Assembly (NCBI RefSeq): GCF_001431405.1
Contig: NZ_LDJL01000011.1
Span: 1-64,000, forward strand
Length of the DNA: 64,000 bases
DNA from: Pseudoxanthomonas dokdonensis
GTDB lineage: Bacteria > Pseudomonadota > Gammaproteobacteria > Xanthomonadales > Xanthomonadaceae
Direction: 5' to 3'
A program made the position numbers and the translations under genes. Below are positions 1-64,000 of the stretch, in pieces. The notes beneath the pieces are model-generated. The model was not told the origin of the DNA. It saw only the letters and a program-made list of their open reading frames with translations, and did not search any database. Every line of letters starts with the position of its first letter. Position 1 is the first letter of the stretch.

Positions 1-159
1 GTAGAGCGCAGCTTGCTGCGCTGGAACTGTCTGGTGACGGGTTCTGTCTGTAGCGCAGCGAGCTGCGCTCTACCAGAGGTGTTGTTGTAGAGCGCAGCTT
101 GCTGCGCTGGAACTGTCTGGTGACGGGTTCTGTCTGTGGCGCAGCGAGCTGCGCTCTAC
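1..159. repeat. Two SMAG/GTAG-type palindromic dimers
   Basis: Two almost identical 73-bp units lie at 1-73 and 87-159. Each starts with GTAG, has a left stem (agcgcagcttgctgcgct), a spacer, then the inverted arm ending in CTAC. The layout fits the dimeric REP-like SMAG elements of Stenotrophomonas. The left unit may continue beyond the window. They lie downstream of zipA, where such elements usually sit as transcribed hairpins. Confidence 0.85.
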
Positions 160-163
160 GGGC

Positions 164-883
164 TCACCAGCGCGGGGCCTTGGTCAGCGGCGGGGCTTCG
201 TGCTGGCGGTCGTAACCGCGCAGTTCTTCGCGGATGTGCTGGATGCGTTGACGGCCAAGGGTGTTGCGGCTGTCATCCAGGACCACGCCGTCCAGCAGTT
301 CGGCCATGCGTTCGACGTTGGGCAGCAGTTTTTCCCAGGCTTCCAGCGCGGTGATCGGCGCTGGCAGGGTCAGGAAGAATGCAATGGCCGGGGTTTCCAG
401 TTCGCGGATGTTGGCCATGTCGAAACTGCCCGGCTGCAGGATGTTGGCCATGCTGAAGACCGGGCCCAGCTCCGGCTTGTTGTCGATCAATCGGTGGAAC
501 ACATTCATGTGACCGAAGGTCAGCCCGGTCTTTTCCGCGGCGACCACGATGTCCTCGCCGCGCAGGGTGTTGCCGGCCTTGGCCGCCACGTACAGCGAGA
601 CGATCTTGTCGAAATCCTGGTTCGGACGCTTGCCCAGGTCCGATTCAACCGCGGCCGCCCCCAGCCCCAGCTCCGGCTGGCTGACTTCATCGCCGCTGTA
701 ATCGGCACGTTCGATTTCGTCGTCGGTGGCCAGGCTCGGCTCGACCCGGGTGTTGTCGCGTTCGCCCGGCTCCAGCCGGCGGCCCTGACTGGGCTTCTTG
801 GGGCGGCCAAAGAAAAAGATGGTCGCCAGCAGGATGACGCCGGCAATCAGGATGCCGATTCGAAGCATTGCCATGTCGGACAC
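164..883 (-). CDS. zipA: Cell division protein ZipA
   Basis: Bitopic inner-membrane protein that tethers FtsZ to the membrane at the Z-ring. The 239-residue product starts with a single N-terminal membrane helix (about residues 6-23), then a basic stretch with RPKK and an acidic linker. The C-terminal FtsZ-binding domain covers roughly residues 100-225. I chose the GTG at 883 because it gives the family N-terminus (MSDMAMLRIG) and has GGAG about 8 nt upstream. An in-frame start further upstream would run through the 15-bp tandem repeats and into smc. It lies 70 bp downstream of smc in the same direction, the usual xanthomonad order. Confidence 0.93.
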   Translation of the reverse strand: MSDMAMLRIGILIAGVILLATIFFFGRPKKPSQGRRLEPGERDNTRVEPSLATDDEIERADYSGDEVSQPELGLGAAAVESDLGKRPNQDFDKIVSLYVAAKAGNTLRGEDIVVAAEKTGLTFGHMNVFHRLIDNKPELGPVFSMANILQPGSFDMANIRELETPAIAFFLTLPAPITALEAWEKLLPNVERMAELLDGVVLDDSRNTLGRQRIQHIREELRGYDRQHEAPPLTKAPRW

Positions 884-900
884 GTTGGGGTTCTCCGCCA

Positions 901-960
901 GTTCTTGTTCAGACCGTTCTTGTTCAGACCGTTCTTGTTCAGACCGCTCTCGTTCAGGCC
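901..960. repeat. Four 15-bp tandem repeats between smc and zipA
   Basis: Three identical copies of gttcttgttcagacc (901-945) are followed by a fourth with three differences (946-960). The fourth contains the smc stop codon (954-956), so the array seems to have grown from the smc 3' end into the smc-zipA spacer. Confidence 0.9.
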
Positions 961-3900
961 GCGCCAGCCAGGCGCGCGGCTTCTTCCAGGTCGACCGACA
1001 CCAGCCGGCTGACGCCCGGTTCCCGCATGGTAACGCCACTGAGCTGGTTGGCGGCTTCCATGGTCGCCTTGTTATGGCTGACGAACAGGAACTGTACCTT
1101 CTCGCTCATCTCCTTGACCATGTTGGCGAGGCGACCAACGTTGGCTTCGTCCAGCGGTGCGTCGACTTCGTCGAGCAGACAGAACGGCGCCGGATTGAGC
1201 TGGAAGATGGCGAATACCAGCGCCACCGCGGTCATTGCCTTCTCACCACCGGACAGCAGCGAGATGTTGGACACGCGCTTGCCCGGCGGCCGCGCCATGA
1301 TCGAGACGCCGGTGTCGAGCAGATCCTCGCCAGTCAGTTCCAGATAGGCATGGCCACCGCCGAACAACCGCGGATACAGCTGCTGGACGCCGGCATTGAC
1401 CCGGTCGAAGGTGTCCTTGAAGCGGCCACGGGTTTCGCGATCGATCTTGCGGATGGCTTCTTCCAGGGTTTCCAGCGCGGTGGTCAGGTCGGCGTTCTGC
1501 GCGTCCAGATATTCGGAACGCTGCGAGGCTTCGCCGTACTCATGGATGGCGGCCAGGTTGACCGGTTCCAGCCGGCGCATGCGGCCATCGATCTGGTTGA
1601 CCAGTTGTTCCCAGTCGCTGACGTTGGCTACTTCCGGCAAGGTGTTGATGACATCTTCGAGGACGAAGCCGGCGGCGACCACCGCCTCGGACAACTGGTC
1701 GGCCTTCAGCACCAGCGCCTGCTGATCGAGCTTGCGCTGCGAGATGCGCTCGCGCTGGGCCAGCGATTGTTCATCGCGCTGGTGGCGGGTCTGCTCGTAT
1801 TGGCGCAACTGGTTGTCGATCCCTTCCAGCACCGAGCGCGCCTCGCCCAGTGCGCGGTCGGCGGTGACCCGGTGTTCCAGCGCGGCCTGGCGCTGGGCTT
1901 CCAGATCCTGCACCGGCGTATCGCCGTCGTTGAGCTGCGAGGTCAGTTCGGCGACCCGCGAGTCCAGCTGCCCGCGCTGGCTGCCCATTCGATCCAGCGC
2001 CTGGCTCAACGAGGCAATCTGGGTGCGCTGGTTTTCCAGGGTCAGTGCCAGTGCGTGGGTAGCGTCGCGCGATGCGCGGGCGGCTTCGCGGGCCTGGTCG
2101 CGGGCATCGACCAGCTGCCGGCGTTCGGCTTCCAGTGCCTGCCGGCTGCCTTCCAGATCGCCCATGCGGGTAACCGCGTCTTCGAGTTTGGAGCGCGCTT
2201 CGCGGGCCTGTTCGCGGCTGGCGTCCAGGGTTTCAATCAGTTGCGCCAGTTCGCTGTCGACCTTGTCCATCCGCGCACGGGTCGATTCCAGCCGGCCTTG
2301 CTGGCTTTGCAGCTGGCCGGCCAGTTCGGAGACGCTGCGGTGGGCCATGTACAGCGCACGCTGGGCATCCTCGCGTTGTTGTTCGGCGGCCAGCAACTGG
2401 TCACGCAGCGTCGCCTGCCGGTGTTCAAGTTCGGCTTCACGCTGCTGCAGGGTCTGGATTTCCGTACGCAGCGCCTGGATGTCGCGCTCGCGCAGCAGTG
2501 CGCCCTGCTTGGCAGCACCCGAGCGGACGATACGCACCCAACCGGCGCCGAGACGCTCGCCGTCACGGGTGATCACCGATTCGCCCGCATCCAGAGTCGG
2601 CAACAACTGCCGCGCGGCGTTCAGATCATCGGCCACGTGCAGGCGCGCCAGCAGCCGGCGGATCGCGGTGGGGCCCTGCACCTTGGCCGCCAGCGAGGTG
2701 GCGGCGACCTGCAGCGGCGCGGTGTCACCCGATACCAGTGCGATGCGGCCTTCGCCAAGTTCACCCAATGCATCGACCAGCGCTTCCGGGGCGTCAATCA
2801 ACACGCCTTCGATCAGCTGACCGAGCGCGCCTTCAACCGCGTTTTCCCAACCGGGTTCGACGCTCAGCGACTCACCGACGCGGCGGGCGTCATCCAGCCC
2901 GCGCGCCTTCAGCCATGCCACCGCCGCGCCCTGCTCCTGGCCGAGCGCGGCATGTTGCAGGGTTTCCAATGAAGACAGCCGACCACGCGCTTCCTGTGCC
3001 TGTTTGCGCAGATTCGACAGCTCAGTCTGGGTGCTGCGTTGCTGCTCCTGCACGTCGCTGGCGGCCTGCTTGCGGGCCTCGACCTGCTCGGTCAGGGTTT
3101 CCAGCGATTCCTTCTGGGTGTCGTGCTGTTCCTGCAGTTGCTCGAACGCCGCGGCCAGTGCGCTCAGATCCAGGCCGCTGCGTTCGCTGGCCAATGCCTC
3201 GCGGCGACGTTCGGCTTCCAGCGCTTGGCGGTCGAGGTAATCGACGCGGGTGCGTTCGACATCACCAGCGCGTGAGGCCTCGGCCGAGTCGCGGCTATGG
3301 GTTTCCCAGCGCTGCTGCCAGTCGGACAGGCGCGCTTCGGCCTCCTGCAGCGCGTCCTGCTTGAACAGGTCTTCTTCGCGCATCTGTTCCAGCTGCGGCT
3401 CGGCATCGGCCACCGACTCGCGCAATACATTCAATCGGGTCTGGTCGCCGCTGATGTGCTGGCCCAGTTCGGCCAGAGCGGTCGCCGCCTCTTCATGCGC
3501 CTTGCGCACGCGCTCGGTCAAATCGCGTTGATGCTGGATCTGCTGCTCGACCCGGGCCAGCGTACTGCCCACCTGATAGACCTCGCCCTGCGCCCGGCTC
3601 AATGCCTCGACCGCTTCCTCGCGGCGCACGCGATCGGTCTCGATCCGGCTTTCGGCCTCGCGCTGCTCGGCGATCAGCTGCTGCAGCTTGGTTTCTTCCT
3701 GCGCCAGCGCCTCGCGCAGACCGCGCAGTCGACCATCCAGGCCGCGGTACTCGAGCGCCTTCCATTCGGCGTCCTTGACCTTGCGTTCTTCCTGCAGCGC
3801 CTGGTACTGCTCGGCCTGCTTGGCCTGGCGCTTCAGATGCTCCAGTTGTTTGGTGATTTCCTCGCGCAGGTCACCCAGACGGTCGAGATTTTCGCGGGTA

Positions 3901-4457
3901 TGGCGGATGCGGGTTTCGGTTTCCTTGCGGCGTTCCTTGTACTTGGAGATGCCGGCGGCTTCTTCCAGATACACGCGCAGGTCTTCCGGGCGCGCTTCGA
4001 TGATCTGGCTGATCATGCCCTGCTCGATGATCGAGTAGCTGCGCGGGCCGAGGCCGGTACCGAGGAACAGATCGGTGATGTCGCGGCGCCGGCACTTGGT
4101 GCCATTGAGGTAATAGCTGCTGGTGCCGTCGCGGCTGACCAGACGCTTGACCGAGATTTCATTGAAGGCGGCGAACTCACCGGAGATGGTGTGGTCGCTG
4201 TTGTCGAAGATCAGCTCGACGGTGGCCTGCGAGACCGGCTTGCGCGCGGCCGAACCGGAAAAGATCACGTCGGTCAGCGAATCACCGCGCAGGCGGCTGG
4301 CCGAGCTCTCGCCCATCACCCAGCGCACCGCGTCGATGATGTTGGACTTGCCGCAGCCATTGGGGCCGACCACCCCGGTCATGTTGGTCGGCAGGTGCAG
4401 CGTGGTCGGATCCACGAAGGATTTGAAACCGGCTAGCTTGATGGTGGAAAGGCGCAT
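954..4457 (-). CDS. smc: Chromosome segregation ATPase SMC
   Basis: Structural maintenance of chromosomes protein, which acts in chromosome compaction and segregation. The 1167 residues match family length. The Walker A motif GPNGCGKSN is at residues 31-39. Long coiled-coil arms flank a hinge near the middle, and the C-terminal ATPase half carries LLSGGEK and LLDEVDAPLD (signature and Walker B). The ATG at 4457 gives the standard MRLSTIKLAGFKSF start and has AGGAAA upstream; in-frame extension upstream looks non-coding. No scpA/scpB genes are in the window. Confidence 0.97.
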   Translation of the reverse strand: MRLSTIKLAGFKSFVDPTTLHLPTNMTGVVGPNGCGKSNIIDAVRWVMGESSASRLRGDSLTDVIFSGSAARKPVSQATVELIFDNSDHTISGEFAAFNEISVKRLVSRDGTSSYYLNGTKCRRRDITDLFLGTGLGPRSYSIIEQGMISQIIEARPEDLRVYLEEAAGISKYKERRKETETRIRHTRENLDRLGDLREEITKQLEHLKRQAKQAEQYQALQEERKVKDAEWKALEYRGLDGRLRGLREALAQEETKLQQLIAEQREAESRIETDRVRREEAVEALSRAQGEVYQVGSTLARVEQQIQHQRDLTERVRKAHEEAATALAELGQHISGDQTRLNVLRESVADAEPQLEQMREEDLFKQDALQEAEARLSDWQQRWETHSRDSAEASRAGDVERTRVDYLDRQALEAERRREALASERSGLDLSALAAAFEQLQEQHDTQKESLETLTEQVEARKQAASDVQEQQRSTQTELSNLRKQAQEARGRLSSLETLQHAALGQEQGAAVAWLKARGLDDARRVGESLSVEPGWENAVEGALGQLIEGVLIDAPEALVDALGELGEGRIALVSGDTAPLQVAATSLAAKVQGPTAIRRLLARLHVADDLNAARQLLPTLDAGESVITRDGERLGAGWVRIVRSGAAKQGALLRERDIQALRTEIQTLQQREAELEHRQATLRDQLLAAEQQREDAQRALYMAHRSVSELAGQLQSQQGRLESTRARMDKVDSELAQLIETLDASREQAREARSKLEDAVTRMGDLEGSRQALEAERRQLVDARDQAREAARASRDATHALALTLENQRTQIASLSQALDRMGSQRGQLDSRVAELTSQLNDGDTPVQDLEAQRQAALEHRVTADRALGEARSVLEGIDNQLRQYEQTRHQRDEQSLAQRERISQRKLDQQALVLKADQLSEAVVAAGFVLEDVINTLPEVANVSDWEQLVNQIDGRMRRLEPVNLAAIHEYGEASQRSEYLDAQNADLTTALETLEEAIRKIDRETRGRFKDTFDRVNAGVQQLYPRLFGGGHAYLELTGEDLLDTGVSIMARPPGKRVSNISLLSGGEKAMTAVALVFAIFQLNPAPFCLLDEVDAPLDEANVGRLANMVKEMSEKVQFLFVSHNKATMEAANQLSGVTMREPGVSRLVSVDLEEAARLAGAA

Positions 4458-4860
4458 ACGGCTTGGGTTTCCTGGCTTCGCAGTCGCTCGCAGGCGACGC
4501 GCCGCCATAAATGTGATTTTGGATTAAATGTGTCCGGCAAGCTTTTGAAATCAAAGACAAATGCTTGTCAGGCAACGCCAAAGCGACCCATGAGTATAAC
4601 GGCCTGTCCGGTCCCGCGGCGACCGCGCCGGCCGTGGGTCAGGCGCTTCGCCGGCAAAGCGGCAGCCCCGGCGGTGGCGACACCCGCCGCTCGCCGCGGC
4701 CCAGCTCGTCCGGCCCGCCACCTGGGGCTTCGGCGACCTCCTTTCCCGGGCATGGTTGCGGCAGTAACCGTTGCCGTGGCAGTGCCGTCCGCGGCTGGCC
4801 CTGTTACGATTGCGGGGTTTGATTCCATCTCTCCCCTCCCCACTGCACAGGCTCCGACTC
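4458..4860. other. Intergenic region between divergent smc and aminotransferase genes
   Basis: About 400 bp with no ORF I would call a gene. The smc-proximal part (about 4510-4600) is A+T-richer than its surroundings and is the likely smc promoter region. The remainder is very G+C-rich. No clear operator or RNA was seen. Confidence 0.5.
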
Positions 4861-6063
4861 GTGTCCCAATTTGCATCCGTCGAACTGGTCCCCGGCGACC
4901 CCATCCTGGGTCTGACCGACGCTTACAACGCTGACACTCGCCCCGGCAAGGTCAACCTTGGCGTTGGCATCTATTACGACGAACAGGGCCGCATCCCGCT
5001 GCTCAAATGCGTGGAACAGGTGGAAAAAGCCCTCGCCGATGCCGCCAAGCCGCGCGGCTATCTGCCAATTGACGGGCTGGCCGCCTACGATCTGGAAACC
5101 CAGAAGCTGCTGTTTGGCGCCGACTCCGAACTGCTGTCGGCCGGCCGGGTGGCGACCTCGCAGACCATCGGTGGCAGCGGAGCCTTGCGGGTTGGCGCCG
5201 ACTTCCTGAAGAAGACCCTGCCCAAGGCCAGGATTGCGATCAGCAACCCGAGCTGGGAGAACCACCGGGTGGTGTTCGGCAATGCCGGTTTCGAGGTCAG
5301 TGACTACCGCTACTACGACCCGGCCAGCCATGGCCTGGATTTCGATGGCATGCTGGAAGATCTGGGCAAGCTGGAGGCCGGCACCGTGGTCCTGCTGCAT
5401 GCCTGCTGCCATAACCCGACCGGCGTTGATCTGACCGCTGGCCAGTGGCAACAGGTGGTCGAACTGGTCAAGCAACGGCAGTTGCTGCCATTCATCGACA
5501 TCGCCTACCAGGGCTTCGACAAGGGCACCGACGCCGACGCCACCGCCATCCGCCTGTTCGGCGCATCGGGCATACCGGCATTCGTGGTCGCCAGTTCCTA
5601 CTCGAAATCTTTCTCGCTGTATGGCGAGCGCGTGGGCGCGTTGTCGATCGTCGCCGCCGACCGTGACGAAGCCAAGCGCGTGCAGTCCAACATCAAGCGC
5701 ACCATCCGCGCCAACTGGTCCAGCCCGTCGACCCACGGCGCGGCGCTGGTGGCTGGCGTGCTGGGCAGCACCGAACTGCGTGCGATGTGGGAAAGCGAGC
5801 TGGGCGAAATGCGCGATCGCATCCATCGCCTGCGCGCCGGCCTGGTCAGCAAGCTGGCCACGCTGGGCGCACCGGAGTTCGCCTTCATCCAGCAGCAGGC
5901 CGGCATGTTCTCCTATTCCGGGCTGAGCAAGGAACAGGTAGACCGCCTGCGCGATCAGTACGCCATCTATGCCGTCGGCACCGGTCGCATCTGCGTGGCC
6001 GCGCTCAGTTCCAGCAGCCTGGACCGGGTGGCCGAAGCGGTGTACGCGGTCAGCCGCGGCTGA
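4861..6063 (+). CDS. tyrB: Aspartate/aromatic amino acid aminotransferase (class I)
   Basis: PLP-dependent fold-type I aminotransferase, 400 residues, cytoplasmic. It transfers amino groups between aspartate or aromatic amino acids and 2-oxoglutarate. The PLP Schiff-base lysine is K249 in SYSKSF, and HNPTG (N185 region) binds the cofactor. The GTG at 4861 gives the family N-terminus (FASVELVPGDPILGL). It has no strong Shine-Dalgarno, but upstream in-frame sequence looks non-coding. The gene is monocistronic, convergent with the sensor kinase gene and closed by a hairpin. Whether substrate preference is aspartate or aromatic cannot be read from sequence alone. Confidence 0.9.
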   Translation: MSQFASVELVPGDPILGLTDAYNADTRPGKVNLGVGIYYDEQGRIPLLKCVEQVEKALADAAKPRGYLPIDGLAAYDLETQKLLFGADSELLSAGRVATSQTIGGSGALRVGADFLKKTLPKARIAISNPSWENHRVVFGNAGFEVSDYRYYDPASHGLDFDGMLEDLGKLEAGTVVLLHACCHNPTGVDLTAGQWQQVVELVKQRQLLPFIDIAYQGFDKGTDADATAIRLFGASGIPAFVVASSYSKSFSLYGERVGALSIVAADRDEAKRVQSNIKRTIRANWSSPSTHGAALVAGVLGSTELRAMWESELGEMRDRIHRLRAGLVSKLATLGAPEFAFIQQQAGMFSYSGLSKEQVDRLRDQYAIYAVGTGRICVAALSSSSLDRVAEAVYAVSRG

Positions 6064-6087
6064 GACATCGCTTTCCTGCAATCAACA

Positions 6088-6114
6088 ACAACGCCGGCTT
6101 GATGCCGGCGTTGT
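6088..6114 (+). terminator. Hairpin between convergent genes
   Basis: A perfect 11-bp stem (acaacgccggc, 6088-6098, paired with 6104-6114) has a 5-nt loop. It lies 24 bp after the aminotransferase stop. There is no good T-run, so it may act as a weak or bidirectional terminator. Confidence 0.6.
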
Positions 6115-6189
6115 CGTCTGTGGGTCAACTCCCCCATCCACAACGACACAACGAAGCCAGGCTCGCGGACAGGCGCGGGTGCGGCTGCG

Positions 6190-9100
6190 CTACGGCTGAA
6201 CGGCGGCTTCGAGGTCGACGATCAGAGCATCGGTCAGCTGCAGCAACCTCGTGCGCAGCTGCTCCACGGTTGCCAATGCGACGCCCTCCTGTTCGCATGC
6301 CTGTTCCAGCGCTTCGGCTGCCTGCATCAGCGACTCCGCGGCCAACATCGCCGCGCCGCCCTTGATCCGGTGCGCGACCTTGCCCATCACTTGCGGATCA
6401 CCGGCCTCGGCCAGCTGCAGACGGTCGCCGCGACTGGCTTCCAGCATCTTGTCCAGCAACAGGTTTACCGACGACGGCGTGGCACCGGTGATGCGTGACA
6501 GTTGTGCCCGGTATGCATGCAGGCGCTGCTGCTGGTCGTCACCGCGACCGGCCTGGCTGACCATCGCCAGCGCGCTCTCCAGGCGGGACAATTCGATCGG
6601 TTTGAACAGGCAATCATTCATGCCGGCATTGATGCAGCGTTGCCGCACCTGTTGCTGGGCATTGGCGGTAAAGCCCAGGATCACGCAGGCAGGCCGGCTC
6701 TGCTGGCTTTCCTGTTGGCGGATCGCACGCGCCAGTTGATAACCGTCCATTTCCGGCATGCTGCAGTCGGTGATGACCACATCGAAGCGGCCTTGCGACC
6801 ACACCGCCAGTGCCTCGCGGCCATCGGCGCATGCCACCACGTCCTGTCCCAGGTGTTCCAACTGGCTTTGCAGCAGCATCCGGTTGGCCGGATGGTCATC
6901 GGCGACCAGCACGCGCAGGCGAGCGGCCGACGGGATTGATTCAACGCTCTCCGGCGGCGCGATTGCCACTGGTGCTTCGCTGCTGGCGACAGCGAAGTTC
7001 AAATGCACGGTGGTGCCTCGGCCGGCTTCGCTGCACAGTTGCAGCGATCCATTCATCATCTGGCACAGGGTCTTGCTGATGAACAGACCCAGTCCGGTAC
7101 CGCCACGCGCACCCTTGGCCTGATAGAAAGGCGATGCCAGTTTTTCCTGCTCTTCGACCGATATGCCGATGCCGGTGTCTTTGACCTCCACCGAAAAAGG
7201 TACCAGCCCATCTGTTGCAGGTTGCCGCTGCACGTGCACATCAATGCCACCATGATCGGTGTACTTGACCGCATTGCCGACGATGTTGAACAGCACCTGC
7301 TTGAAGCGGATCGGATCCAGCAGCAGCCAGCCATCCAGGGTCGGGTCGAAATCCAGCGACAGCCGCAGGCCTTTCTGCTCGCAGGTGCCCTGGAACAGCT
7401 GCATCACCGAGTCCAGGATCGGGCGCAGGCGGGTCGGCGCCGGTTCGATGACGATGTTGCCTGATTCGATCTTGGAGATGTCGAGGATGTCACCCAGCAG
7501 CTCCAGCAGGCTGACCGCTGAATCGTGCGCGACCCGCAGCATCTGCTTCTCGTTGGCACCCTGTTTTTTCAGCGCCAGATCCAGCATGCCGATCACGGCA
7601 TTGAGCGGGGTCCGGATCTCGTGGCTCATGGTTGCCAGGAAGGTGCTCTTGCTGTGGTTGGCTTCGTCGGCAAGTTCCTTGGCCCGCTTGAGTTCATCGA
7701 TGAGCTCACGGCGCTCGGTCATGTCGATCCAGCCGCCGATCACGCCGATGGCCTGGCCGGCGGCATCCTGGTAGGGGATCACCCAGTGATAGATGTCGAC
7801 CGGCCGACCATGGATCAGCACACGGCGATCTTCCATGATGCGTTCCTGCAACGCCATCGCCTTGTAGTGCGCGGCGCTGAAATCACGGACGCTCTGCGGG
7901 TCCAGCATGCCCTCGCCCACTGGCCGGTCAAGGGCGAGCGCATCGGCACTGGTGCCCAGCGCTTCCAGATAGGCGGTGTTGTGCAGCACCAGTCCCCGGC
8001 GCGTGTCCCAGGCATACTTCGGGTTCGGCATGCCATTGACCATGGTCCGCAGAAAGCTGAGCTGGCCTTCCATCGCTTCTTCGGCCAGCTTGCGACGGCG
8101 GATCTGGCTGCGCAGATAGGTGTTCCAGATAATCACGCCAGCGGCGATGCACAGGAACAGGATGATCGCGCGATAGATCACGCGCCGGTAATCGACCCAC
8201 GAGGCGACCACGGCCGGCGCCTTGTCACGCCAGCGATTGGCCATCACACTCAATTCGTTGGGACTGACTTCCAGCAGGAAACCGTCGAGGAACCGGGCCA
8301 GGCCTTCGTCCTCACGACGCACCGCGAACGATGACTCGGACGGTGGAAAATCGACGACATTGCGGATCTCCATCTTGCCGGGGTAGTAGCGCGAGATGAA
8401 GTAATTGGCATTGATGGCCGGTTGCAGGACCGCGTCGGCCTTGTCTTCGGCCAGCAACGAAAAAGCGTCAGACACACCGTGCGCCGCTTCGATGCGGATT
8501 TTCGGATGGGTCCTGCGCAGCAGCGGTATCAACGCATGATGACGCGGCAGCGCCAGCGTTTTCCCTTCCAGATCCGACAATGACCGGATCCCTGAACCCG
8601 CGCGCACCGCCAGCACCCAGGGGCTGGAAAGATAACTGCGCGAGAAGCGCAGGGTACGTTCCCGCTCAGGCGTATCGCTCAGGTCAGCGACCACATCGAC
8701 CTCGCCACGTTCCAGCGCCTCGATGGCATCACCGATGTCCGAATAGGGAGTCAGCTGCATCTCCAGCCCGGACTTGCCCTGCAGCGCCGACAACAGGTCG
8801 GCGGTCACGCCGTAATAGACCCCGTCCTCGCCCATGTACGACAGTGGCGCGTAGTTCCTGGGCACGCCGATCCTCAGTCGCTGATGAGCCTTCCGCCAGG
8901 CGATGGCCTCATCCGACAGCATCATGCGCTGATCGCCGGCGACGCCGCCGCCACTCCAGCGCTCGACCGCGCGTGCCAGCTCGCCGTCGGCCTTCAGCGC
9001 CAGCAGCGCCGCATCCAGAATGTCGAGCAGTGGCCGATGCCGATCGTCGACCAGGTAATGGAACGATTCGCCGGTCTGGCCGACGCTGCCGACGATACGC

Positions 9101-9897
9101 AATTCGTTGGAGAAGTTGCGGTTGACGAAGTAGTACGCGGAAATCGAATCACCCACGAACGCCTCGGCGTCGCCATAGGCGACCGCCGCCAATGCGTCGA
9201 AGGCGCTCGGGTAGCTCTTCACCGCGTCGCTACTGACCAGCTTGCGGGCAGCATCGGCGCCCATCCGGTGGCTGCTGTAGGTCAGCAGCGAGATCCGGGG
9301 CGCATGCTCACCCCGGAATGTGTCCCCGATCAGCCGGACCAGGACCAGTCCGTTGGTGGCTATGGGCAGCGTCGGCAGGCCGCGGTCATGCTTGTCGTCC
9401 GCGTGGGGACTGAAGATGAAGTCCACTTCGCCAACGCGCAGTGCGCGCAGCAGATCAGCGCGACTGCGGTAACGACGCAACTGGATGGGAACATGCAGGC
9501 TGGCACCGATCTGTCCCGCCACGTCGGCGGCCAATCCTTCCCAGTGCTCGCCATCGACATTCATGGCCAACGGCGGATAGTCTTCCGTTTCGATGCCCAG
9601 CACCAGTTCCGGCTTCGCCTTCAGCCAGGCCTGTTGCCGGGGATTCAATGCCACCTGTACGCCACTGCCCGCTGATCGATCCAGCAGCTTGAGTGCCGGT
9701 GCTGAAGTCTGATCCGCCGCCTGCCGCGCGGCCGCCTGCTGCGCATATGCAGGTTGGCAGGCCAGCAACACAAGCAACAACAACGCCACGGCCAGAGCAA
9801 CCCGCTGCGCAGCCCATGACATCCACAGGCCATTGCCTGTGGCCGTTGTCTTCCCGCGCGTTGTGCCCCGCTCTACCGCATGGCGATTACAGGACAT
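6190..9897 (-). CDS. BvgS/EvgS-type hybrid sensor histidine kinase
   Basis: Unorthodox two-component sensor, 1235 residues. In order it has a signal peptide or N-terminal membrane segment (ends near PAYAQ), two periplasmic SBP_bac_3 (Venus flytrap) domains, a membrane helix (about residues 565-585) and a PAS domain. These are followed by HisKA with SHEIRTPLN (His near 757), HATPase, a receiver domain with TDCSMPEMDG (Asp near 1041) and a C-terminal HPt domain with HRIKGGAAM (His near 1174). The ATG at 9897 sits one base after the upstream regulator stop (TGATATG) and has AGGT upstream, so the two genes are translationally coupled. The ligand is unknown; BvgS relatives sense small molecules or pH. 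Confidence 0.93.
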   Translation of the reverse strand: MSCNRHAVERGTTRGKTTATGNGLWMSWAAQRVALAVALLLLVLLACQPAYAQQAAARQAADQTSAPALKLLDRSAGSGVQVALNPRQQAWLKAKPELVLGIETEDYPPLAMNVDGEHWEGLAADVAGQIGASLHVPIQLRRYRSRADLLRALRVGEVDFIFSPHADDKHDRGLPTLPIATNGLVLVRLIGDTFRGEHAPRISLLTYSSHRMGADAARKLVSSDAVKSYPSAFDALAAVAYGDAEAFVGDSISAYYFVNRNFSNELRIVGSVGQTGESFHYLVDDRHRPLLDILDAALLALKADGELARAVERWSGGGVAGDQRMMLSDEAIAWRKAHQRLRIGVPRNYAPLSYMGEDGVYYGVTADLLSALQGKSGLEMQLTPYSDIGDAIEALERGEVDVVADLSDTPERERTLRFSRSYLSSPWVLAVRAGSGIRSLSDLEGKTLALPRHHALIPLLRRTHPKIRIEAAHGVSDAFSLLAEDKADAVLQPAINANYFISRYYPGKMEIRNVVDFPPSESSFAVRREDEGLARFLDGFLLEVSPNELSVMANRWRDKAPAVVASWVDYRRVIYRAIILFLCIAAGVIIWNTYLRSQIRRRKLAEEAMEGQLSFLRTMVNGMPNPKYAWDTRRGLVLHNTAYLEALGTSADALALDRPVGEGMLDPQSVRDFSAAHYKAMALQERIMEDRRVLIHGRPVDIYHWVIPYQDAAGQAIGVIGGWIDMTERRELIDELKRAKELADEANHSKSTFLATMSHEIRTPLNAVIGMLDLALKKQGANEKQMLRVAHDSAVSLLELLGDILDISKIESGNIVIEPAPTRLRPILDSVMQLFQGTCEQKGLRLSLDFDPTLDGWLLLDPIRFKQVLFNIVGNAVKYTDHGGIDVHVQRQPATDGLVPFSVEVKDTGIGISVEEQEKLASPFYQAKGARGGTGLGLFISKTLCQMMNGSLQLCSEAGRGTTVHLNFAVASSEAPVAIAPPESVESIPSAARLRVLVADDHPANRMLLQSQLEHLGQDVVACADGREALAVWSQGRFDVVITDCSMPEMDGYQLARAIRQQESQQSRPACVILGFTANAQQQVRQRCINAGMNDCLFKPIELSRLESALAMVSQAGRGDDQQQRLHAYRAQLSRITGATPSSVNLLLDKMLEASRGDRLQLAEAGDPQVMGKVAHRIKGGAAMLAAESLMQAAEALEQACEQEGVALATVEQLRTRLLQLTDALIVDLEAAVQP

Positions 9898-9898
9898 A

Positions 9899-10540
9899 TC
9901 AAAGACCTGCTCTGGCAATCTCGTAAAGCTCGACGTCGTTCCTGACCGCCAGCTTCTTCATTGCGCTGTGTTTCTGCCGGCTGATGGTGGCTTTGCTGCG
10001 ATGCAGCGCCTCGGCCACCTGGGTCACCGAGAGCCCGGACAGCAGCAGCCGCACGACTTCCATTTCCTTGGGCGACAGCAAGTCCAGTGAACCATGTGCA
10101 GCAGTGGCGCCGGCCTCATGCATGCCCTCCCGGCGCGCGCGGATTTCGCGACTGACGTAGGTGCTGCCGCGGTTGACCGCGTGCACGGCCGAAGGTAGTT
10201 CATCCATGTCGGCGCCTTTGCCAACCACGCCGATGTTACCCAGCACCAGCAGTCGCTCGAGGATGCCGATGTTGGCCATGCTGGTCATCAGCAGAATCGG
10301 CAACTGTGGATAGCGATGGCGCACACCGGCAATCATGCCGTAGCCATCGACCATGCCCGGCACCGGCATCGATAGATCGGCGATCAACAGATCGCATTCG
10401 TGGCTGGCCAACGCTTCGTGCAGCTCGGCCGGGGTGGTGACCTCGGCCACCACCTCACCCAGACCGGCGTTCTCGATAAGCATCCTGGCACCCAGCATCA
10501 CGACCGGGTGGTCATCGGCGATGATTATCTTTTTCTTCAT
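9899..10540 (-). CDS. NarL/LuxR-family response regulator paired with the hybrid kinase
   Basis: A 213-residue cytoplasmic regulator of the BvgA/EvgA type. The receiver has acidic D9-D10, phospho-acceptor D55 (IADLSMP), and the conserved Thr (MTS) and Lys (GKG). The C-terminal LuxR helix-turn-helix is about residues 145-205 (LSPKEMEVVRLLLSGLS). I chose the ATG at 10540 because it starts MKKKIIIADDHP and has AAGGGGA upstream; the longer ORF adds 22 unrelated residues. It is the first gene of the two-gene operon. Its targets are unknown, but the adhesin operon just upstream is a candidate by analogy with BvgAS (inference). Confidence 0.9.
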   Translation of the reverse strand: MKKKIIIADDHPVVMLGARMLIENAGLGEVVAEVTTPAELHEALASHECDLLIADLSMPVPGMVDGYGMIAGVRHRYPQLPILLMTSMANIGILERLLVLGNIGVVGKGADMDELPSAVHAVNRGSTYVSREIRARREGMHEAGATAAHGSLDLLSPKEMEVVRLLLSGLSVTQVAEALHRSKATISRQKHSAMKKLAVRNDVELYEIARAGL

Positions 10541-10917
10541 GATGAGGCAGTCCCCTTGATTCCAGGTCGCATTGGCATCGCTTCCTGCCTGATCATGCCG
10601 ACACAATCATAATTCGTGTCACGGTTACGTGATAGCTGTTGTCCAGGCGGCTCCGCGCCTCCGGCGCGTGCCTCTCCCATACATTCCTCTGGATACCCGC
10701 CGATACAGGCCTCCCGCCTGCGGCGTGCCAGGGGTGGCCGCAGCTACTGTCCTATCGACAGCGCACTGCGACGATATGCGCTGCTTCGATTCGAAGATAG
10801 CGGTCAGAACGGCCAGAAACCGTGGCCCTGATCAAGAATCGCGGGCTCGATGCCAGCCGGTGACGCATGCAGAAGGCCACGACCCCACGGCCGTGGCCTT
10901 CTGCGGATTCAGCGCGC
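10541..10917. other. Intergenic region upstream of the regulator gene
   Basis: About 375 bp between the response-regulator start and the end of the TpgA-like gene, both on the minus strand. It should contain the promoter of the two-component operon; A+T-rich sequence lies just upstream of 10541. It also holds the hairpin at 10871-10902. No gene is supported. Confidence 0.5.
10871..10902 (-). terminator. Hairpin downstream of the adhesin/TpgA operon
   Basis: An 11-bp perfect stem (agaaggccacg, 10871-10881, with 10892-10902) lies 15 bp beyond the stop of the TpgA-like gene. No T-run follows on the minus strand. It is probably the end of the adhesin operon. Confidence 0.6.
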
Positions 10918-11727
10918 TCAGATCCCTTCGGCAATCACGTCCACGCGGCGATCCGGCTGCAGGCATTGCACCAGCGCAGGCGTCGCCCGCTCGCCCTGGC
11001 AGCCTTCGCTGACCGGCTCGGCCTCACCCTTGCCGACCGCGAGCACGCGATCAGCCGCCAGACCGTTGTTGATCAGGATCTGGCGGACGGTGTCAGCGCG
11101 CTGTTGCGACAGGCGCTGGTTGGCCTCGCTGGAGCCGATACGGTCGGTGTGGCCCACCACCAGCACCCGCACCACCTGTGCCTCGTTGAGCCTGGCGGCG
11201 ATGTCGGCCACCTCCGCACGGCCATCCGGCAACATGTCAGCCTCACTGCCACCGCCAAAGCGGAACAATGAATCAGCGGACAGGCTGAATGCTTCCGGCG
11301 TATCGACCTCCGCTACCTCTTCAGGCTGCTGCTGCAGGCGGTCGGCGCATTCGGCCGGTGACCAGGCAAACGTCTGGCCGTGGTAGTCCTTGTCGAAGAT
11401 GACCTTGTACTGGCAGGTGGTCACTTCATCGCCATCGCGGAAGTGGAACAGGTAGTCCCACTCGTGCACGCCGGCCAGCCCTTCGTTGAAATGCGGGCGG
11501 CCCAGCAACTGATACATCTGATCCTTGGTCACGCCCGGGCCGATCTGGCGCAGGGCTTCCACGGTCGGGAACGTCCCTTCCTTCAGCACCGCCTTGTCGG
11601 CCTGCGGGAACACAATCTGCTCGGCACGGCCTTCATCGTTGATGTTGCTGCTGACGTGGGTACAGGCCGCCAGCAGAGTGCTGGCGGCGACGACGGCCAG
11701 AAGGCCTTTGTTGATGCGGATGTTCAT
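10918..11727 (-). CDS. TpgA-like OmpA-family lipoprotein (SmpA/OmlA + OmpA_C)
   Basis: A 269-residue outer-membrane lipoprotein. The signal peptide ends in lipobox LLAAC (C22). An SmpA/OmlA (BamE-like) domain spans about residues 50-115. A C-terminal OmpA peptidoglycan-binding domain follows, with LVVGHTDRIGS near residue 200. This order is that of Acinetobacter TpgA, which is encoded next to the Ata adhesin and supports its surface display. Here it lies 26 bp downstream of a trimeric autotransporter on the same strand, so the same role is likely (inference). The ATG at 11727 has AAGGAC about 7 nt upstream; the longer ORF would overlap the adhesin stop. Confidence 0.88.
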   Translation of the reverse strand: MNIRINKGLLAVVAASTLLAACTHVSSNINDEGRAEQIVFPQADKAVLKEGTFPTVEALRQIGPGVTKDQMYQLLGRPHFNEGLAGVHEWDYLFHFRDGDEVTTCQYKVIFDKDYHGQTFAWSPAECADRLQQQPEEVAEVDTPEAFSLSADSLFRFGGGSEADMLPDGRAEVADIAARLNEAQVVRVLVVGHTDRIGSSEANQRLSQQRADTVRQILINNGLAADRVLAVGKGEAEPVSEGCQGERATPALVQCLQPDRRVDVIAEGI

Positions 11728-11753
11728 TCGTATGTCCTTGAAGTTCTTCTGGC

Positions 11754-14700
11754 TTACCACTGGATACCGGCGCCGACCGAGAAGCCCCAGTCGCGGTTGC
11801 TGTTGCCGCTGGCCGAAGCCTTGTACACGTAGCGGCCATTCTCGGTGATGCCCGACAGGCCGACAGCCATGCCGTACTCACCCTCGTAGCCACTCATGCC
11901 CACGCCCAGCATGCTCTTGCCCGGCAGGTACGCCTGCGGAATGCCGGTCATCGCCATGGCCGAAGCCACGCCAGCCCGGTAGCCGTCCTGGACGTTCCAC
12001 ACATCGCCCTGGATATCGTTGATGCGGGCGTCGGTGTAGCTGTTGGACTGGTTGATGGCGTAATTGACACCGCCATTGAGCTGGTTGACGTTGACCGCGT
12101 CGGTACCGGCAATACCCGGGGCCACACCGGTGATGGTGCGGTTACCGATGTTGACTTCGCCGGTCGAGCTGCTGGTGCCGACATAGGCGGCATCGTAGTC
12201 GGTCTGCGCGCCCACTGTGGTCGCCGAACCGGCACCCAGGGCCACGCTGTTGGCATGGCTGGCCTTGGCACCCTGGCCAATCGCGGTGCTGTCATCGGCG
12301 CTGGCTACCGCACCATTGCCCATCGCGGTGCTGTTGCTGCCGCTGGCAAGGCTGTCGTTGCCGACCGCGGTCGCCTGGTCACCACTGGCCACCGCACCGG
12401 CGCCGCCGGCCGCGGAGTTGCTACCGGTCGCCGCCGGCAGGTTGGCACTGACGTCATCGCTGGCGACGAACATCTGGTTACCGCCGCCACCAGTACCACC
12501 ACCGTTGTCCGGCAGATTGTTGATGATGTTGCGGATATCGGTGATGTCACCCTGGATGTTGGTGATGTCATCGCCAAAGTTGGTGATATCGCCGCTGATG
12601 TCGGTGATGCTGTTGTCGGTGTACTCCTTCGACTTGTCGATGGCATAGCTGACACCACCATCGAGCTGGCTGACGTTGACCGCATCGGTCGGCGCCGAGC
12701 CGGCGGCCACGCCGGTGATCTTGCGACCGCCGATGTTCATCTCGCCGAGCGAATTGCTCATGCCCACGTAGGCGGCGTTGTAGCCCGTCTCGGCACCGAC
12801 CGTGGTCGCCGAACCCGCGCCCAGGGCGATGCTGTTGCCATGGCTGGCGACCGCGCCGTTACCGATGGCCACGCTGTCGACGGCGCTGGCATTGCTGCCC
12901 AGGCCCATCGCAACCGCCTGGTCACCGGCGGCATTGGCATCCTTGCCCGAGGCAATCGCATCGGCACCGGTGGCGCCGTCGTTGTCGTAGTTGCCGCCAT
13001 CGGTCGAATTGACGCTGTAGTAATGGGTCTTGTTGGCAGCGATCTCGTCGCTGGCCGCGTCACCCACGGCCTTCAACTGGGCGACGTTGACCGCATCGCT
13101 GTCTTCGCTACCGGCAGCCACGCCGGTGATCTGGCGGAACTTGCCGTTGGCCGCATCACCCACGCTGACCGCAGCCAGGCTACCGGTGGTCGCGGCAATC
13201 GCGGCCTGTTGCCCAGCACTTGCCGCCGTCGGCACATAACCGGCAACGCCCGCTTCACGCTCGGCGACCGCGCCGCTACCCAATGCAACGCCACCAGCGG
13301 TATGGGTCGTGGCATCGGCACCCAACGCAACCGAATCATCCTGATTGGTGGTTGCGCCATAACCCACGGCGACCGCATTGCTGACCGTCAGGCGTGCATT
13401 CTTGGTGCCGGTGTTGTTGGCGCCTGCGCCCAGCGCCACGTTGTTGCTGCCTTCCACCCAGGCACCGCTGCCGACGCCGATGGACACGTTGGCATCGCCA
13501 ATCGAGTTCTGGCCGGCGTTGACACCCATCGAGTTGTTGAAGCTACCCACCGTGGCGAAACCAGCGGTGTGGCCAACCGAAGTGTTGTAGTCACCGGTGA
13601 TGTTGGAGCCGGTGTTCATGCTGCCGATGGCGGTGTTGAAACCGACATCACCCTTCACGTTCTTGCCGGCGGCGTAGCCGACCGCGGTGTTGCTCGCGGT
13701 TTCGTTGAGCGAACCAGCACCTTGGCCAATCATCACGCTGCGGCTGCTGTCAACAGTGCCGTTGCCTGCGCCGCTGCCCACTGCGACACCGTCGCCGGTG
13801 CTTTCAGCTTTATTACCGATGGCCACACCATACTTGCCGGCGGCATGGCTGTCGAAGCCCATTGCAATCGCTTTTTCGCCAGCCGCGGTGGAGTTCACGC
13901 CCGCGGCAATGGCGTTAATGCCAGTTGCGCCGTCGTTGTCGTAGTTGCCACCCTGCACGCCGTTGTCGTTGACGCTGTAGTAGTGGGTCTTGGCGGCGTC
14001 GATTTCGTCGCTGGTAGCACTACCGGCTGCCTTCAGCTGGGCCACGTTGACCGCATCGCTGTCTTCGCTACCGGCGGCCACGCCGGTGATCTGGCGATAG
14101 CTGGCGCCGTCCGAACCCATACCCTGGTTCGGGTCAGCCACGCTGACCGCACCCAGGGTGCTGGTGGTAGCGGCAATCGCGGCCTGCTGGTCGGCGTCGG
14201 CGGCGGTCGGCACATAGCCGGTCGCGCCGGCTGCACGATCAGCCACCGAGCCATGACCCAGGGCAACACCGTCCTCCACGGTAACCATGGCCGAATTACC
14301 CAGCGCGGTACCGGACAGTACGTTGGCAACGGCGCCACCGCCTATCGCCGTGGTCCAGTACCCCTGGGCTTCGGACAAGTCACCCAGGGCAATGGCACTA
14401 CCACCACCGGCCTTGGCCATATGACCCAGGGCCAGGGTTGCAGCGCCCTCGGTGTGGGCGCCATAGCCGATGGCGGTACCGCTATCGCTGCTGGCTGCTT
14501 CACCAATCGCAATGCCGCGGTCACGGGTGACAGTCGCTTTCGCGCCCAGCGCCACGCCGGTGCCGCCGGAGGCCGAGGCGTTCCAGCCCGCGGCAAGTGA
14601 TTCGGCACCTGAAGCGCTGGCTCCACTACCAAAAGCGGCAGAATCCCTACCACTGGCATTTGCCTGCACACCTGCGGCCATGGCATTGACGCCGGTGGCA

Positions 14701-16421
14701 CCATCGTTGTCGTAGTTGCCACCCTGCACGCCGTTGTCGTTGACGCTGTAGTAGTGGGTCTTGGCGGCGTCGATTTCGTCGCTGGTAGCACTACCGGCTG
14801 CCTTCAGCTGGGCCACGTTGACCGCATCGCTGTCTTCGCTACCGGCGGCCACGCCGGTGATCTGGCGATAGCTGGCGCCGTCCGAACCCATGCCCTGGTT
14901 CGGGTCAGCCACGCTGACCGCACCCAGGGTGCTGGTGGTAGCGGCAATGGCGGCCTGCTGGTCGGCGTCGGCGGCGGTCGGCACATAGCCGCTCGCGCCG
15001 GCTGCACGATCAGCCACCGAGCCATGACCCAGGGCAACACCGTCTTCCACGGTAACCATGGCCGAATTACCCAGCGCGGTACCGGACAGTACGTTGGCAA
15101 CGGCGCCACCGCCTATTGCCGTGGTCCAGTACCCCTGGGCTTCGGACATGTCACCCAGGGCAATGGCATTACCACCGCCGGCCTTGGCCATATAACCCAA
15201 GGCCAGGGTTGCGGCGGCCTCGGTGCTGGCGCCAAAGCCGATGGCGGTACCGCTGTCGCTGCTGGCTCCGTCACCAATCGCGATGCTGCGGTCACGGGTG
15301 GCAGTCGCGTTCGAGCCCAGCGCCACGCTGGTGCTGCCGGAGGCCGCGGCATTCCAGCCTGCGGCAATTGAACTGTCGCCCGCAGCACTGGCCGAGTGGC
15401 CCAATGCGATGCTGTCCTGCCCTGCAGCGCTGGACATCGAACCGGATGCCAATGAGTTATCGCCATTGGCAGTGGAAAACAGACCCTGTGCGATCGCTCC
15501 GCTGCCACCGCTGGTGGCATAGGACCCGGTCGCCACCGAATTACTTCCTGCGGCAGTGGCAAGCGGCCCCAGCGCGGTTGCGCCTTTACCGATGGCGTCG
15601 GCCTGGTTGCCCAATGCCACGCCATTGTCACCGGCACTGGTGCCGTCGCCGATTGCTACACCCTGCTGCGCCGAAACCGTGGCTTTGTTGCCGATGGCAA
15701 TCGAATTGGCGCCACTGGCTTTGGCACTTACACCCGCAGCGAGGCTCTGGGCACCACTCGCGCTCGTGTTCGCACCCGCCGCCAGCGAGGATTCGCCAGT
15801 GGCATTGGCCTTGAAGCCCAGCGAGGTGGAGTCGGTTGCCGTGGCCTTGCCGCCGTAACCTACGTTAGTCGCGTGCTCACCCGTTGCCCAGGAATTGGTA
15901 CCGACTGAGGTGCTGTTTCCGCCGGTGGCATAGGCACTCTGTCCGACCGCCACTGCATGGTGACTATCTGCCGTCGCTCCCGCGCCGACCGCGGTGGAAT
16001 ATTCGCCTGCCGACGTCGCGGCGCCGAGCGCGGTGGAGAAATCCGATCCGGCATTGGCTTTTTCGCCCAGCGCGGTGGATCCACCAGTAGCGGCATTGGC
16101 CTGGTTGCCTACTGCGGTCGAGTGCAGACACTCAGCCAGCGGTGATGGAGCTCCATCTGGTGTTTGGCCGTTCTCCAGCGCCAGGCAGCCATCGGCGCCG
16201 CTGGCACCATCGCCGATGACGGTATTGGCAGGGTCACCCTGGTACGCCGTCTGCGCCTGCGCGGAAATCGCGAACAGACCAGTGCCCGAAAGTGCCATCA
16301 CGCAACCGAGGGTGGTGACCAGACGCGAAGATTTGGACTTGGCCTTTCTTGTAGCCAGTTCGGAAGCGACCACGTGTCGCCCAAGATCACGGTCCCAGAT
16401 GATGCTGAAAATACGGTTCAT
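11754..16421 (-). CDS. YadA-like trimeric autotransporter adhesin
   Basis: A 1555-residue type Vc secreted adhesin. The N-terminus is an extended signal peptide region ([18 protein letters not shown]...VVASELA) followed by a cleavable signal ending near AISAQAQ. The passenger is dominated by YadA head repeats (14-residue SxxxGxxAxA/ALG-type turns). These are interrupted by neck or stalk modules containing VNVAQL and a DIxGDIxNFGDDI coiled-coil stalk. The last 85 or so residues are the YadA membrane anchor (ending SVGAGIQW). Two passenger blocks are near-identical tandem copies (see repeat entry). The ATG at 16421 is set by the ESPR and has a GAGGG element upstream. It heads an operon with the TpgA-like gene. 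Confidence 0.96.
13930..15376. repeat. Tandem in-frame duplication inside the adhesin gene
   Basis: Sequence at about 13930-14605 recurs at about 14701-15376 with a constant offset of 771 bp (257 codons). Long stretches are identical, for instance the neck module encoding [15 protein letters not shown]. Divergence is concentrated in the head-repeat part. A third, more diverged copy of the YVPTAA/VNVAQL module lies near 13030-13260. Confidence 0.85.
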
Positions 16422-16734
16422 GCCTAACCCTCGCTCGATGATGAAAAGTGCAATGGAAAGCGAGGTTGCCGCGACATACTGCGATGCCCGGAGCACGCGT
16501 ACAGACCTGCCTTCACCATTCAGGCGGGTATTGTGTGAATTGAAGAACAGGCATTCCATGCAACTAATTTGAAAGTAAGCAGCACGGCGCGCTTTGTGTG
16601 GGAACGGTTAAGCGCAGTGAACATGATCGCTGCGTCAGAACCCGAATATTCCAACTTGTTGCATATACGTGCGACGATGTTCGAGCCAATCATGTTCCGG
16701 GCAGGTATATGCCTCAATTAACACGGGAACGGAC
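16422..16734. other. Divergent promoter region of adhesin and transposase-like genes
   Basis: About 310 bp, clearly A+T-richer than the flanks (especially 16560-16720). It should carry the promoters of the adhesin operon (minus) and of the IS402-like protein (plus). If transcription of the adhesin starts in the A+T-rich part, its mRNA would have a leader of over 100 nt. No palindrome stood out by eye. Confidence 0.5.
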
Positions 16735-17331
16735 ATGGCAGACCAGAAAGAACAAGAACAACAACGCGCCTCATCGAACCGCGTCTCCTTGCGGTCGACG
16801 TTGGGAGCCAGCAGGTTCGACAAGAAAATCAATCGCATCGAAGAGCAGGTGCTGGCGCCGGAGGCTACCTCGTTTCCCGGCATGGTCAGTGCCAAGCCTG
16901 GTCCGGTCGGCGCCGATTTTGGCCTGAGTCAACGCAAGTGGGAAGTGATCTACAAAGAGCTGTTCTCGCGACGCGTTCCCGGTCCCAGCAGGGGCGACAA
17001 AGCCATGCGCAAGTTCCTCGAAGCCACCCTGTGGGTCGCCTGCAGCAAGATGCGCTGGGCGGACCTGCCGGCCGACTACGGCAACTGGCACTCGATCTAT
17101 GTGCGCTTTACCCGCTGGTCCAACACCGGCCGCTGGTCGCGTTTCATCCATGCGCTGCAGCGTCATGACGAACAGGCCATGGCACATCAGCTTTCGGTAC
17201 TGGTTGCCGGTTACCAGTACCGGCACATGGTCAGGAACATGCGCCAGAAAATGCGTAACGGCTTGGTCGACGACAGCCCCGTCCAGCATTCGGCCGAGCT
17301 CGCCGGTGACTGGAATGACCGGCATCTCTGA
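16735..17331 (+). CDS. IS402/IS5-type transposase-derived DNA-binding protein (DUF4096-like)
   Basis: A 198-residue protein. Residues about 64-140 match the N-terminal helix-turn-helix domain of IS402/IS5-family transposases, with FGLSQRKWEVIYKELF, ATLWVACSKMRWADLP and YGNWHSIYVRFTRW. Nothing resembling a DDE catalytic domain follows, and no terminal inverted repeats or target duplication were seen around it. It therefore looks like either a remnant or a domesticated DNA-binding protein. The first 60 residues are charged and unlike transposases. The ATG at 16735 follows GGGAACGGAC. It diverges from the adhesin operon, so a regulatory role there is possible (inference). Confidence 0.7.
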   Translation: MADQKEQEQQRASSNRVSLRSTLGASRFDKKINRIEEQVLAPEATSFPGMVSAKPGPVGADFGLSQRKWEVIYKELFSRRVPGPSRGDKAMRKFLEATLWVACSKMRWADLPADYGNWHSIYVRFTRWSNTGRWSRFIHALQRHDEQAMAHQLSVLVAGYQYRHMVRNMRQKMRNGLVDDSPVQHSAELAGDWNDRHL

Positions 17332-17593
17332 TCACCCCATGGCGGTTACCCATCTCCGCTCGCCGGCTGCAGCGTCGAGTCCGCTGCAGCCTGCTGGCGA
17401 TGCGCACACGCAAAGCACCGCAACCCCCCAGCGGGCACCGGCACCTCCGGTGGACTATCCACCATCGCTGAAACTGGCGGCACTGTGGTTGAGCCGACAG
17501 CCGGACGGCGGGCTCGAGCGCGTGGTCGACGGTTTGCAAATCGACGAGCTGCAGCTGGCGCGCTGGCGCGCCACGCTGGCACGCCCCCGCTAG
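17315..17593 (+). CDS. Hypothetical small protein overlapping the transposase-like gene
   Basis: A 92-residue product, not recognised. Its start at 17315 overlaps the 3' end of the preceding gene by 17 bp, which would allow translational coupling; ATG 17339 is an alternative start. The first half is low-complexity (Ala, Pro, Ser, Thr). The second half (PPSLKLAALWLSRQPDGG...DGLQIDELQLARWR) could form a helix-turn-helix-like fold. Third-position G+C is high, in line with coding, but no homologue is recalled. Confidence 0.4.
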   Translation: MTGISDHPMAVTHLRSPAAASSPLQPAGDAHTQSTATPQRAPAPPVDYPPSLKLAALWLSRQPDGGLERVVDGLQIDELQLARWRATLARPR

Positions 17594-17692
17594 AAAGCGA
17601 CTGACGCAGCGGCTGCCGGAGCATCGAGTGATGTGCCGGCGCCGGGGACTGACCCAGTCAGCATTACGATGGCTGCGCGCCCCGGCGCGCCC

Positions 17693-18202
17693 TCAATGCC
17701 CGGAACCGGTCTCGGTCTCGCCATTACCCGTGGTGCTGGTCGGGAACGAGTCCTTGCTGACCAGATCCACCACGTACATCACTGCCGGGTGATCCGTTTC
17801 GTTGACCGCCCAATGCTGTTTGCCATGGCCTGATTGATACACCTGCCCTTCCTGCATGGTGTAGCCCACCGTGCAATCGAGTTCGTAGATGGTCAGGCCG
17901 CCGTGCTTCATCATCACGGTCTCCGGCCGTTTGTCGTGCGAATGCAGCGGTATCACGACACCGGCGGGAATGGTCACCGTGCGAGCGCGATAACGCCAGC
18001 CGGGGCTGGCGATGGCTTCCAGGCCAAGATCCATCTCAGCCTCGACATGGACATCGACTTCGCCCTTGGCCTGGGTGGCAGGTGGCAACGGTTGCGGACC
18101 ACTCTTGCCAGATGGGCAGCCACCGTTGGCGGCCGATGCCAGCATCGGCACGCACATGGCAAAGGTCAGGCAAACACCAGGGATTATCGGCAACAGGCGC
18201 AT
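17693..18202 (-). CDS. Periplasmic cupin-domain protein
   Basis: A 169-residue protein with an N-terminal signal peptide (ends near MLASA). It has one cupin beta-barrel, with PAGVVIPLHSHDKRPET and a second HWAVNETDHPAVMYVV strand region. The HxH...E set in the first motif could bind a metal. The ATG at 18202 is preceded by GGAG at about 5 nt. It is transcribed alone, divergent from the membrane protein gene. The substrate cannot be inferred. Confidence 0.8.
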   Translation of the reverse strand: MRLLPIIPGVCLTFAMCVPMLASAANGGCPSGKSGPQPLPPATQAKGEVDVHVEAEMDLGLEAIASPGWRYRARTVTIPAGVVIPLHSHDKRPETVMMKHGGLTIYELDCTVGYTMQEGQVYQSGHGKQHWAVNETDHPAVMYVVDLVSKDSFPTSTTGNGETETGSGH

Positions 18203-18343
18203 GGGTCACTCCATCATTGCAGGCTCCGCCAACTGCGGCATCCCATCAAAGGGCCATGCCGGGCCGAAAAGCAATTAACATTGCCCCGCTGCGCGCCGCG
18301 CCTGTTTCGCCAGCATCCCTGCGATCCCGCCGGAGGAATGGCC

Positions 18344-18952
18344 ATGCAACCCGGTTCACTGCACACCATCGGCGACGCCGCCAGCCACTACACCCATATC
18401 CGCATCCTGATGGGCATGATCGTCGGTCTCGGCCTGACCCATCTGCTGCGTCAGGTGGCACGGTTGATCGAACATCCCGGGCAACGTGGCATCTACTGGG
18501 TCCATGGGGTATGGGCGGTCTTCACCTTCGTCTACCTGCTGCATTTCTGGTGGTGGCAGTATCACCTGTCCGCTGGCGTGGCCTGGACCTTCAATCTGTA
18601 CCTGTTCGTCACCCTGTATGCCTTGCTGCTGTACCTGCTGTGCGCGCTGGCCCTGCCGGAGAACATGCAGGGCTACCACGATTACCGGGAGTACTTTTTT
18701 GCCCGCCGCGGCTGGTTCTTTGGCCTGCTGGCGCTGGTGTTCGCGGTCGACCTGGCCGATACCGCGCTCAAGGGCCACGACTATCTGCAGCGGTTGGGCC
18801 CGGAATATTACTGGCGCAACGGCGTATTCATCGTCGCCTGCCTGGCTGCGGCGCGGCTGCGCTCGGCGCGCGTGCACGGCGCCTTCGCGGTGCTGGCGCT
18901 GGCCTACGAAATCAGCTGGATTGCCCGCCATTACGAGCTGATGGGCAGCTGA
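18344..18952 (+). CDS. Hypothetical multi-pass membrane protein
   Basis: A 202-residue protein with about six predicted membrane helices, for example ILMGMIVGLGLTHLL, AVFTFVYLLHFWWW, LFVTLYALLLYLLC and WFFGLLALVFAVDLA. Aromatic and His residues are frequent in the helices. No family was recognised. The ATG at 18344 is chosen because GGAGGA lies 6 nt upstream; the ATG at 18338 abuts that motif and is too close. It lies 104 bp upstream of the peptidase gene on the same strand but is probably independent. Confidence 0.75.
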   Translation: MQPGSLHTIGDAASHYTHIRILMGMIVGLGLTHLLRQVARLIEHPGQRGIYWVHGVWAVFTFVYLLHFWWWQYHLSAGVAWTFNLYLFVTLYALLLYLLCALALPENMQGYHDYREYFFARRGWFFGLLALVFAVDLADTALKGHDYLQRLGPEYYWRNGVFIVACLAAARLRSARVHGAFAVLALAYEISWIARHYELMGS

Positions 18953-19056
18953 TCCGGGCAGGAAACACGGTTTTGCACGTGCCTTTGGTCACGGGGTGTT
19001 CGCTGGCGCCATCGGTTAGGCTGTCAGGCTCATGTCCACCCTGGATTACCCCGATT

Positions 19057-21219
19057 ATGACCACCCGACTCGCTCTGGCGCTTGCCGCCACCCTGGGACT
19101 CGCCATGCCCGCCTATAGCCAGCCTGCCGCTACCCCGACCGAGGCCGCCATCGCCGGCAATCCATTCCTGGCCGAAAGCCCGCTGCCGCTGCATTACCCG
19201 CAGTTCGACAAGATCAAGGACGCCGATTTCGCGCCGGCCTTCGACTACGGCATGGCCCAGCAGCTGAAGGAAGTGGAGGCCATCGCCAACAATCCGGAGG
19301 CGCCGACCTTCGACAACACCATCATCGCGCTGGAAAAGAGCGGCCAGGTGCTGGACCGCGCGACCACGGTGTTCTTCAACCTGGTCGGCACCGATACCAA
19401 CGACACCCGCAACAAGCTGCGCGCCGATTACGCCACCCGCTTTGCCGCCCATGGCGATGCCATCAACCTCAACGGCAAGTTGTTTGACCGCATCCAGACC
19501 CTGTATGCCAAGCGCGACTCGCTGGGTCTGGACCCGCAGGGCGTGCGCCTGATCGAGCGCTACCACACCAACTTCGTCCGCGCTGGCGCCAAGCTCAATG
19601 ACGCCGACAAGGCCAGGCTGAAGGCGATGAATGCCGAACTGGCCGGCCTGGGCACCCGGTTCAGCGACAACGTGCTGAAGGATGTCAATGCATCGGCGGT
19701 GGTGGTTGATGATGTCAAGCAGCTCGATGGCCTGACCGAAAGCCAGATCGCCACCGCCGCCCGCATCGCCAAGGAGCGCGGCAAGGACGGCAAGTACGTC
19801 ATCACCCTGCTCAACACCACCGGCCAGCCGCCGGAATCGGAACTGACCGATCGCGGCCTGCGCCAGCGCATCCACGAAGCCTCGATCGCCCGCGGCAGCC
19901 ACGGCGGCGAATTCGACAACCGCGAAATCATCTCGCGGGTGATGAACCTGCGTGCCGAACGCGCCAAGCTGCTGGGTTACCCGAACTACGCCGCCTACGC
20001 GCTGGAAGACCAGACCGCCAAGACTCCGCAGGCGGTCAACGACATGCTCGGCAAGCTGGCGCCGGCCGCGGTTGCCAATGCCAAGCGCGAAGCCGCCGAC
20101 CTGCAGGCGGTGATCGACAGCGAACAGGGTGCCAAGGGCGAAGCCAGCTTCCAGCTGCAACCGTGGGACTGGTCGTTCTATTCGGAAAAAGTGCGCGCGC
20201 AGAAGTACGACTTCGACGAATCGCAGCTCAAGCCCTATCTGGAAATGAAGAACGTGCTGGAAAACGGCGTGTTCTTCGCCGCGCACAAGCTGTACGGGCT
20301 GGACTTCAAGCCGCGTACCGACCTGCCCAAATACCACCCGGATACCTGGGTCTATGACGTGTTCAATGAAGACGGCAGCCAGCTGGCGATCTTCATCTTC
20401 GATCCGTATGCGCGTGATTCCAAGCGTGGCGGTGCGTGGATGAATTCGTACGTGTCGCAGTCGGCACTGACCGGCGACCAGCCGGTGGTCGCCAACCACC
20501 TCAACATCCCCAAGCCGGCCGCGGGCGAACCGACCCTGCTGACCTGGGATGAAGCCACCACCATGTTCCATGAGTTCGGCCATGCCCTGCATGGCATGTT
20601 TTCGAACGTGGAGTACCCGTACTTCAGCGGTACCAGCGTGCCGCGTGACTTCGTCGAATACCCGAGCCAGGTCAACGAGATGTGGGCCGACTGGCCGGAA
20701 GTGCTGAAGAACTACGCCAAGCACTACCAGACCGGCGCGGCGATGCCGCAGGCATTGCTGGACAAGGTCATTGCCGCGTCCAAGTTCAACCAGGGCTTTG
20801 CCACCACCGAGTACCTGGGTGCGGCCATGCTTGACCAGCGCTGGCATCAGCTGGCGGTCGGCCAGGTGCCGGACGCCGCCGGGGTGATCAAGTTCGAGGC
20901 TGACGCGCTGAGCGCCGACGGCATCAACTATCCGCCGGTGCCACCGCGCTACCGCACCCCGTACTTCAGCCACATCATGGGCGGCTACGCGGCCGGCTAC
21001 TACGCCTACATCTGGTCGGAAGTGCTGGATGCCAACAGCCAGCAATGGTTCGAGCAGCACGGCGGCCTGACCCGCAAGAATGGCGACCATTTCCGCGAAA
21101 CGCTGCTGTCACGCGGCGGCAGCGAGGACGCGATGAAGTTGTTCCACGACTTCGCCGGCCATGACCCGCAGATTGAACCGCTGCTGGAAAAACGCGGCCT
21201 GACCGCACCGGGCAAGTAA
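19057..21219 (+). CDS. dcp: Peptidyl-dipeptidase Dcp (M3 family)
   Basis: Zinc metallopeptidase that removes C-terminal dipeptides, 720 residues. It has a signal peptide (MTTRLALALAATLGLAMPAYS), so a periplasmic location is likely. The M3 zinc motif is HEFGH at residues 505-509, inside TMFHEFGHALHGMFS. Downstream SxxQxxxxYLGAAMLDQRWH and GGYAAGYYAYIWSEV match the family's C-terminal domain. The ATG at 19057 is set by the signal peptide; the ribosome site is weak. A hairpin with T-run follows. Confidence 0.95.
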   Translation: MTTRLALALAATLGLAMPAYSQPAATPTEAAIAGNPFLAESPLPLHYPQFDKIKDADFAPAFDYGMAQQLKEVEAIANNPEAPTFDNTIIALEKSGQVLDRATTVFFNLVGTDTNDTRNKLRADYATRFAAHGDAINLNGKLFDRIQTLYAKRDSLGLDPQGVRLIERYHTNFVRAGAKLNDADKARLKAMNAELAGLGTRFSDNVLKDVNASAVVVDDVKQLDGLTESQIATAARIAKERGKDGKYVITLLNTTGQPPESELTDRGLRQRIHEASIARGSHGGEFDNREIISRVMNLRAERAKLLGYPNYAAYALEDQTAKTPQAVNDMLGKLAPAAVANAKREAADLQAVIDSEQGAKGEASFQLQPWDWSFYSEKVRAQKYDFDESQLKPYLEMKNVLENGVFFAAHKLYGLDFKPRTDLPKYHPDTWVYDVFNEDGSQLAIFIFDPYARDSKRGGAWMNSYVSQSALTGDQPVVANHLNIPKPAAGEPTLLTWDEATTMFHEFGHALHGMFSNVEYPYFSGTSVPRDFVEYPSQVNEMWADWPEVLKNYAKHYQTGAAMPQALLDKVIAASKFNQGFATTEYLGAAMLDQRWHQLAVGQVPDAAGVIKFEADALSADGINYPPVPPRYRTPYFSHIMGGYAAGYYAYIWSEVLDANSQQWFEQHGGLTRKNGDHFRETLLSRGGSEDAMKLFHDFAGHDPQIEPLLEKRGLTAPGK

Positions 21220-21253
21220 CCGCCCGGCCGTTCAACAGCCGTGTAAAGCAGTA

Positions 21254-21277
21254 GGGGCAGTCATTGACTGCCCCTTT
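21254..21277 (+). terminator. Intrinsic terminator after dcp
   Basis: A 9-bp stem (ggggcagtc, 21254-21262, with gactgcccc, 21266-21274), a 3-nt loop and TTT directly after the stem on the plus strand. It lies 34 bp past the dcp stop and also separates the convergent efflux operon. Confidence 0.8.
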
Positions 21278-21311
21278 CTGTATCGGTCGCCTGCTGGTGC
21301 AACACGCCGCT

Positions 21312-22313
21312 TCACTGGCGCGGCAGCACCACCACGGTGGCGGTCATGCCGGCGGCCAGTTGCTGGCTGTCGGCGCGTTCGTCATCAAGGCTGACACGGA
21401 CCGGGATGCGCTGCGCCAGCCGGACCCAGTTGTAGGTGGGATTGACGTTGGCCAGCAGATCGCCGCCAGTCGGGTTGTCGGTATCGGTGATGCCGTGGGC
21501 GATGCTTTCGACGTGACCCTTGAGCGGCCGCGATGAACTCATCAGCCGCACTTCCACCGGATCGCCGACCCGCAGCGATGGCATCTTGGTTTCCTCGAAA
21601 TAGGCATTGACCCAGAACGAGTCGCGGTCGATCAGTGCCAGCCGCGCATTGCCGGCGTTGGCGTAATCACCGCTGCGCACATCCAGGTTGGTGATGTAAC
21701 CCTCGACCGGCGCCCGCACCCGGGTGCGCTGCAGACGCAGTCGGGCGGTATCGACCGCGGCCTGTGCCTGCTGCACCTGCGCCAGCGCCTGTTGCTGGCT
21801 GGCCGATGCCTGGCGCTGGCTGGCGGCAGCCTGGCTGACGCCGGCCCGGGCCGCATTGGCGGCGGCCAGTGCGTCGGTGCGGCTCTCGTCGGAAATCAGC
21901 TGGCCCTGGATCTGCTGCCGGCGCTGGTACTGCGCCTGGTACTTGGCCAGGTTGGCACGCTGCTGCTCGGCACTGGCACCGGCGGCGACGATACTGGCGC
22001 CGGCGGCCTTGGCGCCGGCCTGTGCCACCGCCAGGCTGGCCTGTGCTTTGTCCAGCTCCAACTGGTAGTCGGCATCGTCGATGACGAACAGCACATCGCC
22101 TTTGTGGACCAGCTGGTTGTCTTTCACCTCGACCTTGCTGACCCGGCCGCTGACATCCGGGGCAATGCGGATCACTTCGGCACGGACCCGGCCATCACGT
22201 GTCCACGGCGAGTACATGTAGTGCTTCCACAGGGCATGGCCAGCCAGCGCGGCAAGTCCCACCACCACCGCGGTCAGCAGTATCCGCAATCCGGACAGGG
22301 TTCGTGCATTCAT
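21312..22313 (-). CDS. AaeA/EmrA-type membrane fusion protein of efflux pump
   Basis: HlyD-family periplasmic adaptor, 333 residues. An N-terminal membrane anchor (about residues 8-25) is followed by biotinyl-lipoyl halves (APDVSGRVSKVEVKDNQLVHKGD and VRAPVEGYITNLDVRSGDY) flanking a long Ala/Gln-rich coiled-coil hairpin. It should bridge the FUSC inner-membrane pump to an outer-membrane channel, which is not encoded here. It is the last gene of the MarR-fusC-DUF1656-MFP set. The start could be ATG 22313 or ATG 22322; the latter follows the upstream stop by one base. Confidence 0.88.
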   Translation of the reverse strand: MNARTLSGLRILLTAVVVGLAALAGHALWKHYMYSPWTRDGRVRAEVIRIAPDVSGRVSKVEVKDNQLVHKGDVLFVIDDADYQLELDKAQASLAVAQAGAKAAGASIVAAGASAEQQRANLAKYQAQYQRRQQIQGQLISDESRTDALAAANAARAGVSQAAASQRQASASQQQALAQVQQAQAAVDTARLRLQRTRVRAPVEGYITNLDVRSGDYANAGNARLALIDRDSFWVNAYFEETKMPSLRVGDPVEVRLMSSSRPLKGHVESIAHGITDTDNPTGGDLLANVNPTYNWVRLAQRIPVRVSLDDERADSQQLAAGMTATVVVLPRQ

Positions 22314-22323
22314 CGTCGTCATC

Positions 22324-22521
22324 TCAAAACAGGAGCAGGCCAAGACAGCCGAACAACAGGACAAACACCGCCGCCCGCAACAACGGTGGATGCCAGACAT
22401 GGCGGTACCAGCCAAGGCGACCGGCAACCCCGTCCAGCAACGCCACCAGCACCAGCAGGCCAACAAACAACACCAGCAATCCCGGCAGCAGCATGCCGCC
22501 GATGGCGAATTCACGCGGCAT
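22324..22521 (-). CDS. AaeX-like DUF1656 small membrane protein
   Basis: A 65-residue protein with two predicted membrane helices (MLLPGLLVLFVGLLVLVALL and AAVFVLLFGCLGLLLF), typical of the DUF1656/AaeX family. It always accompanies AaeA/AaeB-type aromatic acid efflux genes. It overlaps the fusC gene 3' end by 11 bp and precedes the fusion protein gene directly. Its exact role in the family is not established. Confidence 0.88.
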   Translation of the reverse strand: MPREFAIGGMLLPGLLVLFVGLLVLVALLDGVAGRLGWYRHVWHPPLLRAAVFVLLFGCLGLLLF

Positions 22522-24652
22522 GCGCGACCTCCCGGTTGAAACAGGCGATATACGGCGCCAATGGCGATTCGTCGTCGGCCAGCGCCAGCCGCATCAGGCG
22601 CAGTTGCGACAGTGCCCGGCGTTGTCCGGTCGAAGCTGCCGGCACTGCCGCCAACAGTGCAATCGCCGCGTCATGAGCGTGCGCGCAGATCCGGTAGCGC
22701 TCGGCATCGGGTTGCGCATACAGCGCCGCCAGCGTTGCCATCACCGCCTCTACCGCCTCGACGTGTTCGGCTGGCAAGCCGTCGCTGGCCATGCCCTGCC
22801 GCAGTTCGATCACGGCACGGCCGCTTTCGTGCACCGACAGCGCCCATGACAGCAACGCCCGCGAGTCATCGCTGCCCGGCGCGGTATGGCTGACCACCTG
22901 CTGGAACAGATCCCGGTGACCGCTTTCGAAGCGTTGCAGCAAGCCTGCCAGCGGTTCGCGCACGGCCATGCGGACCTGCTGCCGCAACGCGGCCATCTGA
23001 CGCCGGCGCCAGTGCCCGCTGCCCAGCAGCGATGGCACCAGCACGAACGCCAGCAACACCGCGCCGACACCCACCATCTGCGCTACGCCGTCATTGACGA
23101 AGCCCAGCGGCGAAAACACCATTGGATTGTTGAGGCCGAGGATGTAGGCAAAGCCCATCGTGTAGCCCAGCCCGTGTACCGCCCAGGCTGGCCGGGTGGT
23201 CAGGTACGGGCCGATGATGAAGAACGGCAGGATGCCGGCGACCATCAACGCGAAACCATCCATCCGCGTCAGCACGAAGAACTCGCACACAAACCCCATC
23301 GACATGCCAATCAGGTAACCCACCGCGATCCGGCCCAGGATGCCGGTCGGATTGGGCGCGGTGGCGAACAGACCGGAAAAGATCGTCGCCAGCAGCATCA
23401 TGCCCGCGCCCGATGGCCAGGCACTGGCAATCCAGAAGCTGGCCAGCACCCACATCGTCAACGTCGTCCGCAGCACCGCCAGGGCGGCGGCGACATGATC
23501 ATGACCGCGCTGGAACCTGACCCGTTCCGGCGCCGGTCCCACGGCTATCCGCTGGCGCTGGCGCAATGCATGGTGGGCGTGGACATAGGTGGCCAGTTCG
23601 CTGGCAAAGCGCGAGACCAGCAACGCACCGGCATCGAAGTCATCCAGGCTTGCCGCGGCCGGCAGCGCTTTCCGCAGTGTGGCGGCACGTGCGTCCATCG
23701 CCGCCGCCGTGGCCTGCAGCCGCTGCTGGCAGACATCGTCATCGGCGTTGTCGGCGGACAGGCAGGCCAGGTCGTCGGACAACGGCCGGTACAGTTCGGC
23801 CAACGCACTGGCAAGTTCATGCGCCTGCCGCCGCTGCAGCCGGTTGAGCAGATGATGCAACGACTGGAAAGTGGTCGAGACCGCCATGAAATCATGATTG
23901 GCCCGCTGCATCTGCTCGCTGCGGGCACGCGCGTCGGCATCCTCGAACACCACCGAACTGCGCAGATCTTCCAGCGTCACCACGTCGCGGACAAAGCGCA
24001 GATGGGCGCGCTCCATGTCCTCGCGCGGCAGCTGCCCGGCGGTGGTGCGGCGGACGAAGTCGATGAAATGCTGGTACTGGGCACGCGCGGTCGCGCGCAG
24101 GCTGTCGCGCAAACGCACCGGGAAGATGCAGTCGCTGATGACCGCACTGACCAGCAATCCCAGCATCACTTCGGTGATGCGGGCGATGGCCGAGTCGAAG
24201 ATGCCCTGCGGATGGCTGGCGACCGGCAGTGCGATGATGGCGGCGGTGTAGCCGGCCAGCACGAAAGCATAGGATTTGAAGTTGCGATGGAATACCGCGC
24301 CACCTGCGCATAGTCCGACCCACAGTCCCAGCGCGCCGAGTGACAGCACCCGCTGCTGGGCAAACAAGCCGACGATCAGCAGCGCCGCCAGTGCCCCGGC
24401 CAGGGTGCCCAGACTGCGGTAGAACGCCTTGGCCAGCACCATCCCGCTCTGCCGGTGCATGACGATGACCGTGGTCAGCATGGCAGTGCCTGGTGACGGC
24501 AGCTTCAGCCGCATCGCCAGCCAGCCGGCGATGAAGAACGCCAGCGCCGCCTTCAGCACGAACCGCCAGGCATCGCTTTCCTCGCGTGCGAAGCCGGACA
24601 GCGCCGTGCGCCACGCCGGCGCGGTCGATGGAATGGAGAGATTGCCCTGCAT
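22511..24652 (-). CDS. FUSC-family (AaeB-like) inner-membrane efflux transporter
   Basis: A 713-residue transporter with the duplicated FUSC layout. One membrane block sits near residues 30-160, a soluble region follows, and a second membrane block sits near residues 385-525, with soluble segments after it. Relatives (AaeB, FusC) export aromatic carboxylic acids such as p-hydroxybenzoate or related compounds. It lies 15 bp downstream of the MarR gene and overlaps the DUF1656 gene, so the four genes form one operon. The substrate here is inferred only by family. Confidence 0.9.
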   Translation of the reverse strand: MQGNLSIPSTAPAWRTALSGFAREESDAWRFVLKAALAFFIAGWLAMRLKLPSPGTAMLTTVIVMHRQSGMVLAKAFYRSLGTLAGALAALLIVGLFAQQRVLSLGALGLWVGLCAGGAVFHRNFKSYAFVLAGYTAAIIALPVASHPQGIFDSAIARITEVMLGLLVSAVISDCIFPVRLRDSLRATARAQYQHFIDFVRRTTAGQLPREDMERAHLRFVRDVVTLEDLRSSVVFEDADARARSEQMQRANHDFMAVSTTFQSLHHLLNRLQRRQAHELASALAELYRPLSDDLACLSADNADDDVCQQRLQATAAAMDARAATLRKALPAAASLDDFDAGALLVSRFASELATYVHAHHALRQRQRIAVGPAPERVRFQRGHDHVAAALAVLRTTLTMWVLASFWIASAWPSGAGMMLLATIFSGLFATAPNPTGILGRIAVGYLIGMSMGFVCEFFVLTRMDGFALMVAGILPFFIIGPYLTTRPAWAVHGLGYTMGFAYILGLNNPMVFSPLGFVNDGVAQMVGVGAVLLAFVLVPSLLGSGHWRRRQMAALRQQVRMAVREPLAGLLQRFESGHRDLFQQVVSHTAPGSDDSRALLSWALSVHESGRAVIELRQGMASDGLPAEHVEAVEAVMATLAALYAQPDAERYRICAHAHDAAIALLAAVPAASTGQRRALSQLRLMRLALADDESPLAPYIACFNREVAHAA

Positions 24653-24667
24653 GGTTGAGCCGATGGA

Positions 24668-25162
24668 CTACAGCGCGTCCATGCCCTCCAGCATCTTCTT
24701 CAGCAGGGTTTCCAGACGCTTCTGTTCGGCTTCGCCGAGGCCGCCGACCTCCAGTGCCAGCAGCTGGTTGATCTGCGGCAGCATGCGCTGGATCAGGTCC
24801 GTGCCCTGCCCGCTCAACGCCAGCACCAGCTTGCGCCGGTCGTTGGCGTCGGCACTGCGTGTAATCAGCCCTTTTTCGCACAACTGGTCGGTCAGACGGG
24901 TGATGTTGGCGGACTTCTCGCCGGTGGCTTCGGCCACTTCGCCGGGTGACAGGCTCTGCTCGGCGGTGCCATAGAGCATCATCAGGATGTCGTATTCGGC
25001 ATGGTTGATGCCGTACTCGCGCAGCAGCAGGTTGGCGTTGTCGTGGATGCGCTTGTACAGATGCTTGACCAGCCGCACCAGCATCGCCGGCTCGCGCGGA
25101 AAGCTGGGCGAACGCTGGCAGGTCACCTCGATGCGTTTTTCAGTGGCGTCAAAGCTGCCCAT
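24668..25162 (-). CDS. MarR-family transcriptional regulator
   Basis: A 164-residue winged-helix regulator. The MarR core runs about residues 30-140, with LSPGEVAEATGEKSANITRLTDQLCEKGLITR as recognition helix and the DRRKLVLALS wing. It is the first gene of the aromatic-efflux operon and so probably represses it until an aromatic ligand binds (inference). The ATG at 25162 has GGAG about 8 nt upstream; a promoter lies about 35 bp further up. Confidence 0.92.
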   Translation of the reverse strand: MGSFDATEKRIEVTCQRSPSFPREPAMLVRLVKHLYKRIHDNANLLLREYGINHAEYDILMMLYGTAEQSLSPGEVAEATGEKSANITRLTDQLCEKGLITRSADANDRRKLVLALSGQGTDLIQRMLPQINQLLALEVGGLGEAEQKRLETLLKKMLEGMDAL

Positions 25163-25197
25163 GCCCGGCTCCGCGATGGATTCTGTTCATGGGCGGG

Positions 25198-25226
25198 ATT
25201 TTATTACATAAATGAACTATCAACAA
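25198..25226 (-). promoter_or_regulatory. Putative sigma-70 promoter of the MarR-efflux operon
   Basis: Read on the minus strand: TTGTTG (25226-25221), a 17-bp spacer, then TAAAAT (25203-25198), about 35 bp before the MarR start. The whole stretch 25198-25240 is strongly A+T-rich in a G+C-rich genome. The imperfect dyads in it are plausible MarR contacts, but I could not define an operator. Confidence 0.5.
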
Positions 25227-25411
25227 TCATAAAACATACCGGGCAACAGCATGGTTCAGCCCGCCGACAGCTGTTTACCGCCATCCGCCCGCACGCCACG
25301 TGTCAACGCAGCCGGCTGGCGCGACTCCCCTCGTCTGGAATGCCTGCTGCTGGATCTCGCGGACGCCGCTTGCTCCGGCATCGCCGCCAGTCGCAGCGCG
25401 ACATACCGGCC

Positions 25412-26530
25412 TCAGCGCGGGGCCAGATAGCCGCCGGGTACGCCGTTTGGTGACAGCACCAGTTGCCACAGCTGCGAACGCCGACAGCGGAACGTCGCCA
25501 TCGAGCCGGACAGATAGAACCGCCACATGCGCCGGAAACGTTCGTCGTAGCGCACATCCAGCGCATCCCACGCCGCTTCCACGTTGTCGCGCCAGGCCTG
25601 CAGGGTACGGTCGTAATCGGTGCCGAAGTTGTGCCAGTCCTCGAGCACGAACAAGCCTTCCATCGCCTGGCTGATCTGCGCCGCCGACGGCAGCATCGAA
25701 TTGGGGAAGATATAGCGTGCGATCCACGGATCGGTGCGGTGCACCGAGCGATTGGTGCCGATGCTGTGCAGCAGGAACAATCCGTGCCCGGGCAGCAGCC
25801 GGCGCGCGACTTCGAAGTAGGTACGGTAGTTCTTGACCCCGACGTGTTCGAACATGCCGATCGAGAACGCCGCATCGAACGGCTCGTCCAGTTCCCGGTA
25901 GTCCTGCAGCCGGATCTCGATCGGCAGGCCGGCGCACAGTTCGCGGGCGTAATCGGCCTGTTCCTGCGAGATGGTGACGCCGACGCCACTGACGCCGTAT
26001 TGCTCGGCGGCGAATTTCAACGCCTCGCCCCAACCACAGCCGATGTCGAGTACGCGCATGCCCGGCCTGAGCCGCAGCTTGCGGCAGACCAGGTCCAGTT
26101 TCGCTGCCTGCGCCTGGTCGAGATCACTGGCCTCACGCCAGTAGCCGCAGCTGTAGACCAGGCGCTGGCCGAGCATGGCCTGGTACAGATCATTGCCCAG
26201 ATCGTAATGGCGCAGACCGACTTCGCGGCTGCGGCTGCGGGTCTGCTGGTTGAACAGGCGTGCGCGCATCGCATCCCACAGCTCACCCGCGCCGTGCACC
26301 CGTTCGTCCAGTCGCGCCTGCAGCAGCCGCGACAGGAATTCATCCAGGCGTGCCACGTCCCACCAGCCGTCCATGTAGCTTTCGCCCAGGGCCAATGAGC
26401 CCTGTGCCAGCAGCCGCGCGTACAGATGGTCGTCGTGGACCTGGATGTCCCAGGGTCGATCGCCGCCTATCCGTACATCCGCCTCCTCGAACAAACCAGC
26501 AATCCTGCGTTCGAAACGGCGCTGCGGCAT
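25412..26530 (-). CDS. cfa: Cyclopropane-fatty-acyl-phospholipid synthase
   Basis: SAM-dependent enzyme that converts cis double bonds of membrane phospholipid acyl chains to cyclopropane rings. The 372 residues match family length. The SAM-binding motif VLDIGCGWGE is near residues 160-170, and YSCGYW, GMFEHVG and the C-terminal LSGSMATFR(C) segment match the CFAS family. The preceding gene (DUF3298 lipoprotein) ends 11 bp upstream on the same strand, so the two are probably co-transcribed. Confidence 0.93.
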   Translation of the reverse strand: MPQRRFERRIAGLFEEADVRIGGDRPWDIQVHDDHLYARLLAQGSLALGESYMDGWWDVARLDEFLSRLLQARLDERVHGAGELWDAMRARLFNQQTRSRSREVGLRHYDLGNDLYQAMLGQRLVYSCGYWREASDLDQAQAAKLDLVCRKLRLRPGMRVLDIGCGWGEALKFAAEQYGVSGVGVTISQEQADYARELCAGLPIEIRLQDYRELDEPFDAAFSIGMFEHVGVKNYRTYFEVARRLLPGHGLFLLHSIGTNRSVHRTDPWIARYIFPNSMLPSAAQISQAMEGLFVLEDWHNFGTDYDRTLQAWRDNVEAAWDALDVRYDERFRRMWRFYLSGSMATFRCRRSQLWQLVLSPNGVPGGYLAPR

Positions 26531-26541
26531 CGGGTCACCTG

Positions 26542-27396
26542 TCAGTGGGCAAACAACTCGAGGTAGGCGGGAGCAATGTGAGGATAAAGCAGGCCGGCGG
26601 GCACTTCCACCTGCTGCACGCCATCGGCATACGGCCCGACCTGGTACGGCGGAAACACGAACCGCAGCGCGACGATCTTGCCGCGGGCATCGAATATCGG
26701 CACGTACTGTTCGAAGTTGCTGGCGCTGGGCTGGGTGCCCTCCTCGATCATCCGCCCGGAATCCTTGAGCAGTTCGGCGCGCTCGGCCGGTTCCAGCTTG
26801 TCGGCTTCGGCGCGCATCGCCACTGCGTCCTGCAGCTGCTCGGCGACGTAGGCGCTGATGGTGCTCCAGCCGGTGGCGTCAGGGATCAACTCCTGCACCG
26901 GCAGCAGTTTCTGCTCCGCCACCAGCCACACGAAACGCACGATCAACGGTTGCCCGTGGGCACCACCGGTATAGCGGCTGCCATTGCCGGCGACCACGAC
27001 CATCTGGCTGTTCTCGCTGACGATTTCGAACGCCAGCGACAATTCATACGGCGCCGACGGCACATCGTTGCCAAAGCCCTCGACCGCATCCATCAGCTCG
27101 CCGCGGGCGTCGTTGGCATAGCCGGACAGCACCGCGCCGAGGCCGGGGTAACGGTCCAGGCCCTTCGGATAGCTGATGCCGATGATGTAGCGCTCGTTGG
27201 TTTCAATGACATCCTGTAGCGCGGCATCGGCGTGGTCCGCCGGCTCGACGCTGGCCGGCAGACTCGCGGCGGCGGCCGCTGGCTGCGGCTGCGCGCCCTG
27301 CGCCGGCGCGGGCTCGCGCTGGCAGGCCGACAGCGCCAGTGCCAGGCAGCTGCCCAGCAGCAGCGTGGTTGAAACCGGATGGACAGACAACTTCAC
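26542..27396 (-). CDS. DUF3298 (RsiV-like) lipoprotein
   Basis: A 284-residue predicted lipoprotein with lipobox LALSAC (C25), an Ala/Pro/Gln-rich linker, then DUF4163/DUF3298-type sequence. Its conserved features are YTGGAHG and a C-terminal FPPYQVGPYADG...V segment. The family includes RsiV, a lysozyme-binding anti-sigma factor, but no sigma gene is adjacent here. GTG 27396 is chosen because AGGAG lies 6 nt upstream and it yields a clean lipoprotein signal; the longer in-frame ORF adds unlikely sequence. Confidence 0.85.
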   Translation of the reverse strand: MKLSVHPVSTTLLLGSCLALALSACQREPAPAQGAQPQPAAAAASLPASVEPADHADAALQDVIETNERYIIGISYPKGLDRYPGLGAVLSGYANDARGELMDAVEGFGNDVPSAPYELSLAFEIVSENSQMVVVAGNGSRYTGGAHGQPLIVRFVWLVAEQKLLPVQELIPDATGWSTISAYVAEQLQDAVAMRAEADKLEPAERAELLKDSGRMIEEGTQPSASNFEQYVPIFDARGKIVALRFVFPPYQVGPYADGVQQVEVPAGLLYPHIAPAYLELFAH

Positions 27397-27457
27397 GGGT
27401 GACTCCTTGTACCGTTGAGGGCGACAGTTTATGCCGCATTGCGGCATGGCTCCACCG

Positions 27458-27736
27458 TCAGCCGCTCGCCAGCAGGTCCGCATACTGCGGATGGCGCTGG
27501 ATATAGGCGGCGGCATAGGAACAGGCCGGGCGCACCGACCAGCCCTCGGCGCGGGCGTGCTCCAGCGCGGCCCTGACCAGATCGGCGGCGATGCCGCGGC
27601 CGCCTATGGCCGGCGGTACGCCGGTGTGGTCGATGATCATCTGCTGGCCGTGCAACTGATAGGTCAACTCGGCGGTCTGGCCATCGACCTGGGTGCTGAA
27701 ACGCTGGCGCTGGCGGTCGTGCTGGATGTCGGTCAT
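27458..27736 (-). CDS. Small GNAT-like N-acetyltransferase (COG2388 type)
   Basis: A 92-residue single-domain protein of the YidJ/GCN5-like COG2388 group. Its acetyl-CoA-binding signature is PAIGGRGIAADLVRAALEHAR (residues about 41-61), followed by WSVRPACSYAAAYIQRHPQY at the C-terminus. The acceptor is unknown. The ATG at 27736 has a GGAGC element upstream; an in-frame start at 27772 lacks one. Confidence 0.87.
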   Translation of the reverse strand: MTDIQHDRQRQRFSTQVDGQTAELTYQLHGQQMIIDHTGVPPAIGGRGIAADLVRAALEHARAEGWSVRPACSYAAAYIQRHPQYADLLASG

Positions 27737-27952
27737 GGTGCTGCTCCGTTTGATTTCAATGCCTTCGGCCACGGCATGGGCGGCGTCGGATGGCGACTTT
27801 GGTCACCTTTCTGGTGTGCAAACTGACACTTCGCGTCACTTCTTCACCTGATACCGGCGGCGGACGGCTCCCGGCGGGTGGCAGGCAAGTTGGCACGGTA
27901 TCTGCTTCCTTTCACATAAACCCACATTCACCTGTCCTTGGAGTTGTGTGCC

Positions 27953-28156
27953 ATGAGCCTTGTCGACGCATTGCCAGACGTGTCCACCGCCAACGATTTC
28001 ACCCTGCTGGAAGGCCTGTACCAGTTGGCCGTCAGTGGGCATACCAGCGACACCGAATTCGAACAGATCGACCGGGTTGTCTATGACCGGCTGATGTCCA
28101 GCTACGACAGCGCCATCGTCGGCAGCGCGCGCGCCCTGCAATCGCTGGCCGGCTGA
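27953..28156 (+). CDS. Hypothetical small protein
   Basis: A 67-residue acidic protein, not recognised, probably helical and cytoplasmic. The start at 27953 is supported by GGAG about 10 nt upstream. It stands alone between minus-strand genes. The antisense ORF covering it has no ribosome site and looks like a shadow. Confidence 0.6.
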   Translation: MSLVDALPDVSTANDFTLLEGLYQLAVSGHTSDTEFEQIDRVVYDRLMSSYDSAIVGSARALQSLAG

Positions 28157-28206
28157 AGCCCGGCCGTGCCGCCCGCGCGCCAGCCAGGCACGCGGGCCGG
28201 GGCCAC

Positions 28207-29001
28207 TCAACGATTGTCGCGTTTGCCCTGGTTGTGCCGGTCCTGGGTGCCGACACTGCCCTGTATCGCACGCATCCGGCTCTCCGCGGAATGCAGTTCG
28301 GTTTCGTTGGCCGCCGAAGCGGTAGTCGCTTCACGCGCCGACGGGTCCGGATGGAATGGATGATCCAGCTTCTGCCATGGCTCGCCCTGGCGCACATGTT
28401 CCTGTTTGGCGGCCAGTAGGGCCCGGGTATTGGCCAGCGCCTGTGCCGGCGTAATCCGCTTGCGCGACGAGCGCGACGTCTTTGGGGCCTTCTTGGCCGT
28501 AGCCTTCTTGGCCGTAGCTTTCTTCGCCGTAGCTTTCTTCGCCGTAGCTTTCTTGACCGTAGCTTTCCTAGCCGTAGCCTTCTTTGCCGTAGCCTTCTTT
28601 GCCGTAGCCTTCTTTGCCGTAGCCTTCTTTGCCGTAGCCTTCTTGGCCGTAGCCTTCTTGGCCGTAGCTTTCCTGGCCGTAGCTTTCTTCGCCGTAGCCT
28701 TCTTGGCCGTAGCTTTCTTGGCCGTAGCTTTCCTGGCCGTAGCTTTCCTGGCCGTAGCTTTCCTGGCCGTAGCTTTCCTGGCCGTAGCTTTCCTGACCGT
28801 AGCCTTCTTGGCCGTAGCTTTCTTGGCCGTGGCCTTCCTGGTCGTCGCCTTCCTGGTCGTAGCTTTCTTGGCCGTGGCCTTCTTGACCGAGGTCTTCCTG
28901 GCTACTGTGTCATCCGAGGCCGACGCGCCGGCCGCTTTCTTGCTGGCCGCGGCCTTGCGCGGTTTGCTGGTGGCGGCCCTGGATTTGCTGGTGATTGCCA
29001 T
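28207..29001 (-). CDS. AlgP/histone H1-like KAT-repeat protein
   Basis: A 264-residue, very basic protein. Residues about 35-170 are some 28 tandem pentapeptides of the form (A/T/V)(K/R)KAT, like the C-terminal tails of Pseudomonas AlgP and eukaryotic H1. Such tails bind DNA without sequence preference. The C-terminal 90 or so residues (from [16 protein letters not shown]) are non-repetitive and include [14 protein letters not shown]. The ATG at 29001 follows GGGAGGG. The repeats are 15 bp at DNA level, so length variation between strains is expected. Confidence 0.85.
28491..28905. repeat. 15-bp coding repeat array of the AlgP-like gene
   Basis: About 28 degenerate copies of a 15-bp unit (gccgtagctttcttg-like on the plus strand) encode the KAT pentapeptides. 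Most differ only at synonymous or Lys/Arg-exchanging positions. Confidence 0.85.
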
Positions 29002-29082
29002 ACTGCCCTCCCGGTGGATGGATGGCACCGGGATACCACGGCAAACCTTCAAGGAAAGTGAGCGTCCTCCGATTACCGTCGC

Positions 29083-29703
29083 TCAGCCGCCAAAGCTCGG
29101 GTTGCCCAGTTCCCGCAGGAAATGCGCCAGCACCGCCGGCTCCATCGCGACCATGAACATCACCCCGAACGCGGCACCAGCCAGATGCGCGCCGTGGTTG
29201 ACGTTGTCGCCGCCGCGCTTGTCCATCCAGATGCTGTAACCGATGTAGACCACCGCGAACAGGATCGCCGGCGCCGGGATGAAGAACACGAAAATCCGCG
29301 CCCACGGCTGCAGCAGGATGAAAGCGAACAACACCGCCGAGACCGCGCCCGAGGCACCCAGGCTGCGGTAGTTGGGGTCATTCTGGTGCTTGAGGTAGGT
29401 CGGCAGGATCGACACCACCAGCGCGGCCAGATAGAACAGTGGATAGGTCAGCCGGCTGCCGGTGATTTCGGTCATCACCTGCTCGATCAGGCCGCCAAAG
29501 AAATACAGCGTGACCATGTTGAACAACAGATGCATGACGTCGGCATGGATGAAGCCATAAGTCAGCAGCCTGTCGTACTGCTTGTGCCGCTGGATTGCCG
29601 GCGGCCACAGGATCAGGCGCCCGGCCAGCGCCGGATTGCGGAAGGCCAGGAACGACACCAGCACGGTGATGGCGATGATGGCCAGGTTGATCGGCGATTG
29701 CAT
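29083..29703 (-). CDS. Rhomboid-family intramembrane serine protease
   Basis: A 206-residue, six-helix membrane protein. It has the catalytic serine motif GASGAVS (residues about 116-122) and a catalytic His in [12 protein letters not shown] near residue 175. The HLLFN motif in the second helix forms the oxyanion region. It cleaves within or near membrane segments; no substrate is evident nearby. It begins 9 bp after the POT transporter gene on the same strand, so the two are probably co-transcribed. Confidence 0.92.
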
Positions 29704-29712
29704 GCAATGTCC

Positions 29713-31287
29713 TCAGGCGGCGCGGTAGTTGTCCTGCATCGGATAGCGACGGGCGTACAGTGCGAACACCAGCGCCGCGACGAACGCGAACAGGGCAAAG
29801 AAGAACATCAGGAAGGCCGGCTCGCTGAGGCCGGTGCTGGCGATGTGCGCGGTCACCGCATCATTGCGCACCGCTGCGTTGGTCAGCAGCACCCACAGAT
29901 TGCCGTACGACACCGACAGCAGCCAGAAACTCATGATGGTGCCCTTCATCTGCTTCGGCGCCTGGCTGTAGGCAAATTCCAGACCGGTCGCCGAGACCAG
30001 CACTTCGCCAAAAGTCAGCAACGCATACGGCAGGATCTGCCAGGCCAGCGACACCGGGTCGCCACCGTCGATCCACAGCTGGATGATGCCGGCGACAATC
30101 CACGCCAGCCCCGACACCGCCACCCCGAAACCCATCCGCCGCAACGCGGTCGGCTCGATGCCGAACCGGCGCAGCAGCGGGTACAGCACCACGTTGTTGA
30201 ACGGAATCAGCAGCATCACCAGAATCGGGTTCAATGCCTGCATCTGCGCCGCTTCCTTGACCAGCCAGCTCGGCCACCACCAGGCATCGTGCGGCACCTG
30301 CATGGTCGCGCCCTGCAACACCCAGGTCGAGGCTTTCTGGTCGAACAGCGACCAGAACGGGGTCACCAGCGCGAACACGATCAGGATGCGCAGCACCGCG
30401 CGCACGCCTTCGATCGCTGCCGGCGGATGCAGCGAACCGACCCGGTCCAGTTGCATCGAGGCGCCGATGCTGACCAGTGCGATCAGCACCGCCAGGCCAA
30501 TCAGGATCGCTTCAACCACACCCAGCAGCGGAATCAGCGCCAGCGAGGCGATCGCCAGTACCACGCCCATCGCGCCAACCACGCTGCCGGCGCCGCGCTG
30601 GCCCGGCAGGGTCAACGCGGTCCGCAGCACTGCCATGAAGCCATGCGGATCGGCCGGCGACGGCGGTACGTTGACGTACTTCCTGCGCCCCATCCAGAAG
30701 ATGACGGTGGCGATGAACATCAGGATGCCGGGAATGCCGAAGGCGATGCTGGGACCATAGTTGCGCAGGAACAGCGGCATCAGCAGCGAGGCGAAGAACG
30801 AACCGAAGTTGATGGTCCAGTAGAACGCGTCGTAGACAACCTTGGCCAGGTGCTTGTTGCTCTGGTCGAACTGATCACCGACAAACGCCGACACCAGCGG
30901 CTTGATCCCGCCCGAGCCGAGGGCGATCAGGAACAGGCCGGTGTAGAAGCCTGTGCGGTTTTCCTCGAACACGGCCAGGCAGGCGTGGCCGGCGCAGTAC
31001 ACCAGCGACAGCCACAACACCGTGTTGTACTTGCCGAAGAAGCGATCCGACAGCCAGCCACCCAGCAGCGGGAAGAAATAAACCCCGATGACGAAGGTGT
31101 GGAAGATGTCCTTGGCATGGCCGCCGCGGTCGGCTTCCGGCAGGTAGGCCAGCAGGATGCTGCTGACCAGGAACGGCACCAGGATGTTGCGCATGCCATA
31201 GAAGCTGAAACGTTCGCAGGCTTCGTTGCCGATGATGTAGGGAATCTGGCGCGGCAGGCGCCCGTTGGCTTCAATTGTCGTGCTCAT
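29713..31287 (-). CDS. POT/PTR-family proton-coupled oligopeptide transporter
   Basis: A 524-residue major-facilitator-fold protein with 12-14 helices. The PTR2 signatures ACERFSFYGMRNIL (N-terminus), GGWLSDRFFGKYNT and FYWTINFGSFFASLL are present. It imports di- and tripeptides with protons. It diverges from an M14 carboxypeptidase gene and precedes the rhomboid gene, so a peptide-use context is reasonable. The ATG at 31287 is chosen because it starts just before the conserved RLPRQIPYIIGNE segment. Confidence 0.93.
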   Translation of the reverse strand: MSTTIEANGRLPRQIPYIIGNEACERFSFYGMRNILVPFLVSSILLAYLPEADRGGHAKDIFHTFVIGVYFFPLLGGWLSDRFFGKYNTVLWLSLVYCAGHACLAVFEENRTGFYTGLFLIALGSGGIKPLVSAFVGDQFDQSNKHLAKVVYDAFYWTINFGSFFASLLMPLFLRNYGPSIAFGIPGILMFIATVIFWMGRRKYVNVPPSPADPHGFMAVLRTALTLPGQRGAGSVVGAMGVVLAIASLALIPLLGVVEAILIGLAVLIALVSIGASMQLDRVGSLHPPAAIEGVRAVLRILIVFALVTPFWSLFDQKASTWVLQGATMQVPHDAWWWPSWLVKEAAQMQALNPILVMLLIPFNNVVLYPLLRRFGIEPTALRRMGFGVAVSGLAWIVAGIIQLWIDGGDPVSLAWQILPYALLTFGEVLVSATGLEFAYSQAPKQMKGTIMSFWLLSVSYGNLWVLLTNAAVRNDAVTAHIASTGLSEPAFLMFFFALFAFVAALVFALYARRYPMQDNYRAA

Positions 31288-31438
31288 GCAGCATCCACAG
31301 GCAAATTTGTTAGAGGGTAACGTATCTGCACAGGCCGGGCGAACGGCAATGGTCATGCTGGGCAAAGCGGTCGCTGCTGGGCATCATGGCCGGTGCTTCC
31401 GGTTTCCACCTCTTTGTCCGCCCTTGATGGATGTCGCC

Positions 31439-33211
31439 ATGCCCCGACTGATGCCAACCGCCCTGCTTTCGACCTTGCTGCTGTTCAGCCCGGTGGGCTT
31501 GCCGCCGGCCGCCGCCGCAGACCTCAGCACCCTCTCCGAACGCTCCGGCTTCATCCAGACCGGCCGCTACCCGGAAGTGCTGCAATTGTGCGACGAGTTC
31601 GTCAAGGCGTATCCCAAGGCGGTGCGCTGCATCCAATTTGGCACCACTCCCGAGGGCCGGCCGATGAAGGCGCTGGTGGTCTCCACCAGTGGCGCGCTGA
31701 GTGCCGAGCAGGCTCATCAGCGCAGGCTGCCGGTGGTGCTGATCCAGGGTGGCATCCACGCCGGCGAAATCGATGGCAAGGACGCCGGTTTCCTGGCCCT
31801 GCGCGAACTGCTGGAAGGCAAGGCCGCGCCCGGCGTGCTGGACAAGCTGGTCTGGGTGTTCGTGCCGGTGTTCAACATCGACGGCCATGAGCGCTTTGCC
31901 GCCTGGAACCGCCCCAACCAGCGCGGCCCGGCCGAGATGGGCTGGCGCACCACCGCCCAGAACTTCAACCTCAACCGCGATTACCTGAAAGCCGACAGCG
32001 CGGAAATGCAGGCGATGCTGGCGCTGGTCAACCAGTGGGATCCGCTGGCCTACGTTGATTTGCACGTCACCGATGGCGCCAAGTTCCAGCACGATATCTC
32101 GATCCAGGTCGAACCGATCCATGCCGGCGATCCGCAACTGCGTGCCAGCGGCCGCGCCCTGCGCGACAACGTGATCGCCGAGCTGGCGGCGGCCGGCTCG
32201 TTGCCACTGCCCTATTACCCGTCGTTCGTGGTCCGTGATGACCCGGCTTCCGGTTTCGAGGACAGCGTGGCACCGCCACGTTTCTCGCACGGTTATTTCC
32301 AGCTGCGCAACCGCATCGGCATGCTGGTCGAAACCCATTCGTGGAAGGAATACCCGGTGCGGGTGCGGATCACCCGCAACACCATCGTCTCGGTGCTGCA
32401 GCAGATGGCCGAGGACGGCCAGGACTGGCAGGCGGTGGCGCAGGCCGCCGACCAGCGCGCCAGATCGTTGGCTGGCAGCCCGGTGGCGTTGAGTTACAAG
32501 ACCGGCCCGGCCTCGCACATCGTCGATTTCCAGGGCTATGCCTACTCGCGCACGCCATCGGAAGTGTCCGGCACGCTGATGACCCGCTATGACGAAAGCC
32601 AGCCGCAGGTATGGAAGGTGCCGCTGCGCGATGACATCCAGCCGGATGTGGTCGTCGACGCACCCGGGGCCGGCTATCTGGTCCCCGCCGCGCACGCGGC
32701 CTGGGTTGCTGAAAAACTGCGCCAGCACGGGGTCGAGTTCCGCCGTCTGGGCGCGCAGGCCGCTGTGGCCACCGACGTGTTCCGCGCTGACAGCAGCACG
32801 TTTGCCGGCGATTCGATGGAGAGCCACCAGCGCTTGAAAGTGACCGGCCAGTGGCGGCCGGAACGCCATGACATCGTCGCCGGCTCGCTGTTCGTGCCCA
32901 TCGCCCAGCCCAGGGCGCGACTGGTGATGGCCTTGCTGGAACCCGATGCACCGGACTCGCTGCTGGCCTGGGGCGAGTTCAACAATGCCTTCGAGCGCAA
33001 GGAATACATGGAGGATTACGTGGCCGAGGATGTGGCGCGGGAGATGCTGCGCGACCCGGCGGTCAAGGCCGCATTCGAACAACGCCTGCGCGAGGACGCG
33101 GCGTTTGCCGCCGATCCGGCTGCGCGGCTGGACTTCTTCTACCAGCGGCACGCCTCATGGGATCAGCAGTACAACCTCTATCCGGTGATGCGACTGGATC
33201 AGGTGCCCTGA
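31439..33211 (+). CDS. Secreted M14-family zinc carboxypeptidase
   Basis: A 590-residue protein with a signal peptide (ends near PPAAAA). The M14 zinc ligands are H107 and E110 in HAGEIDGKDAG and H209 in YVDLHVTDG; NLNRDY and a later Glu region complete the fold. The C-terminal half holds an additional domain typical of large gammaproteobacterial M14 proteins. The start could also be ATG 31427, 12 bp upstream. It diverges from the POT transporter. Confidence 0.9.
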   Translation: MPRLMPTALLSTLLLFSPVGLPPAAAADLSTLSERSGFIQTGRYPEVLQLCDEFVKAYPKAVRCIQFGTTPEGRPMKALVVSTSGALSAEQAHQRRLPVVLIQGGIHAGEIDGKDAGFLALRELLEGKAAPGVLDKLVWVFVPVFNIDGHERFAAWNRPNQRGPAEMGWRTTAQNFNLNRDYLKADSAEMQAMLALVNQWDPLAYVDLHVTDGAKFQHDISIQVEPIHAGDPQLRASGRALRDNVIAELAAAGSLPLPYYPSFVVRDDPASGFEDSVAPPRFSHGYFQLRNRIGMLVETHSWKEYPVRVRITRNTIVSVLQQMAEDGQDWQAVAQAADQRARSLAGSPVALSYKTGPASHIVDFQGYAYSRTPSEVSGTLMTRYDESQPQVWKVPLRDDIQPDVVVDAPGAGYLVPAAHAAWVAEKLRQHGVEFRRLGAQAAVATDVFRADSSTFAGDSMESHQRLKVTGQWRPERHDIVAGSLFVPIAQPRARLVMALLEPDAPDSLLAWGEFNNAFERKEYMEDYVAEDVAREMLRDPAVKAAFEQRLREDAAFAADPAARLDFFYQRHASWDQQYNLYPVMRLDQVP

Positions 33212-33249
33212 GCCATGCCCGCCGACGGCGCGCGGCCACCGGCACGCAA

Positions 33250-34002
33250 TCAATAACCGCTCATCACCCCGGGCCGGGGACTGCCATCGCCCAGGGTGTG
33301 CTCGGTCAGGTCCACGCCGAGCTCGGTCAACACCTCGCGTTGTTGCGGTAACGGGGTGCGGGCGATGCGCTCCTCGATCCGTGCCAGTCGCTCGAATGCC
33401 GGCAACGCCCACGCCCGTTGCAGCAGCACCGCCACCCGTGGCCAGCGCTGCGCGTCCACCTGGTAACGGACAAAGGAGGCATTGCGAAAGAAGCTGGCAA
33501 TGGTGATGTCGGCCATCGACAGATCACCGGTGATCCAGCCCTGCTCCGGCAGCTGTGACTGCAGATAGTCCAGCGCCTGTGGCAGTTCGCGATCACGGGC
33601 CTTGGCAAACACCGCCTCGTCGGTGCTCTGGTTGAACAGGAAGCGCTTCAGTCCTTTCTCGAAGAACATCCGCCGGATGATGACCTCGCCCAGTCGCGAA
33701 TCGCAGTATTCCTCCAGCCAGCGCACCCGCGCCCGTTGCCGTGGGTCGGCCGGATACACCGGCGCCTGCGGGTGCGCGTCCTGCAGGTATTCGCAGATGA
33801 CGGTGGAGTCATTCAGCACCAGCTCGCCATCGATGAGTACCGGAATCCGGCGCAGCGGACTGATCCGCGAAAACTCCTCGTTGCCAACGAACGGCGCGAT
33901 CGGGTCCAGCCGGTAGGCCAGCCCTTTCAGATCCATGCAGACCAGCACCTTGCGCACGTACGGGGAAAGCGGATTGCCAATGATCGTGTACTGGCTGGTC
34001 AT
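33250..34002 (-). CDS. Glutathione S-transferase family protein
   Basis: A 250-residue protein with an N-terminal thioredoxin-like GST domain (SPYVRKVLVCMDLKGLAY, residues about 9-26, and IPVLIDGELVLNDSTVICEYL). An all-helical C-terminal domain includes the SMADITIASFF N-capping motif. The substrate is unknown. The ATG at 34002 has AAGGAAC about 6 nt upstream; longer in-frame extensions are not supported. It is convergent with the M14 peptidase gene. Confidence 0.9.
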   Translation of the reverse strand: MTSQYTIIGNPLSPYVRKVLVCMDLKGLAYRLDPIAPFVGNEEFSRISPLRRIPVLIDGELVLNDSTVICEYLQDAHPQAPVYPADPRQRARVRWLEEYCDSRLGEVIIRRMFFEKGLKRFLFNQSTDEAVFAKARDRELPQALDYLQSQLPEQGWITGDLSMADITIASFFRNASFVRYQVDAQRWPRVAVLLQRAWALPAFERLARIEERIARTPLPQQREVLTELGVDLTEHTLGDGSPRPGVMSGY

Positions 34003-34292
34003 GTCTGTTCCTTGTGTATCGAGAGGCGGCGGCCGATCCGGCCAGGGGTCCATCCTAGAACGAGTCGGCAGGTCGCTGGCAAGTCCGCGCCAACGCTGGC
34101 ACCGGGATGGCGCCTTCGTGGCTGCGTTGCGTTGCGTTAGTGCATCGTCTGGCTGGGATGGGTGGCACGTCATCGGATCCCCGGTTGCATGGCAACGCAG
34201 GTATCGCGTGGTCGGGTTCCGCACGTGGCCGCGCTTGCCGACAGTTAACACGCACATCGGTATGCTGCCCCGGTATTCCCGGAGAGGACGCC

Positions 34293-34841
34293 ATGCTGCC
34301 GCCGCCACGCAAACGCCGTAGACACAGCCGCTCACGACACGGACGCTCGCGCAAGCCGTTTTTCTTGATCCTGTTGCTGCTGATCGTGGTCGGCGCCGGT
34401 TACTGGTACCAGCAACGTGCAGGCTGGGCAGGCGACGAATCGCCAGCGGTGGTGGCCGATGCGGCAACCCCGGCAGCGGCCAGGGTCGAGGACGGCCGCG
34501 TGGTCGCGCCGCTGGCCCTGCCCGATGTCAGCCAGACCAGTCCGGAAGCCGCGTCACTGCCGGCGTTCCTGCCGGCCGAAGCGCGGCAGACCCTGCAGCT
34601 GATTGCACGCGGAGGCCCGTTTCCGCATCGCCAGGACGGCAGCGTGTTCGCCAATCGCGAAGCACGCCTGCCGGCCAGGCCACGCGGCTATTACCACGAG
34701 TACACGGTGGACACGCCCGGGCTGGACCATCGCGGCACCCGCCGCATCGTCACCGGCGGCCAGCCGCCAGAGGTCTACTACTACACCGATGACCACTACG
34801 AGAGTTTCCGCTCGTTCCAACCGACAGGCACTCGCCCATGA
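34293..34841 (+). CDS. Membrane-anchored or exported barnase-type ribonuclease
   Basis: A 182-residue protein. A basic N-terminus and one membrane helix (about residues 22-38) export or anchor the enzyme, followed by a linker. The guanyl-specific ribonuclease N1/barnase domain occupies residues about 100-177. The catalytic set is visible: E136 (YYHEYTV), R150-R151 (GTRRIVTGG) and H168 (TDDHYESF). ATG 34293 has GGAGAGGA upstream. The gene overlaps the downstream barstar gene by 4 bp (ATGA), as expected for an enzyme-inhibitor pair. Confidence 0.9.
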   Translation: MLPPPRKRRRHSRSRHGRSRKPFFLILLLLIVVGAGYWYQQRAGWAGDESPAVVADAATPAAARVEDGRVVAPLALPDVSQTSPEAASLPAFLPAEARQTLQLIARGGPFPHRQDGSVFANREARLPARPRGYYHEYTVDTPGLDHRGTRRIVTGGQPPEVYYYTDDHYESFRSFQPTGTRP

Positions 34842-35275
34842 CTGAATCCGGCTTTGAACTGGGGCTGGATGATGCCGCCCGTGCCGGCGTGTTCTTCGTC
34901 ACCCACGACGATATCCCGACGCTGGCCGCCGCCGGCCGCGATGCATCGTTGCTGGCCCCACGTATTGATCTGTCCGGCTGCATCAACAAGGCGACGATGA
35001 TGTTGCGGTTTGCCACCGCGCTGGATTTCCCCTCCGGCAGCGGTCGCAACTGGGATGCCTTGTCCGATGCCCTGCGCGATCTGGGCTGGTTGCCGGCCAA
35101 CCAGGGCCTGGTGCTGCTGCTGGAACATGCCGGCGACCTGCGCAGCGCCGACGAACGCAGTTTCGAGACCCTGCTCGATGTGCTCGACGAAGCCAGCCGG
35201 TTCTGGGCCGAACAGAGCACGCCGTTCTGGGCTTTCATCGCCCTGCCCGAGCAGGATTTCAGCGAGCTGTTGTAA
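34838..35275 (+). CDS. Barstar-family ribonuclease inhibitor
   Basis: A 145-residue cytoplasmic protein with the barstar fold. The key helix is SGRNWDALSDALRDLGWL (residues about 67-84), whose aspartate-rich surface plugs the barnase active site. A VLLLEHA strand follows. Its position directly after the ribonuclease with an ATGA overlap supports immunity to the cognate enzyme. At 145 residues it is longer than classical barstar (about 90) because of an N-terminal extension. Confidence 0.9.
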   Translation: MTESGFELGLDDAARAGVFFVTHDDIPTLAAAGRDASLLAPRIDLSGCINKATMMLRFATALDFPSGSGRNWDALSDALRDLGWLPANQGLVLLLEHAGDLRSADERSFETLLDVLDEASRFWAEQSTPFWAFIALPEQDFSELL

Positions 35276-35316
35276 TCATGCTGTCGTAGGCGCTATCCAT
35301 TTTTGCCCTCGTCCTG

Positions 35317-35436
35317 GTAGAGCGGAGCTTGCTCCGCTGAAGCAACCCGGCTCTGAAGCACCCAGCATTTGAAGCTCCCGGCATTCGACCAAATTCGGTC
35401 GTTGCGGCAAACGCAGCGGAGCGAGCTCCGCTCTAC
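35317..35436. repeat. SMAG/GTAG-type palindromic dimer
   Basis: It starts GTAG agcggagcttgctccgct (35317-35338). After a 75-bp spacer the inverted arm agcggagcgagctccgctctac ends at 35436. This is the CGGAGC-stem variant of the element seen at 1-159. Confidence 0.85.
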
Positions 35437-35482
35437 CGGATCCGCCCTTACGCGCAGCGGCGATTGCTGCGATCATGCCGGC

Positions 35483-36871
35483 ATGACCATCTCCTCCCCT
35501 GATTTCAGCGCGCTGGCGCTGTCCCCCTCCCTGCTGCCGGGCATCGACGCGCTGGGCTATACCGTGATGACGCCGGTGCAGGCGCAGAGCCTGCCGGCGA
35601 TTCTGGAAGGACGCGACGTCATCGCCCAGGCACCGACCGGCAGTGGCAAGACCGCCGCTTTCGGCCTGGGCCTGCTGCAACGGCTGGACCCGGGCCTGAG
35701 CCGGGCGCAGGCGCTGGTGCTGTGCCCGACCCGTGAACTGGCCGATCAGGTCGGCAAGCAGATCCGCACGCTGGCGGTCGGCATTCCCAACCTGAAGGTG
35801 TCGCTGCTGTGTGGCGGCATGCCGCTGGGGCCGCAGATCAGTTCGTTGGAAGCACACGATCCGCAGGTGGTGGTCGGCACCCCCGGCCGCATCCAGGAGC
35901 TGACCCGCAAGAAGGTGCTGCACCTGGGCGGGATACGCACGCTGGTGCTGGACGAAGCCGACCGCATGCTCGACATGGGCTTCGAGGAGCCTATCCGCGA
36001 AATCGTCGCCCGCACCCCGGGCAATCGCCTCAGCCTGCTGTTTTCAGCGACCTTTCCCGACAGTATCCGCGCGATCGCCCAGTCGATGCTGCGCAACCCG
36101 GTCGAGGTCACCGTGGCTGGCGGCGAGCGACCACTGGATATCGAGCAGGTTTTCCACGAGGTCGAGCCGGCGCGCAAGCAGACCGCGCTGGCCGGCTTGC
36201 TGTACCTGCACAAGCCCGAATCGACGGTAGTGTTCTGCAACACCCGCAAGGACGTTGATGAAGTAGCCGAATCGCTGCGCCATTTCGGCTTTTCGGCGCT
36301 GGCCCTGCATGGCGACATGGAGCAGCGTGATCGCGACGAGGTGCTGGTGCGCTTCGCCAACCGCAGTTGCAATGTACTGGTGGCCAGCGATGTGGCCGCG
36401 CGCGGGCTGGATATCGACGACCTCGCCGCGGTGGTCAACTACGAGTTGCCCAGCGATCCGGATACCTATGTGCACCGCATCGGTCGTACCGGCCGCGCCG
36501 GTCGCAAGGGGCTGGCCCTGAACCTGTGCGCGCCACGCGAAATCGGTCGCACCGCCTCGCTGGAAGAACGCAGCGGCCAGTCGCTGCAGTGGCAGCGCAT
36601 GATCCCGGTGGCGCCGAAAGCACGCAGCGCACCGCAGGCGGCGATGATCACCCTGCGCATCGATGCCGGCAAGACCGACAAACTGCGCCCCGGCGATGTC
36701 CTTGGCGCACTGACCGGCGAGGCCGGGCTGGCCGCCAGCCAGATCGGCAAGATCGCCATCTTCGCCACCCGTTCGTATGTCGCCGTCGCCCGCGACCATG
36801 CCGACAGGGCGCTCGAACGTCTGAACAAGGGCAGGATCAAGGGCCGCAGCTTCCGCGTCCGCAAGCTGTAG
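35483..36871 (+). CDS. dbpA: ATP-dependent RNA helicase DbpA
   Basis: DEAD-box helicase for 23S rRNA maturation, 462 residues. Walker A is APTGSGKT (residues 50-57). PTRELA, VVGTPGR, VLDEADRML and SATF follow in order. The helicase C domain has VASDVAARGLDI and HRIGRTGRAGRKG. The C-terminal RNA-binding domain (KLRPGDVLGALTGEAGL) matches the DbpA-specific rRNA hairpin binder. Upstream in-frame sequence to 35369 runs through the SMAG element and is not coding. Confidence 0.94.
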   Translation: MTISSPDFSALALSPSLLPGIDALGYTVMTPVQAQSLPAILEGRDVIAQAPTGSGKTAAFGLGLLQRLDPGLSRAQALVLCPTRELADQVGKQIRTLAVGIPNLKVSLLCGGMPLGPQISSLEAHDPQVVVGTPGRIQELTRKKVLHLGGIRTLVLDEADRMLDMGFEEPIREIVARTPGNRLSLLFSATFPDSIRAIAQSMLRNPVEVTVAGGERPLDIEQVFHEVEPARKQTALAGLLYLHKPESTVVFCNTRKDVDEVAESLRHFGFSALALHGDMEQRDRDEVLVRFANRSCNVLVASDVAARGLDIDDLAAVVNYELPSDPDTYVHRIGRTGRAGRKGLALNLCAPREIGRTASLEERSGQSLQWQRMIPVAPKARSAPQAAMITLRIDAGKTDKLRPGDVLGALTGEAGLAASQIGKIAIFATRSYVAVARDHADRALERLNKGRIKGRSFRVRKL

Positions 36872-36934
36872 CACCGTGCGGCGGCAGCGCGCCGGTGTGG
36901 CCGGCAACATCGTCCGCGGCGCATACTGCCGTCC

Positions 36935-38035
36935 ATGCCCGCCCCCACCCTGGATGATCTGCGTCGCTACGCGATTGCGCGCAGCCTGTTCAAACCGACC
37001 ACGCTGAGCCAGGCGATCAATCGCCTCGGCTTCGTCCAGGCCGACCCGATCCGGGCGCCGGCGCGGGCCCAGGATCTGATCCTGCACCAGCGGGTCAAGG
37101 ACTATCGCGCCGGCGATCTGGAACGCCGCTACCGGCGCCTGGCGGTGGAGGAAGACTGCTTCGTCAATTACGGTTTCCTGCCGCGCCGGCACCTGCCACT
37201 GCTGCATCCGCGCAGCCCGCGCCGACGCTGGGACGCCGCGACCGAAGCCCAGGCGCGGGAGGTGCTCGACTACGCACGTACACGCCGCCTGACCCATCCG
37301 CGCGACGTGCAGCAGGCATTCGATCATGGTTCCATCCAGGGCTACTGGGGCAACCAGCTCAATGCCGGGACCCATCTGCTCGATGGCCTGCATTACCGCG
37401 GCCAGCTGCGGGTCGCCCATCGCGCCTCCGGCACCCGCGTCTACACGCCGGTGCAGCATCAGCCCGGCGATGACAGTCCCGCCACGCGTGAGCAGCGTGC
37501 GGCGCGGCTGGTTGACCTGATCGTGCAGCTGTATGCGCCGCTGCCGGCGCCGAGCCTTGGCTATCTGGTGACGCTGTTGCGCTATGGCGCGCCGGATCTG
37601 CAGGCCCAGGCACGCAGCGTGGTACGCGCTGCCCGCCAGCGCTACGCGCATGCCGACGCCGGCGGCCAGACCTGGTTCTGGCCCATCGATGAGAATCCAC
37701 GCTCACGTCGCTACGCCGCGGACACCGGGCTACGCCTGCTGGCGCCGTTCGATCCGGTGGTCTGGGATCGGCGGCGCTTCGAGTTGTTCTGGGGCTGGAG
37801 CTACAGGTTCGAAGCCTACACGCCACCGGCCAGGCGACGGATGGGCCATTACGCGCTGCCCGTGTTGTGGCGCCAGCAAGTCATCGGCTGGGCCAATCTG
37901 AAAGTCGAAAACGGACAGCTGCTGCATCAGCTGGGGTTCGCCACTACCGCTCCGCGCGACGATGAGCTGCAACCGGCGCTGGCGCAGGCTTTGCAGCGGA
38001 TGCGGGTGTTCCTCGGCCTCGATGAGCAGGCTTGA
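36935..38035 (+). CDS. YcaQ/AlkZ-like winged-helix DNA glycosylase (HTH_42)
   Basis: A 366-residue protein of the HTH_42 family. YcaQ and AlkZ members are monofunctional DNA glycosylases that unhook interstrand crosslinks or remove bulky alkylated bases. The family catalytic QxD/QxQ motif is QAD at residues 35-37 (GFVQADPIRAPARAQDLIL), of the YcaQ kind. Three winged-helix modules are expected; LLAPFDPVVWDRRRFELFWGW is the conserved C-terminal block. It lies 63 bp after dbpA and may share its transcript. Confidence 0.85.
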   Translation: MPAPTLDDLRRYAIARSLFKPTTLSQAINRLGFVQADPIRAPARAQDLILHQRVKDYRAGDLERRYRRLAVEEDCFVNYGFLPRRHLPLLHPRSPRRRWDAATEAQAREVLDYARTRRLTHPRDVQQAFDHGSIQGYWGNQLNAGTHLLDGLHYRGQLRVAHRASGTRVYTPVQHQPGDDSPATREQRAARLVDLIVQLYAPLPAPSLGYLVTLLRYGAPDLQAQARSVVRAARQRYAHADAGGQTWFWPIDENPRSRRYAADTGLRLLAPFDPVVWDRRRFELFWGWSYRFEAYTPPARRRMGHYALPVLWRQQVIGWANLKVENGQLLHQLGFATTAPRDDELQPALAQALQRMRVFLGLDEQA

Positions 38036-38074
38036 CCGGCAACCCGGTCGGACAGCGCAGCCAGAACGCCACCC

Positions 38075-38109
38075 AAATAAAAACGCCGGGGGCTTTCGCT
38101 CCCGGCGTT
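38075..38109 (-). terminator. Intrinsic terminator of the cold-shock gene
   Basis: A 9-bp stem (aacgccggg, 38082-38090, with cccggcgtt, 38101-38109) has a 10-nt loop. On the minus strand it is followed by TTTTATTT. It lies 25 bp beyond the cold-shock gene stop and also separates the convergent glycosylase gene. Confidence 0.88.
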
Positions 38110-38133
38110 CCAGTCACACGGTGAAGTGTGAAA

Positions 38134-38343
38134 TTACAGCGGCTGGACTTCGTCAGCCTGCATGCCCTTCTGGCCCTGCACGGCGACAAAGCTCACGGCC
38201 TGGCCTTCCTGCAGCGACTTGAAGCCGGTGCCCTGGATCGCGCGGAAATGCACGAACAGGTCAGGACCGCTCTGCGGGGTGATGAAACCGAAGCCCTTGG
38301 CATCGTTGAACCACTTGACGGTACCGGTTTGACGTTCCGACAT
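38134..38343 (-). CDS. Cold-shock protein (CspA family)
   Basis: A 69-residue single cold-shock domain that binds single-stranded RNA/DNA. RNP1 is KGFGFI ([17 protein letters not shown]) and RNP2 is DLFVHF. AGGAG lies 9 nt before the ATG at 38343. Transcription probably starts well upstream, giving a long A+T-rich leader as in other csp genes. A strong terminator follows. Confidence 0.95.
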
Positions 38344-38661
38344 CTTTACTAACTCCTGAAACTATGAGGTTGAATATATCGCGGCACCGAAGGTTTTCGG
38401 ACCGAGACTGAGTTGCAGGCGTTGGTAAAGCGGGAAGATGTAGCAGATGTTTCTACCCCATCAGGCTCACGATTCACGGTGACCCTAGCAAGCACAGTAC
38501 GGCGAACTCTACTCGGGTTTGCCAACAAAAGCGACTTTTTTTTTGGCTGCCGTCAAAAAAATGTCCCCCGCCTGTTCAGGAATCCGGAAAAACCAGAAAA
38601 ATCACCTATTTAGCGAATCTACGCCTATCATGGCGTCCCGTTTTCCACTGGAGTGGCCGGC
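38344..38661. other. A+T-rich intergenic region: csp leader and divergent yaeQ promoter
   Basis: About 318 bp with no gene. It contains runs of T (38529-38541) and A (38564-38569, 38588-38601) that are unusual for this genome. The minus-strand part next to the csp gene probably forms its long 5' leader. The yaeQ promoter lies at the other end. I could not fix a -10/-35 pair. Confidence 0.5.
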
Positions 38662-39219
38662 ATGGCGCCCAAGTCCACCGTTGTCAAAGCCGAGCTGCAG
38701 ATCAGCGACATGGATCGCCACCACTACGGCACCCATCCGTTGACGATGGCCCAGCATCCGTCGGAAACCGACACCCGGCTGCTGGTGCGGCTGCTGGCGT
38801 TCGCGCTGCTGGCCGAGGACCGGCTGGAGTTCGGCAAGGGCCTGAGCACCGAAGAGGAGCCGGACCTCTGGCGCAGGGACTATACCGGCGACATCGAGCA
38901 GTGGGTCGACCTCGGCCAGCCCGATGAATCGCGCATTCGCAAGGCCTGCGGCCGCGCCCGCGAAGTGGTGGTGATCAACTACGGCGGTCGCGCCGCCGAC
39001 CTGTGGTGGGAGAAGAATGCCGCCAGCCTCGCCCGCCACCGCAACCTGAGCGTGCTCGACATCAGCGCCCAGGACGTCGACGCACTGCTCGGCCTGTTGC
39101 CGGGTGGCCTGCGCCTGAGCGTGATGATCCAGGACGGCGAGGTTCAGCTGATGAATGATGCCAGCAGCATCACCATCATCCCCCGCTTCCGCCAGCGCGC
39201 GGTCCAGGCCGTCCACTGA
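38662..39219 (+). CDS. yaeQ: YaeQ family protein
   Basis: A 185-residue cytoplasmic protein of the YaeQ family, which has a PD-(D/E)XK nuclease-like fold but no settled function. Family blocks are KAELQISDMDRHHY, PSETDTRLLVRLLAFAL, GLSTEEEPDLW and a D(Y)TGDIEQWVDLGQPDE region. The ATG at 38662 has GGAG about 9 nt upstream. It is followed 9 bp later by the flavoprotein gene, so the pair may be one transcript. Confidence 0.92.
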   Translation: MAPKSTVVKAELQISDMDRHHYGTHPLTMAQHPSETDTRLLVRLLAFALLAEDRLEFGKGLSTEEEPDLWRRDYTGDIEQWVDLGQPDESRIRKACGRAREVVVINYGGRAADLWWEKNAASLARHRNLSVLDISAQDVDALLGLLPGGLRLSVMIQDGEVQLMNDASSITIIPRFRQRAVQAVH

Positions 39220-39228
39220 GGCAACTGC

Positions 39229-40413
39229 GTGGTGGCACGATCGTTTGACGTGGTGGTCATCGGCGGCGGTGCCGCCGGCCTGATGTGTGCGCTGACCGCC
39301 GGCCAGCGCGGCCGTCGGGTGCTGCTGGTTGAACACGCCAACCGGGTCGGCAAGAAGATCCTGATGTCCGGCGGCGGCCGCTGCAACTTCACCAATACCG
39401 GCACCAGCCCGGCCAACTACCTGTCGGCCAATCCGCATTTCTGCAAGTCGGCGCTGGCCCGCTACACCCCGGCCGACTTCATCGCCATGGTCGAGCGCCA
39501 TGGCATCGCCTATCACGAGAAGGAACTGGGCCAGCTGTTCTGTGATGAAAGCTCCAAGCTGATCGTCAGGATGCTGGTCGACGAATGCAGCGCCGCCGGC
39601 GTCGACATCCAGACCGGTTGCAGTGTCGAATCAGTCAGCCAGGGCGATGGCGGCTTCCAGCTACGCACCTCCATTGGCAGCGTCAGCAGCCCTTCGCTGG
39701 TGGTGGCCAGCGGCGGCCTGTCGATTCCCAGCATGGGCGCCACCGGCTTCGGTTACCAGCTGGCGCAGCAGTTTGGCCATCAGCTGTTGCCGACCCGCGC
39801 CGGGCTGGTGCCACTGACCCTGAGCGGCAAGCACCAGCAACGCTTTGCGGATCTATCCGGACTGTCGCTGCCGGTGCAGGCGCGCTGCGGCAAGCAGTCG
39901 TTCCGCAATTTCATGCTGGTCACCCATCGTGGCATCAGCGGTCCGGCAATCCTGCAGATTTCCTCGTACTGGCAAGCCGGCGACGATCTGCGGCTGGATC
40001 TGCTACCCGGCGAGGATGCCCTGGCATGGCTGCTGGAACAGCAGCGGCAGCGGCCGGCGGCGGAACTGAAGACGGTGCTGGCCGAGGCCTTGCCGAAGCG
40101 ATTCGCCCAGCGCCTGTGCGAAGTCTGGCTGCCAAACCGGCCGATCCGCCAGTTCAACCAGCCGCAGCTGCGCGAAGTCGCCAGCCTGTTGCAGGCCTTC
40201 CCGCTGGTCGCCAGCGGCACCGAAGGCTACCGCACCGCCGAGGTGACCCTGGGTGGGGTCGACACCGACGGCATTTCATCCAGCACGTTGCAGTCGAAGA
40301 ACGTGCCGGGCCTGTTTTTCATCGGCGAGGTGGTCGATGTCACCGGCTGGCTGGGCGGCTACAACTTCCAGTGGGCCTGGGCCTCCGGACACGCCGCCGG
40401 CCAGGCGGTCTGA
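39229..40413 (+). CDS. BaiN/HI0933-family NAD(P)/FAD-dependent oxidoreductase
   Basis: A 394-residue flavoprotein. The N-terminal FAD dinucleotide motif is VVIGGGAAGLMCA (residues about 8-20) and the family mark is KKILMSGGGRCNFTN. The C-terminal FAD-contacting block is FFIGEVVDVTGWLGGYNFQWAWASGHAAG. The physiological reaction is unknown for most members. The start is GTG 39229 or GTG 39232, with GAGG about 8 nt upstream. A second member of the superfamily is at 49197. Confidence 0.9.
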   Translation: MVARSFDVVVIGGGAAGLMCALTAGQRGRRVLLVEHANRVGKKILMSGGGRCNFTNTGTSPANYLSANPHFCKSALARYTPADFIAMVERHGIAYHEKELGQLFCDESSKLIVRMLVDECSAAGVDIQTGCSVESVSQGDGGFQLRTSIGSVSSPSLVVASGGLSIPSMGATGFGYQLAQQFGHQLLPTRAGLVPLTLSGKHQQRFADLSGLSLPVQARCGKQSFRNFMLVTHRGISGPAILQISSYWQAGDDLRLDLLPGEDALAWLLEQQRQRPAAELKTVLAEALPKRFAQRLCEVWLPNRPIRQFNQPQLREVASLLQAFPLVASGTEGYRTAEVTLGGVDTDGISSSTLQSKNVPGLFFIGEVVDVTGWLGGYNFQWAWASGHAAGQAV

Positions 40414-40421
40414 CCTCCCCC

Positions 40422-40714
40422 GTAGAGCGGAGCTTGCTCCGCTACCGTGACATCTGACGTAGAGCGGAGCTTGCTCCGCTGCCGTGACATCTGACGTAGA
40501 GCGGAGCTCCTCCGCTGCCGTGACATCTGACGTAGAGCGGAGCTCGCTCCGCTGCCGTGACATCTGACGTAGAGCGGAGCTTGCTCCGCTGCCGTTGACG
40601 TCTGACGTAGAGCGGAGCTTGCTCCGCTGCCGTTGCGGTACCGGTAGGCATGGTCCCGGTGCTGCATCCAGAAAAACCTGTTTGCGAAAAGCAGCGGAGC
40701 AAGCTCCGCTCTAC
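40422..40714. repeat. Expanded SMAG array: six tandem GTAG units plus one inverted arm
   Basis: GTAGAGCGGAGC units start at 40422, 40459, 40496, 40532, 40569 and 40607, a period of 36-38 bp. Each is a short hairpin followed by a nearly constant spacer (ccgtgacatctgac). The inverted arm gcagcggagcaagctccgctctac closes the array at 40691-40714. It fills the space between a flavoprotein gene and the end of a monooxygenase gene. Confidence 0.9.
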
Positions 40715-40722
40715 CGGAGGTG

Positions 40723-41703
40723 CTACCGCATGCACTCGGCGGCAATCTCGAACGAACGCAGGCGCTTCTGGTGGTCGAAGATATTGGCAGTCAGCAACAG
40801 CTCATCCGGCCGATGGCGATCGATGAAGGCAGCGATGCCCTGGCGCACCGTATCCGGGCCACCGACCACCGCGCACGCCAAGGCGCGTTCGACCCCGGCT
40901 TTTTCATGCGGTTGCCAGAACGCCTCGATGTCATCGATCGGCGGCGGCACCAGGCCCGGCTGGCCACGGCGCAGGTTGACGAACGCCTGCTGCTGGGTGG
41001 TGAACAGGCGCCGCGCTTCCTCGTCGCTTTCTGCGGCGACCACGTTCAGCGCCAGCATCGCGTATGGCTGCGCCAGTTGCGGCGAGGGGCGGAAATCGCG
41101 GTGGTACACCAGCAATGCCTGATCCATCGCATCGGGGGCGAAATGCGAAGCAAAGGCAAAGCGCTGGCCCAGCGCCGCTGCCAGTTGCGCACTGAACAGA
41201 CTGGAGCCCAGCAACCACACCGGCACATCGATGCCGGCGCCGGGCACCGCCCGTACCGGCTGTCCCGGCTCTGCTGGCTTGAAGTAATACAGCAGCTCCT
41301 GCACGTCCTGCGGAAACTGCTCGGCGCTGTCGAAATAGCGCCGCAAGGCCTTGGCGGTCGGCTGGTCGGTACCCGGCGCGCGACCCAGGCCCAGATCGAT
41401 GCGATCCGGGTACAGGCTGGCGAGCGTGCCGAACTGTTCGGCCACCTGCAGCGGCGCGTGGTTGGGCAGCATCACCCCACCGGCGCCGACGCGGATGCGT
41501 GAGGTCGCACCGGCGACGTGGCCAATCAGCACTGCGGTGGCGGCGCTGGCGATGCCGGGCATGTTGTGGTGTTCGGCCAGCCAGTAGCGGTGATAGCCCT
41601 GCTGTTCGGCATGGCGGGCCAGATCGGTCATGTTGGCGAAGGCCTGGGTGGTATCGCTGCCTTCGCAGACCGGCGCCAGATCAAGGATGGAAAAGGGGAT
41701 CAT
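40723..41703 (-). CDS. Luciferase-like flavin-dependent monooxygenase (LLM class)
   Basis: A 326-residue TIM-barrel FMN/F420-type oxidoreductase of the bacterial luciferase superfamily, MsnO8/YhbW-like. Family blocks are [44 protein letters not shown] and [13 protein letters not shown]. The substrate is unknown. It is a single gene, ending beside the SMAG array. Confidence 0.9.
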
Positions 41704-41802
41704 CGGACATCATCACGACAGGGGGATCCATGATCTGGGGCCGCCCGCCGTCCTTTCCAGCCCGTCACCGCCGGATCGGCCGGCATCGCGGCCGACGGCG
41801 AT

Positions 41803-42474
41803 TCAGGTCAGCAGATCGTAGGGGCCGCCCTGCGCAAGGGCGCGCTGGTAGGCCGGACGTGCATGGATGCGCTGCAGGAAATCGGCCAGTCGCGGGTAAT
41901 CCTGCAGGCCGGCACGGGCCTGCGCCGCCTCCAGTGGGAAGCTCATCTGGATGTCGGCGGCGCTGAAGTCATCGCCGGCAAACCAGCGGCGCTTGCCGAG
42001 TTCGCCTTCCATGTAATCCAGGTGCAGGCGCACCTGTGGCGAAACGAATCCCTTCATCGCCTTGCCGACGATGCCGCGGGCGATGGGCTTGGCGAAGAAC
42101 GGCATCGGCGCCTTGGCAATCCGTGCCAGGACCAGGCTCAACAGCATGGGTGGCATCGCCGAACCTTCGGCGTAATGCAGCCAGTAGCGGTAACGCAGGC
42201 GTTCCGGGGTCCCCGGCGATGATGCCAGCCGGCGCGCGCTGTCATAGCGCTCGACCAGGGTTTCGATGATCGCGCCGGACTCGGCCAGCACCTGATCCTC
42301 GTCGACCACCACCGGTGACTTGCCCAGCGGATGGATCTTCTTCAGTGCCGCGGGCGCCAGCATGGTTGCGGAGTCGCGCTGGTAGCGCACCACCGTGTAG
42401 TCCAGTTGCAGTTCCTCCAGCAGCCACAGCACGCGCTGCGAGCGGGAATTGTTGAGGTGGTGCACGGTCAGCAT
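41803..42474 (-). CDS. Glutathione S-transferase
   Basis: A 223-residue two-domain GST. The N-terminal thioredoxin fold carries HHLNNSRSQRVLWLLEEL (residues about 4-21; the active-site Ser is probably in NNSRSQR). KSPVVVDEDQVLAESGAIIETL is the glutathione-binding segment. The C-terminal helical domain has FSAADIQMSFPLEAA. ATG 42474 has GGAG 6 nt upstream. It is divergent from the amidotransferase gene. Confidence 0.92.
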   Translation of the reverse strand: MLTVHHLNNSRSQRVLWLLEELQLDYTVVRYQRDSATMLAPAALKKIHPLGKSPVVVDEDQVLAESGAIIETLVERYDSARRLASSPGTPERLRYRYWLHYAEGSAMPPMLLSLVLARIAKAPMPFFAKPIARGIVGKAMKGFVSPQVRLHLDYMEGELGKRRWFAGDDFSAADIQMSFPLEAAQARAGLQDYPRLADFLQRIHARPAYQRALAQGGPYDLLT

Positions 42475-42595
42475 GGCAACTCCAGGGGCAAGGGCCGGCG
42501 GACGCCAGGCGGGCATGCACGCAGCGGTGGGGGCCGTCGGAGCGTACGCAGAGTGTGTTAAAACTTCAATTCCATGGGTTCACTGCTTGTGTTGC

Positions 42596-43342
42596 ATGTC
42601 GCGCATCCTCGTCTTCCAGCACGTCGCCGCCGAGCCGCTTGGCACGCTGGATCCGCTGATCCGCCTGCGTGGCCACCGCATCCGTTTCGTCAACTTTGAA
42701 CGCGAGCCGGACGCACAGCCCAACGTCGACCGCTATCACGGCCTGATCGTGCTGGGCGGACCGATGAATGTCGAAGACCAGGCCAGCCGGCCGCACCTGC
42801 GCACCGAGCTGCTGGCGATCGAGCGGATGCTGCGACAGGGCAAACCGGTGCTCGGCATCTGCCTCGGCGCGCAGCTGCTGGCGCATGCGTTGGGCGCGCA
42901 TATCCATCGTATCGAGACCCCGGAAATCGGCTGGTACCCGATCCACACCACCGACGCCGGCCGCGCCGACCGGGTACTGGCGCCACTGGGCGAGATGACA
43001 CCGATCTTCCAGTGGCATGGTTGCCGCTTCGATATCCCTGCCGGCGCGGTCCAGCTGGCCCGTGGCGAAAGCTGCGAACAGCAGGCCTTCCGCTGGGGCG
43101 AGTCCGCGTTCGGCTTCCAGTTCCATCTGGAAATGGACACCCCGCTGATTGAACGCTGGCTGGCCAATCCGTCCTATCAGCACGATCTGCAACACGCCGG
43201 CCTGGCCCATGACGATGCCGCCATCCGCCTGCACACCGCCCGGCACATCCAGACCATGCAGGCCCAGGCGCGCGAGGTCTTCAACCATTTCCTGGATCTG
43301 ATTGGCGAGCCGCAACAGCGCTATACCCTGCCCTCGCGTTAG
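42596..43342 (+). CDS. Class I glutamine amidotransferase-like protein
   Basis: A 248-residue GATase1 domain protein of the GMP-synthase-like YfeJ group. The catalytic triad is C89 (GICLGAQLLAHALG), H177 (FGFQFHLEMD) and E179. No synthase domain is attached or adjacent, so the acceptor is unknown. The ATG at 42596 starts the first beta strand (MSRILVFQH). Confidence 0.9.
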   Translation: MSRILVFQHVAAEPLGTLDPLIRLRGHRIRFVNFEREPDAQPNVDRYHGLIVLGGPMNVEDQASRPHLRTELLAIERMLRQGKPVLGICLGAQLLAHALGAHIHRIETPEIGWYPIHTTDAGRADRVLAPLGEMTPIFQWHGCRFDIPAGAVQLARGESCEQQAFRWGESAFGFQFHLEMDTPLIERWLANPSYQHDLQHAGLAHDDAAIRLHTARHIQTMQAQAREVFNHFLDLIGEPQQRYTLPSR

Positions 43343-43359
43343 CGGACTTCTAGATAAAT

Positions 43360-43438
43360 CGTCATCCCGGCGAAAGCCGGGATCCAGCATTGGCACGCCA
43401 TTGATTAAGGCTGGATCCCGGCTTTCGCCGGAATGACG
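43360..43438. repeat. Long inverted repeat (REP/MITE-like)
   Basis: Two 28-bp arms, 43360-43387 (cgtcatcccggcgaaagccg...) and 43411-43438, are inverted copies with one or two mismatches. They are separated by 23 bp. Each arm contains its own small palindrome (cccggcgaaagccggg). The sequence differs from the SMAG elements and resembles a dispersed repeat common in proteobacteria. Confidence 0.75.
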
Positions 43439-43522
43439 AGGAATAGTTGACGTATTCAGAGATCTCCTAGCCGCAACGCTCTGCCCTCATTGCCGGCGCG
43501 GTAGAGTCGAACCGTTTGCCCG

Positions 43523-45094
<1,572 letters not shown>

Positions 45095-45111
45095 GCCGCC
45101 CAGCATGCGGT

Positions 45112-45894
45112 TCACGCCGCCTGGCTGGCAACATCGGCATCGACGGCCGGTGTCGGCTCATCCACCATCGGTTGCAGCTGCGGATCCAGGGCCACCCGCT
45201 GATCGAAAACGAAGCAACGGCCGTCATAGCCAAGGCCACCGACTTTCTCGAAGTAGCCAAGAATGCCGCCTTCCAGCTGCAGCACGTTGTCCATGCCGTC
45301 ATCGCGCATCCAGATCGCGGCCTTTTCGCAGCGGATACCGCCGGTGCAGAAACTGACCACGGTACTGTCCTTCAGCGTATCGCGGTGTGGTTGCAGTGCC
45401 GCCGGTAGATCGGTGAACTTGTCGATCGGCAAGGTCAGCGCGCCACTGAAAGTGCCGTAGGCCACTTCCTGATCATTGCGGGTATCCAGCATCACCACCG
45501 GCTTGCCGGCGTCATCGTGTCCCTGCTGCAACCAGCGCGCCAGATCCTCCGGCTGCACCGCCGGTGCGCGGGCACCACTGGCCAGCGGCGAGGCGCCGGG
45601 GGTACGGAAGCTGATGATCTCCGGCTTGACCTTGACCTTCATCCGCGCGAACGGCTGGCGCTGGCTGTAGCTGTACTTGACCTGCATGTCGGCGAAGCGT
45701 GGATCCTCGCGCAAGCGGACGATGAAGTCGTGGATCGCCGCTTCGGCGCCGGCCAAGAACAGGTTGATGCCCTCCCCGGCCAGCAGCACGGTGCCACGCA
45801 GCTCCGCGTCCACCGCACGCGCACGCAGGACCGCGGCCAGTGACGGCGGGTCGGCAATGGTGACGAAATGGTAGGCGGCGACATTCAGGATCAT
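45112..45894 (-). CDS. trhO: tRNA uridine(34) hydroxylase TrhO (rhodanese-like YceA)
   Basis: A 260-residue protein. An N-terminal acylphosphatase-like region (GTVLLAGEGINLFLAG) and a rhodanese domain with the CTGGIRC motif (C183, C189) define the YceA/TrhO family. These enzymes make 5-hydroxyuridine at tRNA position 34 using oxygen. LDTRNDQEVAYGTFSGA is the other rhodanese block. It is upstream of selO in one transcript, with the junction at 45094-45115. Confidence 0.94.
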   Translation of the reverse strand: MILNVAAYHFVTIADPPSLAAVLRARAVDAELRGTVLLAGEGINLFLAGAEAAIHDFIVRLREDPRFADMQVKYSYSQRQPFARMKVKVKPEIISFRTPGASPLASGARAPAVQPEDLARWLQQGHDDAGKPVVMLDTRNDQEVAYGTFSGALTLPIDKFTDLPAALQPHRDTLKDSTVVSFCTGGIRCEKAAIWMRDDGMDNVLQLEGGILGYFEKVGGLGYDGRCFVFDQRVALDPQLQPMVDEPTPAVDADVASQAA

Positions 45895-45998
45895 CCGGCC
45901 ATTTTACCCGCTGGCACTGAATCGCGCCGTGCCGCTGCCGCCCGCAGCGACCACGCCGGCGCCAAGGCCGACGTGGCGTGCCGGCAATGCGATCGCCG

Positions 45999-46364
45999 CT
46001 AACCCAGCAGCAGGAACGGCAGCGCCAGGGTCAACGCCACGATAAGCGCGATCGCCGCCAGCAGCACCAGCACATACAACGGCCGCGACATCAGCGCACG
46101 GGCGAAGGTTTCGGCGCTGCCATCGCGGATCGCCGCCTGGCGATCGGCGAGCGCGCGGGTCCTGCGCTGCAGCTGGTACTGATCCAGCAGTTCACGCGCA
46201 CGCTGCCGCTGGTTCTCGTCCGACAGCCAGATGCCACCGGCGGAAATGCCCCACGGACTGGGCTGGGTCTCGTAATAGCCAATGCCATGCTGGTCCAGCA
46301 GCTCGCGTACATCGGCGGCTTCGTCGTCGGGCACGTTGCGCAGGTTGAAAAATAGTCTTGCCAT
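45999..46364 (-). CDS. DUF6164-like small membrane protein
   Basis: A 121-residue protein. The N-terminal half is a small soluble domain (MARLFFNLRNVPDDEAADVRELL...YYETQPSPWGISAGGIW), followed by a charged helix and a C-terminal membrane helix (about residues 98-120). I recognise it as the DUF6164-type family of xanthomonads; function unknown. ATG 46364 has GAGGAA about 5 nt upstream. It diverges from the FKBP gene. Confidence 0.78.
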   Translation of the reverse strand: MARLFFNLRNVPDDEAADVRELLDQHGIGYYETQPSPWGISAGGIWLSDENQRQRARELLDQYQLQRRTRALADRQAAIRDGSAETFARALMSRPLYVLVLLAAIALIVALTLALPFLLLG

Positions 46365-46549
46365 CGGTTCCTCGGTCGAGCAGCCGCCTGCAATGCGGCG
46401 ACCACGGGTCATGGCGCACATGCTACTGCAGCCCCGCTTGCCACTGACAACGCGGGTCGCCGCCGCCAGCGTCCAATGGATAGGCGCGCTCGCCGAAACC
46501 ACGGCCATGCACTAGTCTGGGCGGCCCCGTCCTGCCCCCGGAATCCGAA

Positions 46550-46984
46550 ATGCGCCTTGTCCTGACCGTGTTGCTGGCCTGTATGCTCGCCGCCTGTGCT
46601 CCGGACGGTCCACCGCCTGGCGGCGGCGTCGCCCAGCTCGAGCGCATCGATCAGAAGGTCGGCAGCGGCGACGTGGCGCGCAGCGGCCAGCAGGTCACCG
46701 TCCACTACAGCGGCTGGCTTTATGACGAAAACGCCGCTGACAAGCGCGGCCGCAAGTTCGACAGCTCGGTCGACCGCGGCGAGCCCTTCACCTTCCTGCT
46801 CGGTGCTGGCCGCGTGATCCGCGGTTGGGACGAAGGCGTGGCCGGCATGCACGTCGGTGGCAAACGGCTGCTGCTGATACCGGCCGACCTGGGCTACGGC
46901 CGCGAAGGCGCCGGCGGTGTCATCCCGCCGAACGCCTCACTGGTGTTCGAAGTGGAACTGCTGGCAATCAAGCCTGCACGCTGA
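46550..46984 (+). CDS. FKBP-type peptidyl-prolyl isomerase lipoprotein
   Basis: A 144-residue protein. The signal peptide ends in lipobox MLAAC (C16), so the protein is a periplasmic-facing lipoprotein. One complete FKBP domain follows (VTVHYSGWL, FDSSVDRGEPFTFLLG, VIRGWDEGVAGMHVGGKR, IPPNASLVFEVELL). It probably helps fold exported proteins. The ATG at 46550 follows GGAATCCGA. Confidence 0.93.
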   Translation: MRLVLTVLLACMLAACAPDGPPPGGGVAQLERIDQKVGSGDVARSGQQVTVHYSGWLYDENAADKRGRKFDSSVDRGEPFTFLLGAGRVIRGWDEGVAGMHVGGKRLLLIPADLGYGREGAGGVIPPNASLVFEVELLAIKPAR

Positions 46985-47059
46985 TGTCCGGCCGGCACAG
47001 CGCCGGAGTTTCCCCGCCACCCCGTTGCCGCAAGGCTGCAACCACCGGAGCCTGCCCAC

Positions 47060-47275
47060 ATGCGTCCAATTCTCAAGCAAAAAGCACTTCGTATCTGTCG
47101 GCAGAAGATTGAGCAGAAAGGCGGCAATGTAGGGCTGTCGTTCTATGCGTTCTTTGCCAACAGGAATGACGACCCCGAACTGTTGATGGAGGCCGCGACC
47201 TGGTGGATCCGCACGCACCAGCTCGACCATTTCGAGAAAGCGACAAAGATCATCGCTCTGCTCGAGAGCGAGTAG
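47060..47275 (+). CDS. Conserved hypothetical small protein
   Basis: A 71-residue basic, helical protein, similar to short uncharacterised xanthomonad proteins. Its features are RQKIEQKGGNVGLSFYAFFANRNDDPELLMEAA and FEKATKIIALLE. GGAG lies about 9 nt before the ATG. It stands alone 75 bp after the FKBP gene. No function can be assigned. Confidence 0.7.
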   Translation: MRPILKQKALRICRQKIEQKGGNVGLSFYAFFANRNDDPELLMEAATWWIRTHQLDHFEKATKIIALLESE

Positions 47276-47401
47276 CCAGATCAGAGCACCCCGCTGCAGG
47301 GGGAGCTCCTAGCGGATCCGTTATTCCTCTTGGTACCGGCAGTCTTGCGTGGTCGAGTGAGCGGTCAAACCGCCGGCAGGACCAAGTTATGCAGCGGATC
47401 C

Positions 47402-49075
47402 CTAGCCAGCCGGCTGTTCCGGTCCGGCAGCCACCGGCACCAGCCGCAGGTCCTGGAAATCGAAACTGAAATCGGTCAGTGGCGAGATCGCTTCCATCCG
47501 CGCCTCGCGGATACTGCCGTCAGGTTCGAGGGCGAAGGTCAGAAAGGCATCGGCGTTCAACCAGCGCTCGCGCCAGCGCACGATGAAGGTGTCTTGCTGC
47601 CAATGTTCCAGATCGCCGACCAGTTGCCTGGTGTGGCTGAAGCGCAGCACCAGCTTGCCGCCTTCCTGGGCAATCACCACATCGCCATACCAGGGGTCGC
47701 GCAGGGTCGTGGCGTAATCGGCCAGCGGCAGCGATGGACCCGAGCTGGCGTCGCGCTGCGCCTGCAGTTCCTGCCATTTCTGGTCGGCCTTGTCCTTTGA
47801 TTGCGCGACCGCCTGCGCGTACGCCGCCAGCCAGTCGGTGTGCGGCGCCTGCAGGTAAGCATCCAGCACCTGCATGGTGATGGCATTGAAGGCGGCGCCG
47901 ACTTCCTGGCTGGTCAACACCACCACGCCCAGGTTCTGCCCCGGCACCAGGGTCACCCTCGACACCATCCCCGGCCAGCCACCGGTGTGCCAGACCAGCT
48001 TCTGGCCGCGATAGTCGGACAGGAACCAGCCCTCGCCGTAACCTTGGAAATTGGGCTTGGCCGCCTTCAGTGCCTCCACCTTGGGCTCGGACACCGGGAT
48101 CGGCGTCAGCAGTGACCACATCTGCTGCTGGCTGTCGGCACTGAACAACTGCTGCTGCCTGCCCTGGGCATCGGTGTAGATGCCGCCGGCCAGTTGCATG
48201 CGCATCCACTGGCTCATGTCGTGCACGCTGGAATAGATCCCGCCGGCACCGGCGACGTTGGACCAGGTCATCCGCGGTGCCGGTTGCAGATCCTCGAAAT
48301 TGGCCTTGGCATGGCCGCTGGCGACGTTGTCGCCGGGCTTCAGGTGGTCGCTGTTGTAGCGGGTATCGCGCATGCCCAGTGGCTGCAGGATGCGGGTTTG
48401 CAGGAATTGCTGGTAGCTCATCCCACTAACCTGTTCGATCACCTGCTGGGCGACCCCGAACAGGATGTTGTCGTAGGCGTAACGGGCCCGGAAACTGCCA
48501 CTCAGCGGCACGTCGCGCAGGCGCCGGGCGACCTCTTCGCTGCTGTAATCGGTGGTCGGCCAGAACAACAGGTCGCCGGCACCCAGGCCCAGTCCGCTGC
48601 GATGGGCCAGCAGATCGCGGATGCGCATCTCGCGGGTGACATAGGCATCGGACATCTGGAACCACGGCAGGTGATCGATCACCCGGTCATCCATGTCCAG
48701 CTTGCCGTCCTCGGCCAGCATGTTGAGCGAGGCGGCGGTGAAGGCCTTGGTATTGGAGGCGATCGCGAACAGCGTGTCCTGATCGACCTTGGCCGGCTTG
48801 CCCAGCTCGCGCACCCCGTAACCACGCTCCAGCACTACCTGGCCATCCTTGACGATCGCCACCGCGATGCCGGGTACGTCGAACTGCTTGCGCACCGCTT
48901 CGACGTAGCCGTCCAGATCCTGCAGCGACGCTGGCAGCGCGGCGGGTGCCGCCTGCTGCGCCAGCACCTGGCCGCTGCACAGCAGCAGGCAGGCCGACAG
49001 CGCCAGGCGACATACGCGTCTGCCGTCACGACGTGGCGCAGCGTTGCGGGACAGGCTTGGGCGGACAAGGCTCAT
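47402..49075 (-). CDS. Beta-lactamase-fold serine hydrolase (class C-like)
   Basis: A 557-residue protein with a signal peptide (ends near GQVLAQQ), so probably periplasmic. The catalytic motifs are S107-x-x-K110 (SNTK), YxN in RYAYDN and HTG in VWHTGGWPG. The C-terminal 100 or so residues resemble DUF3471. Such proteins are esterases or D-amino-peptide hydrolases more often than true beta-lactamases. I chose ATG 49075, since GAGG lies 6 nt upstream; ATG 49081 abuts that motif. Confidence 0.9.
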   Translation of the reverse strand: MSLVRPSLSRNAAPRRDGRRVCRLALSACLLLCSGQVLAQQAAPAALPASLQDLDGYVEAVRKQFDVPGIAVAIVKDGQVVLERGYGVRELGKPAKVDQDTLFAIASNTKAFTAASLNMLAEDGKLDMDDRVIDHLPWFQMSDAYVTREMRIRDLLAHRSGLGLGAGDLLFWPTTDYSSEEVARRLRDVPLSGSFRARYAYDNILFGVAQQVIEQVSGMSYQQFLQTRILQPLGMRDTRYNSDHLKPGDNVASGHAKANFEDLQPAPRMTWSNVAGAGGIYSSVHDMSQWMRMQLAGGIYTDAQGRQQQLFSADSQQQMWSLLTPIPVSEPKVEALKAAKPNFQGYGEGWFLSDYRGQKLVWHTGGWPGMVSRVTLVPGQNLGVVVLTSQEVGAAFNAITMQVLDAYLQAPHTDWLAAYAQAVAQSKDKADQKWQELQAQRDASSGPSLPLADYATTLRDPWYGDVVIAQEGGKLVLRFSHTRQLVGDLEHWQQDTFIVRWRERWLNADAFLTFALEPDGSIREARMEAISPLTDFSFDFQDLRLVPVAAGPEQPAG

Positions 49076-49196
49076 CGGCATCCTCGATTCGGTAAAACGC
49101 CGACGATACGGGATTCCAGCGGCGCCCGCCGCCTGCCAGTGGTCATTGCGTCGTGGACGCGCTGCGCCGGATGGCCACGGCTTGGCATAATGTGGC

Positions 49197-50468
49197 ATGT
49201 CAACGTCTTCTTTCCCGCTCGCCAATGCCGCCCGCGTGGTGGTGATCGGTGGCGGCCCGGCCGGCCTGATGGCCGCCGAGATCATCCGCGCCGCCGGCCA
49301 CCAGGTCCACGTCCATGAAGCCAAGGGCTCGGTCGGGCGCAAGTTCCTGATCGCCGGCAAGGGTGGCCTCAATCTGACCCATTCCGATCCGCCAACGCTG
49401 TTCGCCAGCCGCTACCGCGAGCGCGCCGCCGAAGTCGGTCGCTGGCTGCGCCGGTTTGACGCCGATGCGCTGCGCGAGTGGGCCCGCGGCCTGGGCGTCG
49501 AGACGTTCGTCGGCAGCTCGGGCCGGGTGTTCCCCAACGACATGAAGGCCGCGCCACTGCTGCGCGGCTGGGTGCGGCGGCTGCGCGAACAAGGGGTGGT
49601 CTTCCATGTCCAGCATCGCTGGCTTGGTTGGACGGACTCCAGCACGGGCAGCACCCGACAGCTGCGTTTCGAGACCGCGGACGGCGAGCAGCGCGTGGAT
49701 GCCGATGCGGTGGTGCTGGCAATGGGGGGTGCCAGCTGGCCGCAGCTGGGTTCTGACGGCCATTGGCAGTCACTGTTGCAGGCACGCGGGGTTGCGGTGG
49801 CGCCATTGAAGCCTGCCAACTGCGGTTTCGACATCGACTGGAGCGAATACTTCATCCAGCGCCACGCCGGCGCGCCGCTGAAAGCTATTGCCGCGCACAC
49901 CACCGACGCACAGGGTCGCGCGATCACGTTGCAGGGCGAATGCGTGGTCAGCGCCGACGGCATCGAAGGCAGTCTGGTGTATGCGCTGTCCGCCGGCCTG
50001 CGCGACACCATCGAACGCGAAGGCAGTACCGTGCTGCATCTGGACCTGTTGCCGAATCGCGATCCGGATCGCCTGCGCCGCGACCTGGCCAGGCCGCGCA
50101 ACGGCCGCAGCCTCAGCGAACACCTGCGCCGGCAGGCCGGCATCAGCGGCGTCAAGGCAGCTTTGTTGTATGAGGTATTGGCCGCGGATCAACGCAACGA
50201 TGTCGATCGGCTCGCCGCCACCCTCAAGCGGCTGCCACTACGCCTGCAGCGTCCACGACCGGTGGCCGAGGCCATCAGCAGTGCTGGCGGCGTCCGTTTC
50301 GAGGCACTGGATGAAGCCGGCATGATCACCGCCCTGCCCGGCGTGTTCGCCGCCGGCGAGATGCTCGACTGGGAAGCGCCGACCGGGGGTTACCTGTTGA
50401 CCGCCTGTTTCGCCAGTGGTGAGTGCGCCGGCCGCGGCGTGATCGCGTGGCTGCGACAGTCGCAATAG
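49197..50468 (+). CDS. TIGR03862-type flavoprotein (BaiN/HI0933 superfamily)
   Basis: A 423-residue FAD-dependent oxidoreductase. The FAD motif is VVVIGGGPAGLMAAEIIRAAG (residues about 14-34) and the family mark is RKFLIAGKGGLNLTHSD, replacing the GGGRCN of classical HI0933 proteins. The C-terminal block is VFAAGEMLDWEAPTGGYLLTACFASGECAG. The reaction is unknown. It is a divergent neighbour of the serine hydrolase and a distant paralogue of the gene at 39229. Confidence 0.92.
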   Translation: MSTSSFPLANAARVVVIGGGPAGLMAAEIIRAAGHQVHVHEAKGSVGRKFLIAGKGGLNLTHSDPPTLFASRYRERAAEVGRWLRRFDADALREWARGLGVETFVGSSGRVFPNDMKAAPLLRGWVRRLREQGVVFHVQHRWLGWTDSSTGSTRQLRFETADGEQRVDADAVVLAMGGASWPQLGSDGHWQSLLQARGVAVAPLKPANCGFDIDWSEYFIQRHAGAPLKAIAAHTTDAQGRAITLQGECVVSADGIEGSLVYALSAGLRDTIEREGSTVLHLDLLPNRDPDRLRRDLARPRNGRSLSEHLRRQAGISGVKAALLYEVLAADQRNDVDRLAATLKRLPLRLQRPRPVAEAISSAGGVRFEALDEAGMITALPGVFAAGEMLDWEAPTGGYLLTACFASGECAGRGVIAWLRQSQ

Positions 50469-50510
50469 GGATCGCTGGTGTCGACCGCCAATGCCGCGGT
50501 TCGGCCCGGA

Positions 50511-50541
50511 AAAAAAAGACCGCCTGCAACCGCAGGCGGCC
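50511..50541 (-). terminator. Intrinsic terminator for the minus-strand run
   Basis: An 8-bp stem (ccgcctgc, 50520-50527, with gcaggcgg, 50532-50539) has a 4-nt loop. On the minus strand it is followed by a T-run (the A-run at 50510-50517 on the plus strand). It lies about 170 bp beyond ridA and would end the borosin-cyclase-ridA transcript; on the plus strand it may also serve the flavoprotein gene. Confidence 0.75.
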
Positions 50542-50710
50542 ACCAGAGCATGCAACGGACTACCAGCGACTGGTCGCCCGCAGTGGCTGCGGCGGACGGG
50601 AGAGGAGTCCGTACGCAGCGATGCGGGGCGTGCTGACAAGATAGCGCCGGCGATATGTGTTTTTGGTTAGCGCTGCAAGAAACTTTGATGACAGCGCCGG
50701 TGGCGCCGGC

Positions 50711-51058
50711 TCAGACCGCGGCGGTGATCACGATCTCGACCAGTTCCTCAGGCGTCGACAGCGCGGCCTGCACGGTGGCGCGGGCGGGCAGATGATCCTT
50801 GTCCATCCATTCTTCCCAGGCCTGGTTCATGCCGTCGTAATCGCGGGCGATGTCGTGCAGGAAAATCTCCGCCTTCAGGATGCCGCGCTTGTCGGTGCCC
50901 AGCGTCGCCAGCAGCGCATCGATGGACTGCAGAACCTGCCGGGTCTGCCCGACCACGTCCTGGCTGTCATCGTCAGCGACGATCCCGGCCAGATAGGCCA
51001 CGTTGCCATGGATGACGGCGGCCGAATAGCGTTGGCCGGGTTGGATGCGCTTGATCAT
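50711..51058 (-). CDS. RidA/YjgF family protein
   Basis: A 115-residue Rid-superfamily protein (enamine/imine deaminase fold, trimeric). Its features are YSAAVIHGNVAYLAGIVADD, QTRQVLQSIDALLATLGTD and the C-terminal LPARATVQAALSTPEELVEIVITA. The Arg of PARATVQA matches the catalytic Arg region of RidA. ATG 51058 has GGAG 6 nt upstream. It is 60 bp downstream of the second diguanylate cyclase gene on the same strand; whether it belongs to that operon is unknown. Confidence 0.88.
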   Translation of the reverse strand: MIKRIQPGQRYSAAVIHGNVAYLAGIVADDDSQDVVGQTRQVLQSIDALLATLGTDKRGILKAEIFLHDIARDYDGMNQAWEEWMDKDHLPARATVQAALSTPEELVEIVITAAV

Positions 51059-51118
51059 TGGAACTCCGTGCTGGTTGCGGTCGAGCACGGAGGATAGCCG
51101 CAGTCCGGCGGCGGCGCA

Positions 51119-52990
51119 TCAAGCGTGCGGCATGCGGAAGTTCTTGGCGCCATGGCTGCTGACCAGCCGCAGCTCGCCAAGCTCGGCACTGGCGAACACC
51201 GGCTCGGCGTCTTCGTCGTGGCTCGTGGCCGCGCCTTCGTGCACGCAGACCCGGTTGCGGCCCAGGTGCTTGGCCCGGTACAGCGCGCGATCGGCATGCG
51301 ACAACAATCTCGACAGCTGGTAACCGGAAGAAGCCGTCGAAGCGACGCCGAAGCTGGCGGTAATCGGGTAGCTGTGGCCGGTTTCGCTGGTATCGATGGC
51401 GGCGATGCGTGCCCGGCAGTCTTCGGCCAGCCGCGTCGCCGACTGCAGGTCGCAGCCGCGCATCAGGAACGCGAATTCCTCGCCACCCAGCCGGCCCAGC
51501 ACGTCGAAGCGGCGGCAGACGTGCTTGCCGGCGCTGGCCACGTGCTTGAGTGCCCAGTCACCCATCGCATGGCCAAAACGGTCGTTGACGTTCTTGAAGT
51601 GATCCAGGTCGAACATGATCAGTGCCGCGTCCTCGCCGGTGGCCGCGCATTGCGCCAGCATCCGCTCGGCCTGATCGGTGAAGTAATGACGGTTGCAGGT
51701 GTCGGTCATCAGATCGGTCTGCGCCATCTTCTGCAACGAGCGCTGGATGCGCCGGGTGCGATAGATCCAGACCCCCAGCCCACCCAGCAGCAATGCCATC
51801 AACACCACCAGCAGGCGGGTGTTCTGGGTCGCCTGGCGTTCCAGTTGCTGCTGCAGCCGCAGCAACTGGTTCTGGTCGTCGAGCTGCTTGATCTTCTGCG
51901 CGTTCTGCGCGGTTTCGTGCTGCACCATCTGGTAGGCCAGCTCACGGGTCTTGACCTCGTTGAGGTAGGCCTTGTCGGCATCGGCATAACGACGGAAGTA
52001 CACCAGCGCCTGCTCGTCATCGCCCCGTGCCTGGGCAACGCGGTACAGGGTCTGGTAGCCATCGACCACCGAATACGACGCCGGCATCGAACTGCCCTGC
52101 GCAATGGCCTCGTTGGCCAGGGTCTCCGCGGCGGGCAGATCGCCTTTTTCCATCATCAGCCGTGCCAGCAACGCCTTGAACTCGGCGATCAGGTAGGCGT
52201 AATGGGTCGCTTCGACGTCGGCTACGTGGCTGGACAGCAGCGAAACCGCTTCGTCGCGCCGTCCCTCGTCAAACCACTTGTGGGCCAGCACCGTGCGCAT
52301 GCTGTTGGCGACGATGGGTTCGTTCTCCTGCAGGCACTGGTTGATCGATCTGCGGATATCCGCCGTTGACTGCAGCAACTGCTGCGACCGGTACAGCGCG
52401 TCCATCTCCAGGTAATTGGCGTAGCAGACATCGCGCGCCAGCAATGACAGGCCGCGCATTCTCTGCACGTAGGCCAATGCCTGCCGGTACTCACCCACTT
52501 CGATATGCAGGTAGGCAGCTTCAATCAGCAAGGTCGCCTTTAGATTGATGTCCTCTATCCGATCAATGTCCGGCTGCATCAGCGCAAGCTGGCGCAGGCT
52601 GTCGGAAAACCTGCGCGCCTTGGTGTACAGATTGACCAGCAGCGAGCCGGCCCGCAGCCGGATGCGTGGATCGCGGGCGGTGGCATGCAGTGACTGCAGT
52701 TGCGGGATGGCCAGTGGATAGCTGCCACCGTAGGCGAGTTTGAACGCAGCCAGGTATCTCAGTTTTTCCCGCTGCAGATCATCCAGCTCGCCCTGCCGTC
52801 GCTGCAGTTCTTCCAGCAACTGGGCAAACCGCGGCGCGTCGGCGCTGCGCAGATCATCGGCCTGCTGCAGCAGTTGTCCGGCCGTTGACGTCGGCACCGC
52901 AAAAGAAGGCGGCGCGGCAAAGACCGCGGAACCGGCCTGGATGGCCAGCACCGCGATCATCAGACACCACCGGCGTAGCGGGACTGTCAT
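51119..52990 (-). CDS. TPR-sensor diguanylate cyclase B (borosin locus)
   Basis: A 623-residue protein. A signal peptide or N-terminal anchor (ends near AVFAA) is followed by a periplasmic TPR-like helical region (about residues 35-345) and a coiled coil. A membrane helix (about 393-410) and a C-terminal GGDEF domain follow. The active site is GGEEF (502-506), preceded by the RxxD inhibitory site (RRFD), so c-di-GMP synthesis with product control is likely. ATG 52990 is 53 bp after precursor B. It is clearly paralogous to cyclase A over its whole length. The TPR part could read a peptide signal (inference). Confidence 0.92.
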   Translation of the reverse strand: MTVPLRRWCLMIAVLAIQAGSAVFAAPPSFAVPTSTAGQLLQQADDLRSADAPRFAQLLEELQRRQGELDDLQREKLRYLAAFKLAYGGSYPLAIPQLQSLHATARDPRIRLRAGSLLVNLYTKARRFSDSLRQLALMQPDIDRIEDINLKATLLIEAAYLHIEVGEYRQALAYVQRMRGLSLLARDVCYANYLEMDALYRSQQLLQSTADIRRSINQCLQENEPIVANSMRTVLAHKWFDEGRRDEAVSLLSSHVADVEATHYAYLIAEFKALLARLMMEKGDLPAAETLANEAIAQGSSMPASYSVVDGYQTLYRVAQARGDDEQALVYFRRYADADKAYLNEVKTRELAYQMVQHETAQNAQKIKQLDDQNQLLRLQQQLERQATQNTRLLVVLMALLLGGLGVWIYRTRRIQRSLQKMAQTDLMTDTCNRHYFTDQAERMLAQCAATGEDAALIMFDLDHFKNVNDRFGHAMGDWALKHVASAGKHVCRRFDVLGRLGGEEFAFLMRGCDLQSATRLAEDCRARIAAIDTSETGHSYPITASFGVASTASSGYQLSRLLSHADRALYRAKHLGRNRVCVHEGAATSHDEDAEPVFASAELGELRLVSSHGAKNFRMPHA

Positions 52991-53043
52991 GGCCTGCCCT
53001 GCCTCGGTGCGACGCCAGCGCCGCACCGGTTCAGCGAGCGCGC

Positions 53044-53310
53044 TTATTCTTCTTCGTCGTCATCCTGCCGCACCGGTGACTCCATCGGCGCGTTCTCGTC
53101 TTCTTCATTGCCACCGTGCTGGATGGCCATCATCAGCTGGCGACCGTTCAAGGCCTGGTTCAGTGCGCCGGCATCGGCGGCCAACAGCGCGCGGCGCTGG
53201 TCGTCGGCCAGTGCCATTGTCGCCATCAGCGCTTCGATCTCGTTGGCGGGCAGTGCGGCCAGGGTGGGATTCTGGCCAAGGGTTTCGAGAAAACGGATTG
53301 CGTTGGACAT
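53044..53310 (-). CDS. Split-borosin precursor peptide B
   Basis: An 88-residue peptide. Residues 1-56 form a helical leader (FLETLGQNPTLAALP...IEALMATMAL...ALLAADAGALNQALNG) like the borosin-binding domain of SonA-type precursors. A short hydrophobic segment (QLMMAIQHG, 58-66) follows as the likely core, then a Glu/Asp-rich tail (EEDEN...QDDDEEE). It shares the leader with precursor A, but the core differs. ATG 53310 has GGAG about 10 nt upstream. The assignment rests on the methyltransferase gene upstream; no N-methylation can be proved from sequence. Confidence 0.8.
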   Translation of the reverse strand: MSNAIRFLETLGQNPTLAALPANEIEALMATMALADDQRRALLAADAGALNQALNGRQLMMAIQHGGNEEDENAPMESPVRQDDDEEE

Positions 53311-53588
53311 CAGTGCGTTACTCCAGGCGGAAGTTGGAAGTACGTTCAACTGCGACAACAACGGATAACCAGGCCAGGCAGCGGCGACGTGTGCATCGTG
53401 ACGCTGGAAGTGGCAAAACCCTGCTGGGAAATTCCGTCAGGCACTAGGCCCAACGCTGCAACGGCCCTGCCCCGGCCATTGCCGCAGTGTGTCACCGCCT
53501 TGCTGGCCGGACAATGGCCGCCAGCGCCGGCTGGCACGGCTTTCGGACCGGCGGTCGGATCCATGACCGGTGCCGCGGGCACCCCGGC
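53311..53588. other. Spacer between the two precursor-cyclase modules
   Basis: 278 bp without a gene between cyclase A stop and precursor B start. An inverted repeat cggccattg/caatggccg (53473-53481 and 53512-53520) lies in its middle. The region next to precursor B (53340-53370) is less G+C-rich and could hold a separate promoter, which would let module B be expressed independently. Confidence 0.45.
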
Positions 53589-55445
53589 CTACAGGACGAT
53601 CTGGCTGCGGCTCGGCGGCTCGGCCTCGATGCCGGCGTCAAAGGCCGGCAACACCTCGATGGCGCGGTCGGGATGAGCCGCCAGCGGCTCCTCGCGCAAC
53701 CGTGTTCCCACCACCCGGTTGCGGCCGTCGTGCTTGGCCCGGTACAGCATGCGATCGGCCTGTGACAACAGCCGCGACAGGGTGTAGCCGGCCTCGCAGG
53801 AGGCCATAACCCCGAAGCTGGCGGTGACCCTGAAGCGCTGGCCGCTGGGCGATGTATCGATATCGGCCAGAACCCGCCGGCATTCTTCGGCGATGGCCAT
53901 GGCAGCCGCTGGTTCGCAGCGACGCAACAGGAAAGCGAACTCTTCACCGCCCAGGCGTCCGAACACGTCACCGCCACGGCACAGCGGCAGACAATCGCGG
54001 CTGACCTGCTGCAGCGCCCAGTCACCGACGGCGTGACCGAACCGATCATTGATGCTCTTGAAACCATCCAGATCGAACATCACCAGCGCAACCGGTTCAT
54101 TGGCGGCTGCCGCCTGTGCCAGCGCCAGCTCGGCCTGGCTGGTGAAATGATGGCGGTTGGAGATGCCGGTCAGTGCATCGGTCTGGGCCAAGCTGCGCAG
54201 CGCCGACTGCAGGCGCTGGGTGCGGAATGCCCATACCCCCAACCCGGACAGCAGGATGACCAGCAGCACCACCATCAATCGCGAATTCTGGCTGGACTGC
54301 CGGTCGAGCTTCTGTTGCAGTCGCAGCAGTTGATTCTGGCTGTCCAGCTGGCGCAACCGATCGGCGTTCTGGGCCGACTCGTGCTGGACCATCTGGAATG
54401 CCAGTTCCCGTGCCTTGACCTCGTCCAGATAGGCACGGTCGGCATCGGCATAGCGGCGGTAGTAGACCAGCGCCTGCTCGTTGTCGCGGCGCGCCAGCGC
54501 AACCTGGTACAGGCTCTGGTAGCTGTCGACCATGGCCCGCGAACTATGCAGCGCGGCGCCCTGGGCGATGGCCTCGGTGGCGTAGGTTTCGGCCTCGGTC
54601 CACTGCCCCTTCTGCACCAGCAGCATTGACAGCAGTGACTTGGCTTCGGTGATCAGGAACGCGTAGTTGGTGGCCTCGATGGCATGCAAGTGCGAGGTCA
54701 GCAGGGCAATGGCCTGATCGCGCTTTTTCTCATCCATCCATTTGCGCGCCAGCAGCGTACGGATGTAATTGGACAACACCGGTTCGCGGGCCTGTTCGCA
54801 ACGCTCGATGGCGCCCTGGATGTCATCATCCTGCTCGGGCATGCGCCCGAGCTTCAACAGTGCGGCAAACTTCAGGCCGTCACTGAGGCATGCATCCCGA
54901 TCACTCAGCTCGTACTGCTTGACCGCCAGTGCGTCGCTCAGGCTCTGCTCGTATTTGCCGATGGTTTCGTGCAGATAGGCGGACTCGGTCAGCACCCCAA
55001 TCTCGAGATCATCATTGTCGATGCCAGCGGCTTCCAGCTTGATCTGGTTGAGCAGGCGCAACGCATCGGACACCTGCCGCTTCTTCGAATAGATATTGAC
55101 CAGGGTGGTACCGGCGCGCAGGCGCAGGCCGCGGTCGTTGCCACTGTCGCGTAATGCTTTGAGCTGGGCGATGGCACCGTCGAAATCACTCAGATAGGCC
55201 ATCCGGTAGCCTTTCAGATAGGCCAGCTGCTCACCCTGCTGCTCGGACAGTGGTGCCTGCCCGAGGACCCGCAGCAGGTGCTCCAGTTCTTCCGGCTGCG
55301 AGCTGCGGATCTGCCAGGCACGCTCGAGCATCGCCGGCACCTCGCTCCGGGCCACACTCGCCGCCGCGGCCGGCGCGGCAGTGCCCGTCCCCGGCGCGAT
55401 GGCCAGGGCGATGGACAGGCAGACGGTGGCCAGCCAGCTACGCAT
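53589..55445 (-). CDS. TPR-sensor diguanylate cyclase A (borosin locus)
   Basis: A 618-residue protein. A signal peptide (ends near GTGTAAPAAAA) precedes a periplasmic TPR-like helical region (about residues 35-345), a coiled coil (345-387), a membrane helix (388-405) and a GGDEF domain. The active site is GGEEF (499-503). The RGGD inhibitory site lies five residues before it, and MFDLDGFKSINDRFGH is the metal-binding block. It begins 8 bp after precursor A; an AGGAGG ribosome site lies inside the precursor 3' end, so the two are translationally linked. It is paralogous to cyclase B. Confidence 0.93.
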   Translation of the reverse strand: MRSWLATVCLSIALAIAPGTGTAAPAAAASVARSEVPAMLERAWQIRSSQPEELEHLLRVLGQAPLSEQQGEQLAYLKGYRMAYLSDFDGAIAQLKALRDSGNDRGLRLRAGTTLVNIYSKKRQVSDALRLLNQIKLEAAGIDNDDLEIGVLTESAYLHETIGKYEQSLSDALAVKQYELSDRDACLSDGLKFAALLKLGRMPEQDDDIQGAIERCEQAREPVLSNYIRTLLARKWMDEKKRDQAIALLTSHLHAIEATNYAFLITEAKSLLSMLLVQKGQWTEAETYATEAIAQGAALHSSRAMVDSYQSLYQVALARRDNEQALVYYRRYADADRAYLDEVKARELAFQMVQHESAQNADRLRQLDSQNQLLRLQQKLDRQSSQNSRLMVVLLVILLSGLGVWAFRTQRLQSALRSLAQTDALTGISNRHHFTSQAELALAQAAAANEPVALVMFDLDGFKSINDRFGHAVGDWALQQVSRDCLPLCRGGDVFGRLGGEEFAFLLRRCEPAAAMAIAEECRRVLADIDTSPSGQRFRVTASFGVMASCEAGYTLSRLLSQADRMLYRAKHDGRNRVVGTRLREEPLAAHPDRAIEVLPAFDAGIEAEPPSRSQIVL

Positions 55446-55453
55446 GCGCGGGT

Positions 55454-55732
55454 TCAGTCCTCCTGCGGCTCGTCCTGGCTGTCGTCGTCCCGTTGCGGCG
55501 CATCGGCAGGCGAACGTTCTTCGCTTTCACCGGGCTCACGCAGCATCGGCATCATCATCATCCGGCCGCCGAGCAGGTGGCTGAGGCGGGCGCTGTCGCC
55601 GGCGCGCAATGCGTCGCGCTGCTGGTCTTCCAGCGCCATGTCGGCCATCAGTGTTTCCAGGTCGGCAGCGGACAGCGCGGACAAGGTCGGGTTCTGGCCC
55701 AGGGTTTCAAGCAGGCGGAGACTGTTGGACAT
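55454..55732 (-). CDS. Split-borosin precursor peptide A
   Basis: A 92-residue peptide. The leader (residues 1-56) is LRLLETLGQNPTLSAL, then LETLMADMALEDQQRDAL and RAGDSARLSHLLGG. It follows the LGQ...L...M...L...E...A...GD...L...L pattern of SonA-type borosin-binding domains. After GGR comes a Met-rich candidate core (MMMMPMLREPG, 58-68) and a highly acidic C-terminal tail. ATG 55732 has GGAAAA about 8 nt upstream. It lies 31 bp downstream of the methyltransferase stop and immediately before cyclase A. Confidence 0.85.
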   Translation of the reverse strand: MSNSLRLLETLGQNPTLSALSAADLETLMADMALEDQQRDALRAGDSARLSHLLGGRMMMMPMLREPGESEERSPADAPQRDDDSQDEPQED

Positions 55733-55763
55733 ACGTGTTTTCCGGAGTTGGATGGATGCGGCA

Positions 55764-56564
55764 TCAGGCCGCGGCGTTGGCCACATGCTGCAACCGGGAC
55801 ATCGCCTGTTGCAACGCGTGATTGGGTTGCATCGGGCGCGACGGCGGCACCACCAGTGTAGTGTGCAGACTCAGATCGGTGCTCGCCAGATCGCCCAGGG
55901 CGATGTGCTGCATGCGCGGGGTCTGCAGCGCCAGCGTGACCGCCTCATAGACGATGACCTGGTGATCGAGCGGATAATCCTGGGCCAGCAGATCGACCAG
56001 CAGCTGGCGTTGTTCGCTGCTGCTGGCATAGACCTTCAGGCTGCGGTCGCCGGCCAGCCCCACCTGCCACAGGATCAGATAGGCCGACGGGTCGATACGA
56101 CGCTGGTACAGCATGAACTGGCTGGCCTCGAAATGCTGGCAGCCATAGCTGCCCGGGTCGATGCCCAGGTCGGCGTACAGGCAGTCCTCGGCCGACACGC
56201 CGGGCTCCATCACCGCCTCGAAGCCTTCGGCACGCGCCTGCGCCACCGCGCGGTGCGGTGCCATCGCGAACACGCCGGGATGGCCATAGAACGCGCCGCA
56301 CACATGTTTGCCGGCACGCACTTCGGCCAGCAGCAGATCGACCATCTCGCGATAGGTGTCGCGCCGCGATTTGCCCTCCGCATACAGCGGCTGCAGGCTG
56401 CGCACATCGGGGTTCATCTGCTGGATCCACAGTTCGACCAGGGGATCGGAGACCGCCACGAACACCACGTCCGCATGCTCGATGTGATGTCGGGCACGTG
56501 GGCTGATGTGTCCGCCAAGCATCATTCCTGTCCCGACGCAGGCCAGAATCCCCGGTTGTTGCAT
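55764..56564 (-). CDS. Borosin-type peptide backbone N-methyltransferase (split, OphMA/SonM-like)
   Basis: A 266-residue SAM-dependent enzyme of the tetrapyrrole-methylase fold that methylates peptide-bond nitrogens of a RiPP precursor. ACVGTGMMLGGHIS is the SAM loop. The strongest evidence is Y61, R67, Y71 and Y93 (YAEGKSRRDTY and FYGHPGVF), which match in type and spacing the catalytic Tyr-Arg-Tyr-Tyr set of fungal OphMA. PGVSAEDCLYADLGIDPGSYGC and FEAS are also shared. Unlike OphMA it has no fused core peptide, so it must act in trans. ATG 56564 has GAGAAG upstream. It is the first gene of the locus. Confidence 0.92.
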   Translation of the reverse strand: MQQPGILACVGTGMMLGGHISPRARHHIEHADVVFVAVSDPLVELWIQQMNPDVRSLQPLYAEGKSRRDTYREMVDLLLAEVRAGKHVCGAFYGHPGVFAMAPHRAVAQARAEGFEAVMEPGVSAEDCLYADLGIDPGSYGCQHFEASQFMLYQRRIDPSAYLILWQVGLAGDRSLKVYASSSEQRQLLVDLLAQDYPLDHQVIVYEAVTLALQTPRMQHIALGDLASTDLSLHTTLVVPPSRPMQPNHALQQAMSRLQHVANAAA

Positions 56565-56677
56565 TGTCTAACTTCTCTATTCAGGCCCCAGTCATGCCGA
56601 TAGTATCGGAAAGTGAGAATCCGCACATCTAAAGGCGCGACCTGGGTCACGTTGCCGGAGCCGCCCGAGCACGCCCG

Positions 56678-57766
56678 TCAGCCGGCTTGCAGGCGCTCGC
56701 CGCTGTCGCCATCAAAGAAATGCAGCGCCGCCGGGGTTGGCCGCAACCGCAGCGATTGGCCGACCTCGGGCAGCGCGTCCGGCGACATCCGCGCAACCAG
56801 GGTCTGCCCGGCCCCGACCAGGTGCACGAAGGCTTCATTGCCGACCGGCTCCACGCTCTCGACCAGCGCCTCGAAACCGGCCGCGCCGGCATCGACCACC
56901 CGCAGGTCTTCCGGGCGGATGCCGACGGCCACCGGTTTGCCCAGCCAGTCACTGGCCACGGCCGCCTCGCCCAGTGCCATCCGTTCGCCACTGTCCAGCA
57001 GCAGCGACAACGCCGGGTCGGCCTGCAAGCGGCCGCGCAGCACGTTCATCGCCGGACTGCCGAGGAAGCCGGCGACAAACAGATTGGCCGGCCGCCGGTA
57101 CAGGGCCATCGGCGTATCGATCTGCTGGATGGCACCCTCGTTGAGCACCACGATGCGCTCGCCCAGGGTCATCGCTTCGACCTGATCATGGGTCACGTAG
57201 ATCATGGTTGCGCCCAATGCCCGGTGCAGGCGGGCGATTTCGGTGCGCACCGAATGGCGCAGCTTGGCGTCCAGGTTGGACAGCGGCTCGTCGAGCAGGA
57301 ACACCGCCGGCTCGCGCACCAGGGCCCGACCCAGGGCCACACGCTGGCGCTGGCCACCCGACATCTCGCGCGGCAGCTTGTCCAGCATCTGGGTCATGCC
57401 GAGGGTGGCCGCGGCCTTGGCCACGCGCGCGGCGATTTCGTCCTTGCCGTGGCCACGCAGTTTGAGACCGAAGGCCAGGTTCTGGGCCACCGTCATGTGT
57501 GGATACAGTGCGTAACTCTGGAACACCATGGCGATGTCGCGATCTTTCGGTGCGACCTCGTTGACCCGGCGCTCGCCGATGTACAGGTCGCCGGAGGAAA
57601 TGGCTTCCAGCCCGGCAATCATCCGCAACAGCGTCGATTTGCCGCAGCCGGAAGGTCCGACCAGCACCAGCAGTTCGCCATCACGGATATCGAAACTGGC
57701 GCCCTGCACGCCGACCTGGCCGTTGTCGTACACCTTGCGAACGTTGTCCAGCCGAACACTTGCCAT
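56678..57766 (-). CDS. MalK/UgpC-type sugar ABC transporter ATPase
   Basis: A 362-residue ATPase of the CUT1 sugar importer class. Walker A is GPSGCGKST, the signature MSGGQRQRVALGRALVR and Walker B VFLLDEPLSNLD; the switch His is in YVTHDQ. The C-terminal TOBE/MalK regulatory domain starts near residue 235 (GIRPEDLRV). No permease or binding-protein genes are in the window, so it probably energises transporters encoded elsewhere, like MsmK. ATG 57766 has AGGAG 5 nt upstream. It diverges from bglA around a LacI-type operator. Confidence 0.93.
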   Translation of the reverse strand: MASVRLDNVRKVYDNGQVGVQGASFDIRDGELLVLVGPSGCGKSTLLRMIAGLEAISSGDLYIGERRVNEVAPKDRDIAMVFQSYALYPHMTVAQNLAFGLKLRGHGKDEIAARVAKAAATLGMTQMLDKLPREMSGGQRQRVALGRALVREPAVFLLDEPLSNLDAKLRHSVRTEIARLHRALGATMIYVTHDQVEAMTLGERIVVLNEGAIQQIDTPMALYRRPANLFVAGFLGSPAMNVLRGRLQADPALSLLLDSGERMALGEAAVASDWLGKPVAVGIRPEDLRVVDAGAAGFEALVESVEPVGNEAFVHLVGAGQTLVARMSPDALPEVGQSLRLRPTPAALHFFDGDSGERLQAG

Positions 57767-57860
57767 GTCTGCTCCTGTTGTCGTCGCGCCGCCCATTGGC
57801 GGCTGGCGCGGGATGCCCCGCGCCGCCCGTTTCCAGTGGCGGCGGCTTGCGGTATTCTGC

Positions 57861-57878
57861 CATGTAACCGTTTACATG
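57861..57878. promoter_or_regulatory. LacI-family operator palindrome
   Basis: catgtaaccgtttacatg is an 18-bp near-perfect palindrome with the central CG step typical of LacI/GalR-family sites. It lies 39 bp before the GH1 start and 95 bp before the ATPase start, between the two divergent genes. The cognate repressor gene is not in the window. Confidence 0.75.
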
Positions 57879-57916
57879 CCACCTGTTCCCACACTCAAGA
57901 CCCTGCCGGAGGGGCC

Positions 57917-59278
57917 ATGTCGAAGTCTTATGTTTTTCCCGAGGGTTTTGTCTGGGGCGCGGCCACCGCTGCCTACCAGATCGAGGGTTCGCCGCTGGCC
58001 GACGGCGCCGGCCCCAGCATCTGGCAGCGCTTCGCGCACACCCCCGGGCGCATGCTCAACGATGACAACGGCGACATCGCCTGCGACCACTACAACCGCT
58101 TCCGCGACGACATCGCAATCATGAAGTCGCTGGGACTGCAGTCCTACCGTTTCAGCATCTCCTGGAGCCGGGTGCTGCCCGAGGGCAAGGGCCGGGTCAA
58201 CCAGAAAGGCCTGGATTTCTACGAACGGCTGGTCGACACCCTGCTGGAAAACGACATCGCCCCGGTCGCCACCCTGTTCCACTGGGACCTGCCGGCGGCG
58301 CTGGATGACCGCGGCGGCTGGTTGAACCCGGACGTGGCTGACTGGTTTGGCGAATACAGCGAAGTCATGTTCAAGCGCCTGGATGGGCGCATCAAGCGCT
58401 GGGCGACCTTGAACGAGCCGTGGGTGGTGACCGATGGCGGCTACCTGCACGGCGCGCTGGCGCCGGGCCACCGCAATCGCTTCGAGGCGCCGATTGCCTC
58501 GCACCACCTGCTGCGCGCGCATGGCAAGTCGGTGCAGGCCTACCGCGCCATCGGCCAGCACGACATCGGCATCGTGGTCAACATCGAGCCCAAGTACGCC
58601 GCCAGCGACAGTGCCGAAGACCAGGCCGCGCGCGATCGCGCCGAGGCCTACATGAACCGCCAGTACCTGGACCCGGTGTTCTTCGGCAAGTACCCCGAAC
58701 AGATGCGCGACATCTTCGGCGAAGCCTGGCCGGAATGGCCGCAGGCGGACATGGACTTGATCAGCCAGCCGATCGATTTCATCGGCGTCAACTATTACAC
58801 CCGCAACGTCACCCGCCACGATGAGTCGAGCTGGCCGTTGAAGGCCTCACCGGTGCGGCAGCCGCAGCATACGTATACGGAGACCGGCTGGGAGGTGTAT
58901 CCGCAAGGACTGACCGACACCCTGACCTGGGTCAAGCAGCGCTATGGCAACCCGCAGGTGTTCATCACAGAAAACGGCGCGGCGTTCTTCGACCCGCCCA
59001 AGGCCGAGCGCGGCCGGGTCCGGGATCCGTTGCGGGTCAGCTACTTGCGCCAGCACCTGCGCGCGGTCCATGACGCCATCGATGCCGGCTGCAACATCGG
59101 CGGCTACTTCGTCTGGTCGCTGCTGGACAACCTGGAATGGTCGCTGGGCTACTCCAAACGGTTCGGTATCGTCCATGTCGACTACCAGACCCAGACCCGC
59201 ACACCCAAGGACAGTGCGCGCTATTATGCGGGGATTGTCGCCAGCCATGGCGCCCGGTTAATCGACGAGGACGATTGA
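57917..59278 (+). CDS. GH1 beta-glucosidase
   Basis: A 453-residue family 1 glycoside hydrolase that releases glucose from beta-glucosides such as cellobiose. The catalytic acid/base is E167 (TLNEPW) and the nucleophile E352 (ITENGA). The N-terminal FVWGAATAAYQIEG signature is present. There is no signal peptide, so it acts in the cytoplasm. The ATG at 57917 has GGAGGGG upstream. It lies downstream of the LacI-type operator and upstream of glk, giving a path from disaccharide to glucose-6-phosphate. Confidence 0.95.
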   Translation: MSKSYVFPEGFVWGAATAAYQIEGSPLADGAGPSIWQRFAHTPGRMLNDDNGDIACDHYNRFRDDIAIMKSLGLQSYRFSISWSRVLPEGKGRVNQKGLDFYERLVDTLLENDIAPVATLFHWDLPAALDDRGGWLNPDVADWFGEYSEVMFKRLDGRIKRWATLNEPWVVTDGGYLHGALAPGHRNRFEAPIASHHLLRAHGKSVQAYRAIGQHDIGIVVNIEPKYAASDSAEDQAARDRAEAYMNRQYLDPVFFGKYPEQMRDIFGEAWPEWPQADMDLISQPIDFIGVNYYTRNVTRHDESSWPLKASPVRQPQHTYTETGWEVYPQGLTDTLTWVKQRYGNPQVFITENGAAFFDPPKAERGRVRDPLRVSYLRQHLRAVHDAIDAGCNIGGYFVWSLLDNLEWSLGYSKRFGIVHVDYQTQTRTPKDSARYYAGIVASHGARLIDEDD

Positions 59279-59283
59279 AACGC

Positions 59284-59367
59284 ATGCAGCGGAAACCTTT
59301 TTTTGATGCCCGGCTCGAGCAGCCACGCCCGTTGAAGAATCCGCTGCAGGAGAGCCGTCAGGCATGA
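59284..59367 (+). CDS. Possible 27-residue leader ORF overlapping glk
   Basis: A short ORF starts 3 bp after the GH1 stop. It ends in TGA inside the glk start (ATGA overlap) and encodes 27 residues. An AGGACG element lies upstream. It may only be a coupling device between the two genes; no homologue is recalled. Confidence 0.3.
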   Translation: MQRKPFFDARLEQPRPLKNPLQESRQA

Positions 59368-60389
59368 GCGCCACGGTCCGGGTACTGCTGGCCGATATCG
59401 GCGGCACCAATGCGCGCTTCGCACTGGCCGACACTTCGCTGCCAGTGCCGCTGCTGGTCGAGACCGTGCGCGGCTTTTCGGTCGCCGACTTCCCGTCGCT
59501 GGCCGAAGCCGCCAAGCACTACCTCAAGAGCATCGACGTCGAAGCCAGCGGCACCCTGGTGCGGCACGGCGTGTTCGCGGTGGCCGGTCGTGTCGATGGC
59601 GACGAGGCCCGCATCACCAACCATCCGTGGGTGATCTCGCTGGCGCGCACGCGGGCGGCGCTGGGTTTCGATGACATCCGCCTGGTCAACGATTTCGCTG
59701 CCCAGGCCATGGCCATCCCGCTGCTCGGCCGCGATGACGTGGTCAACGTCGGCAACGTGCCATGGACACCGGATCCGCAGGCAGGCTCGCGCAATTACGC
59801 GATTCTCGGCCCCGGCACCGGTCTCGGCGTGGGTGGACTGATCCTGCGCGACGGCAAGCGCTATCCGCTGGAAAGCGAAGGTGGCCATGTCAGTTTCGCC
59901 CCCGGTACGCCGGGTGAAATCGAAGTCCTGCAACGGCTGTCCAGCCAGTTCGGTCGGGTCTCGGTCGAGCGCCTGATCTGCGGACCGGGCCTGGTCAACG
60001 TGCACCGCGCGATCAGCGAGATCTCCGGTGTCGATCCCGGCATCCTGCTGCCGCCCGATGTCACCGCCCGCGCCGCCGCCGGCGATGAAACCAGCACCCG
60101 CGCCATCGACATGTTCTGTGCGGTGTTCGGCGCGGTTGCCGGCGACCTGGTGTTGACCCTGGGCGCATGGGACGGGGTGTTCCTGACCGGCGGCATGGTG
60201 CCCAAGCTGCTGGCGGCGTTGCAGCATTCCGGTTTCCGCCAGCGCTTCGAGCACAAAGGCCGTTTCTCGGCGACGATGTCGCGGATCCCGACCCTGGCGA
60301 TCATGTTTCCGCATCCGGGCCTGCTCGGTGCTTCGGCGATTGCGCTGGAGCACTACGCCAAGGCCGAGTTGCCGGCCAGGAGCGCCTGA
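59364..60389 (+). CDS. glk: Glucokinase
   Basis: A 341-residue bacterial-type ATP glucokinase. The phosphate-binding motif is LLADIGGTNARFALAD (residues about 8-23). LVNDFAAQAMA with the catalytic Asp and GPGTGLGVGGL follow, and the glucose-contact ESEGGHVSFAP block is present. It phosphorylates glucose released by the upstream beta-glucosidase. It lies 85 bp after that gene and is followed by an SMAG element and the Entner-Doudoroff genes. Confidence 0.95.
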   Translation: MSATVRVLLADIGGTNARFALADTSLPVPLLVETVRGFSVADFPSLAEAAKHYLKSIDVEASGTLVRHGVFAVAGRVDGDEARITNHPWVISLARTRAALGFDDIRLVNDFAAQAMAIPLLGRDDVVNVGNVPWTPDPQAGSRNYAILGPGTGLGVGGLILRDGKRYPLESEGGHVSFAPGTPGEIEVLQRLSSQFGRVSVERLICGPGLVNVHRAISEISGVDPGILLPPDVTARAAAGDETSTRAIDMFCAVFGAVAGDLVLTLGAWDGVFLTGGMVPKLLAALQHSGFRQRFEHKGRFSATMSRIPTLAIMFPHPGLLGASAIALEHYAKAELPARSA

Positions 60390-60403
60390 TCAGCCGCATC
60401 CGG

Positions 60404-60492
60404 TAGAGCGGAGCTTGCTCCGCTGCTTGTCCGTGCAACATCCGTGATTACGGCCCGTATCTGATTATCAAGCGGAGCAAGCTCCGCTCTAC
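60404..60492. repeat. SMAG/GTAG-type palindromic dimer
   Basis: It starts GTAG agcggagcttgctccgct at 60404; the inverted arm agcggagcaagctccgctctac ends at 60492. This CGGAGC-stem variant separates glk from edd. Confidence 0.85.
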
Positions 60493-60737
60493 GGGCGGGT
60501 TTAGGACCCGTTGCATTGACTGGTCTGTCTTTGGTCACTTTAAAAAAGTGCGTAAAAACCGTAGAAAGTAGCCTGTGTTTTCAGCCTGCAGCGCGTTTAC
60601 TGCGGCGCACCTTCGCTATCTTGCCCGCCACCTGCGCACATCGCGCGCGCCGGCGCATGGGTTCCAAGAACAGGTCTGTGCTTCGCCCGCGGCTGCGGAA
60701 TGATGGGCACATCCCTTCAGCAGCAAAGTCGACGCCC
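60493..60737. other. Intergenic region upstream of edd
   Basis: The glk-edd gap is 348 bp, with the SMAG element in its first third. The rest holds an A+T-richer stretch with TTTAAAAAAG (60538-60547) that could carry the edd promoter. In-frame upstream extension of edd through this region looks non-coding. Confidence 0.5.
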
Positions 60738-62648
60738 ATGAGCCTGCATCCCCGCCTACACGCCATCACCGAACGCATCCGCAAGCGCAGTGCGCCGCTG
60801 CGCAAGGCGTACCTGGACAGCATCGACGCTTCGCGCCAGCGTGGTCCCAGCCGCAGCCGCCTGAGCTGCGGCAACCTGGCCCATGCATTCGCTGCCTGCG
60901 GGCCGACCGACAAGAGTCGCCTGCGCGCCGATGTCACCCCCAACCTCGGCATCATCAACGCCTACAACGACATGCTGTCGGCGCACCAGCCGTTCGAGCA
61001 TTACCCGGAAATCATCCGCCAGGCTGCGCGCGAACTCGGCGCCACCGCCCAGGTGGCCGGCGGCGTGCCGGCGATGTGCGACGGTGTCACCCAGGGCCGG
61101 CCGGGCATGGAGCTGTCGCTGTTCTCGCGCGACAACATCGCCCAGGCGACCGCGGTGTCGCTGTCGCATGACATGTTCGATGCGGTGCTGTACCTGGGCG
61201 TGTGCGACAAGATCGTCCCCGGCCTGCTGATCGGCGCGCTCGCGTTCGGCCACCTGCCGGCGGTGTTCGTACCGGCCGGACCGATGACCCCGGGCATCCC
61301 CAACAAACAGAAAGCCGAAGTGCGTGAACGCTACGCCGCCGGCAAGGCCAGCCGCGACGAACTGCTGGAAACCGAAGCCGCCAGCTACCACGGCGCCGGC
61401 ACCTGCACCTTCTACGGCACCGCCAATTCCAACCAGGTATTGCTGGAAGCAATGGGCCTGCAATTGCCGGGCACTTCTTTCGTCAATCCGGAGCAACCGC
61501 TGCGCGACGTACTGACCCGCGCTTCGGCCGAGCGTGCGCTTGAGATGACCGCGCTGGGCGAGGATTACCGGCCGATTGGCCATCTGGTCGACGAACGCGC
61601 GATCGTCAACGCCATCGTCGCGTTGATGGCCACCGGCGGTTCGACCAACCACACCATCCACTGGGTCGCGGTGGCCCGCGCCGCCGGCATCATCCTGACC
61701 TGGGACGACATCGATCAGCTGTCGCAGACCGTGCCATTGCTGGCACGGGTGTATCCCAATGGCGAAGCCGACGTCAATCGCTTCGCCGCCGCCGGTGGCA
61801 CTGCGTTCGTGTTCCGCGAGCTGCTCGATGCCGGCCTGATGCACGACATCACCACGATTGCCAGCGACGGCATGCGTGCATTCTGTCGTGAGCCGCGCCT
61901 GCAGGATGGACGCCTGGACTATGTGCCCGGCGTCGCCAGCAGTGCCGACCCGGCGGTAGTGCGCCCGGTCGCCGAAGCCTTCGAAGCCCAGGGCGGACTG
62001 CGCCTGCTGCGCGGCAATATCGGCCGTTCGCTGATCAAGACCTCGGCGGTGAAGCAGGAATTCCGCACCATCCTGGCGCCGGCGGTGGTGGTCGACGATC
62101 CCCGCTCGCTCAACAAACTGCATGCCGCCGGCGCGCTGCCGCATGACTTCGTGGCCGTGGTCCGTTACCAGGGCCCGCGCGCCAACGGCATGCCCGAACT
62201 GCACTCGCTGGCACCGCTGCTGGGCTTGCTGCAGAACCAGGGACGGCGAGTGGCGCTGGTCACCGATGGCCGTCTGTCCGGTGCCTCCGGCAAATTTCCC
62301 GCCGCCATTCATGTCACTCCCGAGGCCGCGCGCGGTGGCCCGATTGGCAAGATCCGCGAAGGCGACATGATGTTCATGGACGCCGAAGCTGGAGTGCTGG
62401 AAGTGCAGGTGGACGCCAGCGAATGGGCAGCCCGTGAACAGGCCGCCAATACCTCACCGGCGGGCCTGGACCTGGGCCGCAACCTGTTTGCCTTCAATCG
62501 CGAGATGGTCAAGCCCGCCGATCAGGGCGCGCTGTCGATTTCCTGCGGCCCGCCCTGCCATGACGGCACCTGGGAATACGACGCCGAGTACGAACTTGGC
62601 GACAGCGAGTGGGCCGCCGCCGCACCCCATGAAGCCAAGGACGCCTGA
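60738..62648 (+). CDS. edd: 6-phosphogluconate dehydratase
   Basis: A 636-residue IlvD/Edd-family iron-sulfur enzyme. It dehydrates 6-phosphogluconate to KDPG, the first committed step of the Entner-Doudoroff pathway. Conserved Cys motifs are [19 protein letters not shown] and [23 protein letters not shown] and GGSTNHTIH are family blocks. The ATG at 60738 gives [14 protein letters not shown], the usual start, although the ribosome site is weak. It lies 62 bp upstream of eda. Confidence 0.95.
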
Positions 62649-62710
62649 GCAGGCGCGGCTATCATCCCTCCTCCACGCGCCGGCAATGGCGCTTGCCACA
62701 AGAGCCAGAC

Positions 62711-63370
62711 ATGAGCATCGACGTACACCAGCGCAAGGCCCAGCAACTTCTCAGCGCCGCCGGCATCCTGCCGGTGGTCACCGTGCACACCCTGGATCAG
62801 GCGCGACAGGTGTCCGAGGCACTGCTGGCCGGTGGCCTGCCGGCAATCGAACTGACCCTGCGCACACCGGTGGCGATGCAGGCGCTGGCGATGCTGAAAA
62901 AGGAACTACCTGACGTGGTGGTCGGTGCCGGCACCGTGCTCAGCGCCGAGCAGATGCAGCAGGCGATCGACGCCGGCGCCGATTTCCTGGTCACCCCGGG
63001 TACGCCACCGGCATTGGCCGACGCATTGGCCGAAGCGCCGATTCCAGTGGTGCCGGGCGGCGCGACACCAACCGAATTCATGGCCTTGATGGCGCGCGGC
63101 TTCCGCACCTGCAAACTGTTCCCGGCCAGCGCGGTCGGCGGACTGACCATGCTCAAGGGCCTGGCCGGTCCGCTCTCGGATCTGAAAATCTGCCCGACCG
63201 GTGGCATCAGCGAAAGCAATGCCGCCGAATTCCTGTCGCAACCCAACGTGCTGTGCATCGGTGGTTCGTGGATGGTGCCGGGCAACTGGATTGAAAGCGG
63301 CGACTGGGACAAGGTCCGCGAAAGCTCGGCCAAGGCTGCAAGCATCGTGGCGTCGGTGCGCGCGGGCTGA
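62711..63370 (+). CDS. eda: KHG/KDPG aldolase
   Basis: A 219-residue class I aldolase that splits KDPG into pyruvate and glyceraldehyde-3-phosphate. The Schiff-base Lys is K135 (TCKLFPAS) and the base E47 (AIELTLRT). VGAGTVL and PTGGISESNAAEFL are the phosphate-binding segments. ATG 62711 is preferred to the start at 62693, which lacks family support. It forms an operon with edd. Confidence 0.94.
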   Translation: MSIDVHQRKAQQLLSAAGILPVVTVHTLDQARQVSEALLAGGLPAIELTLRTPVAMQALAMLKKELPDVVVGAGTVLSAEQMQQAIDAGADFLVTPGTPPALADALAEAPIPVVPGGATPTEFMALMARGFRTCKLFPASAVGGLTMLKGLAGPLSDLKICPTGGISESNAAEFLSQPNVLCIGGSWMVPGNWIESGDWDKVRESSAKAASIVASVRAG

Positions 63371-63414
63371 GGCCACGTCGCGCGGTGTAGCCGTTCGAGC
63401 CTCGTGTAAGACCG

Positions 63415-63582
63415 GCAGCGGAGCGAGCTCCGCTCTACAAGTAGGTGATGGCTATACAGCGCAGCGAGCTGCGCTCTACGTCAGAGATTTGTACGTAGAG
63501 CGCAGCTTGCTGCGCTGGAACATACAACACGTGACAGGACACGGACGATGGACCAGGAGCAGCGGAGCGAGCTCCGCTCTAC
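63415..63582. repeat. Cluster of SMAG arms of two stem types
   Basis: Arms lie at 63415-63438 (CGGAGC stem), 63456-63479 (CGCAGC stem), 63495-63517 (CGCAGC stem, GTAG start) and 63560-63582 (CGGAGC stem). Arms of the two sequence variants alternate here, and the outer pair 63495-63582 combines one of each. Confidence 0.8.
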
Positions 63583-63588
63583 GGCCAA

Positions 63589-64000
63589 TCAACTGAGGGC
63601 GAAATCGAGTGCCGCGCAGACCGCCGCCACCTGTGCGTCATTGCACTGCTGCGGCGTCGCCCGCGGACTGTCCGGATAGACCTCGGTGGTGGTGGTGAAG
63701 CGTGCATCGGTGACGCCCGCGCACAAGCCAAGCTGTTTGACCGGATAGTTGATCACGCCATGGCCGACCACCGCTGATCCGATGATCTCGCCACGCGCGT
63801 CGGCCGGCGCGATATGGGTGACCTTTTCGACTGCGGCGATGACCGCCTGCTGGAACGCCGGCTGCGGATTCCCGCTGTCGCCGACCAGATAGAAACCATC
63901 GGGGATTTCACCGGGCTCGTACGGCTTGCCATCGCGCGCCGCCAGCGCCGGCCGGAATTCGCTTTCGTCGCTGTCGGTGGTTTCGTGCAGATCGATGTGC
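63589..64000 (-). CDS. M14-like zinc peptidase, C-terminal part (runs off window)
   Basis: Partial gene: 136 codons and the stop are inside the window and the reading frame stays open to the edge. The visible part begins HIDLHETTDSDESEFRPALAARDGKP and continues IPDGFYLVGD, PAFQQAVIAAVE and TTTEVYPDS. The HETTDSDE block with a leading DLH is typical of one group of M14-type metallocarboxypeptidases. The N-terminal zinc-binding half lies outside the window, so the exact class is uncertain. Confidence 0.75.
   Translation of the reverse strand, partial: HIDLHETTDSDESEFRPALAARDGKPYEPGEIPDGFYLVGDSGNPQPAFQQAVIAAVEKVTHIAPADARGEIIGSAVVGHGVINYPVKQLGLCAGVTDARFTTTTEVYPDSPRATPQQCNDAQVAAVCAALDFALS

Follow-up and report, generated by a model that had tools for sequence, protein, structure and literature searches.

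A split-borosin cassette with paired TPR-GGDEF cyclases in Pseudoxanthomonas dokdonensis

Within the 64,000-nucleotide stretch of Pseudoxanthomonas dokdonensis DNA analysed here (the window), five genes on the minus strand lie in the order methyltransferase (MT), precursor A, cyclase A, precursor B and cyclase B. At a confidence slightly short of even, we read them as a split-borosin cassette that has a c-di-GMP signalling partner of its own, in which one MT serves two precursor-cyclase pairs and the peptide acts on the cyclase. The genes and the motifs within them are as follows.

55764-56564, minus strand: MT, a predicted borosin alpha-N-methyltransferase, SonM-like, 266 aa (PDB phmmer, PF00590, Tyr/Arg set)
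55454-55732, minus strand: precursor A, 92 aa (AF2 model, Foldseek, VIA, family profile)
55532-55561, minus strand: candidate core of precursor A, residues 58-67 (MMMMPMLREP), from the alignment to SonA 7ltc_D; putatively methylated
53589-55445, minus strand: cyclase A, 618 aa (TPR/TM/GGDEF)
54888-54890, minus strand: Cys186 in the TPR part of cyclase A, invariant in alignments
54798-54800, minus strand: Cys216 in the TPR part of cyclase A, invariant in alignments
53937-53951, minus strand: GGEEF active-site motif of cyclase A, RxxD I-site upstream, invariant in alignment A2
53044-53310, minus strand: precursor B, 88 aa (similarity to precursor A, BBD HMM)
53110-53139, minus strand: candidate core of precursor B, residues 58-67 (QLMMAIQHGG), placed by alignment to A
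51119-53026, minus strand: cyclase B, 635 aa from GTG (TPR/TM/GGDEF)
51473-51487, minus strand: GGEEF active-site motif of cyclase B, RxxD I-site upstream (sequence motif)

The first-pass annotation had described a minus-strand run headed by the MT in which each precursor is directly followed by a transmembrane cyclase, and all five genes were confirmed in that order. The cassette is a doubled precursor-cyclase unit with a single MT. The spacing is 31 bp from MT to precursor A, 8 bp from precursor A to cyclase A, 278 bp from cyclase A to precursor B and 17 bp from precursor B to cyclase B, for which an alternative in-frame ATG is present at 52990. Scans of the locus were uninformative for promoters (0 promoter-like sites vs 0.9 expected) and for terminators (3 terminator-like sites vs 2.7 expected, all on the plus strand), and the only two matches to known RNAs (E 0.64 and 0.67) fell well short of the gathering score and were set aside. 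A PADLOC defence-family search of the MT, both precursors and cyclase A gave no match.

Judged by its sequence, the 55764-56564 product is a borosin alpha-N-methyltransferase of the split (type IV-like) kind, which would methylate its precursors in this organism. Its best solved relative is SonM (E 4.6e-80, 272 bits, phmmer against the PDB), with 123 of 248 aligned residues identical (50%); OphMA gave about 169 bits in the same search. The residues Y61, R67, Y71 and Y93 were found at the positions named in the first-pass annotation, and the Tyr/Arg/Tyr/Tyr residues of SonM lie at 58/67/71/93; the catalytic Tyr/Arg residues of SonM are discussed in PMC8429565. The split assignment is carried by an MT of the SonM/OphMA family with the Tyr/Arg/Tyr/Tyr set, a separate adjoining precursor and a five-helix leader. 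The enzyme belongs to the Pfam superfamily PF00590, and NCBIfam models of YabN and cobalamin enzymes match it, though far below cut-off, which would suit an ordinary cobalamin or diphthine methylase. The PDB search, however, returned 25 distinct sequences at E<=0.001, all of them borosin enzymes with SonM first, and the precursor leaders match SonA. An ordinary TP-methylase identity was rejected on the Pfam, NCBIfam and PDB matches and retains next to no probability.

Precursors A and B, 51% identical over 88 residues, are SonA-like borosin precursors by profile and predicted fold, and the earlier reading of the locus as a split borosin MT with precursors is borne out. Precursor A comprises a five-helix leader (1-53), a core at about 58-67 and an acidic tail, and the helices of its AF2 model (mean pLDDT 73.6) span 3-13, 15-19, 22-31, 36-44 and 47-53. 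SonA was the best match of this model in Foldseek and VIA, taking ranks 1-14 of 19 in Foldseek, though with E values of only 0.24-4.5. Model residues 4-70 align with SonA residues 4-71 (7ltc_D), and the methylation sites of SonA are residues 63 and 65 (PMC8429565). Whereas a single-sequence PDB search with precursor A gave nothing useful, the precursor family profile retrieved SonA. Precursor B matched the BBD HMM at E 8e-22, in a profile whose seed included both window precursors.

Both cyclases match PF00990 (E 6.8e-41 and 1e-39) and, by motif and GGDEF fold, are predicted diguanylate cyclases with an intact GGEEF. Cyclase A has a signal-like N-terminus (by eye), a TPR solenoid at about 31-385, a hydrophobic segment at 387-411 and a GGDEF domain at 420-577; cyclase B has a hydrophobic N-terminal segment (20-41), a TPR part, a hydrophobic segment (403-425) and a GGDEF domain (435-592). 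The TPR domain probably sits in the periplasm. The genome contains 17 GGDEF domains, and the TPR part is carried only by the two window cyclases, which are sisters in a quick tree with long branches. Among 103 cyclase frames, some of them truncated copies of the same gene, GG(D/E)EF is intact in 102, the sole miss being a fragment. Cys186 and Cys216 are kept in 30 of 30 rows of alignment A2 and in 24 of 24 rows of a mixed set that has five rows in common with it. The TPR solenoid resembles Rap pheromone receptors with a Z of about 23 over about 310 residues at 7-10% identity, a similarity limited by the high Z scores common among helical repeats generally; to the RRNPP family (Rap, NprR, PlcR, PrgX) the likeness is structural, at the level of fold, and families outside the matches listed may fit as well.

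The link between precursor and cyclase is supported as real by conserved gene order, by a TPR sensor found only with the MT and by natural fusions. Among relatives, the MT, precursor and TPR-GGDEF genes occur together on one strand and in the same order in 29 of 29 related loci, so the order is more than chance. A further 39 regions all had the cyclase, and all but one (38) had the precursor; they were the best matches of a search, and several lie on the same contigs as the 29 loci. A TPR-GGDEF gene also adjoins the SonM-type MT in all 20 Shewanella loci examined, of 52 listed, S. oneidensis itself not being identified among the 20. A search of 46 genomes, five of them of the fused type, for the TPR part of cyclase A detected it in all 21 of the chosen genomes that have a window-type MT and in none of the 20 family members with no MT match; since the search misses diverged forms (two of the five fused-type genomes), this is absence at that sensitivity. 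In ten genomes, TPR, GGDEF and MT form a single polypeptide, with a precursor ORF just upstream in 10 of 10 long frames (the Pfam domain check covered three of the ten).

At greater distance the pairing thins out. The TPR-GGDEF gene was at the MT in 16 of 20 more distant regions and not in three, and the remaining one, L166, ends at a contig edge; for eight MTs at 30-47% identity (L142-L149), it was found in one and not in seven within the 3-7 kb examined. Such wider-family MTs would be expected if the neighbourhood had no functional link, but that reading is contradicted by the natural fusions and opposed by the 29/29 and 20/20 counts and the genome co-occurrence; a chance neighbourhood was rejected on these grounds and is very improbable. 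Two MT arrangements stand apart: L182 has a full-length MT plus an extra MT fragment, and only in L189 is the MT split in two pieces. The full counts for the related loci (29 of 29) and for the SonM-type loci of Shewanella (20 of 20) show that the window is not alone in having the pairing; the earlier claim of a precursor-cyclase link was right in substance and overstated, since this branch usually takes the paired form, SonM-type enzymes included. Nor is it wholly undescribed, as had been supposed, because the Figure 1 legend of PMC11395268 already names a 'GGDEF-sequence-containing domain' among borosin architectures.

Other genes recur beside the MT. A GNAT acetyltransferase adjoins it in 22 of 29 related loci and a pepsin-like protease (PF00026) in six; the script counts 21 and five because its rule missed L024, in which GNAT and MT share one frame that the pepsin frame overlaps by 44 bases. 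In Shewanella, 17 of 17 pepsin-like proteases lie <1 kb from the MT; Xanthomonadales have several that are unlinked to it. No PF00026 protease was found in the window genome, and GNAT had no match in the 64-kb window. An association of GNAT with core cysteine (Fisher p 0.03, 83 loci) is not relied on, the p value ignoring kinship and repeated contigs. In a literature search we found no earlier description of an acetyltransferase and a pepsin-like protease beside a borosin MT. Of the 30 neighbour clusters that recur most often, surveyed collectively rather than individually annotated, none was recognised as an exporter, and no signal peptide was seen by eye in the precursors; a cytoplasmic precursor would need an export step for its peptide to reach a TPR domain that is probably periplasmic.

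In the signalling model that we favour, the MT dimer would dock on either precursor at its five-helix leader and methylate backbone amides in the hydrophobic core, at about residues 58-67. The modified core would then be released, here by some other protease; in some relatives the pepsin-like protease next to the MT would probably do this, and the GNAT acetyltransferase would probably cap the core. Having reached the periplasm, the core may bind its cognate cyclase at the TPR domain and, through the long helix across the membrane, alter GGDEF dimerisation and thereby raise or lower c-di-GMP output. The model is supported by the SonM-like MT, the SonA-like precursors, conserved linkage, TPR co-occurrence, fusions, intact GG(D/E)EF and the Rap-like TPR domain. 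Distance matrices over 36 rows (the window and 35 of 69 locus ids, the rest dropped as duplicates or having no stored precursor) lend further support, in that MT distances track TPR over GGDEF (partial r 0.51 vs 0.03) and leader distances do likewise (0.32 vs -0.06). The model is weakened by the missing export route, protease and GNAT, by the distant MTs with no TPR-GGDEF and by the core itself: its partial r was 0.27 with TPR (reached by 5 of 300 permutations) and 0.22 with GGDEF (2 of 300), weak and not decisive values whose similarity does not single out TPR as its partner.

The near-equal core correlations would also fit a methylated precursor that stays in the cytoplasm and acts on the GGDEF side, or holds MT and cyclase in one complex, as an internal subunit or allosteric regulator. 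The lack of a signal peptide (by eye) or recognised exporter and the position of the MT behind the GGDEF domain in 10 of 10 long fused frames are consistent with this, but the protease and acetyltransferase beside relatives' MT indicate a released product and the TPR part, besides the GGDEF domain, accompanies the cassettes; we regard a cytoplasmic role as unlikely. Alternatively, the cyclase may stand upstream, its TPR sensing something else and local c-di-GMP switching production of the peptide, which would be an ordinary secreted natural product. Biosynthetic clusters frequently include regulators, and an MT-cyclase fusion suits a cyclase that controls the enzyme no less than one that senses the enzyme's product. 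Against this, the partner in different orders is one particular TPR sensor, with none found in the 20 MT-less relatives, and the core, short and of limited variation, is unlike a diversifying product, a Cys being present in no fewer than 72 of 93 precursors (counted in a fixed residue window, by which a few short or mis-started precursors were missed). We judge this arrangement distinctly unlikely.

The pairing, in the window and in its close relatives, suggests that the peptides, whose backbones are probably methylated, control, or are controlled by, a membrane c-di-GMP sensor. A bolder and rather doubtful extension is that the bacterial split borosins in this branch act as signalling peptides rather than antibiotics, and that, where the system is most complete, the methylated core is cut by a pepsin-like protease in the cytoplasm, capped by GNAT and read by a dedicated periplasmic TPR receptor that makes c-di-GMP. 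If so, Gram-negative bacteria would have a system that senses modified peptides and has a cyclase as its output, a job would be found for some bacterial pepsins, and the window would represent a duplication into two channels with one methyltransferase in common. A TPR sensor found, across the tested genomes, only where the borosin enzyme is present, the fusions, and the protease and GNAT in the same gene run make the roles of borosins and shewasins directly testable in laboratory Shewanella.

The cassette resembles the type IV SonM/SonA system of Shewanella oneidensis in its separate MT and precursor, five-helix leader and Tyr/Arg set (PMC8429565), and the SonM-type Shewanella loci in the TPR-GGDEF gene that lies next; it differs from SonM/SonA in the long acidic tail and different core of the window precursor and in having a single MT for two precursors and two cyclases. 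According to its legend, Figure 1 of PMC11395268 includes an architecture in which GGDEF is likewise associated with a borosin MT, and the TPR-GGDEF-MT fusions may be that type. Fungal borosins of the OphMA type share the MT family, whereas their core is fused to the MT and that of the window is separate. Shewasins are bacterial pepsin homologues, shewasin D being mainly cytoplasmic, and had received no detailed functional study as of the 2016 paper (PMC4814920). The PF00026 proteases beside window-type MTs in some relatives are like them at the family level, unlike the window genome, which has none. RRNPP receptors are cytoplasmic, occur in Firmicutes and bind unmodified peptides. The window cyclase shares a TPR solenoid with Rap, the receptor of Phr peptides, and by this analogy of fold may bind a peptide; in contrast to Rap, its TPR domain, at 7-10% identity, is probably periplasmic and coupled to a cyclase output.

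Five genes, all on the minus strand, span 51119-56564 of the window:

55764-56564, minus strand, borosin alpha-N-methyltransferase
55454-55732, minus strand, precursor A
53589-55445, minus strand, cyclase A (TPR, membrane segment and GGDEF)
53044-53310, minus strand, precursor B
51119-53026, minus strand, cyclase B (TPR, membrane segment and GGDEF)

At E ≤ 0.001, the PDB relatives of the methyltransferase were borosin alpha-N-methyltransferases in 25 of 25 distinct sequences. The top match, at 272 bits, was SonM, the methyltransferase of the split borosin of Shewanella oneidensis, with 123 of 248 aligned residues identical. The first-pass annotation had assigned a catalytic Tyr-Arg-Tyr-Tyr set to Y61, R67, Y71 and Y93, and the alignment bears this out, pairing these residues with Y58, R67, Y71 and Y93 of SonM as given in the accessible part of PMC8429565. 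NCBIfam models of related methylases matched the window enzyme far under their cut-offs. Precursor A as a single query gave no useful match in the PDB. A profile built from 32 precursors, the two of the window and 30 of related loci, returned ten rows, of which the top seven were all SonA, the SonM substrate, at E 0.0035-0.013. The AF2 model of precursor A (mean pLDDT 73.6) has exactly five helices within residues 3-53, and five helices are likewise described for the SonA leader 1-53 in the available part of PMC8429565. With this model, Foldseek ranks 1-14 of 19 were SonA chains (E 0.24-4.5; TM on target 0.65-0.76), and a VIA comparison with SonA gave Z of 6.5-7.3. Alignment to SonA would place the core at about residues 58-67. 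Both window cores are without cysteine, unlike most relatives, in which at least 72 of 93 precursors carry one in the core. The core is followed by an acidic tail: in 84 of the 93, Asp and Glu account for at least a quarter of the C-terminal 30 residues, with a mean fraction of 0.34 as compared with 0.15 in 32 SonA-like precursors.

A contig scan of genomes with the window methyltransferase as query yielded 29 loci, from sources that include Xanthomonadales, Alteromonadales-type marine genera and Marinicella. The gene order methyltransferase, precursor, TPR-GGDEF, for which a survey of relatives had been proposed, recurs throughout: a TPR-GGDEF gene lies downstream on the same strand in 29/29 loci, and a short precursor-like ORF, in four cases too diverged for the precursor HMM, lies between the two in 29/29. 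Within the Xanthomonadales, 206 of 397 genomes have a methyltransferase match at E ≤ 0.001. We took 40 longer regions from the best of these 206, one being an unusable stub and some being contigs also represented in the 29 loci; the cyclase was found in 39/39 and the precursor in 38/39. In Shewanella, 52 of 60 genomes carry the methyltransferase; all 52 have a SonM-like form and 20 also have the window type. Precursor and TPR matches accompany the window type in 20/20 loci, and precursor and TPR-GGDEF accompany the SonM type in 20/20 examined further of the 52.

The specificity of this association was examined in 46 chosen genomes with the TPR part of cyclase A as query. It was found in 21/21 genomes with a window-type methyltransferase, in none of 20 family members without a methyltransferase match, and in 2/5 genomes of the fused type described below, which means that diverged TPR forms can be missed. 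The window genome encodes 17 GGDEF domains, and the TPR part occurs only in the two window cyclases. One related genome, G646, has a second TPR-GGDEF gene (L245:3064-4830) with no methyltransferase or precursor match nearby and a normal cassette elsewhere.

An open frame of more than 800 codons was found at the methyltransferase in 10 of 27 genomes. All ten (loci L151-L160) join TPR, GGDEF and methyltransferase, in that order, in one polypeptide of 821-861 aa, and just upstream of each lies a SonA-like precursor ORF; Pfam gave GGDEF and then TP_methylase in the three tested. Ten other regions were compared with these. The order is precursor, cyclase, methyltransferase in L162, L163, L165 and L170; cyclase, methyltransferase, precursor, cyclase in L164; and methyltransferase, precursor, cyclase in L169. 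No TPR-GGDEF adjoins the methyltransferase in L161, L167 or L168, and the L166 region ends at a contig end. L168 also holds a 540-aa frame (3829-5448) with two tandem methyltransferase matches, a weak precursor match adjoining and no GGDEF. Among eight loci with methyltransferases of 30-47% identity (L142-L149), TPR-GGDEF was present in one and absent from the other seven within the stretch examined; in L143, a frame of 1082 aa gave a weak TPR match but contains no GGDEF. Since these distant methyltransferases mostly lack TPR-GGDEF, the cassette belongs to one branch of split borosins, not to all.

Both window cyclases have a GGDEF domain and a GGEEF motif with RxxD five residues ahead of it, and in both a hydrophobic stretch lies near residue 400. 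At the same threshold only cyclase B shows a further such stretch at its N-terminus, though the N-terminus of cyclase A is signal-peptide-like by eye; the TPR part is probably periplasmic. The AF2 model of cyclase A (mean pLDDT 89) comprises a helical solenoid, a single long helix (322-421) and a GGDEF fold. The solenoid resembles peptide-binding TPR proteins, including Rap receptors with pheromone, at Z of about 23 and 7-10% identity; as repeats generally score high, the modelled likeness to peptide receptors may serve as a lead. Solenoid cysteines 186 and 216 are invariant in 30/30 aligned cyclases and in 24/24 rows of a mixed set that includes fused and SonM-type forms, five rows being common to both alignments. 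This conservation would suit a disulfide.

In related loci two further genes can accompany the cassette. One encodes a GNAT acetyltransferase (PF13302 in the three tested) and stands directly before the methyltransferase or between it and the precursor in 22/29 loci, L024 being included by hand; there, a 471-aa polypeptide (L024:5614-7026) is a natural fusion of methyltransferase and GNAT. A pepsin-like protease (PF00026 in three tested) lies upstream of the methyltransferase in 6/29 loci (L017:4861-6360, L003:4898-6175, L012, L024, L002 and L016). Shewanella relatives of the L017 protease occur in 17/60 genomes, all within 1 kb of a window-type methyltransferase, itself present in 20/60 (Fisher p 3e-12, kinship ignored). 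The three window-type loci without the protease (L189, L182 and L183) also lack GNAT in the 3.6-3.8 kb examined; the methyltransferase is in two pieces in L189 and is followed by an extra methyltransferase fragment in L182, as if the cassette were decaying in these three. The link is looser in Xanthomonadales, where PF00026 occurs in 28/397 genomes, 26 of them with the methyltransferase. Protease, GNAT and methyltransferase are side by side in genomes G439, G485, G534, G613, G652 and G390, and also in G634, whose protease was outside the PF00026 search listing. Eleven other or overlapping protease places were examined in Xanthomonadales. In L246 the cassette is complete and the protease faces the end of the cyclase; L247 shares this layout but has no methyltransferase in its stretch; L256 duplicates G390; L254 gave no match to the protease queries used; and L248-L253 and L255 have no cassette alongside. 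At least seven fetched proteases stand alone. Shewasin D, a bacterial pepsin homologue, is described in the accessible part of PMC4814920 as mainly cytoplasmic and as having had no detailed functional study.

PF00026 found no match in the window genome, nor did GNAT in the 64-kb window. The window's nearest relatives, G575 and G396 (75-76% methyltransferase identity), have tandem cyclases and one detected precursor. The window cyclases are sisters in the tree and adjoin the distal cyclase of G575/G396, with 99 SH-aLRT each by a quick method; their TPR parts are 47% and their GGDEF domains 60% identical. Because the cyclases are sisters and the precursors are 51% identical, the two precursor-cyclase units probably arose by duplication followed by divergence. 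Cyclase doubling is also seen in L163, L164, L262, L264 and L276, and precursor doubling in L025, L026, L087, L266 and L272. A 222-aa ORF of another kind lies between methyltransferase and precursor at L014:7808-8473. Just downstream of cyclase B, a RidA/L-PSP gene (50711-51058, PF01042) shows no sign of cassette membership.

A literature search, with subscription papers mostly outside its reach, found no paper joining borosin with pepsin or a RiPP precursor with a diguanylate cyclase; any function we give the cassette is one that we infer. The literature already describes split borosins, SonM/SonA and a borosin architecture that bears GGDEF, as the accessible parts of PMC11395268 and PMC11285071 show, and to that extent the first-pass annotation was too broad in calling the precursor-cyclase locus undescribed. 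Within the literature reached, no precedent was found for the co-occurrence of the TPR sensor with the methyltransferase, for the linkage to protease and acetyltransferase, or for the doubled unit.
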